From contig NZ_WTYL01000001.1 of assembly GCF_009828115.1 (NCBI RefSeq), forward strand, positions 868,001 to 932,000: DNA of 64,000 bases. The letters run 5' to 3'. Below the pieces are notes generated by a model. The model had not been told where the DNA came from. It did not search any database and saw only the letters and a list, made by a program, of their open reading frames with translations. Positions 1 through 64,000 of this stretch are shown piece after piece. A program made the translations under genes and the position numbers. Source of the DNA: Allopontixanthobacter sediminis (GTDB lineage Bacteria; Pseudomonadota; Alphaproteobacteria; Sphingomonadales; Sphingomonadaceae). Position 1 is the stretch's first letter, and the number at the start of each line of letters is the position of its first letter.

Positions 1-1226
1 GCCATGTTGGCGAAGGCTTCCTTGGTGCCCGCCGTGGTCCTCTCCGCGACGCCTACCATCACCTTGTCCAAGCGACCCATCTGCTCCGCGATGCCATCCA
101 CCATGTCCGGAATGTAGCTGTGGCCCACCACGGCATCATACAGGCCATAGAAGGCTTGCTTTACAGTTTCGATCTTGGCGCTGACCGTGTTCCAGACTGC
201 GCTCAGCTTGTCTACGATCCACGTTTTTACACCCTGGTAGAGTCTCCCCATCCAATCGACAGACGCCCTGACCATGCGCGCCATCATGTCCGGAATTCCG
301 CCAACGACTTCGCCGAGTTTCTCAACCACTTGGACGAATAGCTTGCCGGCGAAGCTCCAGTTTTGCCTTGCCTGCGCCGCCTGCTTGGCATTGAAAGCGT
401 CAAAATTATCCGCCCAATTCTGCATCGTGCTAGAAGCATCGATCAGTGAGAGTTTCAAATCTGAGACCGACTGTTCGTACACCAGCAGCGAATCGGCATT
501 TTCGAGCAGCTTCTTGTTCTGCTGCGCTTCGATTACATAATTCAAAGCGGCCAGCTTGTCGGCCACTTCATCGGCCTTCGCGATATCGTCACTGGACAGG
601 ACGATCCCCAACTTATGCGCCGCGCCGGTCAGCCGTTCAACGCCTGCCGCGCCTTCGCTAAGCAAAGCGGCGAGCTTCTGGCCCGAACGCCCGAACAGGT
701 CGACCGTGATGGCCGCGCGTTCGGCATCACTGCCAACATTCTTAAGACCCTCAGCGATCAGCGGCATAGCCTCTCCGGCACCGATGACTTCGCCTTTGCT
801 GTTGCGCACTGCGATGCCTAGCTTCTCGAGCGCTAGCAGCGGCTCTTTCACACCTTGCGCAGCATCCCCCAAGCGCCTGGTCAATTGCGCAAGGGCATCG
901 TCCATCTGCTTCTGTTCGATATTGACCTGCGTGGCCGCGTAGCGGAATTCCTGCAAAGCGGTCGTAGTGACGCCCAGCGCCATCGCTTCCTCGCCAAGGT
1001 TACCGGCCGCATCGATTGCAGCGCGGCTCATGTCCTTAATCCTGTTCGCTACCCCCAGGAACGCCAATCCACTGAGTGTCGCGCCGACCTGCTGCATAGT
1101 CTTTCGAGCCGCTGCAAAATTCTTCTGCAGGCCGGTCATCTCAGTTTTCGATTTGCGAATGCCGTTCGAATATTGCGCGGTGTCCAAGCCCAAACTTACG
1201 AGCAAGCTGCCCAATAGAGTTGCCAT
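1..1226 (-). CDS. Phage tail tape-measure protein, N-terminal part (runs off window)
   Basis: The frame is open from an ATG at 1226-1224 to the left edge of the window (about 408 residues seen, C-terminus missing). A GGAG Shine-Dalgarno lies just upstream. The N-terminus reads MATLLGSLLVSLGLDTAQYS, followed by a coiled, Ala/Lys/Gln-rich segment and phrases typical of tape-measure proteins (AATQVNIEQKQMDDAL, VDLFGRSGQKLAALLSEG). In long-tailed phages this protein sets tail length and is threaded through the tail tube. It is the last visible gene of the minus-strand virion block, 45 bp downstream of the tailspike-like gene. The family call is recognition from sequence style. A long coiled-coil structural protein of another kind is the only real alternative. 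Confidence 0.75.
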   Translation of the reverse strand, partial: MATLLGSLLVSLGLDTAQYSNGIRKSKTEMTGLQKNFAAARKTMQQVGATLSGLAFLGVANRIKDMSRAAIDAAGNLGEEAMALGVTTTALQEFRYAATQVNIEQKQMDDALAQLTRRLGDAAQGVKEPLLALEKLGIAVRNSKGEVIGAGEAMPLIAEGLKNVGSDAERAAITVDLFGRSGQKLAALLSEGAAGVERLTGAAHKLGIVLSSDDIAKADEVADKLAALNYVIEAQQNKKLLENADSLLVYEQSVSDLKLSLIDASSTMQNWADNFDAFNAKQAAQARQNWSFAGKLFVQVVEKLGEVVGGIPDMMARMVRASVDWMGRLYQGVKTWIVDKLSAVWNTVSAKIETVKQAFYGLYDAVVGHSYIPDMVDGIAEQMGRLDKVMVGVAERTTAGTKEAFANM

Positions 1227-1271
1227 GTTTCAAACTCCTTTGAAAGGTAAGGTCATCGAAGCTGGGCGAGT

Positions 1272-2702
1272 TTACGCTATCGCCCTGACCTTCAATGTTC
1301 CGGATACGAGGTTGATGGTGCCGCCAGATTCGTTCTGAAACCGCACTGTGACGGTGTCCGCTGCGGACACGTATGCATCCAGAATTACACCCGCCAGACT
1401 TATGCTGAATGATGCCGATGCGAACATGCCAAGTTTCGCACCTGGGCAAGCCACGGTGGTGGAGTCAGCGCCGCCGTGCGGGATGGATGGCGGGTCATAC
1501 GTGACACTCCCGCGAAATACATAATCAGTGGAGTTGGTTGAATTCCCGCTATCGTCCGCAAAGCTCGAGCCGCTGGCAATTGGCGAAGCCTTGAAGTGAC
1601 AGTTAGACGCCCCGGCGCCGAACTCCACGTCCCCAGCGACGGGACAGCCGACAATGGCATTATCCGTACCGGTGATGGAAAGCGTCTCACCAATAGTCGA
1701 AATCCGAGTTCCGGAAATAACCGCCTTCTTGGCGGTGCCAAAAATGATGTTGCGAGTATAGCATCCGGTTACCAGCGTATTGTCGGTGCCGGTCAGGTCG
1801 ACCAGGACGCCGGTTGAATCTACCCCAATAAGCGAGCGCGGGGACGCAGCAACGTCGCCGGCACCGAGCTTCATTGCAGGCTCATTGCTGTCGGTCCGGT
1901 TGAAAAGCCCGCCAATAATGCGGAGCTGCGACCCGCCCCCGGCTGCAGTGATTTCCAGACAGTAGCCAAGCATATCAAGGAAGTTGCAGTTGATCAGGTT
2001 GATGTTGGAGGTACCGGCGGGGATTACCAAGCCGCGACCGGTAGCCCCTCCGCTGCCGGTGCCATTGCCCTGAAGACCAACGTTGATCATCCCGCAGCCC
2101 GCGGCTGCAGTGAACATGTCGCCGTTTTCCACTTTGTTAATTGTGGAGAGCAGAGGACTTCGGGCTATGATGTATTGGCCGAATGCCAGTGCTTTACCGG
2201 AAGGAATATAGCTTAGGTTTCCGTCTGGGACCTCAACCGACTTTCCGGTATCTAGCGCCGCGTTCAGCGCTGCGGTGTCAACAGCTGCACTAACTCCGAC
2301 CGTGCCGGTTGCATGAAAGTCGAGAACGTGGACACTGTCGCGCAATTTGGCCTGCAGGTTCCGCGCTACCGCGCCGCCGCCAGCCTGAAAGAAGGTTCCG
2401 ATTGCGTCAACGTAAGCCTTGGTTGCTTGAGCGCCAATTACTAGGGAATTCCCGCCTGCATCGCCCGCGCCATCTGCCGTGCGCTCAGCATAGATTACTC
2501 CGCCCGAACCGTCTGGGTAGGAAAAGAACTCGGTTTCAATTGTACCGATTTCGCCCAGCAATTTGCTGCTGAAGTAGTTCCCCGCAGCTGCAGAAGCGCT
2601 TGCCGCCAGTTCAGCCCGACCAGCCTGCCGTGTGGCTTCGAGCGTGTTCTCGCCCAGTGAAAAGGTTCGCGTACCATTCGTAACATTTACATTGATTGTC
2701 AT
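1272..2702 (-). CDS. Phage tailspike-like beta-helix protein
   Basis: 476 residues, ATG start preceded by GGAGTTTGAGAG. The first 130 residues are Ala/Gly-rich and look like a virion-attachment part. Residues of roughly 140-400 show the short hydrophobic periodicity and Asn/Gly turns of a right-handed beta-helix (for example INLINCNFLDMLGYCLEI and NAIVGCPVAGDVEFGAG), as in pectate-lyase-fold tailspikes. The C-terminal 70 residues, with FASASFSISLAGVILDAYV and DTVTVRFQNESGGT, resemble a beta-rich tip module common at the end of phage surface proteins. The probable role is host-surface polysaccharide binding or cleavage. No catalytic residues can be assigned. Its place between capsid and tape-measure genes is unusual for a tailspike. 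Confidence 0.6.
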   Translation of the reverse strand: MTINVNVTNGTRTFSLGENTLEATRQAGRAELAASASAAAGNYFSSKLLGEIGTIETEFFSYPDGSGGVIYAERTADGAGDAGGNSLVIGAQATKAYVDAIGTFFQAGGGAVARNLQAKLRDSVHVLDFHATGTVGVSAAVDTAALNAALDTGKSVEVPDGNLSYIPSGKALAFGQYIIARSPLLSTINKVENGDMFTAAAGCGMINVGLQGNGTGSGGATGRGLVIPAGTSNINLINCNFLDMLGYCLEITAAGGGSQLRIIGGLFNRTDSNEPAMKLGAGDVAASPRSLIGVDSTGVLVDLTGTDNTLVTGCYTRNIIFGTAKKAVISGTRISTIGETLSITGTDNAIVGCPVAGDVEFGAGASNCHFKASPIASGSSFADDSGNSTNSTDYVFRGSVTYDPPSIPHGGADSTTVACPGAKLGMFASASFSISLAGVILDAYVSAADTVTVRFQNESGGTINLVSGTLKVRAIA

Positions 2703-2730
2703 CTCTCAAACTCCACTCGGAGGAAAGGTT

Positions 2731-2764
2731 GGCCGCCGACGGCAATGAAGAACCGTCGGCGGCC
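2731..2764 (-). terminator. Hairpin between capsid and tailspike genes
   Basis: A perfect 12-bp inverted repeat (arms 2731-2742 and 2753-2764, 10-nt loop) sits in the 99-bp gap after the capsid gene. On the minus-strand transcript it is followed by AACCTTTCC, a weak U-tract. It may partly terminate transcription after the capsid gene or stabilise the capsid mRNA 3' end. Confidence 0.5.
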
Positions 2765-2801
2765 TTGACCCAGCTCACCCCAAAGCCGGGCACCTATCGG
2801 G

Positions 2802-3905
2802 TCAGGTGATGTTGCCGAAATCACCGTAGCTGAGAGCGAGAGGTTGCTTGATCGCCAGCCCGAGGCGGCTTTCGCAGCGGATCGTGACCATGTTCTTGAC
2901 GAAATTGTCACCGTCCTCGGTCGACAGCGCCACAGTCGGAGCCTGCCGATCGTACAGCGTAGCAGCCCGCATGAAGTCCCCGACAAGGAACTTGTCGACC
3001 GTCATTGCTGTGGTCGGCACCACCGGCAACCCGAACAGGCTCGGCGGAACTGGTGCTTGCGGATCGCCGAGGATGTATTTGCCATCCCCGTCTTTCAGCA
3101 TCCGCATCCGCATCCAGTCCGTAGGATGGATGACAATGCCGTTCGCCAGGAACTCGGCGAGACCGACCTGCAGGATTGCCAGTCCGATCTTGTCGATCAT
3201 GTTCTCGCCGGAAGGCGCGAACTCCGGATCGTAAGTCGTGCTGTTGGTGATCAATCCGTTAAGGTTTGCACCCGAACCGCTGCCGTTGAGCAGCTGCAGG
3301 TCTTCTGCCAGTGCCAGACCGTAGCGAAGCTCTCCATCGATGATGCTGGACAGCTGCGGCGCATCGTCCAGCACCTGGACGCTCGCCTTGGTCCAATGCG
3401 CGATCGTGCGCATCGGCAGGTTTGCCAGTTCCCAGGTATAGTTCGATTCCGGCTTGGTCGTGGCTTCCGCCACCGGCGCGGCAGCATTCGTGCGGGCAGT
3501 CTGCTCGACGTATTCGACCGACCCGCTGTTGGTGTTCACCGTGTTCAACAGGTCGCGAATGCGCGGAACACGTCCTGCGATCGTATTGATCGATGGATCC
3601 CGCATCGCCGGTGCCAACGCACCGCCACTATCAGCTGCGCTGGTGGTTGCCTTGACCTCAATTCGGACGCGGGCAGGCTGACTGGTCTTGACCTCCGACA
3701 TGCCCCTGACTTCTTCACTTTCGGCGACCTGTTGGCCCCAGCTGGGCTCTGCGCCACTACCGCCGCCCGAGCTGCCACGGGCGAGTTTCTGTTCGACATC
3801 TTTCAGTCTGCAGTCGACCCCCGTAACGAGGGCCCCGGTTTCGGTCATTTTCTGTTCGACCGCATCGGTGTGCGACTTCAGCAGAACTTCAATATTCTCT
3901 GGCAT
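2802..3905 (-). CDS. HK97-family phage major capsid protein
   Basis: 367 residues from an ATG at 3905, with AAGGGA 7 nt upstream. The frame also opens at a TTG at 3920 overlapping the protease stop, but the Shine-Dalgarno favours 3905. Residues 1-45 are a charged coiled scaffold-like delta domain. A variable linker follows, then the HK97-fold capsid domain, with typical phrases such as VPRIRDLLNTVNTNSGSVEY, GELRYGLALAEDLQLLNGSG, NGIVIHPTDWMRMRMLKD and a C-terminal FVKNMVTIRCESRLGLAI. It forms the icosahedral head after the delta domain is removed by the upstream protease. It is tightly coupled to the protease gene (11 bp from stop to start). Confidence 0.93.
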   Translation of the reverse strand: MPENIEVLLKSHTDAVEQKMTETGALVTGVDCRLKDVEQKLARGSSGGGSGAEPSWGQQVAESEEVRGMSEVKTSQPARVRIEVKATTSAADSGGALAPAMRDPSINTIAGRVPRIRDLLNTVNTNSGSVEYVEQTARTNAAAPVAEATTKPESNYTWELANLPMRTIAHWTKASVQVLDDAPQLSSIIDGELRYGLALAEDLQLLNGSGSGANLNGLITNSTTYDPEFAPSGENMIDKIGLAILQVGLAEFLANGIVIHPTDWMRMRMLKDGDGKYILGDPQAPVPPSLFGLPVVPTTAMTVDKFLVGDFMRAATLYDRQAPTVALSTEDGDNFVKNMVTIRCESRLGLAIKQPLALSYGDFGNIT

Positions 3906-3916
3906 TTTACGTCCCT

Positions 3917-4549
3917 TCAAAGATTGCCGAGACGCGCGATTGCGCCCCGGAGAACGGCTTCCGCCGCGTCATGATTGTTTGATTGTTCGCGCCGCGCTTT
4001 CCACGCTCCGGCCATCGCCGCCGCGTCACGACTTGCAAAACCCTGCTGGCGCAGGAATTCGCGCACCTGGTCCACATCCCGGGGCAGTTCCTTGATGGAA
4101 GTCACCCGCGCTTGGGGATCTGCAGGGAACGTCACCAGGGACGCCTCCCACAGGTTGATTTCGGTCAGCAGCCGCAAGTTTCCGTCCTGTTTGGAACCTC
4201 CCGGCGCTACGTCGAACCCGATGCTGATACCGGTCAGGGCGCCGATCTTCGCCAAGGCGTGAGCCTCGCGCGCAAGCTCCACGTCCATCGCCAGGTCGGC
4301 CTTGCCGAACAACCCTTGCGGACGTTCGACCAGTTCCGTCCAGACGCCGATCGGTCGGGATGCATCATGCTGGTAGAGCACCGGCATCTTGCGCCCGCTT
4401 TGAGCTATGCTCGCGATCGACTTGGTGTAAGCCCCGGGCTGGATTGTATCGCCATAGGTATCGACGCCACCGAAGGCGGAGATAATGCCCTCGATCGCGC
4501 CGCTATCGGCGATGGATTTGATTTCAAAAGGGAGAACCCGGGTATGCAT
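3917..4549 (-). CDS. HK97-family prohead protease
   Basis: 210 residues from the ATG at 4549 (MHTRVLPFEIKSI). A GTG at 4558 in the same frame would add three residues, and an AGGTG lies at better spacing for the ATG. This is a serine protease of the HK97 prohead family (peptidase U35/S78 type). The His of PVLYQHD and the Ser of LTGISIGF are the expected catalytic residues, and LWEASLVTFPAD is the usual strand after the catalytic Ser. It cleaves the capsid delta domain during head maturation. The C-terminal 70 residues are helical and charged, as expected for the part that is itself removed. It sits directly before the major capsid gene, the standard order. Confidence 0.92.
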   Translation of the reverse strand: MHTRVLPFEIKSIADSGAIEGIISAFGGVDTYGDTIQPGAYTKSIASIAQSGRKMPVLYQHDASRPIGVWTELVERPQGLFGKADLAMDVELAREAHALAKIGALTGISIGFDVAPGGSKQDGNLRLLTEINLWEASLVTFPADPQARVTSIKELPRDVDQVREFLRQQGFASRDAAAMAGAWKARREQSNNHDAAEAVLRGAIARLGNL

Positions 4550-4659
4550 CAGACGCACCTATCAACTGTGAAACGGAAGTTGTTTCTCAATCAATGTGCG
4601 CGGCATCCGCGGGAACATTGGTCGCTGGCGCGTCATATTGGCGACGTCAGCAAGAGGAA

Positions 4660-4687
4660 CAATTAGTGAATCTGGCGAGGTTGTCAA
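4660..4687 (-). promoter_or_regulatory. Possible sigma70 promoter for the capsid genes
   Basis: On the minus strand TTGACA (4687-4682) and TAATTG (4665-4660) are separated by 16 bp, ahead of the protease gene and overlapping the stop codon of the preceding small gene. The -35 is perfect and the -10 poor, so this is only plausible. Confidence 0.3.
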
Positions 4688-4917
4688 TCCCCCGGTTTCT
4701 GCAAGTCTCGCACCAGGCAGGCATGTCGGGCGAACCAGGGCGCCACGCTCTGCGCGCCTGACCAGCTGGTCACGGTATCGGCGATGCCCATGGCGAGGCC
4801 TGTTGAAATCACTTGGCGAGACATGCCCTCCGCCCGCAGCCGGTTGACCATCTCGATCAACTCATTTTGCACCAGGTGGGCTTGATGCTCTTCAGCCGGA
4901 TTAGGTCCGTTGCTCAT
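4684..4917 (-). CDS. Small phage protein of unknown function
   Basis: 77 residues (MSNGPNPAEEHQAHLVQNEL...), ATG at 4917 overlapping the stop of the upstream HTH gene by 4 bp (ATGA), which points to translational coupling. The N-terminal half is amphipathic helix (HLVQNELIEMVNRLRAEGMS) and the rest has no recognised motif. I do not recognise a family. Its position between a small HTH protein and the head genes would fit a small packaging or regulatory protein, but that rests on context only. Confidence 0.55.
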   Translation of the reverse strand: MSNGPNPAEEHQAHLVQNELIEMVNRLRAEGMSRQVISTGLAMGIADTVTSWSGAQSVAPWFARHACLVRDLQKPGD

Positions 4918-5330
4918 CGTTTAGCTCCTTCGCTGTTTGCCTGGACGCGTCTGCGCCAGACTTGTGATTTCGATTGTAATTCGACGGGATAATTCAGCCG
5001 GAGCGTCGGACCCGTGATCCGCAGCGCAGCCGCTATGGCCGGTTGCGCGATTCCTTCGCCGTGCAGCTGCGCTACCAAGGCGCGGGTCGCCACAGTCGGC
5101 ATGTGCCGGGGACGTCCTCTTTTTCCGTGGCCGGGAGGAATCGGATCGCCGAGCAGATCAATGAAATCAATGCACGAATAATCCGAGGTTTTGGCGGCTA
5201 TATCGGGAGAGGCAGGATCATCATGCGACCCTGCGCCATTTGCTCCGCACAGCCTCACAGGGCAGCGATCTGCAAGCCGAATATCATCGTCGCTGCCGCC
5301 GCCGCAGACTATGCTCCTGCGCCCGCTCAC
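4914..5330 (-). CDS. Small helix-turn-helix phage protein
   Basis: Up to 138 residues from a GTG at 5330. The N-terminal 70 residues are low in recognisable structure and the true start may lie further in. Residues 70-125 (HGKRGRPRHMPT, then VAQLHGEGIAQPAIAAALRI and TGPTLRLNYPVEL) form a resolvase/transposase-like helix-turn-helix seen in small phage and island proteins, with a basic GKRGRPR arm before it. It likely binds DNA. A small-terminase-like role or a late regulator would both fit its place upstream of the head genes. It overlaps the next gene by 4 bp. Confidence 0.55.
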   Translation of the reverse strand: MSGRRSIVCGGGSDDDIRLADRCPVRLCGANGAGSHDDPASPDIAAKTSDYSCIDFIDLLGDPIPPGHGKRGRPRHMPTVATRALVAQLHGEGIAQPAIAAALRITGPTLRLNYPVELQSKSQVWRRRVQANSEGAKR

Positions 5331-5447
5331 AGCACCGATCTTTTCTGAAAACTCGTCAGGTGCCTAAAAAATCCGCGAATGAGAGGGGCAGTGGTCTGGG
5401 GGCAAACGGGTTCACAGACTTTCGACCTCCCCCCTCCCGCTGCAAAC

Positions 5448-5716
5448 CCTTCCACCTTCCATTTCAATAAACGGCAATGGAGGTAGCAACGTAAGGAAGT
5501 AAACCCTTGATTTATGGGAATAAAGCTTAAGAATGGAAGGATGGAAGGGAAAATCGACCAACTTACGCACATAAAAACATTTTTGTTTTTCCTTAGCGGA
5601 AGAGCTGTGATTTCCCTTCCGCCCTTCCGCGCACACCTATTAACCGCAGAATACTGCGGCTCTCGGCCTTCCGCGCGACAGTCCAAACAGCTAAATCCTG
5701 AATGGAAGGTGGAAGG
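5448..5716. repeat. Cluster of GGAAGG iteron-like repeats in an AT-richer gap
   Basis: The 400-bp gap 5331-5729 has no convincing gene. It holds six copies of TGGAAGG (plus strand 5534, 5542, 5703, 5710; minus strand 5448-5454, 5455-5461) and three of CGGAAGG on the minus strand (5615-5621, 5623-5629, 5667-5673), mostly as pairs 7-8 bp apart. The outer pairs form a perfect 16-bp inverted repeat (5448-5463 with 5701-5716). Between them lie A/T-rich tracts around 5490-5600. Iterons plus an AT-rich stretch next to a primase-like gene suggest an origin or a binding region for an element-coded protein. Nothing else is seen at 5331-5447 or 5717-5729. Confidence 0.6.
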
Positions 5717-5729
5717 CGCAACGCTCAGC

Positions 5730-6266
5730 CTACTCACACCGGCCACCCTCTACCCGCCACACGTAAGCAAAGAGATCATCCACTGCGGAAGTCCCGATAT
5801 TGACCTCAGGGGGCCGGGGACGGGCCGAGCGGCGGCGGGCGCGGTGAACCACATTAGTTCCCGGCGGGATCCAGTGAATGCCGTTCGAATGGAGCTTGCT
5901 GAAGCCTAGTCCGAACATCCCGTTGCTGAAGCCTTTGACGCAGACGGGAGGCAAACCCTTTGCATCAGCCCAACTCCGATAGCGCTGGTACAACGCGCTG
6001 GATCGGTGCCGCGCGCCCTCGATCTCACCCGCTTGATGAAGCTCAGTGATGAATGGCGCGATCGCCGCCGACTCCAGCGTGGACGCGCACTTTGCTTTGA
6101 TAATTCGATCGATTGCGTGTCGCAGAAGTTCGTGACGGGACACCCGCTTTTTCGCAGCCAACGAGGATCCCGGTCTGACAAGCAACACCAGGTCATTATC
6201 GATTACCACTCTAACCACCGGCTGCGCCAATGGACAGAGCCCCCAACCCCGCCGAGAGGCGGTCAA
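5730..6266 (-). CDS. Small protein with P4/D5-primase-like C-terminal winged helix
   Basis: Up to 178 residues from a TTG at 6266; an internal GTG start is possible. Residues 95-140 (SALYQRYRSWADAKGLPPV followed by FGLGFSKLHSNGIHW) match the pattern of the winged-helix module that ends P4- and D5-type primase-helicases (Y-x-W-C...F-G-x-x-L...G-I-x-W). The zinc-binding, primase and helicase parts are absent, and the first 90 residues show none of their motifs. It may be a remnant of a primase or a stand-alone DNA-binding protein. It lies 23 bp downstream of the alpA-like gene and borders the repeat cluster, so binding those repeats is an attractive but unproven role. Confidence 0.5.
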   Translation of the reverse strand: MTASRRGWGLCPLAQPVVRVVIDNDLVLLVRPGSSLAAKKRVSRHELLRHAIDRIIKAKCASTLESAAIAPFITELHQAGEIEGARHRSSALYQRYRSWADAKGLPPVCVKGFSNGMFGLGFSKLHSNGIHWIPPGTNVVHRARRRSARPRPPEVNIGTSAVDDLFAYVWRVEGGRCE

Positions 6267-6289
6267 CTATTTCCAATCCGGAAGCCATA

Positions 6290-6472
6290 TCAAACGGCCG
6301 CGATACGGTCTTGAATCCAAGCCTCGACCTGCCAGTCAGGCCATAAGTTCACGCGCTTTCCAATTTGAACTGGCTTGGGAAACTCACCCTCACCGAGCAA
6401 TTCATAAATCTTCGACCGGGAAAGCCCGGTCTTGTTGCACACAGCCCGCATTTTGAGCATCGTCGTGTTCAT
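6290..6472 (-). CDS. AlpA-family DNA-binding regulator
   Basis: 60 residues. The protein is one short MerR-like winged helix: KMRAVCNKTGLSRSKIYELL, then the wing GEFPKPVQIGKRVNLW and the closing helix WQVEAWIQDRI. AlpA-type proteins of P4-like satellites, prophages and islands activate or control excision and integrase expression. ATG at 6472 with AAGGA 9 nt upstream, which is buried in an inverted repeat. It lies between the integrase and the primase-like gene, the usual place in such elements. Confidence 0.88.
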   Translation of the reverse strand: MNTTMLKMRAVCNKTGLSRSKIYELLGEGEFPKPVQIGKRVNLWPDWQVEAWIQDRIAAV

Positions 6473-6477
6473 GTTTG

Positions 6478-6502
6478 CTGTCCTTAGTTGTTTTTAGGAC
6501 AG
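6478..6502 (-). promoter_or_regulatory. Inverted repeat covering the alpA ribosome-binding site
   Basis: Arms CTGTCCT (6478-6484) and AGGACAG (6496-6502) flank an 11-nt A/T-rich loop, ending 5 nt before the alpA start codon. In the minus-strand mRNA one arm contains the Shine-Dalgarno AAGGA. It could be a translational hairpin or an operator for the AlpA protein. Nothing else is annotated in 6503-6629. Confidence 0.5.
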
Positions 6503-6629
6503 TAGAATTAGGGGGCTACTCCGTCACAAACCTAGGCGATTATTTGCTGCACAAAATCTCAGGAGGATTGACAGATTGTGACGCTGGATTTGCGTCTGTT
6601 TTCGTCTGAATTGGTGCACAAAGCGTTTT

Positions 6630-7826
6630 CTAATTGTCGATAACTCTAGCCAAATGGCCAGCCCATAGATTGAGCGCTTCCGTCTTTTCCACTTTCCAAT
6701 CATGCCGCTGATAGACCCCAGCGATGCCGCCACGGGATCCACTCACGTGGTTAAGTACCGCTTCGGTCACTTCGAACCGCACCCCTAGTCGCTGCAGGCC
6801 GGTTGCGACAGTTCTGCGGATGTCATGTAGGGTCCAGTGGTCGCCAGCATCACGGCCTAACTCTGCATCTACTGACGAACGTACTCGCACCATCATTTTT
6901 GAAAAGCCGCTCGGCCCGTTATCTGCTTTCGTCGCCTTGTTCCTAGCTGGATAAAGCTTCGCCGAATCCTCATCCTCCGGAATTTGCTTCAACACCTGCA
7001 GTGACATCTTCGACAGCGGCACCAGGTGCGCCGCACCGTTCTTCGATCGGGTCGGCGGGATAGTCCAGAGCTTTGCAGCTACATCGAACTCTGACCGTTC
7101 CGCAGAAAATAGTTCATCCCGTCGCGCGCCAGTCAGCATCAGCAGTTGCAGACCGGTTCCCCAAGGTGAACCTTCGGAACTGGCGACCCTCCATAGCGCT
7201 TTCAGTTCCAGATCGGTCAGCACCCGGTCACGCGATTTACCCTTTGCGGGTCGACCGGCATCGCGGCACGGATTCGCGGTCAGGCGATCTAGGCGCGGCA
7301 TTGCCCAGGTATAAAATGCCGACAGCTGTGCATGAACCGCGCGCGCCATCGCCGGAGAATTGCGGCCGATATCGTCAACTAGTCGGGTGACGTCGCCACG
7401 CGTCACAGTATCGGCCATCCGGTCGCCAAGCACCGGCAGCACGTAGCCGAGCATAATCCGCCTGATTTCGTCCAGCGATCGCAGCTGCGCCTTGCTGTTC
7501 AAATAAACCGGCACCAGCGCCGCGACCGTTTCGACATCGTCCTGCAGCCGCGCCTTTGGAATTGGCGCGCCCTTTCCCGCCTCGATATCGCTGATCATTG
7601 CCCGCGCCTTTCGACGCGCATCTGCTAGCCCGAAGCGAGGGCCATACCGGCCAAGCGTTATATTTCGAATTCGACCAGTCACCCGCTTCCGCAGGATGAA
7701 GGTCTTTACGCCCGTAGTGCCGATACGGATCCGCAGGCCGGGAACATCCGCGTCACTATACTCGAGCTGGCCCTTCGCAGGTGCCTTCAATCCTTGGATT
7801 TTGGAGTCTGTCAGTTTGCTCGCCAT
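6630..7826 (-). CDS. Tyrosine-recombinase integrase, P4 type
   Basis: 398 residues, full length for the family. Residues 1-85 are the DUF4102-type arm-binding domain (LTDSKIQGLKAPAKG, ITLGRYGPRFGLADARRKA). About 100-180 is the SAM-like core-binding domain and 200-385 the catalytic domain. All catalytic residues are visible: R235 (TGARRDE), K262, H334-x-x-R337 (HDIRR), H360 and the nucleophile Y372 (YQRHD). It should catalyse integration and excision at the tRNA-Lys site, whose displaced 3' end lies about 120 bp away. It reads away from the border into the element, and a terminator on the host side insulates it. Confidence 0.96.
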   Translation of the reverse strand: MASKLTDSKIQGLKAPAKGQLEYSDADVPGLRIRIGTTGVKTFILRKRVTGRIRNITLGRYGPRFGLADARRKARAMISDIEAGKGAPIPKARLQDDVETVAALVPVYLNSKAQLRSLDEIRRIMLGYVLPVLGDRMADTVTRGDVTRLVDDIGRNSPAMARAVHAQLSAFYTWAMPRLDRLTANPCRDAGRPAKGKSRDRVLTDLELKALWRVASSEGSPWGTGLQLLMLTGARRDELFSAERSEFDVAAKLWTIPPTRSKNGAAHLVPLSKMSLQVLKQIPEDEDSAKLYPARNKATKADNGPSGFSKMMVRVRSSVDAELGRDAGDHWTLHDIRRTVATGLQRLGVRFEVTEAVLNHVSGSRGGIAGVYQRHDWKVEKTEALNLWAGHLARVIDN

Positions 7827-7890
7827 GCCGACCGATACCTAAGGTATCCGGAATTGCCAAATACTATGGAACAAAGCTGGATCAAACAGG

Positions 7891-7939
7891 ACGAAAAAAG
7901 GGCGCGCTCCGGGGGTGAAACATCCGGAACGCGCCCTTT
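7891..7939 (-). terminator. Rho-independent terminator at the element border
   Basis: Arms 7897-7912 and 7924-7939 pair over 16 positions. In the minus-strand RNA the one odd pair is G-U, and the stem is followed by a run of U (CCCTTTTTTCG), so it works best for minus-strand transcription coming from the host. It would keep host read-through out of the integrase gene. Confidence 0.75.
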
Positions 7940-7947
7940 CAAAATTT

Positions 7948-7992
7948 CTCTTAATCAGCGGGTCCTTGGTTCGAGCCCAAGTGCGTCCACCA
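7948..7992 (+). other. Displaced 3' part of tRNA-Lys(CTT): attachment site
   Basis: The stretch begins in the anticodon loop (CTCTTAA, anticodon CTT at 7950-7952), then the 3' anticodon-stem strand TCAGC, a variable loop, a complete T arm (CTTGG/CCAAG around TTCGAGC), the acceptor strand TGCGTCC, A, and encoded CCA at 7990-7992. The 5' half of a tRNA is absent: the sequence before it is the terminator hairpin. This is the classic scar of integration into a tRNA gene. It predicts that an intact plus-strand tRNA-Lys(CTT) marks the other end of the element, left of the window. The host gap 7993-8121 holds nothing else I recognise. Confidence 0.88.
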
Positions 7993-8121
7993 CTTTTCCT
8001 AGGTATCCGACTTACCTCTCCCGATGGGCAATGCACCCCGGCACGTAGCGGTCTTTTCAATTGCTTAACCCCGCGGTGCTATCGTTGGCGAAGTAAAGGC
8101 CGTTACTTCCCGAGGGTACCG

Positions 8122-8469
8122 ATGACCATCCAGAAGAAGATCACCCAGCACCAGTTGGACGTACTGGACGAAACCCGGCGCACGCCGCGGTTCGATATCT
8201 CCGTCCAGGGCCGTTACCGCACCGGCAACGGCGTAGCGCGCCACGTCCCGATCTTCGAGATCTCCGAAACCGGGTGCCGGTTCTACGACCGGTTCGGCCG
8301 GCTGACTGCGGGCACCGAAATGAGCGTCAAGATCGAAACCATCGGACCGATCATCGCGACCGTCCGGTGGAGCAAAGATCATATCGTCGGCGTCCAGTTC
8401 GAACGCCCCATTTACGGGCCGGTGTTCGAATTCATCCGCAACAAACTCGCCCGCGAAGACGAAGACTAG
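8122..8469 (+). CDS. PilZ-domain protein
   Basis: 115 residues from the ATG at 8122. A single PilZ-like domain: the basic RRTPRFDISVQGRYRTGNG region corresponds to the RxxxR part, EISETGCRFYDRFG to the D/NxSxxG part, and the later strands include TVRWSKDHIVGVQFERP. PilZ domains bind cyclic di-GMP. Here the first motif is not canonical (RTPRF), so nucleotide binding is uncertain. It is the first intact host gene after the element border and stands alone, so its target is unknown. Confidence 0.8.
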   Translation: MTIQKKITQHQLDVLDETRRTPRFDISVQGRYRTGNGVARHVPIFEISETGCRFYDRFGRLTAGTEMSVKIETIGPIIATVRWSKDHIVGVQFERPIYGPVFEFIRNKLAREDED

Positions 8470-8563
8470 CGGCCTGGGCGGCGGTCCGGTTGACGGACTT
8501 GCCCAATGGCCTTTCCTATTGCGTCCGGGCGAGCTATCGCCCCGCGACCAAAAGGAGCAGTAA

Positions 8564-8983
8564 ATGGCGCGTTTTCTCATCGTCGAAGCCAGGTTTTACG
8601 ACCATCTCAATGACATGCTGGTCGATGGTGCCCGCTCTGCGCTGGCGGCCGCCGGGCACGAATCCGAAGTGCTGACGGTGCCTGGCGCGCTGGAGATACC
8701 CGGTGCGATCGCCATCGTCGCGGAGAGCAGCCAGTATGACGGCTTTGTCGCAATCGGGGTCGTAATCCGCGGCGAAACCTATCATTTCGAAATCGTCGCG
8801 GGTGAAAGCGCGCGCGGAATCATGGCGCTGACGATGGACGGAATCGCAATCGGGAACGGTATTCTGACCGTCGAAAACGAGGAGCAAGCCCTCGCCCGCG
8901 CCGACAAGACGCGCAAGGACAAGGGCGGCGAAGCGGCGAAGGCCGCTATCGCCATGTTCGACCTGCAGGCGAAATACGGCTAA
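8564..8983 (+). CDS. ribH: 6,7-dimethyl-8-ribityllumazine synthase
   Basis: 139 residues. It condenses 5-amino-6-ribitylamino-uracil with dihydroxybutanone phosphate, the penultimate step of riboflavin synthesis in the cytosol. Visible motifs are [12 protein letters not shown] at the N-terminus, [11 protein letters not shown] (residues 39-49) and [21 protein letters not shown] with the catalytic His at 74. The protein is at the short end of the family (usually 140-160), which suits the pentameric form. An AGGAGC ribosome site precedes the ATG. It is separated from other rib genes here and converges with eno. Confidence 0.96.
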
Positions 8984-9003
8984 GTCGCCCCGTCCGGTGC
9001 CTC

Positions 9004-10353
<1,350 letters not shown>

Positions 10354-10380
10354 TTACGGCGCAACGGCGCTTTATGCGTC

Positions 10381-10405
10381 GGAACAAAGCCGCGCAAGTT
10401 GCGTT
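10381..10405 (+). promoter_or_regulatory. EcfG-type general stress promoter
   Basis: GGAAC (10381-10385) and CGTT (10402-10405) are separated by 16 bp, the consensus of promoters used by the alphaproteobacterial general stress sigma factor EcfG. It lies 80 bp before the YqjD-like gene. Confidence 0.7.
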
Positions 10406-10485
10406 GCAACACCAACGATCCGAACCACTCGTCTGGCTCTGGATTCACGATATAAATTACGCCACTCAGGGTAAAGGAAAACACC

Positions 10486-11121
10486 ATGGCACAGACCAGC
10501 ACACCAAAGCCGCAATCCCCGAAACCAGCGTCGAAAGCGAAACCGGCAGCCAAGAAGTCGTCCCCTGCGGCGCCTGCGGCCATGACCGCTACGGCTACTC
10601 CGGCTTCCAGCGGAACCGCAGAAGCGAAGACTCGTTTCAACGCCGCGCTGGAAGAAGCGAAGGCCGGTGCTGCAGCCCTGAAGGCCGAAGCGGCAAATCG
10701 TGCTACGGCCTACCGGAGCCAAGCCAAGGGCAAGTCGTCCGACCTGGTTGGCGAGGCAAAGGAATACGGCGCCGATGCCAAGGTCAAGGCATCCGAATTT
10801 GCGGCCGACGCAAAGGTCAAGGCGAACGATCTCGCCTACGAAGGTAAGGCGAAAGCCAGCGAAGCAATCTCGTCGCTGAGCAAGATCGTGTCGGAAAATG
10901 CCGGTACGATCGACGAAAAGCTTGGCGCGAAATACGGTGATTATGCGCGGAGCGCATCGCGCACCCTGCAGGAAACCGCCGAAAAGCTCGATGCCAAGTC
11001 GGTTGACGAACTTGGCGAAGACGCCCGCGAAGCCGTGCGTAAGAGCCCCGCTGCGGCCGTCGGGATTGCCGCACTGGTTGGCTTCATGTTCGCGCGCCTG
11101 TTCCGCGGAAAGCGCGGCTGA
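10486..11121 (+). CDS. YqjD/ElaB-like (DUF883-type) membrane-anchored stress protein
   Basis: 211 residues. Residues 1-60 are a Lys/Ala/Pro-rich tail. Residues 60-180 are a long Ala-rich helix with repeats of the type AKVKASEFAADAKVKANDLA, which predict a coiled coil. The C-terminus KSPAAAVGIAALVGFMFARL is a single membrane anchor, followed by basic residues. In E. coli the related YqjD and ElaB are stationary-phase inner-membrane proteins that associate with ribosomes. Here an EcfG-type promoter stands upstream, the alphaproteobacterial counterpart of RpoS control. The Ala/Lys-rich part also resembles phasins, but the anchor argues for the DUF883 type. Confidence 0.65.
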   Translation: MAQTSTPKPQSPKPASKAKPAAKKSSPAAPAAMTATATPASSGTAEAKTRFNAALEEAKAGAAALKAEAANRATAYRSQAKGKSSDLVGEAKEYGADAKVKASEFAADAKVKANDLAYEGKAKASEAISSLSKIVSENAGTIDEKLGAKYGDYARSASRTLQETAEKLDAKSVDELGEDAREAVRKSPAAAVGIAALVGFMFARLFRGKRG

Positions 11122-11136
11122 TCTTGATGGTGATGC

Positions 11137-11169
11137 GGCCCGGATACTGCTTGAGTTGTAATCCGGGCC
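11137..11169 (+). terminator. Hairpin between the YqjD-like and YqjE-like genes
   Basis: A perfect 9-bp stem (GGCCCGGAT at 11137-11145, ATCCGGGCC at 11161-11169) with a 15-nt loop and no U-tract after it. It may attenuate or stabilise the mRNA rather than terminate. Confidence 0.4.
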
Positions 11170-11193
11170 CCACTCGCATTCTAGGGGCAGCGA

Positions 11194-11607
11194 ATGGTGG
11201 ATAATCTTATGCCCGAACATCGGGAAGATGCGGCTGGAACGCTGGATGACTTTGCGGACGAAACTGTTGCTTCCCACGCATCACTATCAGACGACATCGT
11301 CGCCCTGATCGACGACGGCAAGACTTACATCGAGGCAGAGCTCGCGTTTCAGAAGACCCGGCTGGCCTTTGCCGCGGATCGCGGCAAATCCGGTATCATG
11401 TACGGAATTTGCGCGTTTGCCGTGGTTCACCTCGCGTTGATAGCTTTGGTTGTCGGACTGATTTTCGCGCTCTCGCCTCTGCTCACTGCTTGGGGCGCGA
11501 CGGCCGTTGTGGCGGGCGTACTGCTTGTCGCTGGAGCAATTCTGGGCATCAAGGCGAAGAACCGCTTCGCGCGGTTGGCCGAAGCGTACAAAGAAGCGAG
11601 CGAATGA
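11194..11607 (+). CDS. YqjE-like (holin-superfamily/DUF1469) membrane protein
   Basis: 137 residues. An N-terminal acidic cytosolic part is followed by a helix DDGKTYIEAELAFQKTRLAF. Two membrane segments follow (about 72-95, FAVVHLALIALVVGLIFAL, and about 99-118, TAVVAGVLLVAGAILGI), then a basic tail. This is the architecture of the YqjE/phage-holin-superfamily proteins, which in E. coli are encoded next to yqjD. It is probably not a lysis protein. Its stop overlaps the start of the next gene by 4 bp (ATGA). Confidence 0.7.
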   Translation: MVDNLMPEHREDAAGTLDDFADETVASHASLSDDIVALIDDGKTYIEAELAFQKTRLAFAADRGKSGIMYGICAFAVVHLALIALVVGLIFALSPLLTAWGATAVVAGVLLVAGAILGIKAKNRFARLAEAYKEASE

Positions 11608-11933
11608 ATACAGAACTAGGCCTCAAATTGAAGGAAGACCGTCTGCTTCGCAACGCGGCCTTCGCCCTGCTCAAAGCCGACGTTGCGAACCTGCGCGCCG
11701 ACCTTGCGGGTAGGGGCTTTGGCGAGAGGATCGTCGACCGGATCAATGAAGGCGCTGTCGACATATTCGAAGAGGCGGTGGAGCTGGCCGATAACAATCG
11801 CGGCGTACTCGCGGCTTTGATCGGCGCGGTCCTGCTGTGGTTCGCCCGCAATCCGATCATGGCCCTGTTCACCGATGATGACGGTCTTGAAGACGAGAAT
11901 GACCGCGCGGATGGGCGCACGGAACCAAGCTGA
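11604..11933 (+). CDS. Small YqjK-like or unknown membrane-associated protein
   Basis: 109 residues from the ATG at 11604, overlapping the YqjE-like gene by 4 bp. It starts MNTELGLKLKEDRLLRNAAF, continues with a long amphipathic helix (RADLAGRGFGERIVDRINEG), and has one hydrophobic segment (VLAALIGAVLLWFARNPIMA, about 70-89) before an acidic tail. Position and topology recall YqjK in the enterobacterial yqjD-yqjE-yqjK operon, but sequence likeness is too weak to be sure. Confidence 0.55.
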   Translation: MNTELGLKLKEDRLLRNAAFALLKADVANLRADLAGRGFGERIVDRINEGAVDIFEEAVELADNNRGVLAALIGAVLLWFARNPIMALFTDDDGLEDENDRADGRTEPS

Positions 11934-11983
11934 CGCCCAGGCGCTATAGTTCTCGAAAAACTTATTTTTGATGGAGAATTCAT

Positions 11984-12526
11984 ATGGATACCGCTGACAC
12001 AGGCCCCGCAAACGGAGCCGCCACGAAGGACGAGCAGCGGCGCGAAGAATTGCGCGAGAAGATTGCTGCAAGCGAAGCACGCCTCGAAGAACGCTCGTTA
12101 GGCGACTACGCGCGCGAAGCCCGCGACACCGCAACCGGGTTCGTACGCGAACATCCGATTGCGACGGTCGGCGCTGCACTGGCCTTGGGCGTGGTGCTGG
12201 CCGCGATTATTCCCGGGCCGGGCCGCCGATTGACGAAACGGGTGGGCCATCAGGTTAGCGACCGTGCTACCGCCTTGGCTGCGATCGCCGCGGAAATGGG
12301 CATCGCATACGGCTCGAGCCTGATGGGCGCGGCAAGCAGCGCTGCACGCACCGGTCAGGATAAGCTTGAAGACCTCGGCGATAGTCTGGGCGACAGCGCT
12401 CGCAACGTCCGCCGCGAAGCTTCACACCGGGCCGCCAAAGCGAGCGATAGCGCAGCGAGCCTGAAGCGAAACGTCGGCCGAAAGGCGGGCCGTGCAGCTC
12501 GCGACATTCGGGCACGCATTTCGTAA
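11984..12526 (+). CDS. DUF3618/DUF883-like single-anchor protein
   Basis: 180 residues, ATG at 11984 after a GGAG site. The N-terminal helix (EELREKIAASEARLEERSLG) resembles the DUF3618 helix. A membrane segment FVREHPIATVGAALALGVVL (about 47-66) comes next and resembles the anchor of DUF883 proteins. The C-terminal 100 residues are Ser/Ala/Arg-rich helix (SLMGAASSAARTGQDKLEDL, then ASHRAAKASDSAASLKRNVG). It is the fourth membrane-anchored helical protein in a row, so it probably belongs to the same stress unit. Its biochemical function is unknown. Confidence 0.6.
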   Translation: MDTADTGPANGAATKDEQRREELREKIAASEARLEERSLGDYAREARDTATGFVREHPIATVGAALALGVVLAAIIPGPGRRLTKRVGHQVSDRATALAAIAAEMGIAYGSSLMGAASSAARTGQDKLEDLGDSLGDSARNVRREASHRAAKASDSAASLKRNVGRKAGRAARDIRARIS

Positions 12527-12610
12527 ACACCGGATGAAACGGACTTGCGCCGGCGGGGAAAATCCGTAACTGGCAAGCCGTCCCTCCCCCGGTAGAACGA
12601 GAAAAATCCC

Positions 12611-12862
12611 ATGCCATCCCCGGAATCCGCCCCCCAGCCCAAGCAGCTTCTGCATCTGGTGATGGGAGGGCGCGTTAAGGACCCGCGTTCGCTGGAGTTC
12701 CAGGATCCGCATAGCGTCCACGTGGTTGGGGTCTATCCCAGCTATGGGGAGGCCGAAGACGCCTGGCGCACGCAGGCGCAGCGAACTGTCGACGATGCCG
12801 AAATGAAATACGTCATTGTCCACTTGCACAAGCTGCTCGATCCCGAGGCAGAGGGCAAGTAA
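12611..12862 (+). CDS. DUF4170-family protein
   Basis: 83 residues: QLLHLVMGGRVKDPRSLEFQ, then VHVVGVYPSYGEAEDAWRTQ and a C-terminal MKYVIVHLHKLLDPE. This short single-domain family (DUF4170) occurs in many alphaproteobacteria and has no known role. The beta-alpha-beta pattern suggests a small ferredoxin-like fold. It is transcribed towards greA, with a strong hairpin in between. Confidence 0.75.
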   Translation: MPSPESAPQPKQLLHLVMGGRVKDPRSLEFQDPHSVHVVGVYPSYGEAEDAWRTQAQRTVDDAEMKYVIVHLHKLLDPEAEGK

Positions 12863-12882
12863 CGACGCCGTTTGGGCAAATC

Positions 12883-12906
12883 AGGGCCGGCCGCAAGGCC
12901 GGCCCT
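12883..12906. terminator. Hairpin between converging DUF4170 gene and greA
   Basis: Perfect 10-bp GC-rich stem (12883-12892 with 12897-12906) closed by a GCAA tetraloop, placed between two converging genes. Neither strand has a clear U-tract, so the stem may act with Rho or as an mRNA 3' end stabiliser. Confidence 0.55.
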
Positions 12907-12913
12907 TACAATA

Positions 12914-13381
12914 TCAGATGAATTCGATCTTCTCGACGAGGTAGAACTTGTCGCCCGACGGGACCGAAACTTCGATCTCGTCGCCGACATTCTTGCCAAT
13001 CAACGCCTTGGCGAGCGGCGAATTGTACGAAATCCGGCCTCGCTTGGCGTCGGCTTCGGTCTCGCCCACGATCTGATACTTGATCGGCTTGTCGTCCTCG
13101 TCGAGTAGCGTCACGGTCGCGCCAAACACGATGCGGTCACCCGACAGCGTGGTCGGGTCGATAATCTGGGCACGGCTGACCTTGTTCTCGATGTCGGCGA
13201 TATAGGCTTCGACCTGCCCCTGACGCTCTTTCGCGGCGTGATATTCTGCATTTTCAGACAGATCGCCATGCGCCCGAGCGGTCTCGATCGCTTCGACAAT
13301 AGTCGGACGTTCGGCCCGGTACGCCTTGAGATCGGCCGTCAGCCGTTCGTAACCTTCTGCAAGCATCGGAACACTTTGCAT
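12914..13381 (-). CDS. greA: Transcription elongation factor GreA
   Basis: 155 residues. It rescues backtracked RNA polymerase by stimulating transcript cleavage. The N-terminal antiparallel coiled coil ([20 protein letters not shown] to [15 protein letters not shown]) carries the acidic tip motif [14 protein letters not shown], whose D and E residues hold the catalytic magnesium. The C-terminal FKBP-like domain runs from about residue 82 ([20 protein letters not shown]). It lies downstream of carB on the same strand with a 108-bp gap (13382-13489) in which I see no gene. Confidence 0.97.
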
Positions 13382-13489
13382 GAAAACCTCATTCCATAAT
13401 TAAGGCGAATTTTCTGACAATTATCGAGATTGCCGGCCCATTGAGGCGGCAGCAAGCCGTCTTGATTGTCGAGAAAACGCGCGGTTGTT

Positions 13490-16400
13490 TCAGCTATAAT
13501 AGTCCTGCAATGACCGGACTTCAAGTTGACTTGCATTAATCGCGACGATTGCCTGTGCCGCAGCCAGTGATGCCGCTGCCGTGGTATAGTACGGAATGCG
13601 GCTGGTCAGCGCCGATGCACGGATCGATTTGCTGTCGATATGGCTCTGCCAACCCTCGGTAGTGTTGAACACCAGGTCTACATCCCCGTCGATCATCCGA
13701 TCGACAATATGCGGCTGACCCTCGGCGACTTTCCGGACGCGTTCGACCGGAAGCCCCTGTTCGACAAGGTACTGCTGGGTCCCACCGGTGGCGATCACCG
13801 TGAAACCGTGCTCGATCAGCGCGGCGATGGCTGGAACGATGACGGGCTTGTCGCTGTCCTTCACCGAGACGAATAAAACGCCGCTCTCAGGCAAGGCGAC
13901 CCCCGCTCCAAGTTGCGATTTGTAGAACGCAGCCGCGAAATTGCGGTCGATCCCCATGACTTCACCGGTCGATTTCATTTCCGGAGTCAGGACAGGATCC
14001 GAACCGGGGAACTTGGTAAACGGGAACACCGCTTCCTTGACCGCCATGTAATCGAGATCGCGCCGGAAAGCCGGGAACGTCGCCAGCTTCTCGCCTGCCA
14101 TCACCCGCGCGGCGATTTTTGCCACCGGCTGTCCAATCGCCTTCGCGACAAAGGGGACGGTCCGGCTGGCGCGCGGATTTACTTCGATCAGATACACTTC
14201 GCCGTCTTTGACCGCGAACTGGATGTTCATCAGGCCGACGACATTTAGTGCCAGCGCCAGTTCCTTCGCCTGACGCTCCATCTCTTCGACGATTTCAGGC
14301 GGCAGGCTGTACGGCGGCAGGGTGCAGGCGCTGTCGCCCGAATGGACACCGGCTTCCTCGATATGCTGCATCACGCCGGCAACTTCTACCTGCTCGCCGT
14401 CACACAGGGCGTCGACGTCGCATTCGATCGCGTCGCGCAGATATTGATCGATCAGCACCGGGGAGTCCCCCGACACCAGCACGGCGGTGGCGATGTAATT
14501 GTCGAGCTGCGCTTCGCTGTCGACGATTTCCATCGCCCGCCCGCCGAGCACATAGGACGGGCGCAACAGCACCGGATAGTCGATCCGCGCCGCCACCGCG
14601 CGGGCTTCATCCCGGCTGCGCGCAATGCCGTTGTCCGGCTGTTTCAGCTTCAGCTTGTTGACGAGCCGCGCGAACCGTTCTCGGTCTTCGGCCAGATCTA
14701 TGGCGTCGGGCGAAGTGCCGAGGATCGGGATGCCCTCGTCCTCCAGCGCCTGCGCCAGGCTGAGCGGGGTCTGCCCGCCGAATTGGACGATCACACCAAC
14801 CAGCTCGCCATTGGACATTTCGACGCGGAGGATTTCCAGCACGTCTTCCGCCGTCAGCGGTTCGAAATACAGGCGGTCGGAGGTGTCGTAATCGGTCGAG
14901 ACCGTTTCCGGATTGCAATTGATCATGATCGTTTCGAAGCCGGCTTCCTCGAGCGCGAAACAGGCGTGGCAGCAACAGTAATCGAATTCGATGCCCTGTC
15001 CGATCCGGTTCGGCCCGCCGCCGAGGATGACGATCTTGCGCCGGTCGGTCGGATTGGCTTCGTTCTCCGCTTCCCCGAAGCTGGGGGCTTCGTAGGTGGA
15101 GTACATATACGGCGTGATCGCCTCGAATTCCGCGGCGCAGCTGTCGATTCGCTTGAACACCGGATGGACACCCAGCTTGCGGCGGAGTTCGCGCACTTCG
15201 GCTTCGGACGTGGCCCCGGCCATTGCGCGCAGGGCGTCGTGGAGCAAACCGGATCGGCGGGCCTGGGTTTCGCCCAAACCGCCTGCGACACCGACGGAAC
15301 GGACTGCAAGGGTTGCCAGGCGCTTGTCGGAAAAGCCCATGGCCTTGAGCTTGCGCAGAGCCGCGGCATCGTTCGGGAGGCCGTCATTCGAAATCTGATG
15401 TTCCGCCGCGATGATTGCTTCGATCTGGCGCAGGAACCACGGATCGTAGAACGTGATGTCGTGGATTTCCTCCACGGTCATGCCCTCGCGGAACGCCTGC
15501 GCGACCTGCAGGATACGGTCGGGCGTGCGCTTGGACAGCGCGGCGGTCAGGAGGTCGCGGTTAACGCCTTCCAGTTCCACCACGCGGTTGAACCCGTCGA
15601 GACCGGTTTCCAGCCCGCGCAGGGCTTTCTGCATGGATTCCGCGAAGCTGCGGCCAATCGCCATGACTTCGCCGACCGATTTCATCGCGGTGGACAGGTT
15701 GTTTTCGGCGCCCTTGAATTTCTCGAACGCGAAGCGGGGAATCTTGGTGACCACGTAATCGATTGTCGGCTCGAAACTGGCCGGGGTCGCGCCGGTGATC
15801 TCGTTGGTAAGCTCGTCCAAAGTGTAACCGACCGCCAGCTTGGCCGCGATCCGCGCGATGGGGAAACCGGTGGCCTTGGATGCGAGCGCCGAGGAGCGCG
15901 AGACGCGCGGGTTCATCTCGATCACGATCAGCCGGCCATCGGCGGGATTGACCGCGAACTGCACGTTCGACCCGCCCGTTTCGACGCCGATCTCGCGCAG
16001 CACAGCGATGCTGGCCGAACGCATGATCTGGTATTCCTTGTCGGTCAGCGTCAACGCGGGCGCCACCGTGATGCTGTCGCCCGTGTGGACGCCCATCGGA
16101 TCGACATTTTCGATGCTGCACACGATGATGCAATTGTCCGCGCGGTCTCGCACGACTTCCATCTCGAATTCTTTCCACCCGAGCAGCGATTCTTCGATCA
16201 GCACTTCGCTGGTTGGCGATGCGTCGAGCCCTTCGCGCACGATCCGCTCGAATTCCGCCTTGTTATAGGCGATGCCGCCGCCGGTGCCGCCAAGAGTGAA
16301 GCTGGGGCGGATGATCGCGGGCAGACCCGTTGTTTCGAGAACCGCGATGGCCTCGTCCAGATTATGCGCGATGCCGCTGCGCGCGCTTTCGAGGCCGATC

Positions 16401-16813
16401 CTGTCCATCGCCAGCCGGAATTTCTGCCGGTCTTCCGCCTTGTCGATCGCTTCGGCATCGGCGCCGATCATGGTGACGCCGTATTTCTTGAACACGCCCA
16501 TTTTCTCGAGGGAAAGCGCGCAGTTCAGCGCCGTCTGCCCGCCCATCGTGGGCAGCACCGCATCGGGGCGTTCCTTCTCGATAATCCTGGCGACGACTTC
16601 GGGCGTGATCGGCTCGATATAGGTCGCATCCGCCATGTCGGGATCGGTCATGATCGTGGCGGGGTTCGAATTTACGAGGACCACGCGGTAGCCCTCCTCC
16701 TTCAGCGCCTTGATCGCCTGCGTGCCGGAATAATCGAACTCGCACGCCTGGCCGATAACGATAGGGCCGGCGCCGATTACGAGGATCGAGGAGATGTCAG
16801 TACGTTTGGGCAT
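13490..16813 (-). CDS. carB: Carbamoyl-phosphate synthase large subunit
   Basis: 1107 residues, normal for CarB. It uses ammonia from CarA, bicarbonate and two ATP to make carbamoyl phosphate for pyrimidine and arginine synthesis. Two homologous ATP-grasp halves can be seen: the first starts [20 protein letters not shown] and has [15 protein letters not shown], and the second begins near residue 597 ([20 protein letters not shown]) and has [13 protein letters not shown]. The C-terminal allosteric MGS domain is near residues 970-1090. ATG at 16813, one base after the stop of the inserted small gene, so the three genes form one transcript with carA. Confidence 0.98.
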
Positions 16814-16814
16814 A

Positions 16815-17339
16815 CTAGGACGCGCCCTTTCTAAGCTTTTTCTTTTCTTCGGGTGCAGAAAGTTCGACCTGTGATTCCAAAGCCTCGGCTATTCTTGGCC
16901 AAGCCTCCCATGCTCTCAACATCAAATTGTCTCGCTGCACAAATCCTCCTGCCGCATAGGCAGTTGTTTGAATGTCTGTTTCCGAAAGATCGTAACCCAA
17001 GTGTTTAGCCATCTCGAAAATCAGCTTCGTTTGTTTTGAGATCATCTGCTTTTCATGGGCTACGACATTCTCTGGTGTCGCCTGATACGTTATAGTTTCA
17101 ATATAGCCTTGGTGCGCTGCCATCACGGAGCCGACACCATTGAAGTCGACGGGCGTCATATTGATCGCGGTTGAGTAGGTAGGGTCGGAAGGTAAATGCC
17201 GGGTGCTTACTAACAGTCGGAACGTCGCAGCTTGATGCTCACGAACTATCTTTCTTCGCTCTGCGAGCAGCTGAACCAACACCGCCAACACTGGACCTGC
17301 AAGAATGGCAACTAAGGTGATTAGCTGCAAATTGCTCAC
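16815..17339 (-). CDS. Membrane-anchored DUF6680-like protein inside the carAB operon
   Basis: 174 residues, GTG start at 17339 overlapping the carA stop (GTGA). The stop is one base from the carB start. Residues 5-25 ([20 protein letters not shown]) are an N-terminal membrane segment. The cytosolic part ([40 protein letters not shown]) resembles DUF6680-type small proteins of unknown role. By eye its base composition is clearly lower in GC than carA and carB, and TTT/CTT/AAA codons are frequent. It therefore looks like a late arrival that became translationally coupled on both sides. No pyrimidine or arginine role can be read from it. Confidence 0.7.
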
Positions 17340-18499
17340 GACAACATCCCCACGAACCGCTCGAACAGGTAGAAGCTATCCTGCGGCCCCGGGCTGGCTT
17401 CCGGGTGATACTGCACCCCGAATGCCTTCTTGCCCTTGATCGAAATTCCGCAGTTCGAGCCGTCGAACAACGACACGTGGGTTTCCTCCACGCTGTCCGG
17501 CAGGGTCGCGCCGTCCACTGCGAAGCCGTGGTTCATCGAGGTGATCTCCACCACGCCGCTGTCGAGCCGCTTGACCGGATGGTTCGCGCCGCGGTGGCCC
17601 TGGTGCATCTTGGTGGTCTTCGCGCCGGTTGCGAGCGCAAGCATCTGGTGGCCGAGGCAGATGCCGAACAGCGGCACGTCCGCATCCAGGAGCGCCTTGA
17701 TCACCGGCACCGCGTAAACGCCCGTCGCCGCCGGATCGCCGGGGCCGTTGCTGAGGAACACCCCGTCCGGCTTCAGCGCCATGACCTCATCCTGTGTGGC
17801 CTTGGCCGGAACCACCGTCACCCGCGCACCGGCCTTGACCAGATTGCGGAAGATGTTGTCCTTCGACCCGTAATCGATGGCCACCACGTGGGGCAACTTG
17901 TCCCCCTCCGCACTGCCGTAGCCGCTTCCCAGCGTCCAGGATCCGCCTTCCCAAGCCTGCTGCTTTTCGCGGCTGACCCGCTGGGCGAGGTCCATCCCCT
18001 CCAGCCCGGGCCATGAGCGCGCCCGTTCCAGCAAAGCGGGCAGGTCGAACTCCCCGTCCGGCGAATGGGCGATCACAGCGTTGGGCGCACCGGACAGACG
18101 GATGCGGCGCGTCAGGGCGCGGGTATCCACGCCGGAAATGCCGATCTTGCAGATTTCCGCCATCCACTCGGCGAATTGCTGGGTGCTGCGGAAGTTGCTG
18201 CTCGGGGTGATTTCCTCACGCACGATGCAGCCCACCGCGCCTTCGACCGCGCTTTCGACGTCCTCGGTATTCGCGCCGACATTGCCGATATGGGGGAAGG
18301 TAAAAGTGACGATCTGCGCGGCGTAGCTGGGATCGGTCAGGATCTCCTGATAGCCGGTCATCGCGGTGTTGAAGCACACTTCGCCCACCGCCTCGCCCGC
18401 CGCGCCGAAGCCCATGCCCCAGACCACGGTTCCGTCTGCCAGAACGAGACAGCCCGTCGCCCCGGTGGGTTGCGCAGACGTAAAGGCGGGGTCGGCCAT
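17336..18499 (-). CDS. carA: Carbamoyl-phosphate synthase small (glutaminase) subunit
   Basis: 387 residues. It hydrolyses glutamine and channels ammonia to CarB. The N-terminal CarA-specific domain (FNTAMTGYQEILTDPSYAAQ) is followed by a class I glutamine amidotransferase domain. Its triad is visible: nucleophile C281 (FGICLGHQ), H365 and E367 (QYHPEAS). LSNGPGDP (249-256) and NHGFAVD are the usual substrate loops. ATG at 18499. The 154-bp gap to the divergent yqeY-like gene should hold both promoters, but I found no clear motif. Confidence 0.98.
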   Translation of the reverse strand: MADPAFTSAQPTGATGCLVLADGTVVWGMGFGAAGEAVGEVCFNTAMTGYQEILTDPSYAAQIVTFTFPHIGNVGANTEDVESAVEGAVGCIVREEITPSSNFRSTQQFAEWMAEICKIGISGVDTRALTRRIRLSGAPNAVIAHSPDGEFDLPALLERARSWPGLEGMDLAQRVSREKQQAWEGGSWTLGSGYGSAEGDKLPHVVAIDYGSKDNIFRNLVKAGARVTVVPAKATQDEVMALKPDGVFLSNGPGDPAATGVYAVPVIKALLDADVPLFGICLGHQMLALATGAKTTKMHQGHRGANHPVKRLDSGVVEITSMNHGFAVDGATLPDSVEETHVSLFDGSNCGISIKGKKAFGVQYHPEASPGPQDSFYLFERFVGMLS

Positions 18500-18653
18500 A
18501 GGGGGCGCTCCGAGTAAGGTTTTTCCGGCGATGTTGCTAAGGCCTAGGCGTTATGGCGCGATCGCCCCCGCGTCAAGCTATCGCCGCGCCGAATGTTCGG
18601 TTAGATGGGGGAAATTCAGGGCAGATGCCCGATCATCCACAGGAAATGACCCC

Positions 18654-19106
18654 ATGCTTCGCGACCAGATCAAAGCCCAGCAGATTCTCGCCATGAAAGC
18701 GGGCGACAAGGACCGCACCGCCGCGCTGCGTTCCATCAAGGCCAAGATCAAGGATCGCGACATCGAATTGCGCACCAAGGGCCCGGTGGCAGACGACGAT
18801 GCGATGGTCATCGAAACGCTGCAGAAAATGGCCAAGCAGCGGCGCGAATCGATCACCATGTTCGAAGACGGCGGCCGGACCGAACTCGCCGATCAGGAAA
18901 AGTCCGAACTGGCCGTGATCGAGGAATTCCTGCCGCAGCAACTGAGCGATGCCGAAACAATCGCCGCGATCGAGGCGATCAAGGCCGAACTCGGCGCGGC
19001 CAGCATTAAGGATATGGGAAGGGTTATGGCGGAACTTAAATCCCGCCACGGCGCTGAGCTCGACATGAGCAAGGCCAGTGCGCTGGTGAAGGAGAGTTTT
19101 GCATGA
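18654..19106 (+). CDS. GatB/YqeY-domain protein
   Basis: 150 residues from the ATG at 18654 (MLRDQIKAQQILAMKAGDKD). An all-helical YqeY domain: RTAALRSIKAKIKDRDIELR, then QRRESITMFEDGGRTELADQ, EEFLPQQLSD and the C-terminal KDMGRVMAELKSRHGAELDM. It resembles the tail domain of GatB, which contacts tRNA in the transamidating amidotransferase. The role of stand-alone YqeY is not settled. It overlaps the next gene by 4 bp and lies just before dnaG-rpoD, an order common in alphaproteobacteria. Confidence 0.92.
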   Translation: MLRDQIKAQQILAMKAGDKDRTAALRSIKAKIKDRDIELRTKGPVADDDAMVIETLQKMAKQRRESITMFEDGGRTELADQEKSELAVIEEFLPQQLSDAETIAAIEAIKAELGAASIKDMGRVMAELKSRHGAELDMSKASALVKESFA

Positions 19107-19831
19107 TCAATAGAGTAGGTCTTTTCGCCCTCGCATCGGCGCTGGCCCTGGCTGCGTGTTCTGACGGCGCGAGCAATAACGAGGTTACCGATCTCAACTC
19201 TGCCGATACCGACGGTGAAGTGGCGGCGATGGCTGCAGCACTTGATGCCGGCGATTTCATGGACCTTCAGCTAGGCGCGAAAATTGTTGGCCCGCAAGGT
19301 CCCGAAGTGACCGGCGCAATGTCCAACGCCGAGGGCAACTTTGCGGATATCCGCTCTTTCGTGGCTTGCCCGGCGGGAATGGATCCCTGCGATCCCAAGT
19401 CCGCGCCAGAGGGCACACTCTACACCTATGTCCACGTCGTATATCCCGGCGAGGACAACAAACCCGGCACAGGAAGCGGAACGGGCAACACATCATCCGA
19501 TATCGAACGCGCGACGGCGTTCAGGATGGTGATGCCGGCGCATGGCTTCACCGGCGCTGCAGGATATTCCAAGGCCGAGGCAATGTCGGCCATCGGGGCC
19601 AAGGCCGACGTCGTGATCAGTTGCAAGGACGGTGCACTGTCCTGGACGGTCAGCGCAGGCGACGGCGGCAACCAATGGGGCCAGGCGGAACCGCTGACAT
19701 TCTATTGGCAATCCACCCTGCCCCCTGCCGGCCCAGAAAAGGCATATGCGATCGAAGCCAACTACGCCGAAGCCATTGGCGCAGGGCCATATCCTGCGGC
19801 GAAGGAAGGCGCATCAAATGCCTGCGGATAA
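19103..19831 (+). CDS. Predicted lipoprotein, unknown function
   Basis: 242 residues. The signal peptide ends in a lipobox (ALALAAC) with lipidated Cys19. The next residue is Ser, compatible with outer-membrane sorting. The mature part starts with a low-complexity acidic linker and contains four more Cys (in VACPAGMDPCDP, ISCKDG and NACG) that could form two disulfides, and an aromatic stretch EPLTFYWQSTLPP. I do not recognise the family. It is translationally coupled to the YqeY-like gene (ATGA overlap), although the two products act in different compartments. Confidence 0.7.
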   Translation: MINRVGLFALASALALAACSDGASNNEVTDLNSADTDGEVAAMAAALDAGDFMDLQLGAKIVGPQGPEVTGAMSNAEGNFADIRSFVACPAGMDPCDPKSAPEGTLYTYVHVVYPGEDNKPGTGSGTGNTSSDIERATAFRMVMPAHGFTGAAGYSKAEAMSAIGAKADVVISCKDGALSWTVSAGDGGNQWGQAEPLTFYWQSTLPPAGPEKAYAIEANYAEAIGAGPYPAAKEGASNACG

Positions 19832-19893
19832 CCTCGCCTGAGGTGCGTATCGCGATACTTGTCATAGCGGCCATCTCCGCCCAATAGGCGGCG

Positions 19894-21792
19894 ATGGCCC
19901 TATCACCGCAATGGCTGGACGAACTGCGCGCGCGGACAACCTTGTCCAGCCTGATCATGCGCACGACCAAGTTGCAGAAGGCCGGACATGAATGGAAGGC
20001 GTGCTGCCCATTCCATGACGAGAAATCGCCCAGTTTCACCGTCTCAGACCAGAAGGGGTTTTACCACTGCTTCGGCTGCGGTGCACATGGCGATGCAATC
20101 CGGTGGATGACGGACCAACGCGGGCTGGAATTCATGGATGCGGTGAAGGAACTGGCGGCGGAGGCCGGCATGGAAGTTCCCGCCGCCGATCCGCGCGCCG
20201 CCCAGCGGGCCGAGGAACGCGCCGGGCTGCATGATGTGATGCAGGCGGCGCAGGAATGGTTCGAGGCGCGGCTGAAGTCGGATGAAGGCACCGGCGCGCG
20301 CGACTACCTCAAATCGCGCGGGTTCGACGCGCACACGGTGACGCGTTTCGGCTTCGGTTACGCTCCGCCGGAGCGGCAGGCGCTGAAAGCGGCGCTGGAG
20401 CGGTTCGGCGAACCGATGCTGATCGAAGGCGGCCTGCGGATCTCGGTCGACGACAAGGATCCCTACGACCGGTTCCGCGCGCGGTTGATGCTGCCGATCC
20501 AGGATGCGCGCGGGCGGGTCATTGCGTTTGGCGGGCGGATCCTCGAAGTCGACACCAAGGCTCCGAAATATCTCAACTCACCCGACACGCCGTTGTTCGA
20601 CAAGGGCCGGACGCTGTACAATCTCCACCGAGCCGGCCCGGCCTCGCGCCAGACCGGCAGGGTAGTGGTGGTCGAAGGCTACATGGACGTGATTGCTTTG
20701 GCGGCGGCCGGGATTGAGGATGCGGTGGCCCCACTCGGCACGGCGCTCACAGAAAGCCAGATCGAATTGTTGTGGCGATTGGTCGAACGGCCGATCCTGT
20801 GTTTCGACGGGGATGCCGCCGGACAGCGCGCGGCGATGCGGGCGGCGACGCGGGCGCTGCCTATGCTCCGGCCCGCGCATTCGCTGGCGATCGTCACCCT
20901 GCCCGCCGGGCTCGATCCCGATGATCTGCTGAAGAAACACGGGCGCAAGGCGCTCGACGACCTGCTCGCCAATCCCGCCAGCCTGCTTGAAACGTTGTGG
21001 ACCTATGAGCGCGACCTGCAGCCGCTGGATTCGCCGGAGGACAAGGCGGGCCTGAAGGCGCGGCTCCTGGCCCATGTCGATACGGTCCAGGACACGGATA
21101 TCCGCGCCTTGTACAAACGCGAATTGCTCGAGAAATTCTCTACTTTTGCGTTTCCGCCCCGCCCTCACCGTGCGCACCGGCCTGCGGGGCAATGGAAGCG
21201 GGGGGTACCGTTCAAACCGGTCAACCCGACCATCACACCGGATGCTTCGAACCGACTTCGGCGCACTTCCGAAGGCGGCGCGCGGGACGAATTGCTGTCG
21301 GCGGTCATCACCGCCCTCGCCCGTTTCCCCGATCAGGTCATGCGCCATGCCGAGGCTCTCGGGCGCTTCGCGGCCCATGATCCACGGGCGGCACCGGCAA
21401 TAGATATGTTGATAGAGGCAGCCGAAACGCTTGAACATGGCGACAAATCGCCCATATCAGTTCCTGCCGGAACAATAGCGCCGCCGGATAACACCCGTTT
21501 CGCCTTTCTTTCACAAGGCATCGATCCGACAGCGGCACGTGAAGATCTGGCCGAAGCCATCTCCTTGCTGGTCGAAAGGCCTGCGCTGGAAGCTGCCTTG
21601 GCGGCAGCAACCGCGCGGTTCGAGACCGATCCCGAAGGCGCTTTCGCAGAGCAGCAGCGGCTGCTCAAACGAAAGCTGGAATTCGAGTCGCGATTAGGGC
21701 AGATGGCGGGCAAACGGGCTGCGCGTGCAGCCGCACATGATTCAGATATACCATCCGGTCCTGCAAGTGCCGATGGAAAAGAAACGGACTGA
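19894..21792 (+). CDS. dnaG: DNA primase
   Basis: 632 residues. It makes the RNA primers for replication. The N-terminal CHC2 zinc finger has ligands C38, H41, C59 and C62 (CPFH and HCFGC). The RNA-polymerase domain with the TOPRIM fold follows, with VVVEGYMDVIAL holding the catalytic Glu and CFDGDAAGQRA the Asp pair. The C-terminal DnaB-interaction domain covers roughly residues 460-632 and is Ala/Glu-rich. It stands 9 bp before rpoD, the classical macromolecular-synthesis order, here without rpsU. Confidence 0.97.
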   Translation: MALSPQWLDELRARTTLSSLIMRTTKLQKAGHEWKACCPFHDEKSPSFTVSDQKGFYHCFGCGAHGDAIRWMTDQRGLEFMDAVKELAAEAGMEVPAADPRAAQRAEERAGLHDVMQAAQEWFEARLKSDEGTGARDYLKSRGFDAHTVTRFGFGYAPPERQALKAALERFGEPMLIEGGLRISVDDKDPYDRFRARLMLPIQDARGRVIAFGGRILEVDTKAPKYLNSPDTPLFDKGRTLYNLHRAGPASRQTGRVVVVEGYMDVIALAAAGIEDAVAPLGTALTESQIELLWRLVERPILCFDGDAAGQRAAMRAATRALPMLRPAHSLAIVTLPAGLDPDDLLKKHGRKALDDLLANPASLLETLWTYERDLQPLDSPEDKAGLKARLLAHVDTVQDTDIRALYKRELLEKFSTFAFPPRPHRAHRPAGQWKRGVPFKPVNPTITPDASNRLRRTSEGGARDELLSAVITALARFPDQVMRHAEALGRFAAHDPRAAPAIDMLIEAAETLEHGDKSPISVPAGTIAPPDNTRFAFLSQGIDPTAAREDLAEAISLLVERPALEAALAAATARFETDPEGAFAEQQRLLKRKLEFESRLGQMAGKRAARAAAHDSDIPSGPASADGKETD

Positions 21793-21801
21793 CGGTACTC
21801 T

Positions 21802-23808
21802 ATGGCAGACAAGGAAGACGCACCTCTGATCGACCTCAACGAGGCATCGATCAAGAAGCTCCTGAGCAAGGCGAGGAAGCGCGGGTATGTCACTTACGAC
21901 GAGTTGAACGAGGCCCTGCCGCAGGACCAGATGTCGTCCGAGCAGATCGAGGACGTGATGTCCGCGATTTCCGAAATGGGCGTCAACGTCGTCGAAAACG
22001 ACGAAGAAGCCGAGGGCGAAGCCGAGCCTGAAAGCGAAGTCGAAGAAATTTCCGGCTCCGTCGACAAGGCGTCACGGCCCACCGGCGCGGCGGCCAAGAA
22101 GGCCGCCCCGACCGAACGGACCGACGATCCGGTCCGGATGTACCTGCGCGAGATGGGCGCAGTGGAATTGCTCAGCCGCGAAGGCGAAATCGCGATTGCG
22201 AAGCGGATCGAATCCGGCCGCGACACGATGATCATCGGTCTGTGCGAAAGTCCGATCACTTTCCACGCGATCATTCACTGGTCCGAAGCGCTCAACAACG
22301 AAGAGATGCAGCTTCGCGAGATTCTCGACCTCGACGCCATGCTGTCGAAGGAACCACCTGTCGACAAGATGCAGGAAGACGGTGAGGACGATGACGACGG
22401 CGAAATAAGCGAGGAAACCGCCGGCCCCACGATCCGCGACGATGACGAGGACGAGGACGAAGAAGACATCGACGGCAATGACGACGATGAAGACGGCGAA
22501 GGGCGCGCCAAGAAGCGCGAAGACGACGAAGAAGAGGACAACACACTCTCGCTCGCCCAGATGGAAGCCGCGCTGAAGCCCGAAGCGCTGGAAACCTTCG
22601 CCCGCATCACCAGCCTGTTCAAGAAGTTCGAGAAACTGCAGGCTGAGCGTGTGGACATCCTCGGCGCGGGTGAGGATTATCCGGCGGCCAAGGAAAAGAA
22701 GTACGAGGACCTGCGCGAACAGCTGACGGCAGAAGTCGAAAGCGTCCAGTTCCACGCAACCAAGATCGAATTCCTGGTCGACAACCTTTATGCCTTCAAC
22801 CGCCGGCTGACCACGCTGGGCGGCCAGATGCTGCGCCTTGCCGAACGGCACAAGGTGAAGCGGATCGATTTCCTCAAAGCCTATATCGGCAACGAGCTCG
22901 ACGATCAGTGGCTGAAGGACAACGCCAAGAAGGACAAGAAGTGGGCGGCCTTCGCGGAAAACGAAGCCGATGCCGTCGAACGCATCCGCGCGGAAATCGC
23001 CGACATTGCCGCCAACACCGGCATGAGCCTGGATGAATTCCGCCGGATCGTGAACATGGTCCAGAAGGGCGAGCGCGAAGCGCGTATTGCCAAGAAGGAA
23101 ATGGTCGAGGCGAACCTGCGACTGGTGATTTCGATCGCCAAGAAATATACCAACCGCGGTCTGCAATTCCTTGATCTTATTCAGGAAGGCAACATCGGCC
23201 TCATGAAGGCGGTGGACAAATTCGAATACCGCCGCGGGTACAAATTCAGCACCTATGCAACCTGGTGGATCCGGCAGGCGATCACCCGTTCGATCGCCGA
23301 TCAGGCGCGGACCATCCGCATTCCGGTCCACATGATCGAAACGATCAACAAGCTGGTCCGCACATCGCGCCAGTTCCTGCACGAACAGGGTCGCGAACCG
23401 ACGCCGGAAGAAATGGCCGAACGCCTGTCCATGCCGCTCGAAAAAGTGCGCAAGGTGATGAAGATCGCCAAGGAACCGATCAGCCTCGAAACGCCGATCG
23501 GCGACGAGGAAGATTCGCATCTGGGCGATTTCATCGAGGACAAGAACGCGATCATCCCCGTGGACGCGGCGATCCAGGCGAACCTGAAGGAAACCGTCAC
23601 CCGAGTGCTCGCATCTCTGACCCCGCGCGAAGAACGCGTCCTGCGCATGCGCTTTGGGATCGGCATGAACACCGACCACACTCTCGAAGAAGTCGGCCAG
23701 CAATTCAGCGTGACTCGCGAACGTATTCGCCAGATCGAAGCGAAGGCGCTGAGGAAGCTCAAGCACCCGAGCCGGTCACGCAAAATGCGCAGCTTCCTTG
23801 ATCAGTAA
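21802..23808 (+). CDS. rpoD: RNA polymerase primary sigma factor RpoD
   Basis: 668 residues. Region 1.1 is at the N-terminus ([20 protein letters not shown]), region 1.2 near 110 ([12 protein letters not shown]). A non-conserved region follows with a very acidic stretch at about 190-247 (for example [20 protein letters not shown]). Regions 2.1-2.4 include [20 protein letters not shown] and [20 protein letters not shown]. Region 3 ([20 protein letters not shown]) and region 4 ([20 protein letters not shown]) complete the protein. It directs housekeeping transcription. The gene ends in a perfect Rho-independent terminator. Confidence 0.98.
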
Positions 23809-23813
23809 ATTCT

Positions 23814-23844
23814 GGCCGGACCACTGAGGTCCGGCCATTTTTTT
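23814..23844 (+). terminator. Rho-independent terminator of rpoD
   Basis: Perfect 9-bp stem GGCCGGACC/GGTCCGGCC (23814-23822, 23828-23836) with loop ACTGA, followed by A and seven T. Confidence 0.95.
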
Positions 23845-23939
23845 GCAGTGCGGGGATAAGCGCCAGCCTAGGTGGCTAAATCGCGCAGTAGTCCCTATAT
23901 GGACCGCGTCCGATTCACCTCGAGCCAAATGGACCTGCA

Positions 23940-24398
23940 ATGAAAATCGCCATCGCTTCCGATCATGCTGCGACCGACCTCAAGTCGGAGCTGCGTGACT
24001 GGCTGATCGACGAAGGTCATGAGATTGCCGACCTCGGGCCTGAGCCGGGCGAGAGCGTCGATTATCCCGATTACGGCCGAAAGCTGGGCGAAGTTGTTGC
24101 GGATGGCACGGCGGAGCGCGGGATCGCGCTGTGCGGTTCCGGCATAGGCATCTCGATCGCAGCCAACCGCAACCCGGCGGTCCGTTGCGCGCTGGTGTCC
24201 GAACCTCTCAGTGCCGCACTTGCCCGCGAGCACAACGATGCGAACTGCATCGCCATGGGCGCGCGCCTGACCGGGATCGACATGGCCAAGGCATGCGTGA
24301 CCGCTTTCCTCGAGACCGAATTCGCCGATGCCCATGACACCGCCGGGCGCCACCGGCGCCGCGTCGATAAACTGTCCAAACTTACCGCTGGAAACTGA
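23940..24398 (+). CDS. rpiB: Ribose-5-phosphate isomerase B
   Basis: 152 residues. It interconverts ribose-5-phosphate and ribulose-5-phosphate in the pentose phosphate pathway. The Rossmann-like RpiB/LacAB fold is shown by MKIAIASDHAATDLKSEL with the substrate-binding SDHA motif, DYPDYGRKLGE, the active loop ALCGSGIGISIAANR with the catalytic Cys, and CIAMGARLTG. The C-terminus (HRRRVDKLSKL) is the usual helix. It is followed 3 bp later by glyA, in the standard alphaproteobacterial rpiB-glyA-nrdR run. Confidence 0.96.
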   Translation: MKIAIASDHAATDLKSELRDWLIDEGHEIADLGPEPGESVDYPDYGRKLGEVVADGTAERGIALCGSGIGISIAANRNPAVRCALVSEPLSAALAREHNDANCIAMGARLTGIDMAKACVTAFLETEFADAHDTAGRHRRRVDKLSKLTAGN

Positions 24399-24401
24399 CC
24401 T

Positions 24402-25700
24402 ATGAACAAGGAAACCAAGATCATGAGCCGTTTCTGGCATGACAGCCTGGAACAAGCGGATCCCGAGATTGCCGCGGCAATTGACCATGAACTGGCGCGC
24501 CAACAAGACAAGATCGAGCTGATCGCGTCGGAAAATATTGCCAGCAAGGCGGTGCTCGAAGCGACCGGTTCGGTGTTCACCAACAAATACGCCGAGGGTT
24601 ATCCGGGCAAGCGTTACTACGGTGGCTGCGATTATGCGGACGTGGTGGAGACGCTGGCGATCGACCGGGCGAAGGAGCTCTTCGGCTGCGATTTCGCCAA
24701 TGTGCAGCCCAATTCGGGCAGCCAGATGAACCAGGCGGTGTTCCTGGCGCTGCTCAGTCCCGGCGATACCTTCATGGGGCTGGACCTCAATTCGGGCGGT
24801 CATCTGACGCACGGTTCGCCGGTCAACATGTCCGGCAAATGGTTCAACCCGGTGCCCTACGGCGTGCGCAAGGGCGATGAGCTGATCGACATGGACGAGG
24901 TCGAGCGGATCGCGAAGGACTGCCAGCCCAAACTGATCATCTGCGGCGGCACGGCCTATTCCCGTACCTGGGATTTCCCACGTTTCCGCAGCATCGCGGA
25001 CGAGGTTGGCGCTTACCTGCTTTGCGACATGTCGCATATTTCCGGGCTGGTCGCGGGCGGCGTACACCCCTCGCCCTTCCCGCATGCGCATATCGTCACC
25101 AGCACCACCCACAAGAGCCTGCGCGGACCGCGTTCCGGGATCATCCTGTGGAACGACGAGGCGCTAACGAAGCCGCTCAATATGGCGGTCTTCCCCGGTC
25201 TGCAGGGCGGCCCGCTGATGCATGTCGTCGCGGCCAAGGCGACCGCTTTCCTTGAAGCCCTGCGGCCCGACTTCAAGGTCTATGCCCAGCAGGTGGTCGA
25301 TAACGCCCGCGCGCTGGCGGCTTCGCTGGAGGAAAACGGCCTGCGGATCGTGTCCGGCGGGACCGACAACCACTCGATGCTGGTGGACCTGAGCGCCCGG
25401 GACGTAACCGGAAAGGATGCCGAAAAGGGTCTCGATCGCGCTTGGCTGACTTGCAACAAAAACGGGATTCCCTACGATAGCAGAAGCCCGTTTGTGACCA
25501 GCGGCATCCGCCTCGGCACACCAGCGGGCACCACGCGCGGTTTCGGGACCGACGAATTCCGGACCATCGGCAAACTAATCGCAGAAGTGGTCGATGGTCT
25601 TGCGAAAAACGGCCCCGAGGGTGACGCCCAGGTCGAAGAAAGTGTCCGCAGCCGGGTAAGCGAATTGTGCGCTGCCTTCCCAGTCTATCCCGGGAGATAA
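24402..25700 (+). CDS. glyA: Serine hydroxymethyltransferase
   Basis: 432 residues. This PLP enzyme converts serine and tetrahydrofolate to glycine and 5,10-methylene-THF, the main source of one-carbon units. Motifs are [20 protein letters not shown], the cofactor segment [28 protein letters not shown] with the PLP-binding Lys, and [17 protein letters not shown] near the end. The ATG at 24402 gives [15 protein letters not shown]; a second Met (MSRFW) 7 residues in could also be used. It is coupled with rpiB upstream. Confidence 0.98.
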
Positions 25701-25702
25701 CC

Positions 25703-25912
25703 ATGTCTGACCAACCAAACGATTTCATTTCCGACGCCAAGGCAGAACTGAGCGGCATGGCCAAGGAAGGGATGCATCATCCCTCCATGAAGCCGGTCCT
25801 GACCGGCGCCGCTGTCGGCGCGGTTGCAGGCGCGTTGCTGCCGATCGTCAGTCTGCCGCTCGGCCTTGCAGCGGGCGCGGGTTACATGTTCTACAAACGA
25901 TTGCGACCGTAA
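25703..25912 (+). CDS. Small glycine-zipper membrane protein
   Basis: 69 residues from the ATG at 25703 (MSDQPNDFISDAKAELSGMA), 2 bp after glyA stops. Residues 32-60 (VLTGAAVGAVAGALLPIVSL, GLAAGAGYMFYKRLRP) contain Gly/Ala zipper spacing typical of small membrane-inserting proteins. The function is unknown. Its conserved place between glyA and nrdR in related bacteria is a guess from memory of the order. The nrdR start codon follows directly. Confidence 0.6.
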   Translation: MSDQPNDFISDAKAELSGMAKEGMHHPSMKPVLTGAAVGAVAGALLPIVSLPLGLAAGAGYMFYKRLRP

Positions 25913-26386
25913 GTGCGCTGCCCATTCTGCGCGAATGAAGACAGCCAGGTAAAGGACAGCCGCCCGACAGAGGACAACGCCTCCATCCGGCGGCGGCGCC
26001 AATGCGCCAGTTGCGGTGCGCGGTTCACCACCTTCGAACGTGTGCAATTACGCGAAGTGACTGTCGTGAAAAGCGGGGACCGCCGCCAGGGGTTCGATCG
26101 CGGCAAGCTGGAACAGTCCGTCACGCTTGCCTGCCGTAAACGCGGTGTCTCGCAGGAACGTATCGATCAATTGGTGTCCGGTATCCAGCGGCAGGTCGAA
26201 ACTGCGGGCGAAAGCGAAGTCGCTTCCTCCCGCATCGGCGAATTAGTGATGGACGGCCTACGCCAGATCGACAGCGTCGCCTACATCCGCTTCGCCTCCG
26301 TTTACCGAGACTTCAGCGAAGCCCGCGATTTCGAGGAATTCGCCAGCGCCGTTCAGGATGTCGGTGCAGATGCCAAAGACAGCTGA
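25913..26386 (+). CDS. nrdR: Transcriptional repressor NrdR
   Basis: 157 residues, GTG start at 25913. The N-terminal zinc ribbon ([20 protein letters not shown] and [18 protein letters not shown]) carries the two CxxC pairs. The rest is an ATP-cone domain ([20 protein letters not shown]). NrdR senses ATP/dATP and represses ribonucleotide reductase operons by binding paired NrdR boxes. No NrdR box was noticed in this window, so its targets lie elsewhere. Its 3' end overlaps trmJ. Confidence 0.96.
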
Positions 26387-27104
26387 AGGCGCTCCCAAGC
26401 CGCCGGTCATCGTGCTCGTCCGCCCGCAATTGGGCGAAAATATCGGCAAGGCAGCGCGGGCGATGCTCAATTTCGGGCTGACCGAACTGAGGCTGGTGGC
26501 GCCGCGGGATGGCTGGCCCAACCCCGATGCAGGGCCGTCGGCCGCCGGGGCGGATATCGTGATCGAGCGAGCGGCGGTTTTCGAAACGACGGCGGAGGCG
26601 GTGGCGGACTGCGCGCATGTCTATGCCACCACAGTTCGCCGGCGCAACGATACCAAGCCTGTGGTTTCGCCCGAGGAAGCGGCCGCCGAAATCCATGTGG
26701 CAACGGGTCGCAGTGCATTGCTGTTCGGCGCGGAAAGGTCCGGGCTGGATATCCAGGATGTGTCGCTCGCCCGTAAGATCCTCACCGTTCCGATCAATCC
26801 GGAATTCTCGTCGCTCAATCTCGCGCAAGCGGTAATCCTGTGCGCCTACGAATGGTCGAAATTCGAAACGCTGGAACAGCCGACGGTAACCGATCAGCTG
26901 CCACCCGCCCCGCAGGAAGACCTGGAAGGGTTGATTGCCCATTTCGAGCAGATGCTGGAACCGAAGGACTATTTCTTCCCAGAAAGCCGGGCGGACATGA
27001 CCCGGCGCAACCTGCGCAACGTGCTCACAGGCGCAGGCTGGAACCATCTCGAGGTCAGAACCATGCGCGGAGTGCTCACCACTCTCGCCCGCAAACCGCG
27101 CTGA
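26358..27104 (+). CDS. trmJ: tRNA (cytidine/uridine-2'-O-)-methyltransferase TrmJ
   Basis: 248 residues. A SpoU/TrmH-family knotted methyltransferase that modifies the wobble-side residue 32 of several tRNAs using SAM. Motifs are [20 protein letters not shown] (motif 1), [15 protein letters not shown] (motif 2) and [20 protein letters not shown] (motif 3). The ATG at 26358 overlaps nrdR by 29 bp; a second ATG at 26370 (MPKTAEG) is also possible. The C-terminal helical extension ([20 protein letters not shown]) is typical of TrmJ rather than other SpoU proteins. Confidence 0.92.
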
Positions 27105-27241
27105 TCTGGTCTTACAGGACTTGACCTGACCCCCATTCCTGTTAATGGGCGCGCTTCGTAAATTGGCTCCGCATCCCGGTGAAGCGGCGGCCGCATCAGG
27201 CATACTCGGTCTGGTGGTGCGAAACCGGGTTCAAGCGTCAG

Positions 27242-27262
27242 CCACTCGAACGGTTCGGGTGG
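27242..27262 (+). promoter_or_regulatory. Hairpin in the rpsD leader
   Basis: A 9-bp stem with one G-U pair (CCACTCGAA at 27242-27250, TTCGGGTGG at 27254-27262, loop CGG) ends 26 nt before the rpsD start. TTGACC at 27121 is a possible -35 about 170 bp upstream of the gene. The long leader could carry a site for S4 autoregulation, known in other bacteria, but no family match can be claimed. Confidence 0.35.
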
Positions 27263-27288
27263 CGGCGATAGCAAATTGGATATGAATC

Positions 27289-27903
27289 ATGTCGAAGCGT
27301 AAGGCATCGAAGTACAAACTTGACCGCCGGATGGGTGAAAACATCTGGGGTCGTCCGAATTCCCCAGTCAACAAGCGTTCCTACGGCCCCGGCCAGCACG
27401 GTCAGCGCCGCAAGAGCAAGGTCTCCGACTTCGGCCTGCAGCTGCGCGCCAAGCAGAAGCTGAAGGGCTATTACGGCGACGTGACCGAGAAGCAGTTCCG
27501 CAGCACCTACAAGGAAGCTGCCCGGATCAAGGGTGATACCGGCCAGAACCTGATCGGCCTGCTGGAACGCCGCCTCGACATGATCGTGTACCGCGCCAAG
27601 TTCGCGCCGACGATTTTCGCTGCGCGGCAGATCGTCAGCCACGGCCACATCCGCGTCAACGGCGTGAAGTGCAACGTTGCTTCGCGTCGCTGCGATCTGG
27701 GCGATGTCATCAGCCTGGGCGACAAGGCCAAGGAAATGGCGCTGGTCATCGAAGCGCAGAGCCTGCCGGAACGTGACATTCCCGATTACGTTGCTGTCGA
27801 CGGCAACGACAAAGTGACCTTCACCCGCATTCCGAAGCTGGATGAAGTGCCTTATCCGGTAACGATGGAACCAAACCTGGTCGTCGAATTCTATTCGCGC
27901 TGA
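27289..27903 (+). CDS. rpsD: 30S ribosomal protein S4
   Basis: 204 residues. A primary 16S rRNA-binding protein that nucleates 30S assembly. N-terminal [20 protein letters not shown] and [20 protein letters not shown] are conserved, and the S4 RNA-binding domain is seen at [20 protein letters not shown] and [20 protein letters not shown]. It lacks the N-terminal Cys4 zinc motif (C- form). It is a single-gene unit with its own terminator, as in many alphaproteobacteria where rpsD has left the alpha operon. Confidence 0.98.
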
Positions 27904-27923
27904 TCGGTTTCGAAATTACACCA

Positions 27924-27953
27924 AAAGGGCGGTCCCGCGGGGTCGCCCTTTTT
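27924..27953 (+). terminator. Rho-independent terminator of rpsD
   Basis: AAAGGGCG (27924-27931) pairs with CGCCCTTT (27944-27951), followed by more T. The complementary strand has a U4-5 run too, so it may also end the opposing chorismate mutase transcript. Confidence 0.85.
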
Positions 27954-27981
27954 GTTTGGCATTTTGGTAGCGCTGCCCGGT

Positions 27982-30262
<2,281 letters not shown>

Positions 30263-30273
<11 letters not shown>

Positions 30274-31029
30274 GCCGCCATCCGGTCTTGAAGATGAACG
30301 CGATGACCGCCACGCAGGCTGCCAGAAACCCGAGGGTGATCCCGAACGACAACCAGATATTGACGTCGGACGCGCCGTAAAAGGTCCAGCGCAGGCCGTT
30401 CACCAGATAGACGATCGGATTGACCAGTGCGATGCTGCGCCACGGATCGGGTAACATGTCGATGGAATAGAACGTGCCGCCAAGGAAGGTGAGCGGCATC
30501 AGGAACAGCAGCGGGACCACGCTCAACTTTTCGAAATTGTCCGCCCAAATGCCAAGGATGAACCCGAACAACGAGAACGCGCTGGCGACCATCATGATAT
30601 AGCCTATGGCCAGTATCGGATGTTCGATCCGGTAATCGACGAACAGTGTAGCGGTAAGCAGGATGATCGAGGCGAGAATCAGCGATTTGGTCACCGCCGC
30701 TCCGACGAAGCCCGCCAGTGTTTCCGCCACCCCGACCGGTGCGGACAGCAATTCGTAGATCGTGCCGGTGAACCGCGGCATGTATATGCCGAAACTCGCG
30801 TTGCTGGTGCTTTCGCTCAGCAAGGTCAGCAGCAGCAGGCCGGGCACGATAAATGCGCCGTAATTCACCCCGCCAACCGAATCCATCCGGCCGCCGATCG
30901 CGGCGCCGAACACGATGAAATAGAGCGACGTGGTGAGCACCGGCGCAAGCAGCGACTGCATCGCAGTGCGCATCGCCCGCATGACTTCGCGCACATAAAT
31001 GGCCCAGGCCGCGCGCATATTGAAGCCGA

Positions 31030-31033
<4 letters not shown>
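30263..31033 (-). CDS. ABC-2 type exporter permease
   Basis: 256 residues, GTG start overlapping the stop of the ATPase gene (GTGA). Six membrane helices are predicted, for example LLAPVLTTSLYFIVFGAAIG, LSAPVGVAETLAGFVGAAVT and LLFLMPLTFLGGTFYSIDML, the last being the ABC-2 signature loop. Together with the ATPase it forms an exporter of the YadG/YadH (drug or polysaccharide) kind in the inner membrane. The substrate is unknown. Its 3' end overlaps the converging TauE/SafE gene by 11 bp. Confidence 0.92.
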
Positions 31034-31968
<935 letters not shown>

Positions 31969-32005
31969 TTCAGTAGTGGTGATGCGCGCCGGAATTGCAA
32001 GCGCC

Positions 32006-33034
32006 TTACGGGATCAGCAGGCTGGAATCGCCGTAACTGTAGAACCGGTATTCGTCCGCGACCGCATGCGCGTAAATTTCCTGCATTCGCTCCAGCCCCA
32101 TCAGCGCGCTGACGAGCATGAACAGGGTCGATTTGGGAAGGTGAAAATTGGTCATCAGCCCGTCGATCGCGCGGAACTTGTATCCCGGTGTAATGAAGAT
32201 CGAGGTATCACCTGCGAACGGGCGGATGACCTTGTCCTCCCCCGCAGCGCTTTCGAGCAGCCGCAGACTGGTCGTACCGACTGCGATTACCCGGTTTCCC
32301 GATTCTCGCGCGGCGTTCAGGCGGTCTGCCGTTTCGGAATCGATCCGGCCCCATTCGGCGTGCATCGCGTGGTCGGCGGTGTCGTCCGCCTTGACCGGCA
32401 GGAACGTGCCAGCGCCGACGTGAAGCGTCAGCATTTCGCGGACAATTCCGGCATCGTCGAGCGCAGCAAGCAATTCCGGTGTGAAATGCAGCGCAGCGGT
32501 GGGCGCGGCGACCGCACCGTCCTCTCGCGCGAAGATGGTCTGGTAATCGCTTTTGTCGCGCTCGTCGGTCGGGCGCTTGCCCGCGATATAGGGTGGGAGC
32601 GGCATCCGGCCAGCCCTCTGGAGCAGCGTCTCGACCGGCTCGTCACCTTCGAAAGCAAGGGTAAAGCTGCCGTCCGGGTGGCGCTGTTCCGCAATGGCGG
32701 CGACATCGCTGGCGAACTGGATACGGTCGCCTTCGCGCAGGCGTTTGGCGTTGCGGATGAAGGCCTGCCAGCGGCGCAAGTCGATCCGCTTGTGCAGTGT
32801 TGCCCCGATCTTCGCCTCGCCCCGGGTTCCCTCCAGCTGGGCCGGAATGACACGGGTGTCGTTGAACACCAGCACGTCGCCGCGATTGAGCATGGACGCA
32901 AGGTCGCTGACAATCCGATCGTCTATTCCGGCAGTCCCCTTCGCCACCAGCATCCTCGCGGAATGCCGCGGCAACGCCGGACGCAGGGCTATCCGTTCTG
33001 GCGGAAGCTCGAAATCGAACAGGTCAACGCGCAT
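32006..33034 (-). CDS. queA: S-adenosylmethionine:tRNA ribosyltransferase-isomerase
   Basis: 342 residues. It converts preQ1 in tRNA to epoxyqueuosine using the ribosyl part of SAM. The start [20 protein letters not shown] is diagnostic, as are [35 protein letters not shown] and [19 protein letters not shown]. It shares the queuosine pathway with tgt nearby. It starts 10 bp after the cyclophilin gene stops, so the two are likely co-transcribed. Confidence 0.97.
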
Positions 33035-33044
33035 TGCGCGCCGA

Positions 33045-33755
33045 TCAGTTTTGCGGTGCGGACAGCATGTCGGCCGTGATTGCGGCCGCCGGCGCGGGAG
33101 GCGCCGCTACCGGAGGAGCCTTGTTGTCGGCCGCAATCGAAGCCTGCAGGATGCGGGTCGGATTTGCAGGCGGTTCGCCGCGCGCGATCTTGTCCACCGC
33201 GTCCATGCCTGAAATCACCCGGCCGAAATTGGTGTAGCGCCGATCAAGCGAAAACCGCGGGTAGAAAGTGATGAAGAACTGGCTGTTGGCGCTGTCTTCG
33301 GTTTGCGCACGGGCCATCGAAACGGTGCCGCGAAGATGTGGCATGCGGTTGAATTCTTCTTCGAGGTCGGGAAGCTCGGACCCACCCTGCCCGGTACCGG
33401 TCGGATCACCCGTCTGCGCCATGAACCCGTCGATTACGCGGTGGAAGATCACCCCGTCGTAAAATCCCTGGCGAGCCAAAGTCTTGACCCGCTCGACATG
33501 ATTAGGGGTCCACTGCGGCATCAGCCGGATCATTACCCGCTCGCCTGTCGACAGGTCCAGCACGAGAATGTTTTCCGGATCCTCGGTCACGTCGTAATTG
33601 ATCGGCAGGAATACTTCCGGCACGGCTTCGGCGGCTTCGGCCTGCTCGGTCGTCTCGGCGGGTGCCGCTTCAGGAGCGTCCTGCGCGGAAACGGAGAGCG
33701 GAACAAATGCCATTGAGGCAAGCGCGCCGGCGGCGATCAGGCGTTTAAACATCAT
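33045..33755 (-). CDS. Periplasmic cyclophilin-type peptidyl-prolyl isomerase
   Basis: 236 residues from the ATG at 33755; a longer frame to 33803 exists but the signal peptide favours this start ([20 protein letters not shown], cleavage after SVSAQ). An acidic linker precedes the cyclophilin domain, with [20 protein letters not shown] carrying the catalytic Arg and Phe, and [11 protein letters not shown]. The C-terminus is Pro/Ala-rich ([15 protein letters not shown]). It should assist folding of exported proteins. It lies in the coaD-ppi-queA run common in sphingomonads. Confidence 0.94.
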
Positions 33756-33836
33756 AATCCTGTCAATCTGGGGCGTTATCCGGTGCCCGTTTAGCGGGTC
33801 CATCTAGCGGGCATCGTCTGTCGGTTCAATGAATGA

Positions 33837-34352
33837 TCAATAATCGCCCAATTGGCCCAGCCCCTCGACCCGCCGGACCACGTCATCGCGCACCGTGGCG
33901 CTTACAAACGGAGCGATATCACCGCCGAACAGGGCGATTTCCTTGACCAGCTTTGAGGCGATCGGTTGCAGGGAGACATCGGCCATCAGGAACACGGTTT
34001 CGATATCGTCGTCGATCTGCTGGTTCATGCCCGCCATCTGGTACTCATATTCGAAGTCGGCGACCGCGCGCAGTCCGCGGACGATTACCGCCGCATTCTG
34101 CTTGCGCGCGAACTTCATCAGCAAGGCGTTGAAGCCGACCACTTCGACATTGTCGATGCCCATGTCCGCAACTTCGCGCGCGACCATCGCCATACGTTCG
34201 TCGGGGGAGAACATCGGGTTCTTCGAAGGATTGGTCGTCACCCCGATAATAAGCCTGTCGACCAGCTTTGCACCGCGGCGGATGATATCCGCATGGCCCA
34301 GGGTAATCGGGTCGAAGGTCCCGGGATAAATGCCAATCCGTTCCGCGGCCAT
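33837..34352 (-). CDS. coaD: Phosphopantetheine adenylyltransferase
   Basis: 171 residues. It transfers AMP to 4'-phosphopantetheine, the penultimate step of coenzyme A synthesis. The nucleotidyltransferase motif GTFDPITLGHADII (T/HxGH type) is at residues 10-23. MVAREVADMGIDNVEVVGFN, VIVRGLRAVADFEYEYQMAG and the C-terminal LFGGDIAPFVSATVRDD are typical. The ATG overlaps the ispA stop by one base (TAATG). Confidence 0.97.
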   Translation of the reverse strand: MAAERIGIYPGTFDPITLGHADIIRRGAKLVDRLIIGVTTNPSKNPMFSPDERMAMVAREVADMGIDNVEVVGFNALLMKFARKQNAAVIVRGLRAVADFEYEYQMAGMNQQIDDDIETVFLMADVSLQPIASKLVKEIALFGGDIAPFVSATVRDDVVRRVEGLGQLGDY

Positions 34353-35260
34353 TACCGGTCCCTTTCGACGATGTAGCGTGCAAGGGCGGACAGCAGCGCC
34401 GCGTCCTTCCCATGTCCGGCGAGATGTCCGACAGCCTGCTCGACCAACGCATGCGCCTGGTCGCGCGCGCCCTCCACACCCATCAGTGTAACGAAGGTTT
34501 GCTTGCCTTGCTCGTCATCCTTGCGCAGCGCCTTGCCTGCCTTTGTCTCGTCCCCTTCCTGGTCGAGAAGGTCGTCGGCAATCTGGAACGCCAGCCCGAT
34601 ATCGCGGGCATAGGCGCGCAGATGCGCCCGCCCCTCGATTGAGACCTTGCCCAGGACCGCGCCCATCTCCACCGAAGCGGCGAGCAAGGCACCGGTCTTG
34701 AGTTGTTGCAGCCGGGTTATGGCGCGCAGGTCGTATTGCTGGTGATCGGCAGCCATATCCATCATCTGGCCGCCCGCCATTCCGTTCATGCCGCTCGCCC
34801 CGGCCAGCGTGGCAATCAGTTCGGACCGGGTGAAGGGATCGGTACTGGTGGCGTGATCCGACAATATCTCGAACGCGAGGGCATGCAGCGAATCGCCTGC
34901 AAGCACCGCGGTCGCCTCGTCGAACTGCTTGTGGAGCGTCGGCTTGCCGTGGCGCAGATCGTCATCGTCCATGCACGGAAGGTCATCGTGGATCAGCGAA
35001 TAGACATGGATCGCCTCGACTGCGCAGCCCGCGCGCACTGCGGCATGACGGTCAACCCCGAACAGGGCGGCGGTTGCCGCCAGCAGCAGCGGGCGAACGC
35101 GTTTGCCGCCACCGATCGCGGCATAGCGCATCGCTTCGACCAGCCGTGCGCGGGTATCCTCCGGGACCGGCAACAACGCGTCGAACGTTTCGTCGACATC
35201 GGCCTGGATCCGGTTCAGCCCTTCGGCAAGAATATCCCCCCCTGTCACCACCAGATCCAC
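34352..35260 (-). CDS. ispA: Farnesyl diphosphate synthase (polyprenyl synthetase)
   Basis: 302 residues from a GTG at 35260, chosen because it falls right after xseB and gives the family length; the frame continues into xseB. It makes farnesyl (or geranyl) diphosphate for quinones, carotenoids and cell-wall lipid. GGGKRVRPLLLAA binds substrate. The first Asp-rich motif is in HDDLPCMDDDDLRHG, the second is FQIADDLLDQEGD, and LKTGALL is the intermediate motif. The short spacing before the first motif fits a C15 rather than a longer-chain product. Confidence 0.92.
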   Translation of the reverse strand: MDLVVTGGDILAEGLNRIQADVDETFDALLPVPEDTRARLVEAMRYAAIGGGKRVRPLLLAATAALFGVDRHAAVRAGCAVEAIHVYSLIHDDLPCMDDDDLRHGKPTLHKQFDEATAVLAGDSLHALAFEILSDHATSTDPFTRSELIATLAGASGMNGMAGGQMMDMAADHQQYDLRAITRLQQLKTGALLAASVEMGAVLGKVSIEGRAHLRAYARDIGLAFQIADDLLDQEGDETKAGKALRKDDEQGKQTFVTLMGVEGARDQAHALVEQAVGHLAGHGKDAALLSALARYIVERDR

Positions 35261-35261
35261 C

Positions 35262-35513
35262 TCAGGAGGCCGGGTCGAACGGTGCGGTTCCGCTGGGCTT
35301 GCCGTCCGCACCCGCCACGATCTTCTCGATCCGGGCCTGCGCTGCATCTAGCCGCGCCTGGCAATGCTGGCGCAAGGTCTCGCCGCGTTCATACAGGCTG
35401 ATCGATTCGTCGAGCGGAACCTCGCCGCTTTCCAGTCGCCGTACTACCTCCTCCAGCGCACCAAGCGCGGCTTCGAAGGTCATTTCCGAAATATCGGGAG
35501 TATTGTCTGCCAT
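35262..35513 (-). CDS. xseB: Exodeoxyribonuclease VII small subunit
   Basis: 83 residues. The two-helix XseB pattern is clear: MTFEAALGALEEVVRRLESG, then EVPLDESISLYERGETLRQH and CQARLDAAQARIEKIV. It pairs with XseA (not in the window) to digest single-stranded DNA. It begins a minus-strand run with ispA and coaD, an arrangement common in proteobacteria. Confidence 0.95.
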   Translation of the reverse strand: MADNTPDISEMTFEAALGALEEVVRRLESGEVPLDESISLYERGETLRQHCQARLDAAQARIEKIVAGADGKPSGTAPFDPAS

Positions 35514-35588
35514 GGCGATGGAGCATTGACCGCGCCCCGTGGCGAGGTCAAGTTGTGTCAGAGCAATAGCGCACGAGGGGGGGCCAAT

Positions 35589-35984
35589 ATGAAGTGGATT
35601 ATCGCCTATGTCGCAGCGGCCGTATCGTTCGGCGTGCTAGATGCAATCTGGCTGCGCTGGGCGGGGCCCAATTTCTACCGGCCCAATCTGGGCGAGCTGC
35701 TGGCAGACAATTTCCGCATCGCTCCGGCGCTGGTTTTCTACGCTGCTTACATCGCGGGAATAGTGTGGTTCGCGGTGCGACCTGGCCTCTCCGGCGGGTT
35801 GGGGATTACCGCGCTGAACGGGGCTCTGCTCGGCGCGCTTTGTTATGCGACCTATGATCTGACCAACCAGGCGACGATGAAGGTGTGGCCGGTGCAGGTT
35901 ACGATTGCCGATATACTGTGGGGCGCGTTCGCCACCTGTGTCGCGGCGACGATCGCCGCGTTCGTTGTGCAGAAGGCGCTCTAG
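35589..35984 (+). CDS. DUF2177-family membrane protein
   Basis: 131 residues from the ATG at 35589. Four membrane segments are predicted. The family signature is visible as FGVLDAIWLRWAGPNFYRPN near the N-terminus and YATYDLTNQATMKVWP in the third helix region. Its function is unknown. The next membrane-protein gene starts 3 bp downstream, so the two probably share a transcript. Confidence 0.85.
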   Translation: MKWIIAYVAAAVSFGVLDAIWLRWAGPNFYRPNLGELLADNFRIAPALVFYAAYIAGIVWFAVRPGLSGGLGITALNGALLGALCYATYDLTNQATMKVWPVQVTIADILWGAFATCVAATIAAFVVQKAL

Positions 35985-35987
35985 GCC

Positions 35988-36644
35988 GTGTTCATCGGGC
36001 ATTGGGCACCCGCGTTCGCCGCCGCTGCCATCTCGCCCAAGGCGCCAAAGCTGGGCACGCTGTTCGTCGCCGGTCAGTTGGTCGATTGGGGGTTCGCGAT
36101 CCTGGCTATGGGAGGTGTGGAGAAATTGCGCGTTGTGCCGGGCATCACGGCGATGAATTCGATGGATTTATACCATATGCCGTATACCCACAGCCTGCTG
36201 GGCACCGCGATCTGGGCGGCGGCTTTCGCACTGATTGTCTTCGTATGGCAGAAGAATTTCACCGGAGCGCTGATTGCGGGCGCAGTCGTGCTTTCACACT
36301 GGTTCGTCGACCTGCTCGTCCACCGCCCTGACCTCACGATCACCGGAGCACCGCCGCCAGTGGGCCTCGGCCTGTGGAATTACCCGTTGATCGCGATTCC
36401 TCTGGAACTGGCCATAACCATCGCCGCCTTCGCATGGTATGTGCGCCGGACCCGCGGACCGATTGTGCCGCCGATGATCCTGCTGGGACTGCTGCTGGTC
36501 CTGCAATTTTCCAACTGGTTCGGACCGCAACCGTCATCGATCGGGCCAGCGGTTCTGCTAGCGGGCATGGCGACATTCGGAGTGGTGACTTTTTTTGCCT
36601 ACTGGGTGGGGACAACCCGCCGTCACAAGCGCCTGCGGGGCTAG
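35988..36644 (+). CDS. Multi-pass membrane protein, unknown function
   Basis: 218 residues, GTG start at 35988. Six hydrophobic segments are seen, with a conserved-looking polar set in the membrane: LYHMPYTHSLLGTAIWA, then LSHWFVDLLVHRPDLT. The H...H and HW-x-x-D pattern recalls membrane-bound metal-dependent hydrolases of the YdjM type, which would make it an enzyme, but the match is loose. It is next to the DUF2177 gene. The role is not known. Confidence 0.6.
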   Translation: MFIGHWAPAFAAAAISPKAPKLGTLFVAGQLVDWGFAILAMGGVEKLRVVPGITAMNSMDLYHMPYTHSLLGTAIWAAAFALIVFVWQKNFTGALIAGAVVLSHWFVDLLVHRPDLTITGAPPPVGLGLWNYPLIAIPLELAITIAAFAWYVRRTRGPIVPPMILLGLLLVLQFSNWFGPQPSSIGPAVLLAGMATFGVVTFFAYWVGTTRRHKRLRG

Positions 36645-36676
36645 CGGCGCGCGCTCCCCCTCGCTAAGGGCAGGCC

Positions 36677-38866
36677 ATGTCGGAAATTACCCCTGAGATC
36701 GTCGAGGCTCACGGCCTCAACCTGGAAGAATACGACCGCGTCCTGGCGGCGATGGGCCGCGAGCCCAACTTGCTGGAACTCGGCATATTCTCGGTGATGT
36801 GGTCGGAACATTGCAGCTATAAATCCTCGCGCTTCTACCTGAAGCAGCTGCCGACCGAAGCGCCGTGGGTAATCTGCGGCCCAGGCGAGAACGCCGGCGT
36901 GATCGACATTGGCGACAACCAAGCGGCAATCTTCAAGATGGAAAGCCACAACCACCCGTCCTACATCGAACCCTACCAGGGCGCGGCCACGGGCGTTGGC
37001 GGTATCCTGCGCGATGTATTCACGATGGGCGCGCGGCCGATTGCGAACCTCAACGCGCTGCGATTCGGCCGTCCCGAACACCCCAAGATGCAGCATCTGG
37101 TCAAGGGTGTGGTCGCGGGCATAGGCGGATATGGCAATTGTGTCGGCGTGCCTACCGTCGGGGGCGAAACCAATTTCGATCCCGCCTATGACGGCAACAT
37201 CCTCGTCAACGCAATGACCGTAGGCGTCGCGGACCAGGACAAGATTTTCTACAGCGCTGCCACCGGAGTGGGCAATCCGATCGTCTATGTCGGCAGCAAG
37301 ACCGGCCGCGACGGCATCCACGGCGCGACGATGGCAAGCGCCGATTTCGATGACGATTCCGATGCCAAGCGCCCCACGGTGCAGGTCGGCGATCCGTTCA
37401 CCGAGAAACTGCTGATCGAGGCGTGTCTCGAATTGATGGCGACCGACGCGATTGTCGCGATCCAGGATATGGGCGCGGCCGGCCTGACATCCTCCAGCGT
37501 GGAAATGGCCACCAACGGCAAGGTCGGCATCCGGCTCGACATGAACAAGGTGCCCTGCCGCGAAGATGGCATGACACCTTACGAGATGATGCTGTCGGAA
37601 TCCCAGGAACGGATGCTGATGGTGCTCAAGCCGGGCAAGGAAGCCATGGCAGAGGCGATCTTCCACAAATGGGAGCTCGATTTCGCGGTGATTGGCGAAG
37701 TCACCGAAGGCGGCCATATGGTCCTCGAATTCGGCGGCGAAGTGGTTTGCGACATCCCGCTCGGCCCGCTCGCCGAAGATGCGCCGGAATATCAGCGTCC
37801 CTACGCTACGAAGGATGAATACCAGGCGTGGGCTCAGGTCAAACCACTCGGAGAAATCCCCGAGAGCACCGACATCGGTGCGGATTTGCTCAAGCTGATG
37901 GCCAGCCCCGCGCTTGCCAGCCGGAGGTGGATTGCGGAGCAGTATGACAGCCAGGTCGGCGCGGACACGCTGCAGACCGGCGGCGATGCGGCCGTAGTGC
38001 GGGTGCACGGGACGCGAAAGGCGCTGGCGATGACCACCGATTGCACGCCGCGCTATTGCTATGCCGACCCGTACGAAGGTGGCAAGCAGGCGGTAGCCGA
38101 GGCGTACCGTAACCTCTGCGCAGTCGGTGCGCGGCCGCTGGCGATCACCAACTGCCTGAATTTCGCCAACCCACAGCGCCCCGAGATCATGGCCCAATTC
38201 GTCGGTTGCCTAGAAGGCATGGGCGACGCCTGCCGCGCGCTCGATTTCCCGATCGTGAGCGGAAACGTCAGCCTCTATAACGAAAGCAAGGCAACCGGCG
38301 GCGGATCGGCAATTCTCCCTACGCCCGCGATCGGCGGCGTCGGGATCATCGAGGATTATTCCGCGATGATGAGGCCTAGAATGACCCCGAACATGGAATT
38401 GTTCTGCGTTGGCAAGGCCACCTCCAACCTGGGCCAATCGATCTGGCTAAAAGTCGTCCATGGCCGGACGGAAGGCAGTCCGCCCGCAACCGATCTCGCC
38501 GAAGCACGCAAGACCGGAGAATTCATCCGCACCCTTATTGCTGAAGGTGAAGCCAGCGCGGTTCACGACGTGAGCGACGGCGGAATATTGGTTGCGCTCG
38601 CGGAGATGGCCTTGGCGTCCGATACCGGCATCAAACTCGGCAGGGTTCAGGACGCGGGTTACTGGTTCGCGGAACATCAGGGTTGCTACATCGTCGCCTG
38701 CGCGGACAACTCCCTCCTAAGCCTAGCTGCTCAGGCCGGAATACCTTGCGAGCATCTTGGAAGCGCGCAGACCGATGCCGAGATTACGGCAGATGGCTGG
38801 AACGTCTCACTCACCGACCTCCGCGAAGCTCATGAGAGCTTCTTCCGGGACTGGATGGAAGGCTGA
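36677..38866 (+). CDS. purL: Phosphoribosylformylglycinamidine synthase subunit II
   Basis: 729 residues, the small PurL that works with separate PurQ and PurS (not in the window). It catalyses ATP-dependent amidation of FGAR in purine synthesis. [39 protein letters not shown] with the catalytic His, [15 protein letters not shown], and the repeated second half ([20 protein letters not shown], then [10 protein letters not shown]) are diagnostic. ATG at 36677 starts [14 protein letters not shown]. It is a single-gene unit here. Confidence 0.98.
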
Positions 38867-38894
38867 TCCATTGTCAGCGGAAAGGTGAGGGATA

Positions 38895-39581
38895 ATGACC
38901 GAGGCACATCGTCCCTACCCCGCGATGCCGGATTATACTGACGAGGAGCGCATCGCGCGCGCGGCGGCGGCGTATGAACGGCTCAAGACCCGTCGGTCCT
39001 GCCGATCCTTCACTGACCAGCCCGTCCCGCGCGAGATCATCGGGTCTGCGATCCTTGCTGCCGGAACTGCGCCCAATGGTGCCAATCACCAACCGTGGCA
39101 TTTCACTGCCATTTCCAGCCCCGAAACCAAGCGCGCCATTCGCGAGGCGGCGGAGGCGGAGGAGCGGCAGTTCTACGGTGCGGAAGGCGCAAAGCCCAAG
39201 GCTTCGGGTGACTGGCTCGATGCGCTGGCGCCGATTGGAACCGACGAAAACAAGCCGTTCCTCGAGACAGCACCATGGCTGATCGTGTGCTTCGCCCAGC
39301 GCAAGGGCGGAATCGAGGACGACGGGCAGACGCAGAATTACTACGTCAGCGAGAGCGTCGGGATTGCCTGCGGGATGCTGATTGCGACGCTTCATGAACT
39401 TGGCTTGGCAACGCTGACGCATACCCCGTCACCGATGGGGTTCCTGCGAGAGATCTGCGGACGCCCGGCGGAGGAAAAACCGCTGATGATCGTGGTGGTC
39501 GGCCACCCCGCTCCGGATGCCACCGTCCCCGAACACGCGGTACGGAAAAAGCCGCTAAGCCAGATCGCCAGCTGGCTTTAG
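38895..39581 (+). CDS. Nitroreductase-family flavoprotein
   Basis: 228 residues. FMN-binding features are RLKTRRSCRSFTDQPVPREI (phosphate-binding Arg/Ser), GTAPNGANHQPWHFTAI and the C-terminal GFLREICGRPAEEKPLMIVV. The insert CFAQRKGGIEDDGQTQNYYV and the layout recall the BluB/iodotyrosine-deiodinase branch, but a general NAD(P)H-dependent nitro- or enone-reductase is equally possible. It converges with coq4. Confidence 0.9.
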   Translation: MTEAHRPYPAMPDYTDEERIARAAAAYERLKTRRSCRSFTDQPVPREIIGSAILAAGTAPNGANHQPWHFTAISSPETKRAIREAAEAEERQFYGAEGAKPKASGDWLDALAPIGTDENKPFLETAPWLIVCFAQRKGGIEDDGQTQNYYVSESVGIACGMLIATLHELGLATLTHTPSPMGFLREICGRPAEEKPLMIVVVGHPAPDATVPEHAVRKKPLSQIASWL

Positions 39582-39587
39582 TAACCT

Positions 39588-40427
39588 TCAGGCCGCTTTC
39601 GCCTGCCCTAGCAAATCATACGGATCGATCGCCTCGCTCTGCCATACGCGGTGTGCGGCGGCGTAGTGGACCGGCTGACCGATGTTCATTTCCCGCCGCG
39701 CCTGTTCCAGCGGGGTGGCAAGCAATTCGCGGATCGGCATTTCGACCACGCGCGGGCATGCCTTGCCGAGCCGCTTGGCCTCGGTCACGGCCTTGAACAC
39801 CGGCGCGCTGGTCTTGACCTGCTTCTTGATATTGAGCCCGCCGGCATAAGCGATAAACAGATGCGCGAAGGACGGCTGCTGGCTGTAGGTGAACGCGAGA
39901 ACGCATTGCTCGCCCAGCGCATCGCGGCCGTAGCCGGTCAGTACATGCAGCATGTCATGGACGTCGCGCTGGCGGTTTGAGAACCATTCGACCAGATCGT
40001 CGAAACGCGGGCGGTCACCGCGAAAGCGGTCATGTTCCGCGACCAGTCCGGCGGCGGACAGCCCTTCCCGCTCCATGAAATCGACATAGGCGTGGGCGAC
40101 GGTGCCCGCCGGCAATTTGCGCAGCGCCACATGATCGTCGAGAATATCGGGCAGGTAAGGTTCCGAAGCGCGAATTTCCTGCCCCTTTTCGCTCAGGGTA
40201 AATTCCCGGGCGCGGGGCAAGAAATTGCCCGATGGGAAACATTCGAAGATGTGGAATACCTCCTCGGTATTCTCCTTGTTCTTCATCAGCTCGTTCCAGT
40301 GTCCGATCGCCTTCAGCGGCCGGGTGCGCAGGGGAACGCGGCCGGGATGGAGGAAAATCGTCCCGTCCCGCGCCAAGTCATTGGGCTGCGCAGAAACATC
40401 GGATTGGATAGAGGTGGTTGCGTTCAT
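39588..40427 (-). CDS. COQ4-family ubiquinone biosynthesis protein
   Basis: 279 residues from the ATG at 40427 (AAGGG just upstream; a GTG lies directly before it). The zinc motif HDxxH-x11-E is visible in VHDMLHVLTGYGRDALGEQ. COQ4 proteins support ubiquinone synthesis, in eukaryotes through decarboxylation or hydroxylation of C1 and complex assembly; bacterial members are less studied. A palindrome that may bind a TetR-type repressor lies about 12 bp upstream. Confidence 0.88.
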   Translation of the reverse strand: MNATTSIQSDVSAQPNDLARDGTIFLHPGRVPLRTRPLKAIGHWNELMKNKENTEEVFHIFECFPSGNFLPRAREFTLSEKGQEIRASEPYLPDILDDHVALRKLPAGTVAHAYVDFMEREGLSAAGLVAEHDRFRGDRPRFDDLVEWFSNRQRDVHDMLHVLTGYGRDALGEQCVLAFTYSQQPSFAHLFIAYAGGLNIKKQVKTSAPVFKAVTEAKRLGKACPRVVEMPIRELLATPLEQARREMNIGQPVHYAAAHRVWQSEAIDPYDLLGQAKAA

Positions 40428-40440
40428 CACGGGCCCTTAC

Positions 40441-40454
40441 TGACAATGATGTCA
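40441..40454 (-). promoter_or_regulatory. Palindromic operator-like site before coq4
   Basis: TGACA (40441-40445) and TGTCA (40450-40454) are perfect inverted arms around a 4-bp centre, a pattern common in TetR-family operators. On the minus strand it overlaps a TTGACA -35-like hexamer. No regulator gene is adjacent. Confidence 0.4.
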
Positions 40455-40505
40455 ATATAGCGTCACTTGATTAACGTTTCCAGACCAAAGTCCGCCAGCG
40501 GATGA

Positions 40506-41387
40506 TCAGCTAACCCAGTCGCTTTCCGGGATGCCGAGCAGCGAGAGTATCGCCGTCAGGTCGCCGCGGTCGATCCAGCCGTTGGCCGCGACGCGAGCCT
40601 TGGGCTTGGCGCGGTAGGCCATCCCGTAACTAGCGGCCTGCAGCATCGGGATGTCGTTCGCGCCGTCACCGGTCGCAAGGCTGATCGCGCCGTCGCCCAA
40701 TTCGTCCATCTCGCCGCGCAGCACCGCTTCCTTCACCGAACTGTCGACAATCGAGCCGTCGAGGCCACCGGTTAGCTTGCCATCCGCCACGCCTAGCCGG
40801 TTTCCGACCACCCGTTCAAACCCGAGCATCTCCGCCACAGGATCGGCAAAATGGTGAAAGCCCCCCGTGACCAGAACGGTGCGGCACCCGCGCGCTTGCA
40901 ACGTCGCCACCAATGTCCGCGCTCCCGGAACCGCGGTGATCCGCTCGTCCAGGCATTGCCGGATGGTGTCCTCGCCCAAACCGTCGAGCAAGCCGACCCG
41001 CTCGTTCAGCGCCGTCACGAAATCCAGTTCGCCTCGCATCGCGCGCTCGGTGATGTCGGAGACGCGCTCCTTCAAGCCGGCGAAGTCCGCCAGCTCGTCG
41101 ATGCATTCCTGTCCGATCATGGTGGAATCCATGTCTGATACGAACAGATGCGGCACCTGGATTTCCGCTTGCGAGACCAGCAAGTCGGAAGGCGTGAAGT
41201 GCTGGTCAAGGATTTTGCGGAGGATCACGGGATCACCGTCCGGCAGGGCGATTTCCAGCACATCGCCGCAGAAATCCAGCATCCGCGCTACGGCCACCCG
41301 CATGTCGGCCGCCGACAAAGCGTCCACAGCTGCATCGAGGCGAGTTTCCAGCGCGCTGGGGTCTGCTATCAGGCGGGCGATGAGCAC
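40506..41387 (-). CDS. serB: Phosphoserine phosphatase
   Basis: 293 residues from a GTG at 41387 ([18 protein letters not shown]). It hydrolyses phosphoserine, the last step of serine synthesis. HAD-family motifs are [19 protein letters not shown] (nucleophile DxDST), [17 protein letters not shown] and [19 protein letters not shown]. The N-terminal 80 residues are the ACT-like/regulatory part usual for this form. Its start overlaps the start of the divergent miaA by 8 bp. Confidence 0.95.
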
Positions 41388-42351
41388 CAGGGAATCTCCT
41401 ACAAATATTGCTGGCGGCACCTCCGCAGAGCTTCCGCCGGTGGCGCTCATTGCAGGGCCGACCGCCAGCGGCAAGAGCGATCTGGCGGTCGAGCTGGCGC
41501 TGGCCTTGGGCAAACGGGGCCGCAAGGCAGCGGTGATCAACGCCGACAGCGCGCAGGTTTACCGGGACCTGCAGATACTCAGCGCGCGCCCTTCCGAGGA
41601 GGAAATGCGCGGCACCGACCACCGCCTGTTCGGCACATGGGACGGCGCGGAGCCATGTTCAGCGGGGAACTGGGCGGAGGCGGCAAAGCGGGAAATTGCC
41701 GATCTGCACCGCGACGGCGGGGTTCCAATCCTGGTCGGCGGGACTGGATTGTATCTGCGGACCCTGCTCGACGGGATCGCCCCGATCCCTGAGATCGATC
41801 CGCATATCCGGGCAGAAGTGCGCGCCCTGCCCCAAGCGGAGGCGCGCCGCGTCTTGCTGGACGAGGACCCGCATGCCGCGGCGAAGCTGGCGCCGGCGGA
41901 TAACAGCCGCACCGCACGCGCGCTGGAGGTGGTCCGATCGACCGGCAAACCGCTCCATCACTGGCAACAGCAGCAAGTCGGAGGAATCGGGGACGCAATC
42001 GACCTCCATCCGCTGATCCTGCTGCCGGACAGAACGGTGCTGTATGATCGCTGTGACAGCAGGTTTGCGGCGATGTTGGAGGCAGGTGCGGCGGAGGAGG
42101 TCGAGGCCCTGGTAGCCCGCAATCTCGATCCGGCACTGCCGGTCATGCGAGCGATCGGGGTCCGGGAAATTGCTTCGTGGCTTCGGGGTGACCTCAGCGA
42201 AGAAGCCATTATCACGGCCGGACAACTCGCAACGCGCCAATATTCCAAACGGCAATATACCTGGTTTCGCAACCAACCTCCGGCGGAGTGGCCTCGGGCA
42301 ACAGTGGATAATGACTCAGTTGCCGCTCTATTCGCAAGAATATTACGCTAA
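41380..42351 (+). CDS. miaA: tRNA dimethylallyltransferase
   Basis: 323 residues from an ATG at 41380; later starts are possible because the usual N-terminus begins near [20 protein letters not shown]. It prenylates A37 of tRNAs reading U-initial codons. Walker A is [48 protein letters not shown] and the C-terminal [14 protein letters not shown] are family marks. It stops 2 bp before the small ilv leader ORF, so ilv control sequences begin at or inside its 3' end. Confidence 0.95.
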
Positions 42352-42353
42352 TT

Positions 42354-42383
42354 ATGGTTGACACAATACTTTTGTGTCCTTAG
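42354..42383 (+). CDS. Candidate ilv leader peptide (9 codons)
   Basis: ATG at 42354, TAG at 42381-42383, product MVDTILLCP: Val, Ile (ATA), Leu (CTT) and Leu (TTG) in nine codons, just before ilvB. This is the composition of a branched-chain amino-acid attenuation peptide. It has no Shine-Dalgarno and starts 2 bp after miaA. A TTGACA at 42358 would, if used as -35, exclude it from the transcript. A TTGCCG...TATTAC pair upstream could instead give a leaderless mRNA. Chance is a real alternative. Confidence 0.4.
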   Translation: MVDTILLCP

Positions 42384-42395
42384 GTGCGCCATCAC

Positions 42396-42437
42396 TGGTC
42401 CGGTCTCTGCTCCTGTGTCAGGGGTGCTTCCGGACCA
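42396..42437 (+). promoter_or_regulatory. Nested hairpin in the ilvB leader
   Basis: Outer arms TGGTCCGG (42396-42403) and CCGGACCA (42430-42437) enclose an inner 6-bp hairpin (42410-42415 with 42419-42424, loop TGT). It ends 18 nt before the ilvB start. There is no U-tract, so translational or antiterminator control is as likely as termination. An ACACAA/TTGTGT inverted repeat lies upstream (42361-42377). Confidence 0.5.
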
Positions 42438-42455
42438 CATTCGTTGGAGAAGATC

Positions 42456-44240
42456 ATGTCCAGCCCAGCACCGGGCCACAGTAAAAATAGCGAGCGCAGC
42501 GGCGCGGCGATCCTGGTCGAGTGTCTCGTCCAGCAGGGTGTCGAGTTTATCTTCGGTTATCCCGGCGGAGCCGTGCTGCCGATCTATGACGAGTTGTTCG
42601 CCGATCAGCGTATCCGCCACATTCTCGTGCGGCATGAAGCCGGCGCGGCGCATGCGGCGGAAGGGTACGCGCGTTCCACCGGCAAGCCCGGCGTGGTGCT
42701 GGTCACCTCCGGTCCCGGCGCGACCAACGCGGTCACGGGCATCGCCGACGCCTTCATGGATTCGATTCCGCTGGTTATCATCACCGGACAGGTGCCGACC
42801 GCGCTGATCGGCACGGATGCATTCCAGGAAGCCGACACGATCGGCATCACTCGCCATTGCACCAAGCACAATTACCTCGTGAAAGACCCCGCGGCACTCG
42901 CACCGACGATTGCCGAGGCGTTCCGCATCGCGACCACCGGCCGCCCCGGTCCGGTCCTGATCGACATTCCCAAGGACGTGCAGATCGCACAGGCGGAATT
43001 CGGGACCGAGTCGGGCGAGAAGCCAGCGGCCCTCGCCTCCTCCCGCTATCAGCCGCAGACGGTAGCCGAGCCCGACCAGATCGCCCAAGCCATCGAACTG
43101 ATGAGCAAGGCCGAAGCACCGGTATTCTACACCGGCGGCGGCATCATCAATTCCGGACCCCGGGCCAGTGCGCTGCTGCGCCAGTTGCAGGACCTGACCG
43201 GCGCTCCGGTAACATCCACCCTCATGGGCCTTGGCGCGTTTCCGGCGGACCATCCCGACTGGCTGGGCATGCTGGGGATGCACGGCACTTTCGAAGCCAA
43301 CATGGCAATGAACCGCTGCGACGTGATGATCTGCGTCGGCGCACGGTTCGATGACCGGGTTACCGGACGGCTCGATGCGTTCTCGCCGAACTCCACCAAG
43401 ATCCACATCGATATCGACCGCGCCTCGATCAACAAGATCGTTCCGGTCGAACTCGGCATCGTGGGGGATTGCGCCACGGTGCTGGAACAGTTGATTTCGG
43501 CTTGGGAAGACCGGAAGCCACGCGACCTTGGCGAATGGAAAGCCCGCATCGCCGGCTGGCGCGCCCGGGAAAGTCTCGCCTATCCGGAAAGCAAGAGCAC
43601 GATCATGCCGCAACTTGCGGTCGAGCGGCTGTTCGCCCTCACCCGCGACCGTGACCCGATCATCACCACCGAGGTCGGCCAGCACCAGATGTGGGCAGCG
43701 CAGTATTTCGGGTTCTTCGGCCCCAACAAATGGCTCACCAGCGGCGGTCTCGGCACCATGGGTTACGGCCTGCCGGCTGCGATTGGCGCACAATTGGGCA
43801 ATCCGGATGCGCTGGTAATCGACATTGCCGGTGAAGCCTCGATCCAGATGAACATCCAGGAACTCGGCACGGCCAGCCAGTACCGTTTGCCGGTGAAGAT
43901 TTTCATCCTCAACAACGAATATATGGGCATGGTCCGCCAATGGCAGGAACTGACCTATGAGAGCCGCTATTCCAACAGTTATTCGGACAGCCTGCCCGAC
44001 TTCGTCAGGCTCGGCGAAGCCTATGGCTGGAAAGGTATCCGCATTACCGAACAAGCGGGTCTGGACGCCGGGATCGAGGCGATGTTGGCGCATGACGGCC
44101 CGGTAATCGTCGATTGCCAGGTGTCGAAAGACGCCAATTGCTACCCGATGATCACCAACGGTTCCGCTCATACCGAGATGCTGATGCATGGCGATCAGGC
44201 CAGCGGCACGATGGACGATGAAGCGAAGGCACTGGTCTGA
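42456..44240 (+). CDS. ilvB: Acetolactate synthase large subunit
   Basis: 594 residues from the ATG at 42456 ([20 protein letters not shown]) with GGAGAAG upstream. It condenses pyruvate with pyruvate or 2-ketobutyrate, the first common step of valine, leucine and isoleucine synthesis. ThDP and FAD features include [16 protein letters not shown] with the catalytic Glu nearby ([14 protein letters not shown]), [20 protein letters not shown], and the C-terminal ThDP motif [20 protein letters not shown] with [20 protein letters not shown]. ilvN follows with a one-base overlap (TGATG). Confidence 0.98.
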
Positions 44241-44755
44241 TGAAAATCCAGCAGGCAGAAGCCGAGCGGCACGTCCTGACCGTGACCGTCGATAACGAGG
44301 CGGGGATCCTTGCGCGGATCGCCGGCATGTTCACCGCGCGCGGCTATAATATCGACAGCCTGACCGTCGCCGATATTTCCGAGAACCATGCGGTCAGCCG
44401 GATCACCATCGTGACCCAGGGCCCGCCGCAGGTGATCGACCAGATCCGGGCACAGCTGGAACGGCTGGTCTCGGTACACCGCGTCGTCGACCTCACCGAA
44501 ACCGGCAAGCATGTCGAGCGGGAGCTGGCGCTGATCAAGGTCGCAGGAACCGGTGAGCACCGGGTCGAAGCGTTGCGGCTGGCGGATGTTTTCCGGGCGC
44601 AGGTGGTCGACACCACGACCTCCAGCTTTATCTTCGAATTGACCGGCGCGCCGGACAAGATCGACAGCTTCATCGCCCTGATGCGCGAACTCGGCCTGGT
44701 CGAGGTCGGCCGGACCGGGATCGCCGGAATGATGCGCGGCGCCGAAGGGACCTGA
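44240..44755 (+). CDS. ilvN: Acetolactate synthase regulatory small subunit
   Basis: 171 residues. The N-terminal ACT domain (LTVTVDNEAGILARIAGMFT, ARGYNIDSLTVADISENHAV) binds valine and gives feedback inhibition. The C-terminal domain (SFIFELTGAPDKIDSFIALM) is the second ACT-like fold of IlvH/IlvN. It activates IlvB and makes it valine-sensitive. Some databases call the same gene ilvH. Confidence 0.97.
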   Translation: MKIQQAEAERHVLTVTVDNEAGILARIAGMFTARGYNIDSLTVADISENHAVSRITIVTQGPPQVIDQIRAQLERLVSVHRVVDLTETGKHVERELALIKVAGTGEHRVEALRLADVFRAQVVDTTTSSFIFELTGAPDKIDSFIALMRELGLVEVGRTGIAGMMRGAEGT

Positions 44756-44834
44756 ATTTTCTGATATCCTACGCAAGTTCGGGCAGCCGCCCGGATTGGA
44801 CTTCACTCAACGATTCCGGTCCTGACCGGGATGA

Positions 44835-45887
<1,053 letters not shown>

Positions 45888-45898
45888 TCTGGCGGCCA

Positions 45899-45916
45899 TT
45901 GTCATAATACTGACAT
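45899..45916 (+). promoter_or_regulatory. PHO-box-like site before the I78 lipoprotein gene
   Basis: TTGTCAT-AATA-CTGACAT: two 7-mers 11 bp apart, each matching 6 of 7 positions of the PhoB consensus CTGTCAT. It lies 41 bp before the GTG of the next gene. No good -10 is seen at the usual distance. The same bases can be read as an inverted repeat (TGTCA...TGACA), so another dimeric regulator is possible. Confidence 0.5.
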
Positions 45917-45956
45917 CGGGGGAGCGGACAGGGCAGGAATCTTGAGGAGTTTTGTT

Positions 45957-46415
45957 GTGACGACAATCTACCGTAAATTTTCTCGCCTCTGCCTGCTCCC
46001 CCTCCCTGTTTTCGCCCTGCTGGCTGCTTGCGGCGGCTCGGCGGAACAAACCGAAACGGCCGAGGAATATGCTACGCGAATAAATGGCACCTCGCCGATC
46101 GCCGCGGCCACAGGCCCCGCGCCGCAAGGCTCCCCCAACGTCGCCGCTCCGTTGCCCGGCGCAGCGCCCGGGCCGGTCGAGCCGCGCACCCCGACCGATC
46201 CATCGTCCAGTTCCTGCGGCGCCACCGCGGCTGCGGAATTTCTCGGGCAAGCCGACAGCGCGCCGCTTCGTCTGCAGATCGCCGAAAAGTCGCAGCCGCG
46301 CGGCGGAATCCGGTTCATCCGGCCTGGCGAAGCACAGACGCAGGACTTCAACAACAACAGGTTGAATGTGATGATGGACGCGGGCGGTATCATCCGGGAT
46401 TTCCGCTGCGGATAG
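45957..46415 (+). CDS. Lipoprotein with I78-family peptidase-inhibitor domain
   Basis: 152 residues from a GTG at 45957, placed 6 nt after a GAGGAG site. The signal peptide ends at a lipobox (ALLAAC). After a Thr/Pro/Ala-rich linker comes an Inhibitor_I78-type domain: CGATAAAEFLGQ, then IRFIRPGEAQTQDFNNNRLN and VMMDAGGIIRDFRCG, with two Cys that likely bond. I78 members inhibit serine peptidases from outside the cell membrane. A PHO-box-like site upstream suggests phosphate control, which is not expected for this family. Confidence 0.8.
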   Translation: MTTIYRKFSRLCLLPLPVFALLAACGGSAEQTETAEEYATRINGTSPIAAATGPAPQGSPNVAAPLPGAAPGPVEPRTPTDPSSSSCGATAAAEFLGQADSAPLRLQIAEKSQPRGGIRFIRPGEAQTQDFNNNRLNVMMDAGGIIRDFRCG

Positions 46416-46470
46416 GTTTATGGTAACAATCGGCGCTACTTGCCCCCCCGCAGTAGGTATGGAGTAACCG

Positions 46471-47121
46471 ATGAAGACCATAAAACTGATGACCGCTTTC
46501 GCCGCCGCCCTCGCCCTTGGCGGTGTGGCCACCCTGTCCGCCCAGAATGCACCGGCACAAGTTCCCGGCGCCATGGACGCATCACGCGTGTCCGCCGGCA
46601 CTTACGCCGTCGATCCCGCACATACGCTTGTCGGCTGGCGGGTTAACCACTTCGGTTTCAACGATTATTTCGGAGTGTTTGGTTCGGTCGAAGGTGCCCT
46701 GCAGCTGGATCCGGCCGATGTGTCTTCGGCCGAATTGGAAATCATGATCCCGATCGGCATGGTCACCGTGGCGAGCGAAGGTCTGCGCGATCATTTGTTG
46801 CGCCCGGGCAAGGAGGGCGGCACGCCGGATTTCTTCGGTCCCGATCCGGCCCCGGCGCGGTTCGTTTCCACTCAGGTTCTCCGGACCGGTGATACCACCG
46901 CCGATATTACGGGCGATCTGACACTTAACGGTGTGACCCGCCCGGTCACGATCAACGCGGAATTCACTGGCGCCGGTGCCAACCCGATGAACCGCAAGGA
47001 AACCATCGGTTTCGAAGGCAGCACCACCATCAAGCGGTCCGAGTTCGGTATCGGCTACGGTATTCCGATGGTCGGGGACGAGGTCGAACTCGATATCTCG
47101 GCGGCGTTTGAAAAACAGTAA
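46471..47121 (+). CDS. YceI-family periplasmic protein
   Basis: 216 residues with an N-terminal signal peptide (TAFAAALALGGVATLSAQ). The lipocalin-like YceI domain is shown by YAVDPAHTLVGWRVNHFGFN, FFGPDPAPARFVSTQVL, and GDLTLNGVTRPVTINAEFTG. These proteins bind isoprenoid lipids such as polyprenyl or quinone-like molecules in the periplasm; the exact ligand here is unknown. It forms its own small unit between the lipoprotein and leuA. Confidence 0.93.
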   Translation: MKTIKLMTAFAAALALGGVATLSAQNAPAQVPGAMDASRVSAGTYAVDPAHTLVGWRVNHFGFNDYFGVFGSVEGALQLDPADVSSAELEIMIPIGMVTVASEGLRDHLLRPGKEGGTPDFFGPDPAPARFVSTQVLRTGDTTADITGDLTLNGVTRPVTINAEFTGAGANPMNRKETIGFEGSTTIKRSEFGIGYGIPMVGDEVELDISAAFEKQ

Positions 47122-47140
47122 CGCATCCGCCGACACCACT

Positions 47141-47177
47141 CCGCGCGCGCAAACCGGGAAGAAAATTGCGCGCGCGG
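47141..47177. terminator. Perfect GC-alternating hairpin between yceI-like gene and leuA leader
   Basis: Arms 47141-47152 and 47166-47177 are perfectly complementary over 12 bp, mostly alternating CG, with a 13-nt A/G-rich loop. There is no U-tract. It may end the YceI-gene transcript or mark the leuA promoter region. Confidence 0.5.
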
Positions 47178-47214
47178 ACTGGACAGCGGACGTTTAATTG
47201 CACATAGCGGCAGC

Positions 47215-47265
47215 ATGACGATGCAGCGGGACTTGCTACTACGACTTATCCGCCCTTGGGCGTGA
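47215..47265 (+). CDS. leuA leader peptide (attenuation)
   Basis: ATG at 47215, TGA at 47263-47265, product MTMQRDLLLRLIRPWA (16 residues). Codons 7-11 read TTG CTA CTA CGA CTT: four leucines in five codons, including the rare CTA twice, ending 83 bp before leuA. This is the hallmark of a leucine-sensing leader. The Shine-Dalgarno is weak (AGCGG). Low charged-leucyl-tRNA would stall a ribosome here and change the folding of the RNA that follows. Confidence 0.75.
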   Translation: MTMQRDLLLRLIRPWA

Positions 47266-47307
47266 TGTGCGGCGGTGCCTGATGCGGCGCGCCGGGTCGC
47301 CCAAGGG
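47251..47307 (+). promoter_or_regulatory. Alternative pairings downstream of the leuA leader peptide
   Basis: CCCTTGGGCG (47253-47262, inside the leader ORF) is perfectly complementary to CGCCCAAGGG (47298-47307). A ribosome on the leucine codons or at the stop codon would expose or cover the first arm. GC-rich segments between (around 47270-47293, with GGCGCGCC at 47286-47293) offer a competing fold. A short T-run (ATTTTCC) follows near 47322, but the terminator stem itself is not clear. Confidence 0.5.
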
Positions 47308-47348
47308 TAGCTCCGTCCCGACATTTTCCTTCGTCAGAGAACCTTCCC

Positions 47349-49028
47349 ATGTCCATGCTTCGCGAACCTTCGCGTAAATATTCGCCTTTCGCTCCGATCA
47401 GCCTGCCCGACCGGCAGTGGCCGTCGCGAACGATTACCGTACCGCCGCGCTGGCTGTCGACCGACCTGCGGGACGGCAACCAGGCAATCGTCGATCCGAT
47501 GGATGCGCTCAAGAAGCGGCGGTTCTTCGACCTGCTGGTGGATATTGGCGTCAAGGAGATCGAAGTCGGCTTCCCGAGCGCGGGCGCTACCGAGTTCGAC
47601 TTCATCCGCGGGCTGGTCGATTCCGGCAGCATTCCGGCGGATGTCATGGTCCAGGTCCTCACCCAGTCGCGGCAGGATTTGATCCGCACGTCCTTCGACA
47701 GTATCGAGGGAGTGCATGCCGCGGTGGTCCACATGTACAACGCGGTCAGCCCGGCATGGCGCGATATCGTGTTCCGCATGAGCAAGGACGAAGTGCGCCA
47801 GATCGCGGTCGACGGGGCGAAAATCATGCGCGACGAAGCCGCCGCGCGTCCGGGTACCGAATGGCATTTCCAGTATAGTCCGGAAACTTTCTCGACCGCC
47901 GAACTGGATTTCAGTATCGAGGTTTGCGAGGCGGTGATGGACGTGCTCCAACCCACGCGCGAACGCCCGATCATCCTCAACCTGCCCGCCACGGTTGAGG
48001 CAGCGACGCCCAATATCTACGCCGACCAGATCGAGTATTTCTGTCGTAACTTGCCGAACCGCGACGCGGCGGTGATCAGCTTGCACACCCATAACGACCG
48101 CGGCACCGGTGTTGCGGCCGCCGAACTGGGCCTGATGGCCGGCGCAGACCGGGTGGAAGGTTGCCTGTTCGGCAATGGCGAGCGGACCGGCAATTGCTGT
48201 CTCGTGACCGTCGCCCTCAATATGTACACGCAGGGGATCGACCCCGGCCTTGATTTTTCGGACATCGACCGGGTGATCGAAACGGTCGAATATTGCAATG
48301 AACTCCCCGTGCACCAGCGTCACCCCTATGGCGGCGAACTGGTGTTCACGGCCTTTTCCGGTAGCCACCAGGACGCGATCAAGAAGGGCTTTTCCGCACG
48401 CGAAACGCAGAATGACGAGGCATGGCGCGTGCCCTACCTGCCAATCGACCCGGCAGATCTGGGCCGCAGCTACGAAGCGGTTATCCGGGTCAATTCACAA
48501 AGCGGCAAAGGCGGCTTTGCGTGGGTTCTGGAACAGGATCAGGGCCTCAAGCTGCCCAAGAAGATGCAGGCCGATTTCGCTCCGAATGTGCAGCGGATGG
48601 CGGACGAACTGGGCCGCGAGCTGAACGCCGCAGATATCTGGCAGGCGTTTCGCGCGGCCTACCATGTGCAAACCAAGGCCAAGCATTTCCAACTCGTCGA
48701 CTACGAGGAAAGCCGCGCGGCTGACGGCACACGTTTGTTCACCGGCACCATCGAGGTCGCGGGCAAGGCCCAGAGCGTTAGTGGACGCGGCAATGGCCTG
48801 ATCTCCAGCGTGATGAGCACCATCCGCGACAGTTTCGGGGTTGAACTGGAAGTGACCGATTACACCGAGCACGCGCTCGGCGCGGGCACCGATGCGAATG
48901 CCGCCGCCTATCTCGAATGCCGGACTGCCGATGGACGGACCATCTGGGGCTGCGGCATCGACGAGGATATTGCCACTGCCAGTGTCCGCGCCGTGCTGAG
49001 CGCAGCGAATACGGCAGTCGCGGGTTAG
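47349..49028 (+). CDS. leuA: 2-isopropylmalate synthase
   Basis: 559 residues, the longer class of LeuA. It condenses acetyl-CoA with 2-ketoisovalerate, committing carbon to leucine. TIM-barrel motifs are LSTDLRDGNQAIVDPMDALK (metal-binding Asp), EIEVGFPSAGATEFDFIRGL, ISLHTHNDRGTGVAAAELGL with the metal-binding His pair, and GCLFGNGERTGNCCLVTVAL. The C-terminal LeuA dimer/allosteric domain (about 440-559) holds the leucine feedback site. ATG at 47349. Its leader suggests attenuation. Confidence 0.97.
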   Translation: MSMLREPSRKYSPFAPISLPDRQWPSRTITVPPRWLSTDLRDGNQAIVDPMDALKKRRFFDLLVDIGVKEIEVGFPSAGATEFDFIRGLVDSGSIPADVMVQVLTQSRQDLIRTSFDSIEGVHAAVVHMYNAVSPAWRDIVFRMSKDEVRQIAVDGAKIMRDEAAARPGTEWHFQYSPETFSTAELDFSIEVCEAVMDVLQPTRERPIILNLPATVEAATPNIYADQIEYFCRNLPNRDAAVISLHTHNDRGTGVAAAELGLMAGADRVEGCLFGNGERTGNCCLVTVALNMYTQGIDPGLDFSDIDRVIETVEYCNELPVHQRHPYGGELVFTAFSGSHQDAIKKGFSARETQNDEAWRVPYLPIDPADLGRSYEAVIRVNSQSGKGGFAWVLEQDQGLKLPKKMQADFAPNVQRMADELGRELNAADIWQAFRAAYHVQTKAKHFQLVDYEESRAADGTRLFTGTIEVAGKAQSVSGRGNGLISSVMSTIRDSFGVELEVTDYTEHALGAGTDANAAAYLECRTADGRTIWGCGIDEDIATASVRAVLSAANTAVAG

Positions 49029-49096
49029 AACCCTGGTCTATTCGCTATGCGCCCGCCTGGTTTGGTGTAGTTCGGGCGCTGTAACGGAGACCGCAA

Positions 49097-50140
49097 TTGA
49101 CCGAAGACATCCTCGAGCCTGAACTCGCGATCATCGATCCACATCATCATTTGTGGGACCTGAGGCCGCTGATTCCGATGTTTCCGGAACCCCGGCATGC
49201 GTTTATCGAGACAATCGCCGGCGCGCCCTATTACGCGTTCGACCAATTGCACGCCGACCTCACCAGCGGCCACAACATCGTCGGCACGGTGTTCATGGAA
49301 TGCGGCGCATTCTACCGGGCCGATGCGGAGGAAGCCTTCAAGCCGGTCGGTGAGGTCGAATTCGTCAACGGGGTGGCCGCGCAAAGTGCGAGCGGTCTTT
49401 ACGGCCCGCTGCGGGCCTGCGCGGCAATTGTTGGGCATGCCGATATGCTGCTGGGCGATGCCGCGGCGCCGGTGCTGGAACGCCTGATCGCGGCAGGCGG
49501 CGGCCGGTTCCGCGGCATCCGCCATTCCGGCGCGTGGGACAGCGATCCCGCGACGCTCGGACCGCCATTCCACGCGCGTGAAGGGCTGCTGGCAAGCGAC
49601 GAATTCCAGAAAGGCTTCGCGCATCTCGGCGCATACGGGCTGAGCTTCGACGCGTGGGTGCTGGAGCCGCAACTGGTGGATGTGATCGCCCTTGCCCGCA
49701 AGTTTCCCGACCAGCCGATCGTGCTCGATCACTGCGGTACGCCTCTCAACATCGCATCCTACCGCGGCAAATTGCCACAGCATTTCGAACGTTGGAAAAA
49801 GGCGATCGAGCGGCTTTCGGAATGTCCCAACGTCTCCGTCAAGCTCGGCGGTCTCGCGATGGCATTTTGCCGGATGCCGGAAGAGGGACCAGCCATCGGC
49901 ACCGGGTCGCAGGCGCTTGCCGAATTGTGGCAACCCTATATCGAAACCTGCATCGAATCCTTCGGTCCTGCCCGGGCGATGTTCGAAAGCAACTATCCCG
50001 TGGACCGGTGGGGCGCGAGCTATCCGGTTTTGTGGAACGCCTTCAAACGCATCACCGCGGGCGCATCGGCGGACGAAAAGCGCGCGCTTTACGCAGGGAC
50101 CGCCGCGAGTTTCTACGGCATCGAGGACTTGCTCGACTGA
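49097..50140 (+). CDS. Amidohydrolase-family (PDC-hydrolase-like) protein
   Basis: 347 residues, TTG start at 49097 with GGAGA upstream. TIM-barrel metal-dependent hydrolase of the amidohydrolase-2 type: IIDPHHHLWDL holds the first metal-binding His pair, FRGIRHSGAWDSDPATLG follows, QPIVLDHCGTPLNI carries another His, and ARAMFESNYPVDRWGASYPV a late conserved segment. Relatives act on lactones such as 2-pyrone-4,6-dicarboxylate or on other cyclic acids. The true substrate is unknown. It precedes the nitronate monooxygenase gene by about 100 bp. Confidence 0.88.
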   Translation: MTEDILEPELAIIDPHHHLWDLRPLIPMFPEPRHAFIETIAGAPYYAFDQLHADLTSGHNIVGTVFMECGAFYRADAEEAFKPVGEVEFVNGVAAQSASGLYGPLRACAAIVGHADMLLGDAAAPVLERLIAAGGGRFRGIRHSGAWDSDPATLGPPFHAREGLLASDEFQKGFAHLGAYGLSFDAWVLEPQLVDVIALARKFPDQPIVLDHCGTPLNIASYRGKLPQHFERWKKAIERLSECPNVSVKLGGLAMAFCRMPEEGPAIGTGSQALAELWQPYIETCIESFGPARAMFESNYPVDRWGASYPVLWNAFKRITAGASADEKRALYAGTAASFYGIEDLLD

Positions 50141-50244
50141 GCCTCGCGAAATGCACCGCCGCACCATGTTCCCGCGCCATATCGACAAGCAGCCATTTGC
50201 CGCATAAGCCCGCAGACGAGTTTCATTCAGCAACGGAGAAATCC

Positions 50245-51210
50245 ATGGCGTTACCCGCCCCTTTCGACCGCCTTCGCCTGCCCATCATCGGTTCGCCGTT
50301 GTTCATCGTATCCGGCCCGGAGCTGGTTATCGCGCAGTGCAAAGCGGGGATTGTCGGATCCTTCCCCGCGCTCAACGCCCGGCCGATTTCCCAGCTCGAC
50401 GAATGGCTGCATCAGATCACCGAGGAACTTGCGGCGCATAATCGCGACAATCCCGACCGTCCCGCCGCGCCCTATGCGGTCAACCAGATCGTCCACCGCA
50501 GCAACAATCGCTTGGAAGAAGACATCGCGATGTGCGGCAAGTGGCAGGTGCCGATGATGATCACCTCGCTCGGCGCGAGGGAGGAAGTCTTCGACGCTGC
50601 TCACAGCTGGGGCGGCATCGTGCTGCACGACATCATCAACGACAAATTCGCTCACAAGGCGATCGAGAAGGGTGCCGACGGCCTGATCCCCGTCGCTGCC
50701 GGTGCCGGCGGGCATGCAGGGGTGCAATCCCCCTTCGCGCTGATGCAGGAAATCCGCAGCTGGTTTGACGGGCTGGTGGCGCTATCAGGCTCGATCTCCC
50801 ATGGCCGTTCGGTGCTTGCGGCACAGGCAATGGGCGCCGACTTCGCCTACATCGGGTCGCCCTGGATCGCGACCAAGGAAGCCAATGCGGACGAAGCCTA
50901 CAAGCAGGAAATCGTCGACAGCAACGCGGCGGACATCGTCTACACCAATTTGTTCACCGGCGTTCACGGCAACTACTTACGCGGCTCGATCGAAAAAGCC
51001 GGTCTGGACCCGGAAAACCTTCCGACCAGCGATCCCAGTGCGATGAACTTCGGTTCCGGAGGCAACAGCAAGGCCAAGGCATGGAAGGATATCTGGGGTT
51101 CGGGTCAGGGCGTCGGAATGGTCGACAAGGTCGACAGCGTGGCAGACCGGGTGGACCAGCTGGAGCGCGAGTACCGGCAAGCAATCGTGGATCTGGCCGC
51201 AAAAACCTGA
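50245..51210 (+). CDS. Nitronate monooxygenase-family flavoprotein
   Basis: 321 residues from the ATG at 50245 (GGAGAA upstream). FMN TIM-barrel: PIIGSPLFIVSGPELVIAQC, MITSLGAREEVFDAAHSWGG, VAAGAGGHAGVQSPFALMQE with the GGHxG phosphate-binding and catalytic His motif, LSGSISHGRSVLAAQAMGAD and FAYIGSPWIATKEA. The family oxidises alkyl nitronates or acts as 2-nitropropane dioxygenase-like enzymes. It could equally be an enoyl reductase-like FMN protein. Confidence 0.9.
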   Translation: MALPAPFDRLRLPIIGSPLFIVSGPELVIAQCKAGIVGSFPALNARPISQLDEWLHQITEELAAHNRDNPDRPAAPYAVNQIVHRSNNRLEEDIAMCGKWQVPMMITSLGAREEVFDAAHSWGGIVLHDIINDKFAHKAIEKGADGLIPVAAGAGGHAGVQSPFALMQEIRSWFDGLVALSGSISHGRSVLAAQAMGADFAYIGSPWIATKEANADEAYKQEIVDSNAADIVYTNLFTGVHGNYLRGSIEKAGLDPENLPTSDPSAMNFGSGGNSKAKAWKDIWGSGQGVGMVDKVDSVADRVDQLEREYRQAIVDLAAKT

Positions 51211-51222
51211 GGCGTCAGCGGT

Positions 51223-52008
51223 TCAGCTCCGCCAGACTCGGACGAATTTTCCGTTCCCCGAAGGCACCAGGCGCATTTGCCCGCCGTCGGGTGCAATCAC
51301 TTCCTCGCTCTGCGTCAGCGGGCCGTGCTGCGCGAGTTGCTGCACCAGTCGGCCCGCTAATTGGGTAGCGGTGGGATAGTCGCCCACAGAATCGGGTTCG
51401 ATGCGAATTTCCTGTCCGGTGAAAAAGGCTAGCCCTTCGGATTGCAATCCACCGTCGCTCATTTGCTTGTAGCCAGCGAGCAGCCGGGACGGGAATGGCC
51501 CGCCATTCTGCCAGTTTTCAGCATGGGCACGGAAGAAATCAGGCGCTGTCGCCATGGCTGCGGGCGGCCAGCAAATGGTACGGAGTTGCGGCGGCGCTTC
51601 GGCGGCGAACCGGGCGACCAGCTCGAACAGCGTCCGTACGACCGGTATGGTGTTGGCGCCGCCGGCAAGATGCGGTCCGGGCATCAGGAATAGCGAATCA
51701 AACGCAGTCTGGATGGTGCCGTCCGGCATATCGACCCAGTGCCGGATGTCAGGCACATTTACCGACCGTCCAGGTGCCAGGCCGACCAGGTCGAATGTCA
51801 TTCCGCCGATCAGCAACTCAAGCCATTCCAGCGCCGGACCCGACCCTGCGTGAGTCTCGGGGCGGTCGAGGTTGTCCCGCGGGTCGAGACTAATTGAGAC
51901 GTTGTCCAATTTGTCCACGATTTCATGCACGGATTGTGCATCAAGGCGTTCGCCGCCCTCGAAAAGGAGGAGAACGCCACCAATTCGATCGAGCCGGTCG
52001 ATATCCAT
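51223..52008 (-). CDS. Conserved-looking protein of unknown function
   Basis: 261 residues, ATG at 52008. No signal peptide or membrane segment. The start MDIDRLDRIGGVLLLFEGGE, a hydrophobic middle (LEWLELLIGGMTFDLVGLAP, FDSLFLMPGPHLAGGANTIP), Pro/Trp-rich ICWPPAAMATAPDF and the C-terminal LVPSGNGKFVRVW suggest a folded cytosolic alpha/beta protein. I do not recognise the family. It stands alone, followed on its 5' side by the AT-rich gap 52009-52135, where I saw no gene. Confidence 0.6.
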   Translation of the reverse strand: MDIDRLDRIGGVLLLFEGGERLDAQSVHEIVDKLDNVSISLDPRDNLDRPETHAGSGPALEWLELLIGGMTFDLVGLAPGRSVNVPDIRHWVDMPDGTIQTAFDSLFLMPGPHLAGGANTIPVVRTLFELVARFAAEAPPQLRTICWPPAAMATAPDFFRAHAENWQNGGPFPSRLLAGYKQMSDGGLQSEGLAFFTGQEIRIEPDSVGDYPTATQLAGRLVQQLAQHGPLTQSEEVIAPDGGQMRLVPSGNGKFVRVWRS

Positions 52009-52135
52009 ACGACGATCGATGGTCTTTAGTCCCCTGGTGCAAATACTATGGTTTACTTGGCCCCATTTGTCTTGCCCGTCGAGTCCCCGAAAAAGTGTTT
52101 AATCCGTTATGGATGCGTCATTCCAGTACAGTTAA

Positions 52136-52627
52136 TTAAAAGATGCCAAGCACCAATCCTTCGGCAAGCCCCGCTCCGAGTTCGCGGCAGCGTTCCAACT
52201 GATCCGCTTCCACGGTCTTGTCGGCAAGGATGGTTTCGGGCGTCTGCGCGTTGAAATTGACGATCAACGGCTCTGCAATCCGGCGCAGGCGCCACCCTTT
52301 GGCGATCCGGTCGATCTGGGCCTCGGCACCCTCCCCGTCGGATCCGGCGGCGATTATTGTCGCGTAAGCCCGCCCCTCGATCCTGCCCAATACCGGATAA
52401 TAGCAGCGGTCGAACATTTCCTTCATCAGGCCGCTCATGGTGGCCAGGTTTTCCGGGCACACGAACAGATACGCCGCGCAGGCCAGGATATGGTCTGGCG
52501 TTACATCGTCCGCATACAGGATGAGCGAGCGTTGCCCCGCGCCTTCCGCCGCCGCGCGCGCCATTGCCCGGCTCGCGCCGGTACGGCTGTGCCAGGCGAT
52601 CAGCAGCGTTTTGTGCGGGATATCCAT
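52136..52627 (-). CDS. Flavodoxin-like protein
   Basis: 163 residues from the ATG at 52627 (MDIPHKTLLIAWHSRTGASR). The phosphate-binding loop WHSRTGASRAMA is a flavodoxin/NAD(P)H-dependent FMN-reductase motif, and FVCPENLATMSGLMKEMFDR and IIAAGSDGEGAEAQIDR fit the later flavin loops. It probably binds FMN and serves electron transfer or flavin reduction. It is divergent from recJ with 80 bp between starts. Confidence 0.8.
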   Translation of the reverse strand: MDIPHKTLLIAWHSRTGASRAMARAAAEGAGQRSLILYADDVTPDHILACAAYLFVCPENLATMSGLMKEMFDRCYYPVLGRIEGRAYATIIAAGSDGEGAEAQIDRIAKGWRLRRIAEPLIVNFNAQTPETILADKTVEADQLERCRELGAGLAEGLVLGIF

Positions 52628-52707
52628 GAGGACGATTGTCGCCCCGTGCTGTCGATTGTCAATCACCGACCCTTTGCGCAGCGGTGCAATTCCTTTACGG
52701 ACCGAAG

Positions 52708-54507
52708 ATGTCATCACGAACCAGGTCCCCCGTCTTTGGCGTCACCAGCTCGCTGTCGGGCAAGGCGTGGCATTGGCGCGGCGGCAACATGGATGTGCGC
52801 CAGGAAGTAACCGGGCTCGAAAACGACATCGTCACCCAGTTGCTGCTATCGCGCGGCGTCCAGTCGGATGATGTCGAACGCCAGCGGACGCCGACGCTTC
52901 GCGGGTTCCTGCCCGATCCATCCGCTTTCCAGGACATGGATGCCGCGGCGGAGCGCATCGCGCAGGCGGTCCTGGGCCGCGAATCCACCACCATCTACGG
53001 CGATTACGATGTCGACGGCGCGACCAGCGCAGCGCTGATGATCCGCTTGCTGCGGATGCTCGGCCATGACGCGCGCTATTACATTCCCGACCGGCTTCTC
53101 GAAGGTTACGGCCCGAGCGGAAAGGCGCTGGTCCAATTGGCGCAGGAGGGCTGCAGCCTGATCGTGACGGTCGATTGCGGCGCGATGGCGCACGACGCGC
53201 TGGCGTTGGCACACGATGCAGGGGTCGACGTGATCGTGGTCGATCACCACAAATGTTCGCCTGATTTGCCAAAAGTCGCTGCAATGGTGAACCCCAACCG
53301 GCTCGACGAGAGCGATCTAGGCGCGTCGCATGGTCACCTGGCCGCAGTCGGCGTGGCGTTCCTGCTCGCGATCGCGGTCGTGCGGACATTGCGCGGGCAT
53401 GGCTATTTCGAAACCCGCGCCGAGCCCGACCTGATGGCGCTGCTCGACCTTGTTGCGCTTGGCACCGTGGCCGACGTGGCGGCGCTTCACGGGCTCAACC
53501 GCGCATTCGTCGCGCAGGGCCTCAAGGTCATGGCGCGGCGGGATAACGTCGGGATGGCGGCGCTCATCGATGCAAGCCGTCTGAAGCGCGCTCCCGCCTG
53601 CGGCGATCTCGGCTTTGCCCTTGGACCCAGGATCAACGCCGGCGGGCGGGTTGGCGAATCGACTCTCGGAGTGCGGCTGCTGACTACCGAAGACCCGGAC
53701 GAAGCCATGAGCATCGCCGCGCAGCTATCGATCCTGAACGAAGAACGCCGCGCCATCGAAGCCGAAGTGCAAGACGCGGCCGAACTGCAACTGGACCGCC
53801 AGCACAACCGCTCGGTGATCGTGGTGGCGGGACAGGGCTGGCACCCCGGGGTGATCGGGATCGTCGCCGGGCGAATCAAGGAAAAGACCGGCAAACCGGC
53901 GCTCGTCATCGCGCTCGATGTCGAGAATGGTGACGGAGAGCTGCAAGGTAAAGGCTCTGGCCGATCAATCGCCGGGGTGGACCTCGGCGCGGCAATCATA
54001 GCGGCGCGTGAACAGGGCCTGCTGGTGGCGGGCGGCGGACACGCCATGGCGGCCGGGCTGACGATAGACCGGGATCAGGTGGAAGCACTGGCCGACTGGC
54101 TGGACGAGCGGCTGGCCAGCGCGGTGGGGTTGGCGATGGCGAAACAGGTCATCCAGCTCGATCTGGCGCTCGCCCCCGGTGGTCTCACGCCGCTACTGGT
54201 TGAAACCATGGACAGCGCGGGGCCGTTCGGGATCGGCTGGCCGGGGCCGAGGATCGCGGTCGGGCCGGTGCGACTGGTCAAGGCCGATATCGTCGGGACC
54301 GACCATGTCCGGTTGATCGCGGCGGGCCAGGACGGGAAGAGCTTCAAGGCGATTGCTTTCCGGGCGGTGGATAGCGATATGGGCCAGGCCCTCCTTCACG
54401 GATCGCGCGGCCGATCGTTATGGCTGGCCGGCCGTGCCAAGATCGACGACTGGGCATCACGCCCGCAAGCGGAACTGCATCTCGAAGACGCTGCCTGGGC
54501 AGACTGA
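52708..54507 (+). CDS. recJ: Single-stranded-DNA-specific exonuclease RecJ
   Basis: 599 residues from the ATG at 52708. DHH-superfamily 5'-3' exonuclease in recombination and mismatch repair. Motifs are IYGDYDVDGATSAALMIRL (motif I), VTVDCGAMAHDALALAH, IVVDHHKCSPDLPKVAAMVN (motif III, DHH), LVALGTVADVAALHGLNR and the DHHA1 part VAGGGHAMAAGLTIDRD. The C-terminal OB-fold domain ends at LEDAAWAD. The C-terminal extension of some RecJ proteins is absent. It is followed by tRNA-Glu. Confidence 0.97.
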   Translation: MSSRTRSPVFGVTSSLSGKAWHWRGGNMDVRQEVTGLENDIVTQLLLSRGVQSDDVERQRTPTLRGFLPDPSAFQDMDAAAERIAQAVLGRESTTIYGDYDVDGATSAALMIRLLRMLGHDARYYIPDRLLEGYGPSGKALVQLAQEGCSLIVTVDCGAMAHDALALAHDAGVDVIVVDHHKCSPDLPKVAAMVNPNRLDESDLGASHGHLAAVGVAFLLAIAVVRTLRGHGYFETRAEPDLMALLDLVALGTVADVAALHGLNRAFVAQGLKVMARRDNVGMAALIDASRLKRAPACGDLGFALGPRINAGGRVGESTLGVRLLTTEDPDEAMSIAAQLSILNEERRAIEAEVQDAAELQLDRQHNRSVIVVAGQGWHPGVIGIVAGRIKEKTGKPALVIALDVENGDGELQGKGSGRSIAGVDLGAAIIAAREQGLLVAGGGHAMAAGLTIDRDQVEALADWLDERLASAVGLAMAKQVIQLDLALAPGGLTPLLVETMDSAGPFGIGWPGPRIAVGPVRLVKADIVGTDHVRLIAAGQDGKSFKAIAFRAVDSDMGQALLHGSRGRSLWLAGRAKIDDWASRPQAELHLEDAAWAD

Positions 54508-54623
54508 ACGCGCCGATCCTGTGCGGAATTCCGGCAAGAAGCAGGATTTCGGTAAAACTCGCCTTGACGTGCAGGCGAACCCTGCCTAATTGCGCGCCCT
54601 GACCTTTGGCACACCATCGGTTT

Positions 54624-54698
54624 GGCCCCTTCGTCTAGCGGTTAGGACGCGGCCCTTTCACGGCTGAAACACGGGTTCGATTCCCGTAGGGGTCACCA
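54624..54698 (+). tRNA. tRNA-Glu (TTC)
   Basis: 75 nt including encoded CCA. Acceptor GGCCCCT pairs with AGGGGTC (one G-U). D arm TCGTCTAGCGGTTAGGACG, anticodon loop CTTTCAC with anticodon TTC, T arm ACGGG-TTCGATT-CCCGT. All arms fold. It lies between recJ and phoR and is followed by no obvious element. Confidence 0.97.
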
Positions 54699-54829
54699 TT
54701 TCTGGTGGCATCGTTCCGGCAGCATGGCCGGAAGCACCCTTTTCCAACCTTGGTATTCCGGCCCGATTCCCGAATTTCCGGGTATTTGGTGGTGGCGGCG
54801 TTGCGCCTTTGAGGCTAACGCCCCCTCCC

Positions 54830-56026
54830 ATGGACAAAGGTCGCAACGTACCCTGGCCGGGCATTTTCATCGCGGTGGCCGTAAGTCTGGCGATGGGTCT
54901 GGTGGGTACCAACCCGTGGCTGGTGCTCGGCGCCGGGTTGCTGTGGATCGGGTCGCTGTTCCTGGTCTCGTCCCACCCGCCCCCGCCCAATGCGATGCCG
55001 CCGAAGAGCCCGTTCAGCCAGGCCACGATTACGCAACTGATCGAACATTCCGCAACCCCGCTGCTGATGACCGAACTCAACCGCGTGGCCATCGCCAACG
55101 AAGCCGCGCGCAAGGTGCTGGGATCGCATATCGTCGGCCAGGATGTGCGGGTCGCGTTCCGCCACCCCGAGGCGATCGCCCTGATGATGCAGGACCGGCC
55201 CGGTAGCGCGCTGATCCAGAACCTCGCCCGCCGCAAGGATATCTGGCAGATGAACCGGCAGATAATGGACGATCGGTTCGCGGTCGTCGAACTGCTCAAC
55301 CAGACCTCCGAAGCGCAGGTCAGCCGGGCGCACACCGATTTTGTTGCCAACGCCAGCCACGAACTGCGCACCCCGCTGGCCTCGATCATCGGCTATGTCG
55401 AAACGCTGAGCGACGAAGAAGCCGCGGTTCCGCCCGCAACCCGCAAGAAATTCCTCACCACGATTCTTTCCGAGGCGAACCGGCTTCAAGGGCTGGTCAG
55501 CGACCTGATGTCACTTTCCAGGGTCGAGGCAGAAAAATACGACGAACCGGAAGAAAAGATCGAACTGCGCAAACTGGTGGAGACCGCCACTCGCGACGCG
55601 GCAGGCGAGGCCCGGATGGGCCGAATCGATGCCCAATTGCCGAATGACGTCACGGTGCTTGGGGACGCGCGACAATTGGAACAACTCGTCCGCAACCTCG
55701 TCGATAACGCGCTAAAATATGGCGACGCAGATAAAAATGTGACTGTATCCCTCCTCAACGATGACAACGGTGATGCGAAACTGACGGTTCAGGACCGCGG
55801 CGACGGCATAGCCCCGGAACACATCCCCCACCTCACCCGTCGGTTCTATCGCACCGACCCTGGGCGAAGCCGCGCATCGGGCGGAACCGGCCTCGGCCTC
55901 GCCATCGTGAAGCATATCGTGGAACGTCACCGCGGCCGCCTCGACATCAGCAGCGAGGTTGGTCAGGGGACTTTAGTGACCGTCCGAATTCCGGCGTTTC
56001 GGGAACCGGCAGAATATTTGACATGA
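54830..56026 (+). CDS. phoR: Phosphate regulon sensor histidine kinase PhoR
   Basis: 398 residues from the ATG at 54830 (a TTG at 54809 is also in frame). Two membrane helices lie at residues 9-47. A PAS-like domain follows (about 60-130, ITQLIEHSATPLLMTELNRV). The H-box FVANASHELRTPLASIIGYV has phospho-acceptor H177. The ATPase has NLVDNALKYGD (N-box), RGDGIAPEHI (G1) and SGGTGLGLAIVKHI (G2). With PhoB it senses low phosphate, through PstSCAB and PhoU encoded downstream. Confidence 0.95.
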   Translation: MDKGRNVPWPGIFIAVAVSLAMGLVGTNPWLVLGAGLLWIGSLFLVSSHPPPPNAMPPKSPFSQATITQLIEHSATPLLMTELNRVAIANEAARKVLGSHIVGQDVRVAFRHPEAIALMMQDRPGSALIQNLARRKDIWQMNRQIMDDRFAVVELLNQTSEAQVSRAHTDFVANASHELRTPLASIIGYVETLSDEEAAVPPATRKKFLTTILSEANRLQGLVSDLMSLSRVEAEKYDEPEEKIELRKLVETATRDAAGEARMGRIDAQLPNDVTVLGDARQLEQLVRNLVDNALKYGDADKNVTVSLLNDDNGDAKLTVQDRGDGIAPEHIPHLTRRFYRTDPGRSRASGGTGLGLAIVKHIVERHRGRLDISSEVGQGTLVTVRIPAFREPAEYLT

Positions 56027-56046
56027 ATTTGTCACATAACTTGAAC
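56018..56046 (+). promoter_or_regulatory. PHO-box-like repeats before pstS
   Basis: TTGACAT-GAAT-TTGTCAC-ATAA-CTTGAAC: three 7-mers 11 bp apart. The first two match 5 of 7 bases of CTGTCAT each and the third only 3. The site overlaps the phoR stop and lies 83 bp before the pstS ATG. It fits PhoB activation of pstSCAB-phoUB. Confidence 0.6.
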
Positions 56047-56128
56047 ATGCGGCGACCAGACAGCTACGGTGCCGGGGAAGCTTGATGTAGTTTTCCGCCG
56101 TCGGGGTCATCAGGAACAGGAACAAATT

Positions 56129-57172
56129 ATGTCATTCAGAACAATCCTTGCGCTGCCTGCGCTGGCCCTCGTCGCCACGCTTTCCGCCTGCGGCGGTACC
56201 AGCGACACGACCCGCGATTCGATCCGCGCGGTGGGATCGTCCACCGTCTATCCGTTCGCGAAGAAAATTGCCGAGACGTTCACCCAGTCGAACCCGGGCA
56301 TGACCTCGCCGATCATCGAATCGACCGGGACCGGCGGCGGGATCAAGCTTTTCTGCGCCGGGGTTGGTGCCAGCACTCCCGACATGGCCAACGCTTCGCG
56401 CCGGATGAAGAAATCCGAATTCGACACCTGCGTTGCCAACGGCGTGGAGGACATCATCGAACTTCAGGTTGGGCTCGACGGAATTGCCTTTGCGTCCATG
56501 CAGGGCGGGATCGACATGAACCTGACCCCGAAAATCATCTATGAAGCGATCGCCGCCAAGCCGTACGGCAAGGAACAGACCGCCAAATTGTGGTCCGACG
56601 TCGACCCGTCCCTGCCGCAGGAGCCAATTCTGGTTTATGGTCCGCCTTCCACATCCGGTACGCGCGACGCGCTGAAGGAACTGGTCTTGGAACCCGGCTG
56701 TGACAGCAACGTGGAAATGAAGGCGCTGAAAGACAGCGACGAAGACCTGCACACCCAGGTCTGCACCGAAGTCCGGTCCGACGGCGCCTATGTCGATCAA
56801 GGCGAACAGGACAATCTGATCGTCCAGAAGATCGAGAACAATCCCAAGGCTGTCGGCATATTCGGCTACTCCTACCTCGAGAAGAACCTCGACAAGGTCC
56901 AGGGCCTCTCGATGAACGGCGTCGAGCCGACTTACGAAAACATCTCGAGCTTCGCCTATCCCGGCGCACGGCCGCTGTATATCTATGTGAAGAAGGCCCA
57001 TCTGCAAGCCATCCCCGGCCTGCCGGAATATCTGGCGGAATGGGTCAAGAGCTGGTCGAAAGACGGCCCGCTAGCCCAGATCGGCTTGGTAGCTTCGCCG
57101 GATGACGTGCGGGCGGCCAACGCCAAGGCAGCTACCGAATTCGGGACCATGAGCGGCGCGGACTTGAAATAA
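56129..57172 (+). CDS. pstS: Phosphate-binding protein of the Pst transporter
   Basis: 347 residues from the ATG at 56129. The signal peptide ends in LVATLSAC, a lipobox, so it is probably an inner-membrane-tethered lipoprotein. The phosphate-binding features are RAVGSSTVYPFAKKIAETF, IIESTGTGGGIKLFCAGVGA and VYGPPSTSGTRDALKELVLE. It delivers phosphate to PstC/PstA. It is longer than E. coli PstS only by small loops. Confidence 0.95.
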   Translation: MSFRTILALPALALVATLSACGGTSDTTRDSIRAVGSSTVYPFAKKIAETFTQSNPGMTSPIIESTGTGGGIKLFCAGVGASTPDMANASRRMKKSEFDTCVANGVEDIIELQVGLDGIAFASMQGGIDMNLTPKIIYEAIAAKPYGKEQTAKLWSDVDPSLPQEPILVYGPPSTSGTRDALKELVLEPGCDSNVEMKALKDSDEDLHTQVCTEVRSDGAYVDQGEQDNLIVQKIENNPKAVGIFGYSYLEKNLDKVQGLSMNGVEPTYENISSFAYPGARPLYIYVKKAHLQAIPGLPEYLAEWVKSWSKDGPLAQIGLVASPDDVRAANAKAATEFGTMSGADLK

Positions 57173-57182
57173 GGTCTGACTG

Positions 57183-58568
57183 ATGTCCCCGATAATTCTG
57201 CTGTTATTGGCTTTCGGGCTGGGTCTGGCCGGGTGGCTTGCCGCCCGCGCCAGGGCGTGGACGTTCAAGCGGGACGCCGTGAACGGCCGAATTGCGGCAT
57301 TGCCGAACTATCACGCGTGGTACGTGGCGCTGTGGATCGTGATCCCGGTGGTCATGTTCATCGCGCTATGGTCGGCAATCGCTCCGCAACTGGTTACGCA
57401 GACTGTGTTGTCGTCGCCCGCAGCGGCAGAATTGCCGGCGTTCGGCTTCCAGCGCGATTCGATTATGAGTGAGGCCCGCGCCGTTGCCGGCGGCAGCGCG
57501 CGGGCCGTATTCAACGAAGAAGCGGCCGCCTTGGTGGAGCCGTACAAGCAAGCGATCACCCGCTACAACATCATCGGAGTGCTGAGCACGCTGGTGATCG
57601 CCTTCCTCACCGGTGTCTGGTCCTTCCTGAGGGTCAAGCCCGACTTCGCTGCCCGGACCCGGGTCGAACGGGCAGTGATGGTAATCCTGCTGCTCGCGTC
57701 GTTGGTCGCAATCCTGACCACGCTGGGCATCGCGGTCAGCCTGGTGTTCGAGACTGTGCGCTTTTTCGGCATGGTCAGCCCGATAGACTTCCTGTTCGGT
57801 ACCCAGTGGGGTCCCGACCCGATGAGCAATCCGGACAATCCCGACGGTTCGCGCTACGGGGCCATACCGCTGTTCTGGGGTACCATCTACATCGGTGCGA
57901 TCATCGCAATGATCGTGGCGATACCGCTGGGCCTGATGAGTGCGATCTACCTGACGCAGTACGCCGATCCACGCGTGCGTTCGTGGGTCAAGCCGGCGCT
58001 GGAAATCCTCGCCGGGGTTCCGACCGTCGTTTACGGCTACTTTGCCGCGCTGACCGTGGCCCCTGCGATCCGGGACTGGGCGCAGGCGATCGGAATCAGC
58101 AATGCATCGAGTGAAAGCGCGCTTGCCGCCGGCCTGGTTATGGGGGTGATGATCATTCCGTTCGTATCCTCCATGGCAGACGATTCCATTGCCGCTGTGC
58201 CGCAAGCCATGCGTGACGGCAGCCTGGCGATGGGCGCGACCCGGTCCGAAACCATCCGCCGGGTGCTGGTGCCCGCCGCCCTTCCCGGCATCGTCGCGGG
58301 CGTCATGCTGGCCGTCAGCCGCGCCATCGGCGAGACCATGATCGTGGTGATGGCGGCAGGCGCTGCCGCCAATCTCACTGGCAATCCGCTTGAAGCCATG
58401 ACAACGGTAACTTTCCAGATCGTCGCCATGCTGACCGGCGAAGGCAGTTTCGACCATCCTGCCACGCTCGCCGCCTTCGCCCTGGGATTCGTCTTGTTTG
58501 TCGTCACCCTCGGCCTGAATTTCATCGCCCTGCGCGTCGTGAAGAGGTTCCGCGAAGCTTATGAGTGA
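57183..58568 (+). CDS. pstC: Phosphate ABC transporter permease PstC
   Basis: 461 residues, well above the about 320 of E. coli PstC. The extra part is N-terminal: a first membrane helix (MSPIILLLLAFGLGLAGWLA), a second (YVALWIVIPVVMFIALWSA), and a periplasmic stretch up to about 120. The core has the usual six helices and the EAA loop with PQAMRDGSLAMGATRSETIR. It forms the phosphate channel with PstA. ATG at 57183, 10 bp after pstS. Confidence 0.96.
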   Translation: MSPIILLLLAFGLGLAGWLAARARAWTFKRDAVNGRIAALPNYHAWYVALWIVIPVVMFIALWSAIAPQLVTQTVLSSPAAAELPAFGFQRDSIMSEARAVAGGSARAVFNEEAAALVEPYKQAITRYNIIGVLSTLVIAFLTGVWSFLRVKPDFAARTRVERAVMVILLLASLVAILTTLGIAVSLVFETVRFFGMVSPIDFLFGTQWGPDPMSNPDNPDGSRYGAIPLFWGTIYIGAIIAMIVAIPLGLMSAIYLTQYADPRVRSWVKPALEILAGVPTVVYGYFAALTVAPAIRDWAQAIGISNASSESALAAGLVMGVMIIPFVSSMADDSIAAVPQAMRDGSLAMGATRSETIRRVLVPAALPGIVAGVMLAVSRAIGETMIVVMAAGAAANLTGNPLEAMTTVTFQIVAMLTGEGSFDHPATLAAFALGFVLFVVTLGLNFIALRVVKRFREAYE

Positions 58569-59811
58569 GCGTATCGCCCCCACCCGCACACCCGCCTTCG
58601 AGGCGCGGTTGAAGAAGCGTTACGCAGCGGAGCGGCGGTTCAAGCTGGCCGGTCTGGGCGCGATCCTTTTTTCGGTCGCCGTGCTCGCCTTTCTGCTGAT
58701 CACCATGACCATCAACGGGATTGGCGGTTTCCAGCGTGCGGAAATGAACGTCGCCATCGACTTCACCGAGGCAGGACTTTCAGGGGATCAAACCACATTG
58801 TCGCAGATCGGCGCGGTCCAGGTACTGGAAGCGCAGGGCCTGCCCGCCACTGTCGAATATTTTGCCGAGCAGCAGCTGGGCGAAGCTGGCGGCGCTGAGA
58901 TCAGCACCAGCGCATGGCGCCAGGTTGCGGACGAGATTATCGACGATCCTTCGATCCTGCAGCGGGAGGAGACCTTCTCCCTCCCCGCCAGCCCAGACCT
59001 CGCCGCAGGTCTCAGCGGCGAAGGGTCGGACGAGATGAAGGCCCTCGCGGCGCAATTGTCGGCGCAGGGCAAGCTGGAAACGAAACTCGACCTCGGCTTC
59101 CTCGAACGCGCCGACGCCACCGATCCGCAGGAAGTCGGCATCTGGGGCGCGCTCAAAGGCTCCATGCTGACGATGATCGTGACGCTGCTGCTGGCTTTTC
59201 CCATCGGGGTCATGGCCGCACTCTATCTAGAGGAATACGCCCCCAAAAACCGCTGGACCGACGTGATCGAGGTGTCGATCAACAATCTGGCCGCAGTGCC
59301 CTCGATCATCTTCGGGCTGCTCGGCCTTGCGGTGTTCCTTTGGCTGTTTCCCAACATGCGGTCCGCGCCGCTCATCGGCGGGATGACCCTCGCCCTGATG
59401 ACCATGCCGGTCATTGTCATTTCCGGACGGAACGCGATCAAGGCGGTGCCCCCGTCGATCCGCGACGGTGCCCTCGCGATCGGCGCATCCAAGGTCCAGG
59501 TGGTGTTCCATCACGTGTTGCCGCTCGCCCTGCCCGGCATTCTGACAGGCACGATCATCGGCATGGCCCGCGCGCTGGGGGAAACGGCGCCGCTGCTGAT
59601 GATCGGGATGCGCGCCTTCGTCGCCACCCCGCCTGACGGGTTCACTTCGCCCGCCACCGTCCTGCCAGTACAGATTTTCCTGTGGTCGGACGAAATCGAC
59701 CGCGGGTTCGTTGAACGGACATCTGCGGCGATTATTGTGCTATTGGTATTCCTCCTGCTGATGAATGGCCTCGCCATCTATCTGCGCAACCGTTTCGAGA
59801 AAAAGTGGTGA
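58561..59811 (+). CDS. pstA: Phosphate ABC transporter permease PstA
   Basis: 416 residues against about 296 in E. coli. After the first helix ([20 protein letters not shown]) a hydrophilic periplasmic domain of about 140 residues (60-195) is inserted, with Asp/Glu/Gln-rich helices ([20 protein letters not shown]). The remaining five helices and the EAA loop [20 protein letters not shown] are standard. The start overlaps pstC by 8 bp and the stop overlaps pstB. Confidence 0.96.
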
Positions 59812-60596
59812 CTGTAGTCCATCCCAACCTGGAAAAGACCGACGCCAAGATGAGCGCGCGGGAAGTGTCGGTGTATTACGGCGACAAGAAAGCGATCGAC
59901 GAAGTGTCGATCGACATTCCGACGAAATACGTGACCGCTTTCATCGGCCCCTCCGGGTGCGGCAAATCGACGTTCCTGCGCACGCTCAACCGGATGAACG
60001 ACACCATCCCTTCGGCGCGCGTGGAAGGATCGATCACGCTCGACGGCGAGGATGTCTACCGCTCGAAGATGGACGTGGTCCAGTTGCGCGCGCGGGTCGG
60101 CATGGTGTTCCAGAAACCGAACCCTTTCCCCAAATCGATCTACGACAACATCGCTTACGGCCCCAAGATTCACGGCCTTGCCAGCGGCAAGACGGAACTG
60201 GACGAAGTGGTCGAGAAATCGCTCCGCCGTGCGGGGCTGTGGAACGAGGTCAAGGACCGCCTCGAAGACAGCGGCACGGCCCTGTCCGGCGGCCAGCAGC
60301 AGCGCCTGTGTATCGCCCGGGCAATCGCCGTTGACCCCGAGGTGATCCTGATGGACGAACCGTGCTCGGCGCTCGATCCGATCGCGACCGCGAAAATCGA
60401 GGAACTGATCGACGAACTCAACGGTAGTTATGCCATTGTCATCGTGACTCACTCCATGCAGCAGGCTGCCCGCGTCTCCCAGCGCACCGCATTCTTCCAT
60501 TTGGGAAAAATGGTGGAATATGGTCGTACTTCTGACATATTCACCAATCCGCTCGAGGAGCGGACCAAGGATTACATCACAGGACGTTACGGGTAA
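59808..60596 (+). CDS. pstB: Phosphate ABC transporter ATP-binding protein PstB
   Basis: 262 residues from a GTG at 59808 overlapping the pstA stop (an in-frame GTG at 59805 is possible too). Walker [21 protein letters not shown]-loop [15 protein letters not shown], signature [16 protein letters not shown], Walker [16 protein letters not shown] and H-loop [14 protein letters not shown] are all intact. PstB is the most recognisable Pst protein and confirms the transporter. Confidence 0.98.
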
Positions 60597-61261
60597 TGGC
60601 AGAGCATACGGTCAAGGCATTTGACGAAGACATCACCCGCTTGCGCGGTCTGATCGCGGAAATGGGTGGTCTGGCCGAATTGTCGATCCAGGAATCGCTC
60701 GAGGCGATGATCAAGGGCGACGAAGACCTCGCCGACGGGGTAGTCGTTCGCGACAAGAAGATTGATGCGCTGGAATCCGAAGTCGACAAGCTGGCCGTGC
60801 GGATCATCGCCCTGCGCGCGCCGATGGCCGACGATCTGCGTGAAGTCATTGCCGCGCTCAAGATCGCCGGAGTGGTCGAACGGATTGGCGATTATTCCAA
60901 GAACATTGCGAAGCGCGTGGGCAAGATCGAGGCCCGCAAACATTTCGAACCGCTCACGCTGCTGCCCGCAATGGGCGATATCGCGGCCGAGATGGTCCAT
61001 GATGTGCTGACCGCCTATGCTGCGCGGGACCCTGTTCTGGCGCTCGAAGTCATCGCCACAGACGACAAGGTCGACGCCTTCTACAACAGCATTTTCCGTA
61101 ACGTTGTCAGTTACATGATGGAAAATCCTGCGACTATTTCTAGTGCGGCGCAGATCCTGTTCGTGGCTCGCAACCTAGAACGGATCGGCGATCACGCAAC
61201 CAATGTCGCCGAAATGGTTCACTTCGCCGCCACCGGCAATTACCCACCGGACGATCGCTAG
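60596..61261 (+). CDS. phoU: Phosphate-signalling protein PhoU
   Basis: 221 residues, ATG overlapping the pstB stop by one base (TAATG). All-helical PhoU with two similar halves: KAFDEDITRLRGLIAEMGGL, then VVERIGDYSKNIAKRVGKIE and later ERIGDHATNVAEMVHFAATG. The paired ERIGD(Y/H) motifs bind metal clusters. It links PstSCAB to PhoR and dampens phosphate uptake. Confidence 0.97.
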   Translation: MAEHTVKAFDEDITRLRGLIAEMGGLAELSIQESLEAMIKGDEDLADGVVVRDKKIDALESEVDKLAVRIIALRAPMADDLREVIAALKIAGVVERIGDYSKNIAKRVGKIEARKHFEPLTLLPAMGDIAAEMVHDVLTAYAARDPVLALEVIATDDKVDAFYNSIFRNVVSYMMENPATISSAAQILFVARNLERIGDHATNVAEMVHFAATGNYPPDDR

Positions 61262-61356
61262 AACCATCATCGGCGGATTGCGCGTCACAGTGTTGTCGTG
61301 ATTACGTAACATTTCCGGTGCGTGGGTATTCCAGTCAACGGAAGCGAGTCGCTAAT

Positions 61357-62046
61357 ATGTCCGCCGCAAAACTTTTATTGGTAGAAGACGACCCGGCCCT
61401 GGCCGAATTGCTGGAGTTTCGGTTTGAGAACGAAGGCTACGATGTCCGGACCACTTCGGACGGAGACGAAGCCCTCCTGCTCGCCGAGGAAGACGTTCCC
61501 GATCTCATCATCCTGGACTGGATGATCGAGGGGACCAGCGGCATCGAAGTGTGTCGCCGCCTGCGTCGCGACAAGAAGACCGCCCATGTCCCGATCATCA
61601 TGCTTACCGCGCGCGAGAATGAGGACGACCGGATTCGCGGCCTGGAAACCGGGGCGGACGATTACCTGACCAAGCCGTTCAGCCCGCGCGAACTGCTCGC
61701 CCGCGTGGCCGCCGTCATGCGGCGTATCCGACCGGCATTGGCAGGGGAATCGATCGAAGTCGGCGATATCCACCTTGACCCGGTCGCGCACAAGGTCGGC
61801 CGCCGCGGTCGCCCGCTGCAGCTTGGCCCGACCGAGTATCGCTTGCTCAAGTTCTTTATGGAAAGCCCGGGGCGGGTATTTTCCCGCGGCCAGCTGCTCG
61901 ACGGGGTGTGGGGGACCGGTAGCGATATCGAACTGCGCACCGTGGATGTCCATATCCGGCGCCTTCGCAAGGCAATCGAGGTCGATGGGGCAAAGGATCC
62001 GATCCGCACCGTGCGTTCCGCCGGCTACGCGATGGAAGCGGTCTGA
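61357..62046 (+). CDS. phoB: Phosphate regulon response regulator PhoB
   Basis: 229 residues from the ATG at 61357. Receiver domain with LLLVEDDPALAELLEFRF, phospho-acceptor D54 (LIILDWMIEG), MLTARENEDDRIRGLETGAD and the conserved Lys of DYLTKPFSPREL. The OmpR-type winged helix (about 130-227) has LGPTEYRLLKFFMESPGRVF, VDVHIRRLRKAIE and GYAMEAV. It binds PHO boxes when phosphorylated. A 95-bp gap after phoU leaves room for its own promoter. Confidence 0.97.
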   Translation: MSAAKLLLVEDDPALAELLEFRFENEGYDVRTTSDGDEALLLAEEDVPDLIILDWMIEGTSGIEVCRRLRRDKKTAHVPIIMLTARENEDDRIRGLETGADDYLTKPFSPRELLARVAAVMRRIRPALAGESIEVGDIHLDPVAHKVGRRGRPLQLGPTEYRLLKFFMESPGRVFSRGQLLDGVWGTGSDIELRTVDVHIRRLRKAIEVDGAKDPIRTVRSAGYAMEAV

Positions 62047-62049
62047 GAA

Positions 62050-62784
62050 TTACCGACAGACGCCGCGGTATCGCGGCGACTGGTCGAAATGAAAGTGGTC
62101 GCGGTGCGCCTCGTTGTATTCGGGTGACAGCACCGTCGAATACAGGTCGCACGCACCGTCGCGTACCTGGCTCAGAAAGCGGGCTTCAGGACCTTCGCCA
62201 CTATCATCCCAATCGCCAAGCACGGTGACCCGGCGCCCGTCTTCCAACACGAACCCGCCGATATCGATTGCGTTTCCGGTCGCATGTTCGCTCCAGCGGC
62301 CGTCCGACCGGCCATACAGGCGGCGGCAGCTATAGGCTCCGTAATGCTCGACGCGGGCAATCCGGCTGCCGAGTATCTCTTCGGCAGCCGGCTGGGCGAC
62401 GTCGCGCAGCCATAGATACACTCCCGCCCCTACCGCACAGGTTGTTGGCGGCGGAGCGGGCGATAGCGGTAAATTGCCGAGGACCGTGCGGTCGGTCCTG
62501 CGGCACTCGTCCTGTCCGGCCGGGTCCAGCGAAGTGAAGGCCACATCGCTGCGGGTCAGCACATCGCGGCAGGTTTGCGGATCGTCCCGCAAAGCCAGCA
62601 GTTTGCGCTCGGTGGCCCACCCTGGCGGATCGTTCAGGTCGAGCGGAGCCCACGGATCATGCTGCGGGTTTTCCGCCAGCCATCCGCGCCCGGCAAGGGC
62701 GATGGCGACCAGGATCAGCAGCACGATCAACCGTCGTTCGCCCTTGAACCGGCCAATCGTGCGAGAGATGCGGGGAGCCTTCAC
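62050..62784 (-). CDS. Extensin-like-domain protein
   Basis: 244 residues, GTG start at 62784. A membrane anchor or uncleaved signal is at residues 18-34 (RLIVLLILVAIALAGRGWLA). The extensin-like C-terminal domain covers about 70-244: CAVGAGVYLWLRDVAQPAAE, HYGAYSCRRLYGR, then SEHATGNAIDIGGFVLEDGR and YNEAHRDHFHFDQS. The SxHxxGxAxD and HxDHFH motifs are those of zinc LAS-type peptidases, so a periplasmic peptidoglycan-peptidase role is likely. It starts just 1 bp after the dnaE2 stop. Confidence 0.88.
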   Translation of the reverse strand: MKAPRISRTIGRFKGERRLIVLLILVAIALAGRGWLAENPQHDPWAPLDLNDPPGWATERKLLALRDDPQTCRDVLTRSDVAFTSLDPAGQDECRRTDRTVLGNLPLSPAPPPTTCAVGAGVYLWLRDVAQPAAEEILGSRIARVEHYGAYSCRRLYGRSDGRWSEHATGNAIDIGGFVLEDGRRVTVLGDWDDSGEGPEARFLSQVRDGACDLYSTVLSPEYNEAHRDHFHFDQSPRYRGVCR

Positions 62785-62785
62785 C

Positions 62786-64000
62786 CTAATGAAAGTCGCG
62801 AGACTTTGGAATGATCCGGGGAATAATGCGGGCGTTACGCGGATGGCCCCGCGTTGGCGGCTGTTCCAGCTGTTCCGGCAGCGCGTCGATATGCTCGCGT
62901 GGGCTGAATTTACCCGGAAGCGGATTGTTCACATGATCGCCGCGCGCGACCGGCGAATTGAGCATGTCGTCCGACAGGGCATGCAAATCCTGCGTCGCAT
63001 CCGTCAGATGAGCCGCGATCACATGGATCACCTCGTCGTCATATTCCACCCGCCCGCGCACCTCCATCAACCGCGCGCCCATGATGATCCGGCGCTGCTT
63101 CTTCATCAGATCCGGCCAGATGACGAGGTTTATCACCCCGGTCTCATCCTCCAGCGTGATGAAGCACACTCCCTTGGCGCTGCCGGGACGCTGGCGGATC
63201 AGCACCACGCCGGCCACCTGCACCATGGAGCGGAACTTGCGGGCCCTCAGGTCACAGGCGCGCACGAAGCTGCGCTCCCCTAGGCTGGCGCGCAGGAACG
63301 CCATTGGATGCGCTTTCAGGGATAGCCGCTGCGTCTGGTAATCGGCCACCACTTCTTCGGACAAGGGCATCTGCGGCAACGGCATCGCCCCGCGTTCCGC
63401 CCCTTCGTCGCGTTCTTCGGCGAATTTGAACAGCGGCAGGTCCGGCCCGGCCACCAGGCTGCGGGCATCCCACAGCGCTTGCCGCCGCGGCAATCCCAGC
63501 GACCCGAAGCAATCGGCGGAGGCAAGCCGCTCGATATGCGCCGGGGTCAGCCGAGCCCGGTCCCGCAGGCTAGCAACGTCGGCAAAGGGACCGTCCTCCG
63601 CCCGCTCCGCCACCAGCTTGGCCGCGACATGTTCGGGCAACCCGTCCACCTGCCGCAGCCCGAGGCGCAGAGCGATGTGTTTGTCGAGGCGGCCGCTCGT
63701 CCGCTCATATCCGGTCAAAGCGCCCACTTCCTCCAGCGTGCAGTCCCATTCCGAATGGTTCACATCCACCGGCAGCACCTCGACCCCGTGCTCCGCCGCG
63801 TCGCGCACGATCTGGGCCGGGGCATAGAACCCCATCGGCTGCGAATTGAGCAGCGCGCAACCGAAAGCCGCGGGGAAATGGCATTTCAGCCAGCTCGACA
63901 CATAGACCAGATGCGCAAAGCTTGCGGCGTGACTTTCGGGGAAACCGTATTCACCGAACCCGCGGATCTGGTTGAAACAGCGCTGGGCGAAATCGCGGTC
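62786..64000 (-). CDS. dnaE2: Error-prone DNA polymerase DnaE2, C-terminal part (runs off window)
   Basis: 404 residues are visible, entering from the right edge in frame. The start of the visible part (IRGFGEYGFPESHAASFAHL) and the following FGCALLNSQPMGFYAPAQIV and VDVNHSEWDCTLEE are in the polymerase/helix-hairpin-helix end. The later VQVAGVVLIRQRPGSAKGVC and FITLEDETGVINLVIWPDLM are the OB-fold typical of DnaE2 (ImuC), and the end RDFH is usual. It acts with ImuA/ImuB in SOS mutagenesis; those genes are expected just outside the window, upstream. Confidence 0.94.
   Translation of the reverse strand, partial: DRDFAQRCFNQIRGFGEYGFPESHAASFAHLVYVSSWLKCHFPAAFGCALLNSQPMGFYAPAQIVRDAAEHGVEVLPVDVNHSEWDCTLEEVGALTGYERTSGRLDKHIALRLGLRQVDGLPEHVAAKLVAERAEDGPFADVASLRDRARLTPAHIERLASADCFGSLGLPRRQALWDARSLVAGPDLPLFKFAEERDEGAERGAMPLPQMPLSEEVVADYQTQRLSLKAHPMAFLRASLGERSFVRACDLRARKFRSMVQVAGVVLIRQRPGSAKGVCFITLEDETGVINLVIWPDLMKKQRRIIMGARLMEVRGRVEYDDEVIHVIAAHLTDATQDLHALSDDMLNSPVARGDHVNNPLPGKFSPREHIDALPEQLEQPPTRGHPRNARIIPRIIPKSRDFH

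Follow-up and report, generated by a model that had tools for sequence, protein, structure and literature searches.

An orphan candidate origin of the D5 type, with a detached winged-helix domain, in a tRNA-Lys island of Allopontixanthobacter sediminis

Introduction

SaPI origins carry two sets of iterons around an AT-rich stretch. To our knowledge, the known satellites of the P4 and SaPI kinds bring their own replicase, and PLE is the main exception. The SaPI and SCCmec Cch2 helicases bind iterons directly 3' of their own genes through a C-terminal domain, and the isolated C-terminal domain of Cch2 is sufficient for specific binding (PMC7581432). The primase-helicase alpha of P4 binds its origin repeats with a winged-helix domain, and in pRN1 the origin element has been mapped experimentally to the DNA directly 3' of ORF904, the replication gene, which combines an AEP primase, an SF3 helicase and a winged-helix domain (wHTH) (PMC4234260). 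PLE of Vibrio cholerae has an iteron-binding RepA of its own and no helicase or primase; it is copied only by the machinery of its helper, and its origin and its binding domain behave as exchangeable modules (PMC7145576, PMC8263062).

Here we describe a YGGAAGG repeat array in a 64,000-nucleotide stretch of A. sediminis DNA (contig NZ_WTYL01000001.1, positions 868,001 to 932,000), referred to as the window throughout. The array lies in a genomic island, beside a gene (orf178) predicted to encode a winged-helix domain alone. The likeness to the SaPI and Cch2 systems, with their D5/Primase_Cterm and DUF927 initiator helicases, is the placing of short iterons directly 3' of the replicase gene; the island differs from them in having no helicase, so that the binding domain alone is encoded, and in its alphaproteobacterial host, and the SCCmec iteron is AAGTG rather than YGGAAGG(R)T. 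P4 shares the winged-helix origin-binding domain and the AlpA/integrase island logic, but has another iteron and encodes the whole of alpha, whereas this island encodes capsid genes and the wHTH alone. An origin 3' of the replication gene is also found in pRN1, an archaeal plasmid which differs in having a stem-loop in place of iterons and a complete replicase. As a functional parallel to orf178 we propose PLE RepA, the iteron binder of a satellite without helicase or primase, although RepA belongs to the RepA_N family and has iterons of ~30 bp, in contrast to the D5-type wHTH of the island and 7-bp iterons common to phage replicases.

Results

The island is 10,002 bp long, is inserted at a tRNA-Lys(CTT) gene and is bounded by a 45-bp direct repeat of the tRNA 3' end (L002 9946-19947). 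The left copy lies 10,002 bp away from the right one, to the left of the window (genome C1:865946). From the right end the order is integrase, AlpA, orf178, the array, orf138, orf77 and an S78 protease, and then an HK97 capsid protein, tail-spike-like, tape-measure-like and small genes, all on the minus strand.

7948..7992, plus strand: attachment repeat, right 45-bp copy of the tRNA-Lys(CTT) 3' end
6630..7826, minus strand: tyrosine integrase (PF00589/PF13356), 70% identical to the integrase of sibling island L300
6290..6472, minus strand: AlpA-type excisionase/regulator (PF05930, 1.2e-14)
5730..6266, minus strand: orf178, free-standing C-terminal winged-helix domain of D5/P4-replicase type, start codon uncertain
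4914..5330, minus strand: orf138, small-terminase-like HTH protein (phrog_12540)
4684..4917, minus strand: orf77, no family match
3917..4558, minus strand: prohead protease, S78 (PF04586, 1.1e-25)
2802..3920, minus strand: HK97-type major capsid protein (PF05065, 1e-55), best named relative Mae-JY28 (49%)
1272..2702, minus strand: orf476, tail-spike-like (phrog_13893 tail, 1.3e-4)
1..1226, minus strand, continuing left of the window (L002 11211-13226): tape-measure-like protein of 671 aa (phrog_9483, 3.2e-30)

Between the attachment repeats we recognised neither a primase or helicase nor TerL or a portal. Integrase and alpA at one end, integration at a tRNA gene and a length of about 10-15 kb are features that the island shares with PICI/P4-like elements; these also have a primase or replication helicase of their own, and this the island lacks. 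From the cf-PICI set of TerS, TerL, portal, protease and MCP it has the protease, the MCP and a TerS-like protein only; and where PLE has a RepA_N initiator and a large serine recombinase, it has a tyrosine integrase and a D5-type wHTH, with no RepA_N match. At the DNA level its similarity to phages and plasmids was confined mainly to MCP and tRNA pieces. At its tRNA-proximal end, left of the window, a 90-aa protein (L002 10121-10393) resembles Cas2/phrog_1090. Close to this (L002 10612-10899) is a small acidic protein with the motif LDAADGDPD, whose homologues in L219, L223 and L234 place it in unrelated small islands of the same bacterial family, where it is possibly a marker of satellites.

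We recounted the repeats between orf178 and orf138 and found them exactly as originally predicted: TGGAAGG occurs six times (5448-, 5455-, 5534+, 5542+, 5703+, 5710+) and CGGAAGG three times (5615-, 5623-, 5667-), all nine copies being exact. The array consists of four inverted pairs, with a start-to-start spacing of 7 or 8 bp within each pair, and one single copy.

5448..5716, no strand: YGGAAGG iteron array, candidate origin, 9 copies in 269 bp
5448..5461, minus strand: left outer iteron pair; 5448-5463 forms one arm of a perfect 16-bp inverted repeat
5534..5548, plus strand: left inner iteron pair
5549..5614, no strand: AT-rich core between the inner pairs, candidate melting region, 66 bp, 36% GC
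5615..5629, minus strand: right inner iteron pair
5644..5659, no strand: CCGCAG-AATA-CTGCGG inverted repeat beside the inner pair, accessory element with half-site TTCTGCG
5667..5673, minus strand: single iteron
5703..5716, plus strand: right outer iteron pair; 5701-5716 forms the other arm of the 16-bp inverted repeat

The arms of the perfect inverted repeat are separated by 237 bp, again as predicted, and a second, inner inverted repeat (5535-5552 and 5611-5628) is 89% matched. The inner and outer pairs share a common centre, at 5581.5 and 5582.0, which had not been noted before. The stretch is gene-free and AT-richer than its surroundings, with 46% GC over the array compared with about 60% in both flanks. 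Short iterons clustered in inverted sets around an AT-rich core are the arrangement of D5/SaPI-type origins.

Could the array be a cluster of transcriptional operators or terminators, or a low-complexity repeat that arose by chance? It does lie between two genes, and one terminator-like hairpin was found there against 0.5 expected, but the array gave no Rfam match and no promoter-like site. Its clustering also goes far beyond simulation, since 60 simulated 64-kb order-3 Markov sequences reached at most 4 copies in 270 bp. The original prediction required that the repeats not occur at similar density elsewhere in the genome: the rest of the window has no more than two YGGAAGG copies in any 270 bp, and the paired motif recurs in the whole genome at two other places only, each a single site. 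Given the limit reached by simulation and the conservation of the paired geometry across many phages (below), we reject a chance repeat, and consider this reading as a whole to have a negligible probability.

The gene preceding the array had been called primase-like. It does not encode a primase. Pox_D5, TIGR01613, PRK07078 and phrog_6088 match orf178 weakly, in each case through their C-terminal part (for Pox_D5 the domain itself, with a score below the Pfam cut-off), and a family search with orf178 led to the C-termini of large replicases, encoded at the array-bearing loci by open frames of 680-1064 aa. The best tblastn match of orf178 to the 67 collected loci had an E-value of 5e-10; it scored 43 bits against a replicase wHTH profile built without it, and it keeps the invariant wHTH residues of the alignment. 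AlphaFold2 predicted a confident core at about residues 61-137 (pLDDT about 90 or more) with the order of elements of a winged helix. The structural matches of this model, to the RFX DNA-binding domain (Z 7.0), the wHTH of ASFV PrimPol (Z 5.4) and ORC/Cdc6, are all winged helices and, being below Z 8, support the fold class only. The best Foldseek E-value was 0.3, with the P4 alpha domain not among the matches listed, and a PDB profile search returned nothing significant, with a weak match to ASFV C962R. Judged by its sequence, orf178 is only the C-terminal wHTH of a D5/P4 replicase, without the primase or helicase part. A TIGR01613 helicase was not found anywhere in the genome and so we identified no resident helper; with no helicase or primase in the island either, it probably cannot fire an origin alone.

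These features might also describe a decayed prophage, in which deletion removed the primase and helicase parts of the replicase and the array is a leftover origin without current function. The complete free-standing domain occurs once, as orf178, among 294 genomes of the same bacterial family; no close relatives were found by peptide patterns in viral or genome contigs, nor any match by tblastn in named phages. The first ~43 residues of orf178 align poorly and are modelled with low confidence, which is what truncation of the gene would produce. The absence of TerL and portal, in an island that still has a tape measure and a tail-spike-like gene, would moreover suit a reduced prophage. Against decay, however, the 45-bp attachment repeats, the integrase and AlpA are intact, all listed genes are open and none of the nine repeats has degenerated. 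Moreover, in orf178 the recognition helix and wing have kept the residues of one iteron clade while the rest diverged: their mean identity is 42% to domains of the GGAAGG type, 33% to the single GCAAGG type and at most 25% to the others, and no such preference is seen in the other parts of the domain. TerL and portal are absent, too, from sibling islands that have this type of integrase (below). We regard decay as doubtful but as the most serious competitor to a working origin.

YGGAAGG clusters were found 3' of the replicase at the loci first reached through orf178. We then scanned viral contigs with a pattern that specified only GGAAGG pairs and their spacing, asking for no replicase and no flanking base, and searched the fetched stretches of the contigs so found with a replicase HMM based on four of those earlier loci. 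The pattern returned 75 IMG/VR contigs, and 67 of these had a D5/P4-type primase-helicase gene in the fetched stretch; four more had a replicase elsewhere in the contig. The array was 3' of the replicase in 67/67, within 260 bp in 64 of them, at a median gap of 78 bp. IMG/VR contigs are redundant, and 43 distinct replicase C-termini remain. In the 43 non-redundant arrays a Y precedes 99% of the GGAAGG copies and R then T usually follow, none of which the pattern demanded. The spacer is 60-85 bp, with GC below the neighbourhood in 73 of 76 arrays. In 18/42 relatives TTTCTGCG precedes the inner pair by no more than 70 bp, against 0.03 expected from base shuffles, and the CCGCAG-AATA-CTGCGG element at 5644-5659 of the window is related to it.

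The same layout is present in an isolated phage. Microcystis phage Mae-JY28 (PP438420.1) has ten YGGAAGG copies, paired in this manner, directly after the stop codon of its primase, with TerL, protease and MCP at the opposite end of the record. It is also the top-scoring named phage for the island MCP (49% identity), level with its near-twin Mae-JY04. Unlike the island, Mae-JY28 is a complete phage of 40 kb that encodes a primase, TerL and protease of its own; the array is unannotated in its record. The original prediction assigned this repeat to no named family. In fact the repeat belongs to a wide family of phage origins, but the family itself appears to be undescribed, a limited literature search having found no published description of the YGGAAGG motif as phage iterons.

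An exact long pattern had no match in 99 genomes of the same bacterial family, and a scan of genome contigs gave 58 hits, only a handful near a D5 replicase and the rest unrelated inverted repeats, many of them in a few MAGs, indicating that GGAAGG pairs alone are not diagnostic. Some Gemmatimonadales MAGs and one 'Euryarchaeota' MAG (L109-L163) carry many GGAAGG inverted pairs but no replicase in their vicinity; these pairs are probably dispersed repeats of a different kind.

Other D5 replicases of the same bacterial family have an array at the same 3' place and with the same layout, built from a different repeat: GCAAGG in G032; GGGAGG in G219, G036, G026, G254 and G027; and CCGTCAC, CCTGCCC, AAGCGCC, CCCGCCG, GTCCGTA, CGAACAG or GGGGCAC elsewhere. 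On a tree of the wHTH domains the iteron labels required 12 changes, the minimum, compared with 22.6 when shuffled, and the GGAAGG label 4 compared with 19.7; the tree has few columns and is weakly resolved, orf178 sits on a long branch, and several labels stand for one locus each. From these sequences, the iteron tracks the C-terminal wHTH domain of the replicase and not the neighbouring small terminase.

This bears on whether the array could instead be a packaging (pac/cos) site bound by the small terminase orf138. Here the array stands immediately before the TerS-like gene, and in many prophages it precedes terminase genes; prophage homologues of orf138 come just before TerL, 1-2 kb after the array. 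However, TerS-like relatives of orf138 with similar scores adjoin GGAAGG, GGGAGG and CCCGCCG arrays. That the iteron follows the wHTH and not TerS similarity argues against a packaging site, as do relatives of the L219 and L099 islands (below), which share their TerL and have no array, several of them with an AAA_25 ATPase gene in its slot. We reject this reading as very improbable.

The replication module is exchanged within one island type. Sibling island L300 (G018) has the same attachment core at the same tRNA-Lys gene, AlpA and the related integrase, and the slot of orf178, array and orf138 is occupied by a prim-pol replicase, a GTCAGTG array that is likewise laid out in inverted pairs, and a TerS of the Terminase_4 family, followed by the MCP; TerL and portal were not recognised in L300. 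Island L277 (9.7 kb) carries integrase, AlpA, an HTH initiator-like protein, TerS, MCP and tape measure. The reduced gene set, without TerL and portal, thus recurs in siblings.

A YGGAAGG array without a replicase is present in capsid islands of ~10 kb that are unrelated to this type: L219, which lies at a tRNA-Tyr between copies of a 22-bp repeat, and L099, a relative of L219 (a 10,026-bp contig). Between them the iteron columns are 84.5% identical and the other array columns 59.5% (p=6e-5), which suggests that the repeats are under selection there; free variation between homologous elements, which would have spoken against the original prediction, was thus not observed. In both islands a second array of the same layout, CAGACAG/CTGTCTG, adjoins the first (L219 9468-9747, L099 50-215). 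Each island would thus have a pair of neighbouring candidate origins, which might serve helper replicases of two classes. A further set of about 10-kb islands of alphaproteobacterial type (L222-L231), with an AAA_25 ATPase gene, HNH, TerL, MCP, protease, portal and integrase, may be a family of capsid-forming satellites.

A scan of viral contigs for the CAGACAG pattern gave 10 hits, several of them only CAGA tandem repeats. The informative one was phage L268 (IMGVR_UViG_3300028743_000204), where a gene at 4656-5876, also present in L276, joins a Rha-like N-terminus to a D5-type wHTH C-terminus without a helicase. It stands directly before the CAGACAG array, even though the phage also has a D5 replicase gene at a distance of about 3 kb. 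Such a protein is a precedent for orf178 as a regulator or competitor, damping replication or blocking a helper's origin at YGGAAGG, with the array as origin or decoy. The small P4 protein Cnr reportedly acts with the winged-helix origin-binding domain of alpha (Yeo et al. 2002, as cited in PMC4234260), which is a second precedent. Odn of ICP1, moreover, re-uses an origin-binding domain against PLE (PMC8263062). In orf178, however, no nuclease or other effector domain was found, and its position and order match those of the replicase that normally precedes the array. We consider a purely regulatory role unlikely, somewhat more so than decay.

Discussion

The fixed place of such arrays 3' of D5 replicases, their conserved geometry and the correspondence between iteron and winged helix make it very probable that 5448-5716 is a D5-type replication origin read by the wHTH of the family of orf178. 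From the sequence evidence we put the probability of this at roughly 0.78, and the original prediction of a candidate origin with iterons has gained strong support. The parallels with SaPI/Cch2, P4 and pRN1 likewise suggest an origin read by a wHTH of the GGAAGG type. Given that only a wHTH domain precedes the array and no complete initiator helicase, we describe it as an orphan origin that would work like a D5/SaPI-type downstream origin, and not as a full member of that class. That it fires through the replicase of a helper is a separate claim, to which we give slightly less than an even chance. Overall, the likeliest reading is an origin that depends on a helper and whose recognition domain has become detached.

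These data allow us to propose a mechanism. In an origin of the D5/P4 type, served by a prim-pol or DnaG primase and an SF3 helicase, inverted iteron pairs would flank an AT-rich core and be read by a winged helix that normally forms the C-terminal end of a replicase whose gene directly precedes the origin. In the tRNA-Lys island that replicase would be reduced to the winged helix alone, as orf178. Integrase and AlpA would excise the island, and the inner pairs would then be occupied by orf178, by a full-length replicase supplied by a YGGAAGG-specific phage that co-infects the cell or is induced in it, or by both. The helicase of the helper would melt the core and copy the island, with orf178 acting as an adaptor or possibly as a regulator resembling Cnr. 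Packaging would employ the TerS-like protein and capsid genes of the island, and TerL, portal and most of the tail would come from the helper.

The type of origin is of a known kind. New here are the orphan origin with its detached binding domain, the islands without a replicase and with two arrays, and the correspondence between iteron and winged helix. We suggest, tentatively and with a little less confidence than we have in firing by a helper, that small islands of this bacterial family advertise the origins of helper phages while encoding no replicase, carrying an array with a detached reader or with none, and that recognition helix and iteron form a readable code. If true, an island with a phage-type origin and only the domain that reads it would represent a second, different way of exploiting the replication enzyme of a helper. 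The co-variation of iteron and winged helix amounts to a recognition code that can be tested, and it concerns a phage replicase family that is very common; such a code would allow origins to be called from sequence alone and would predict which phage replicates which satellite.
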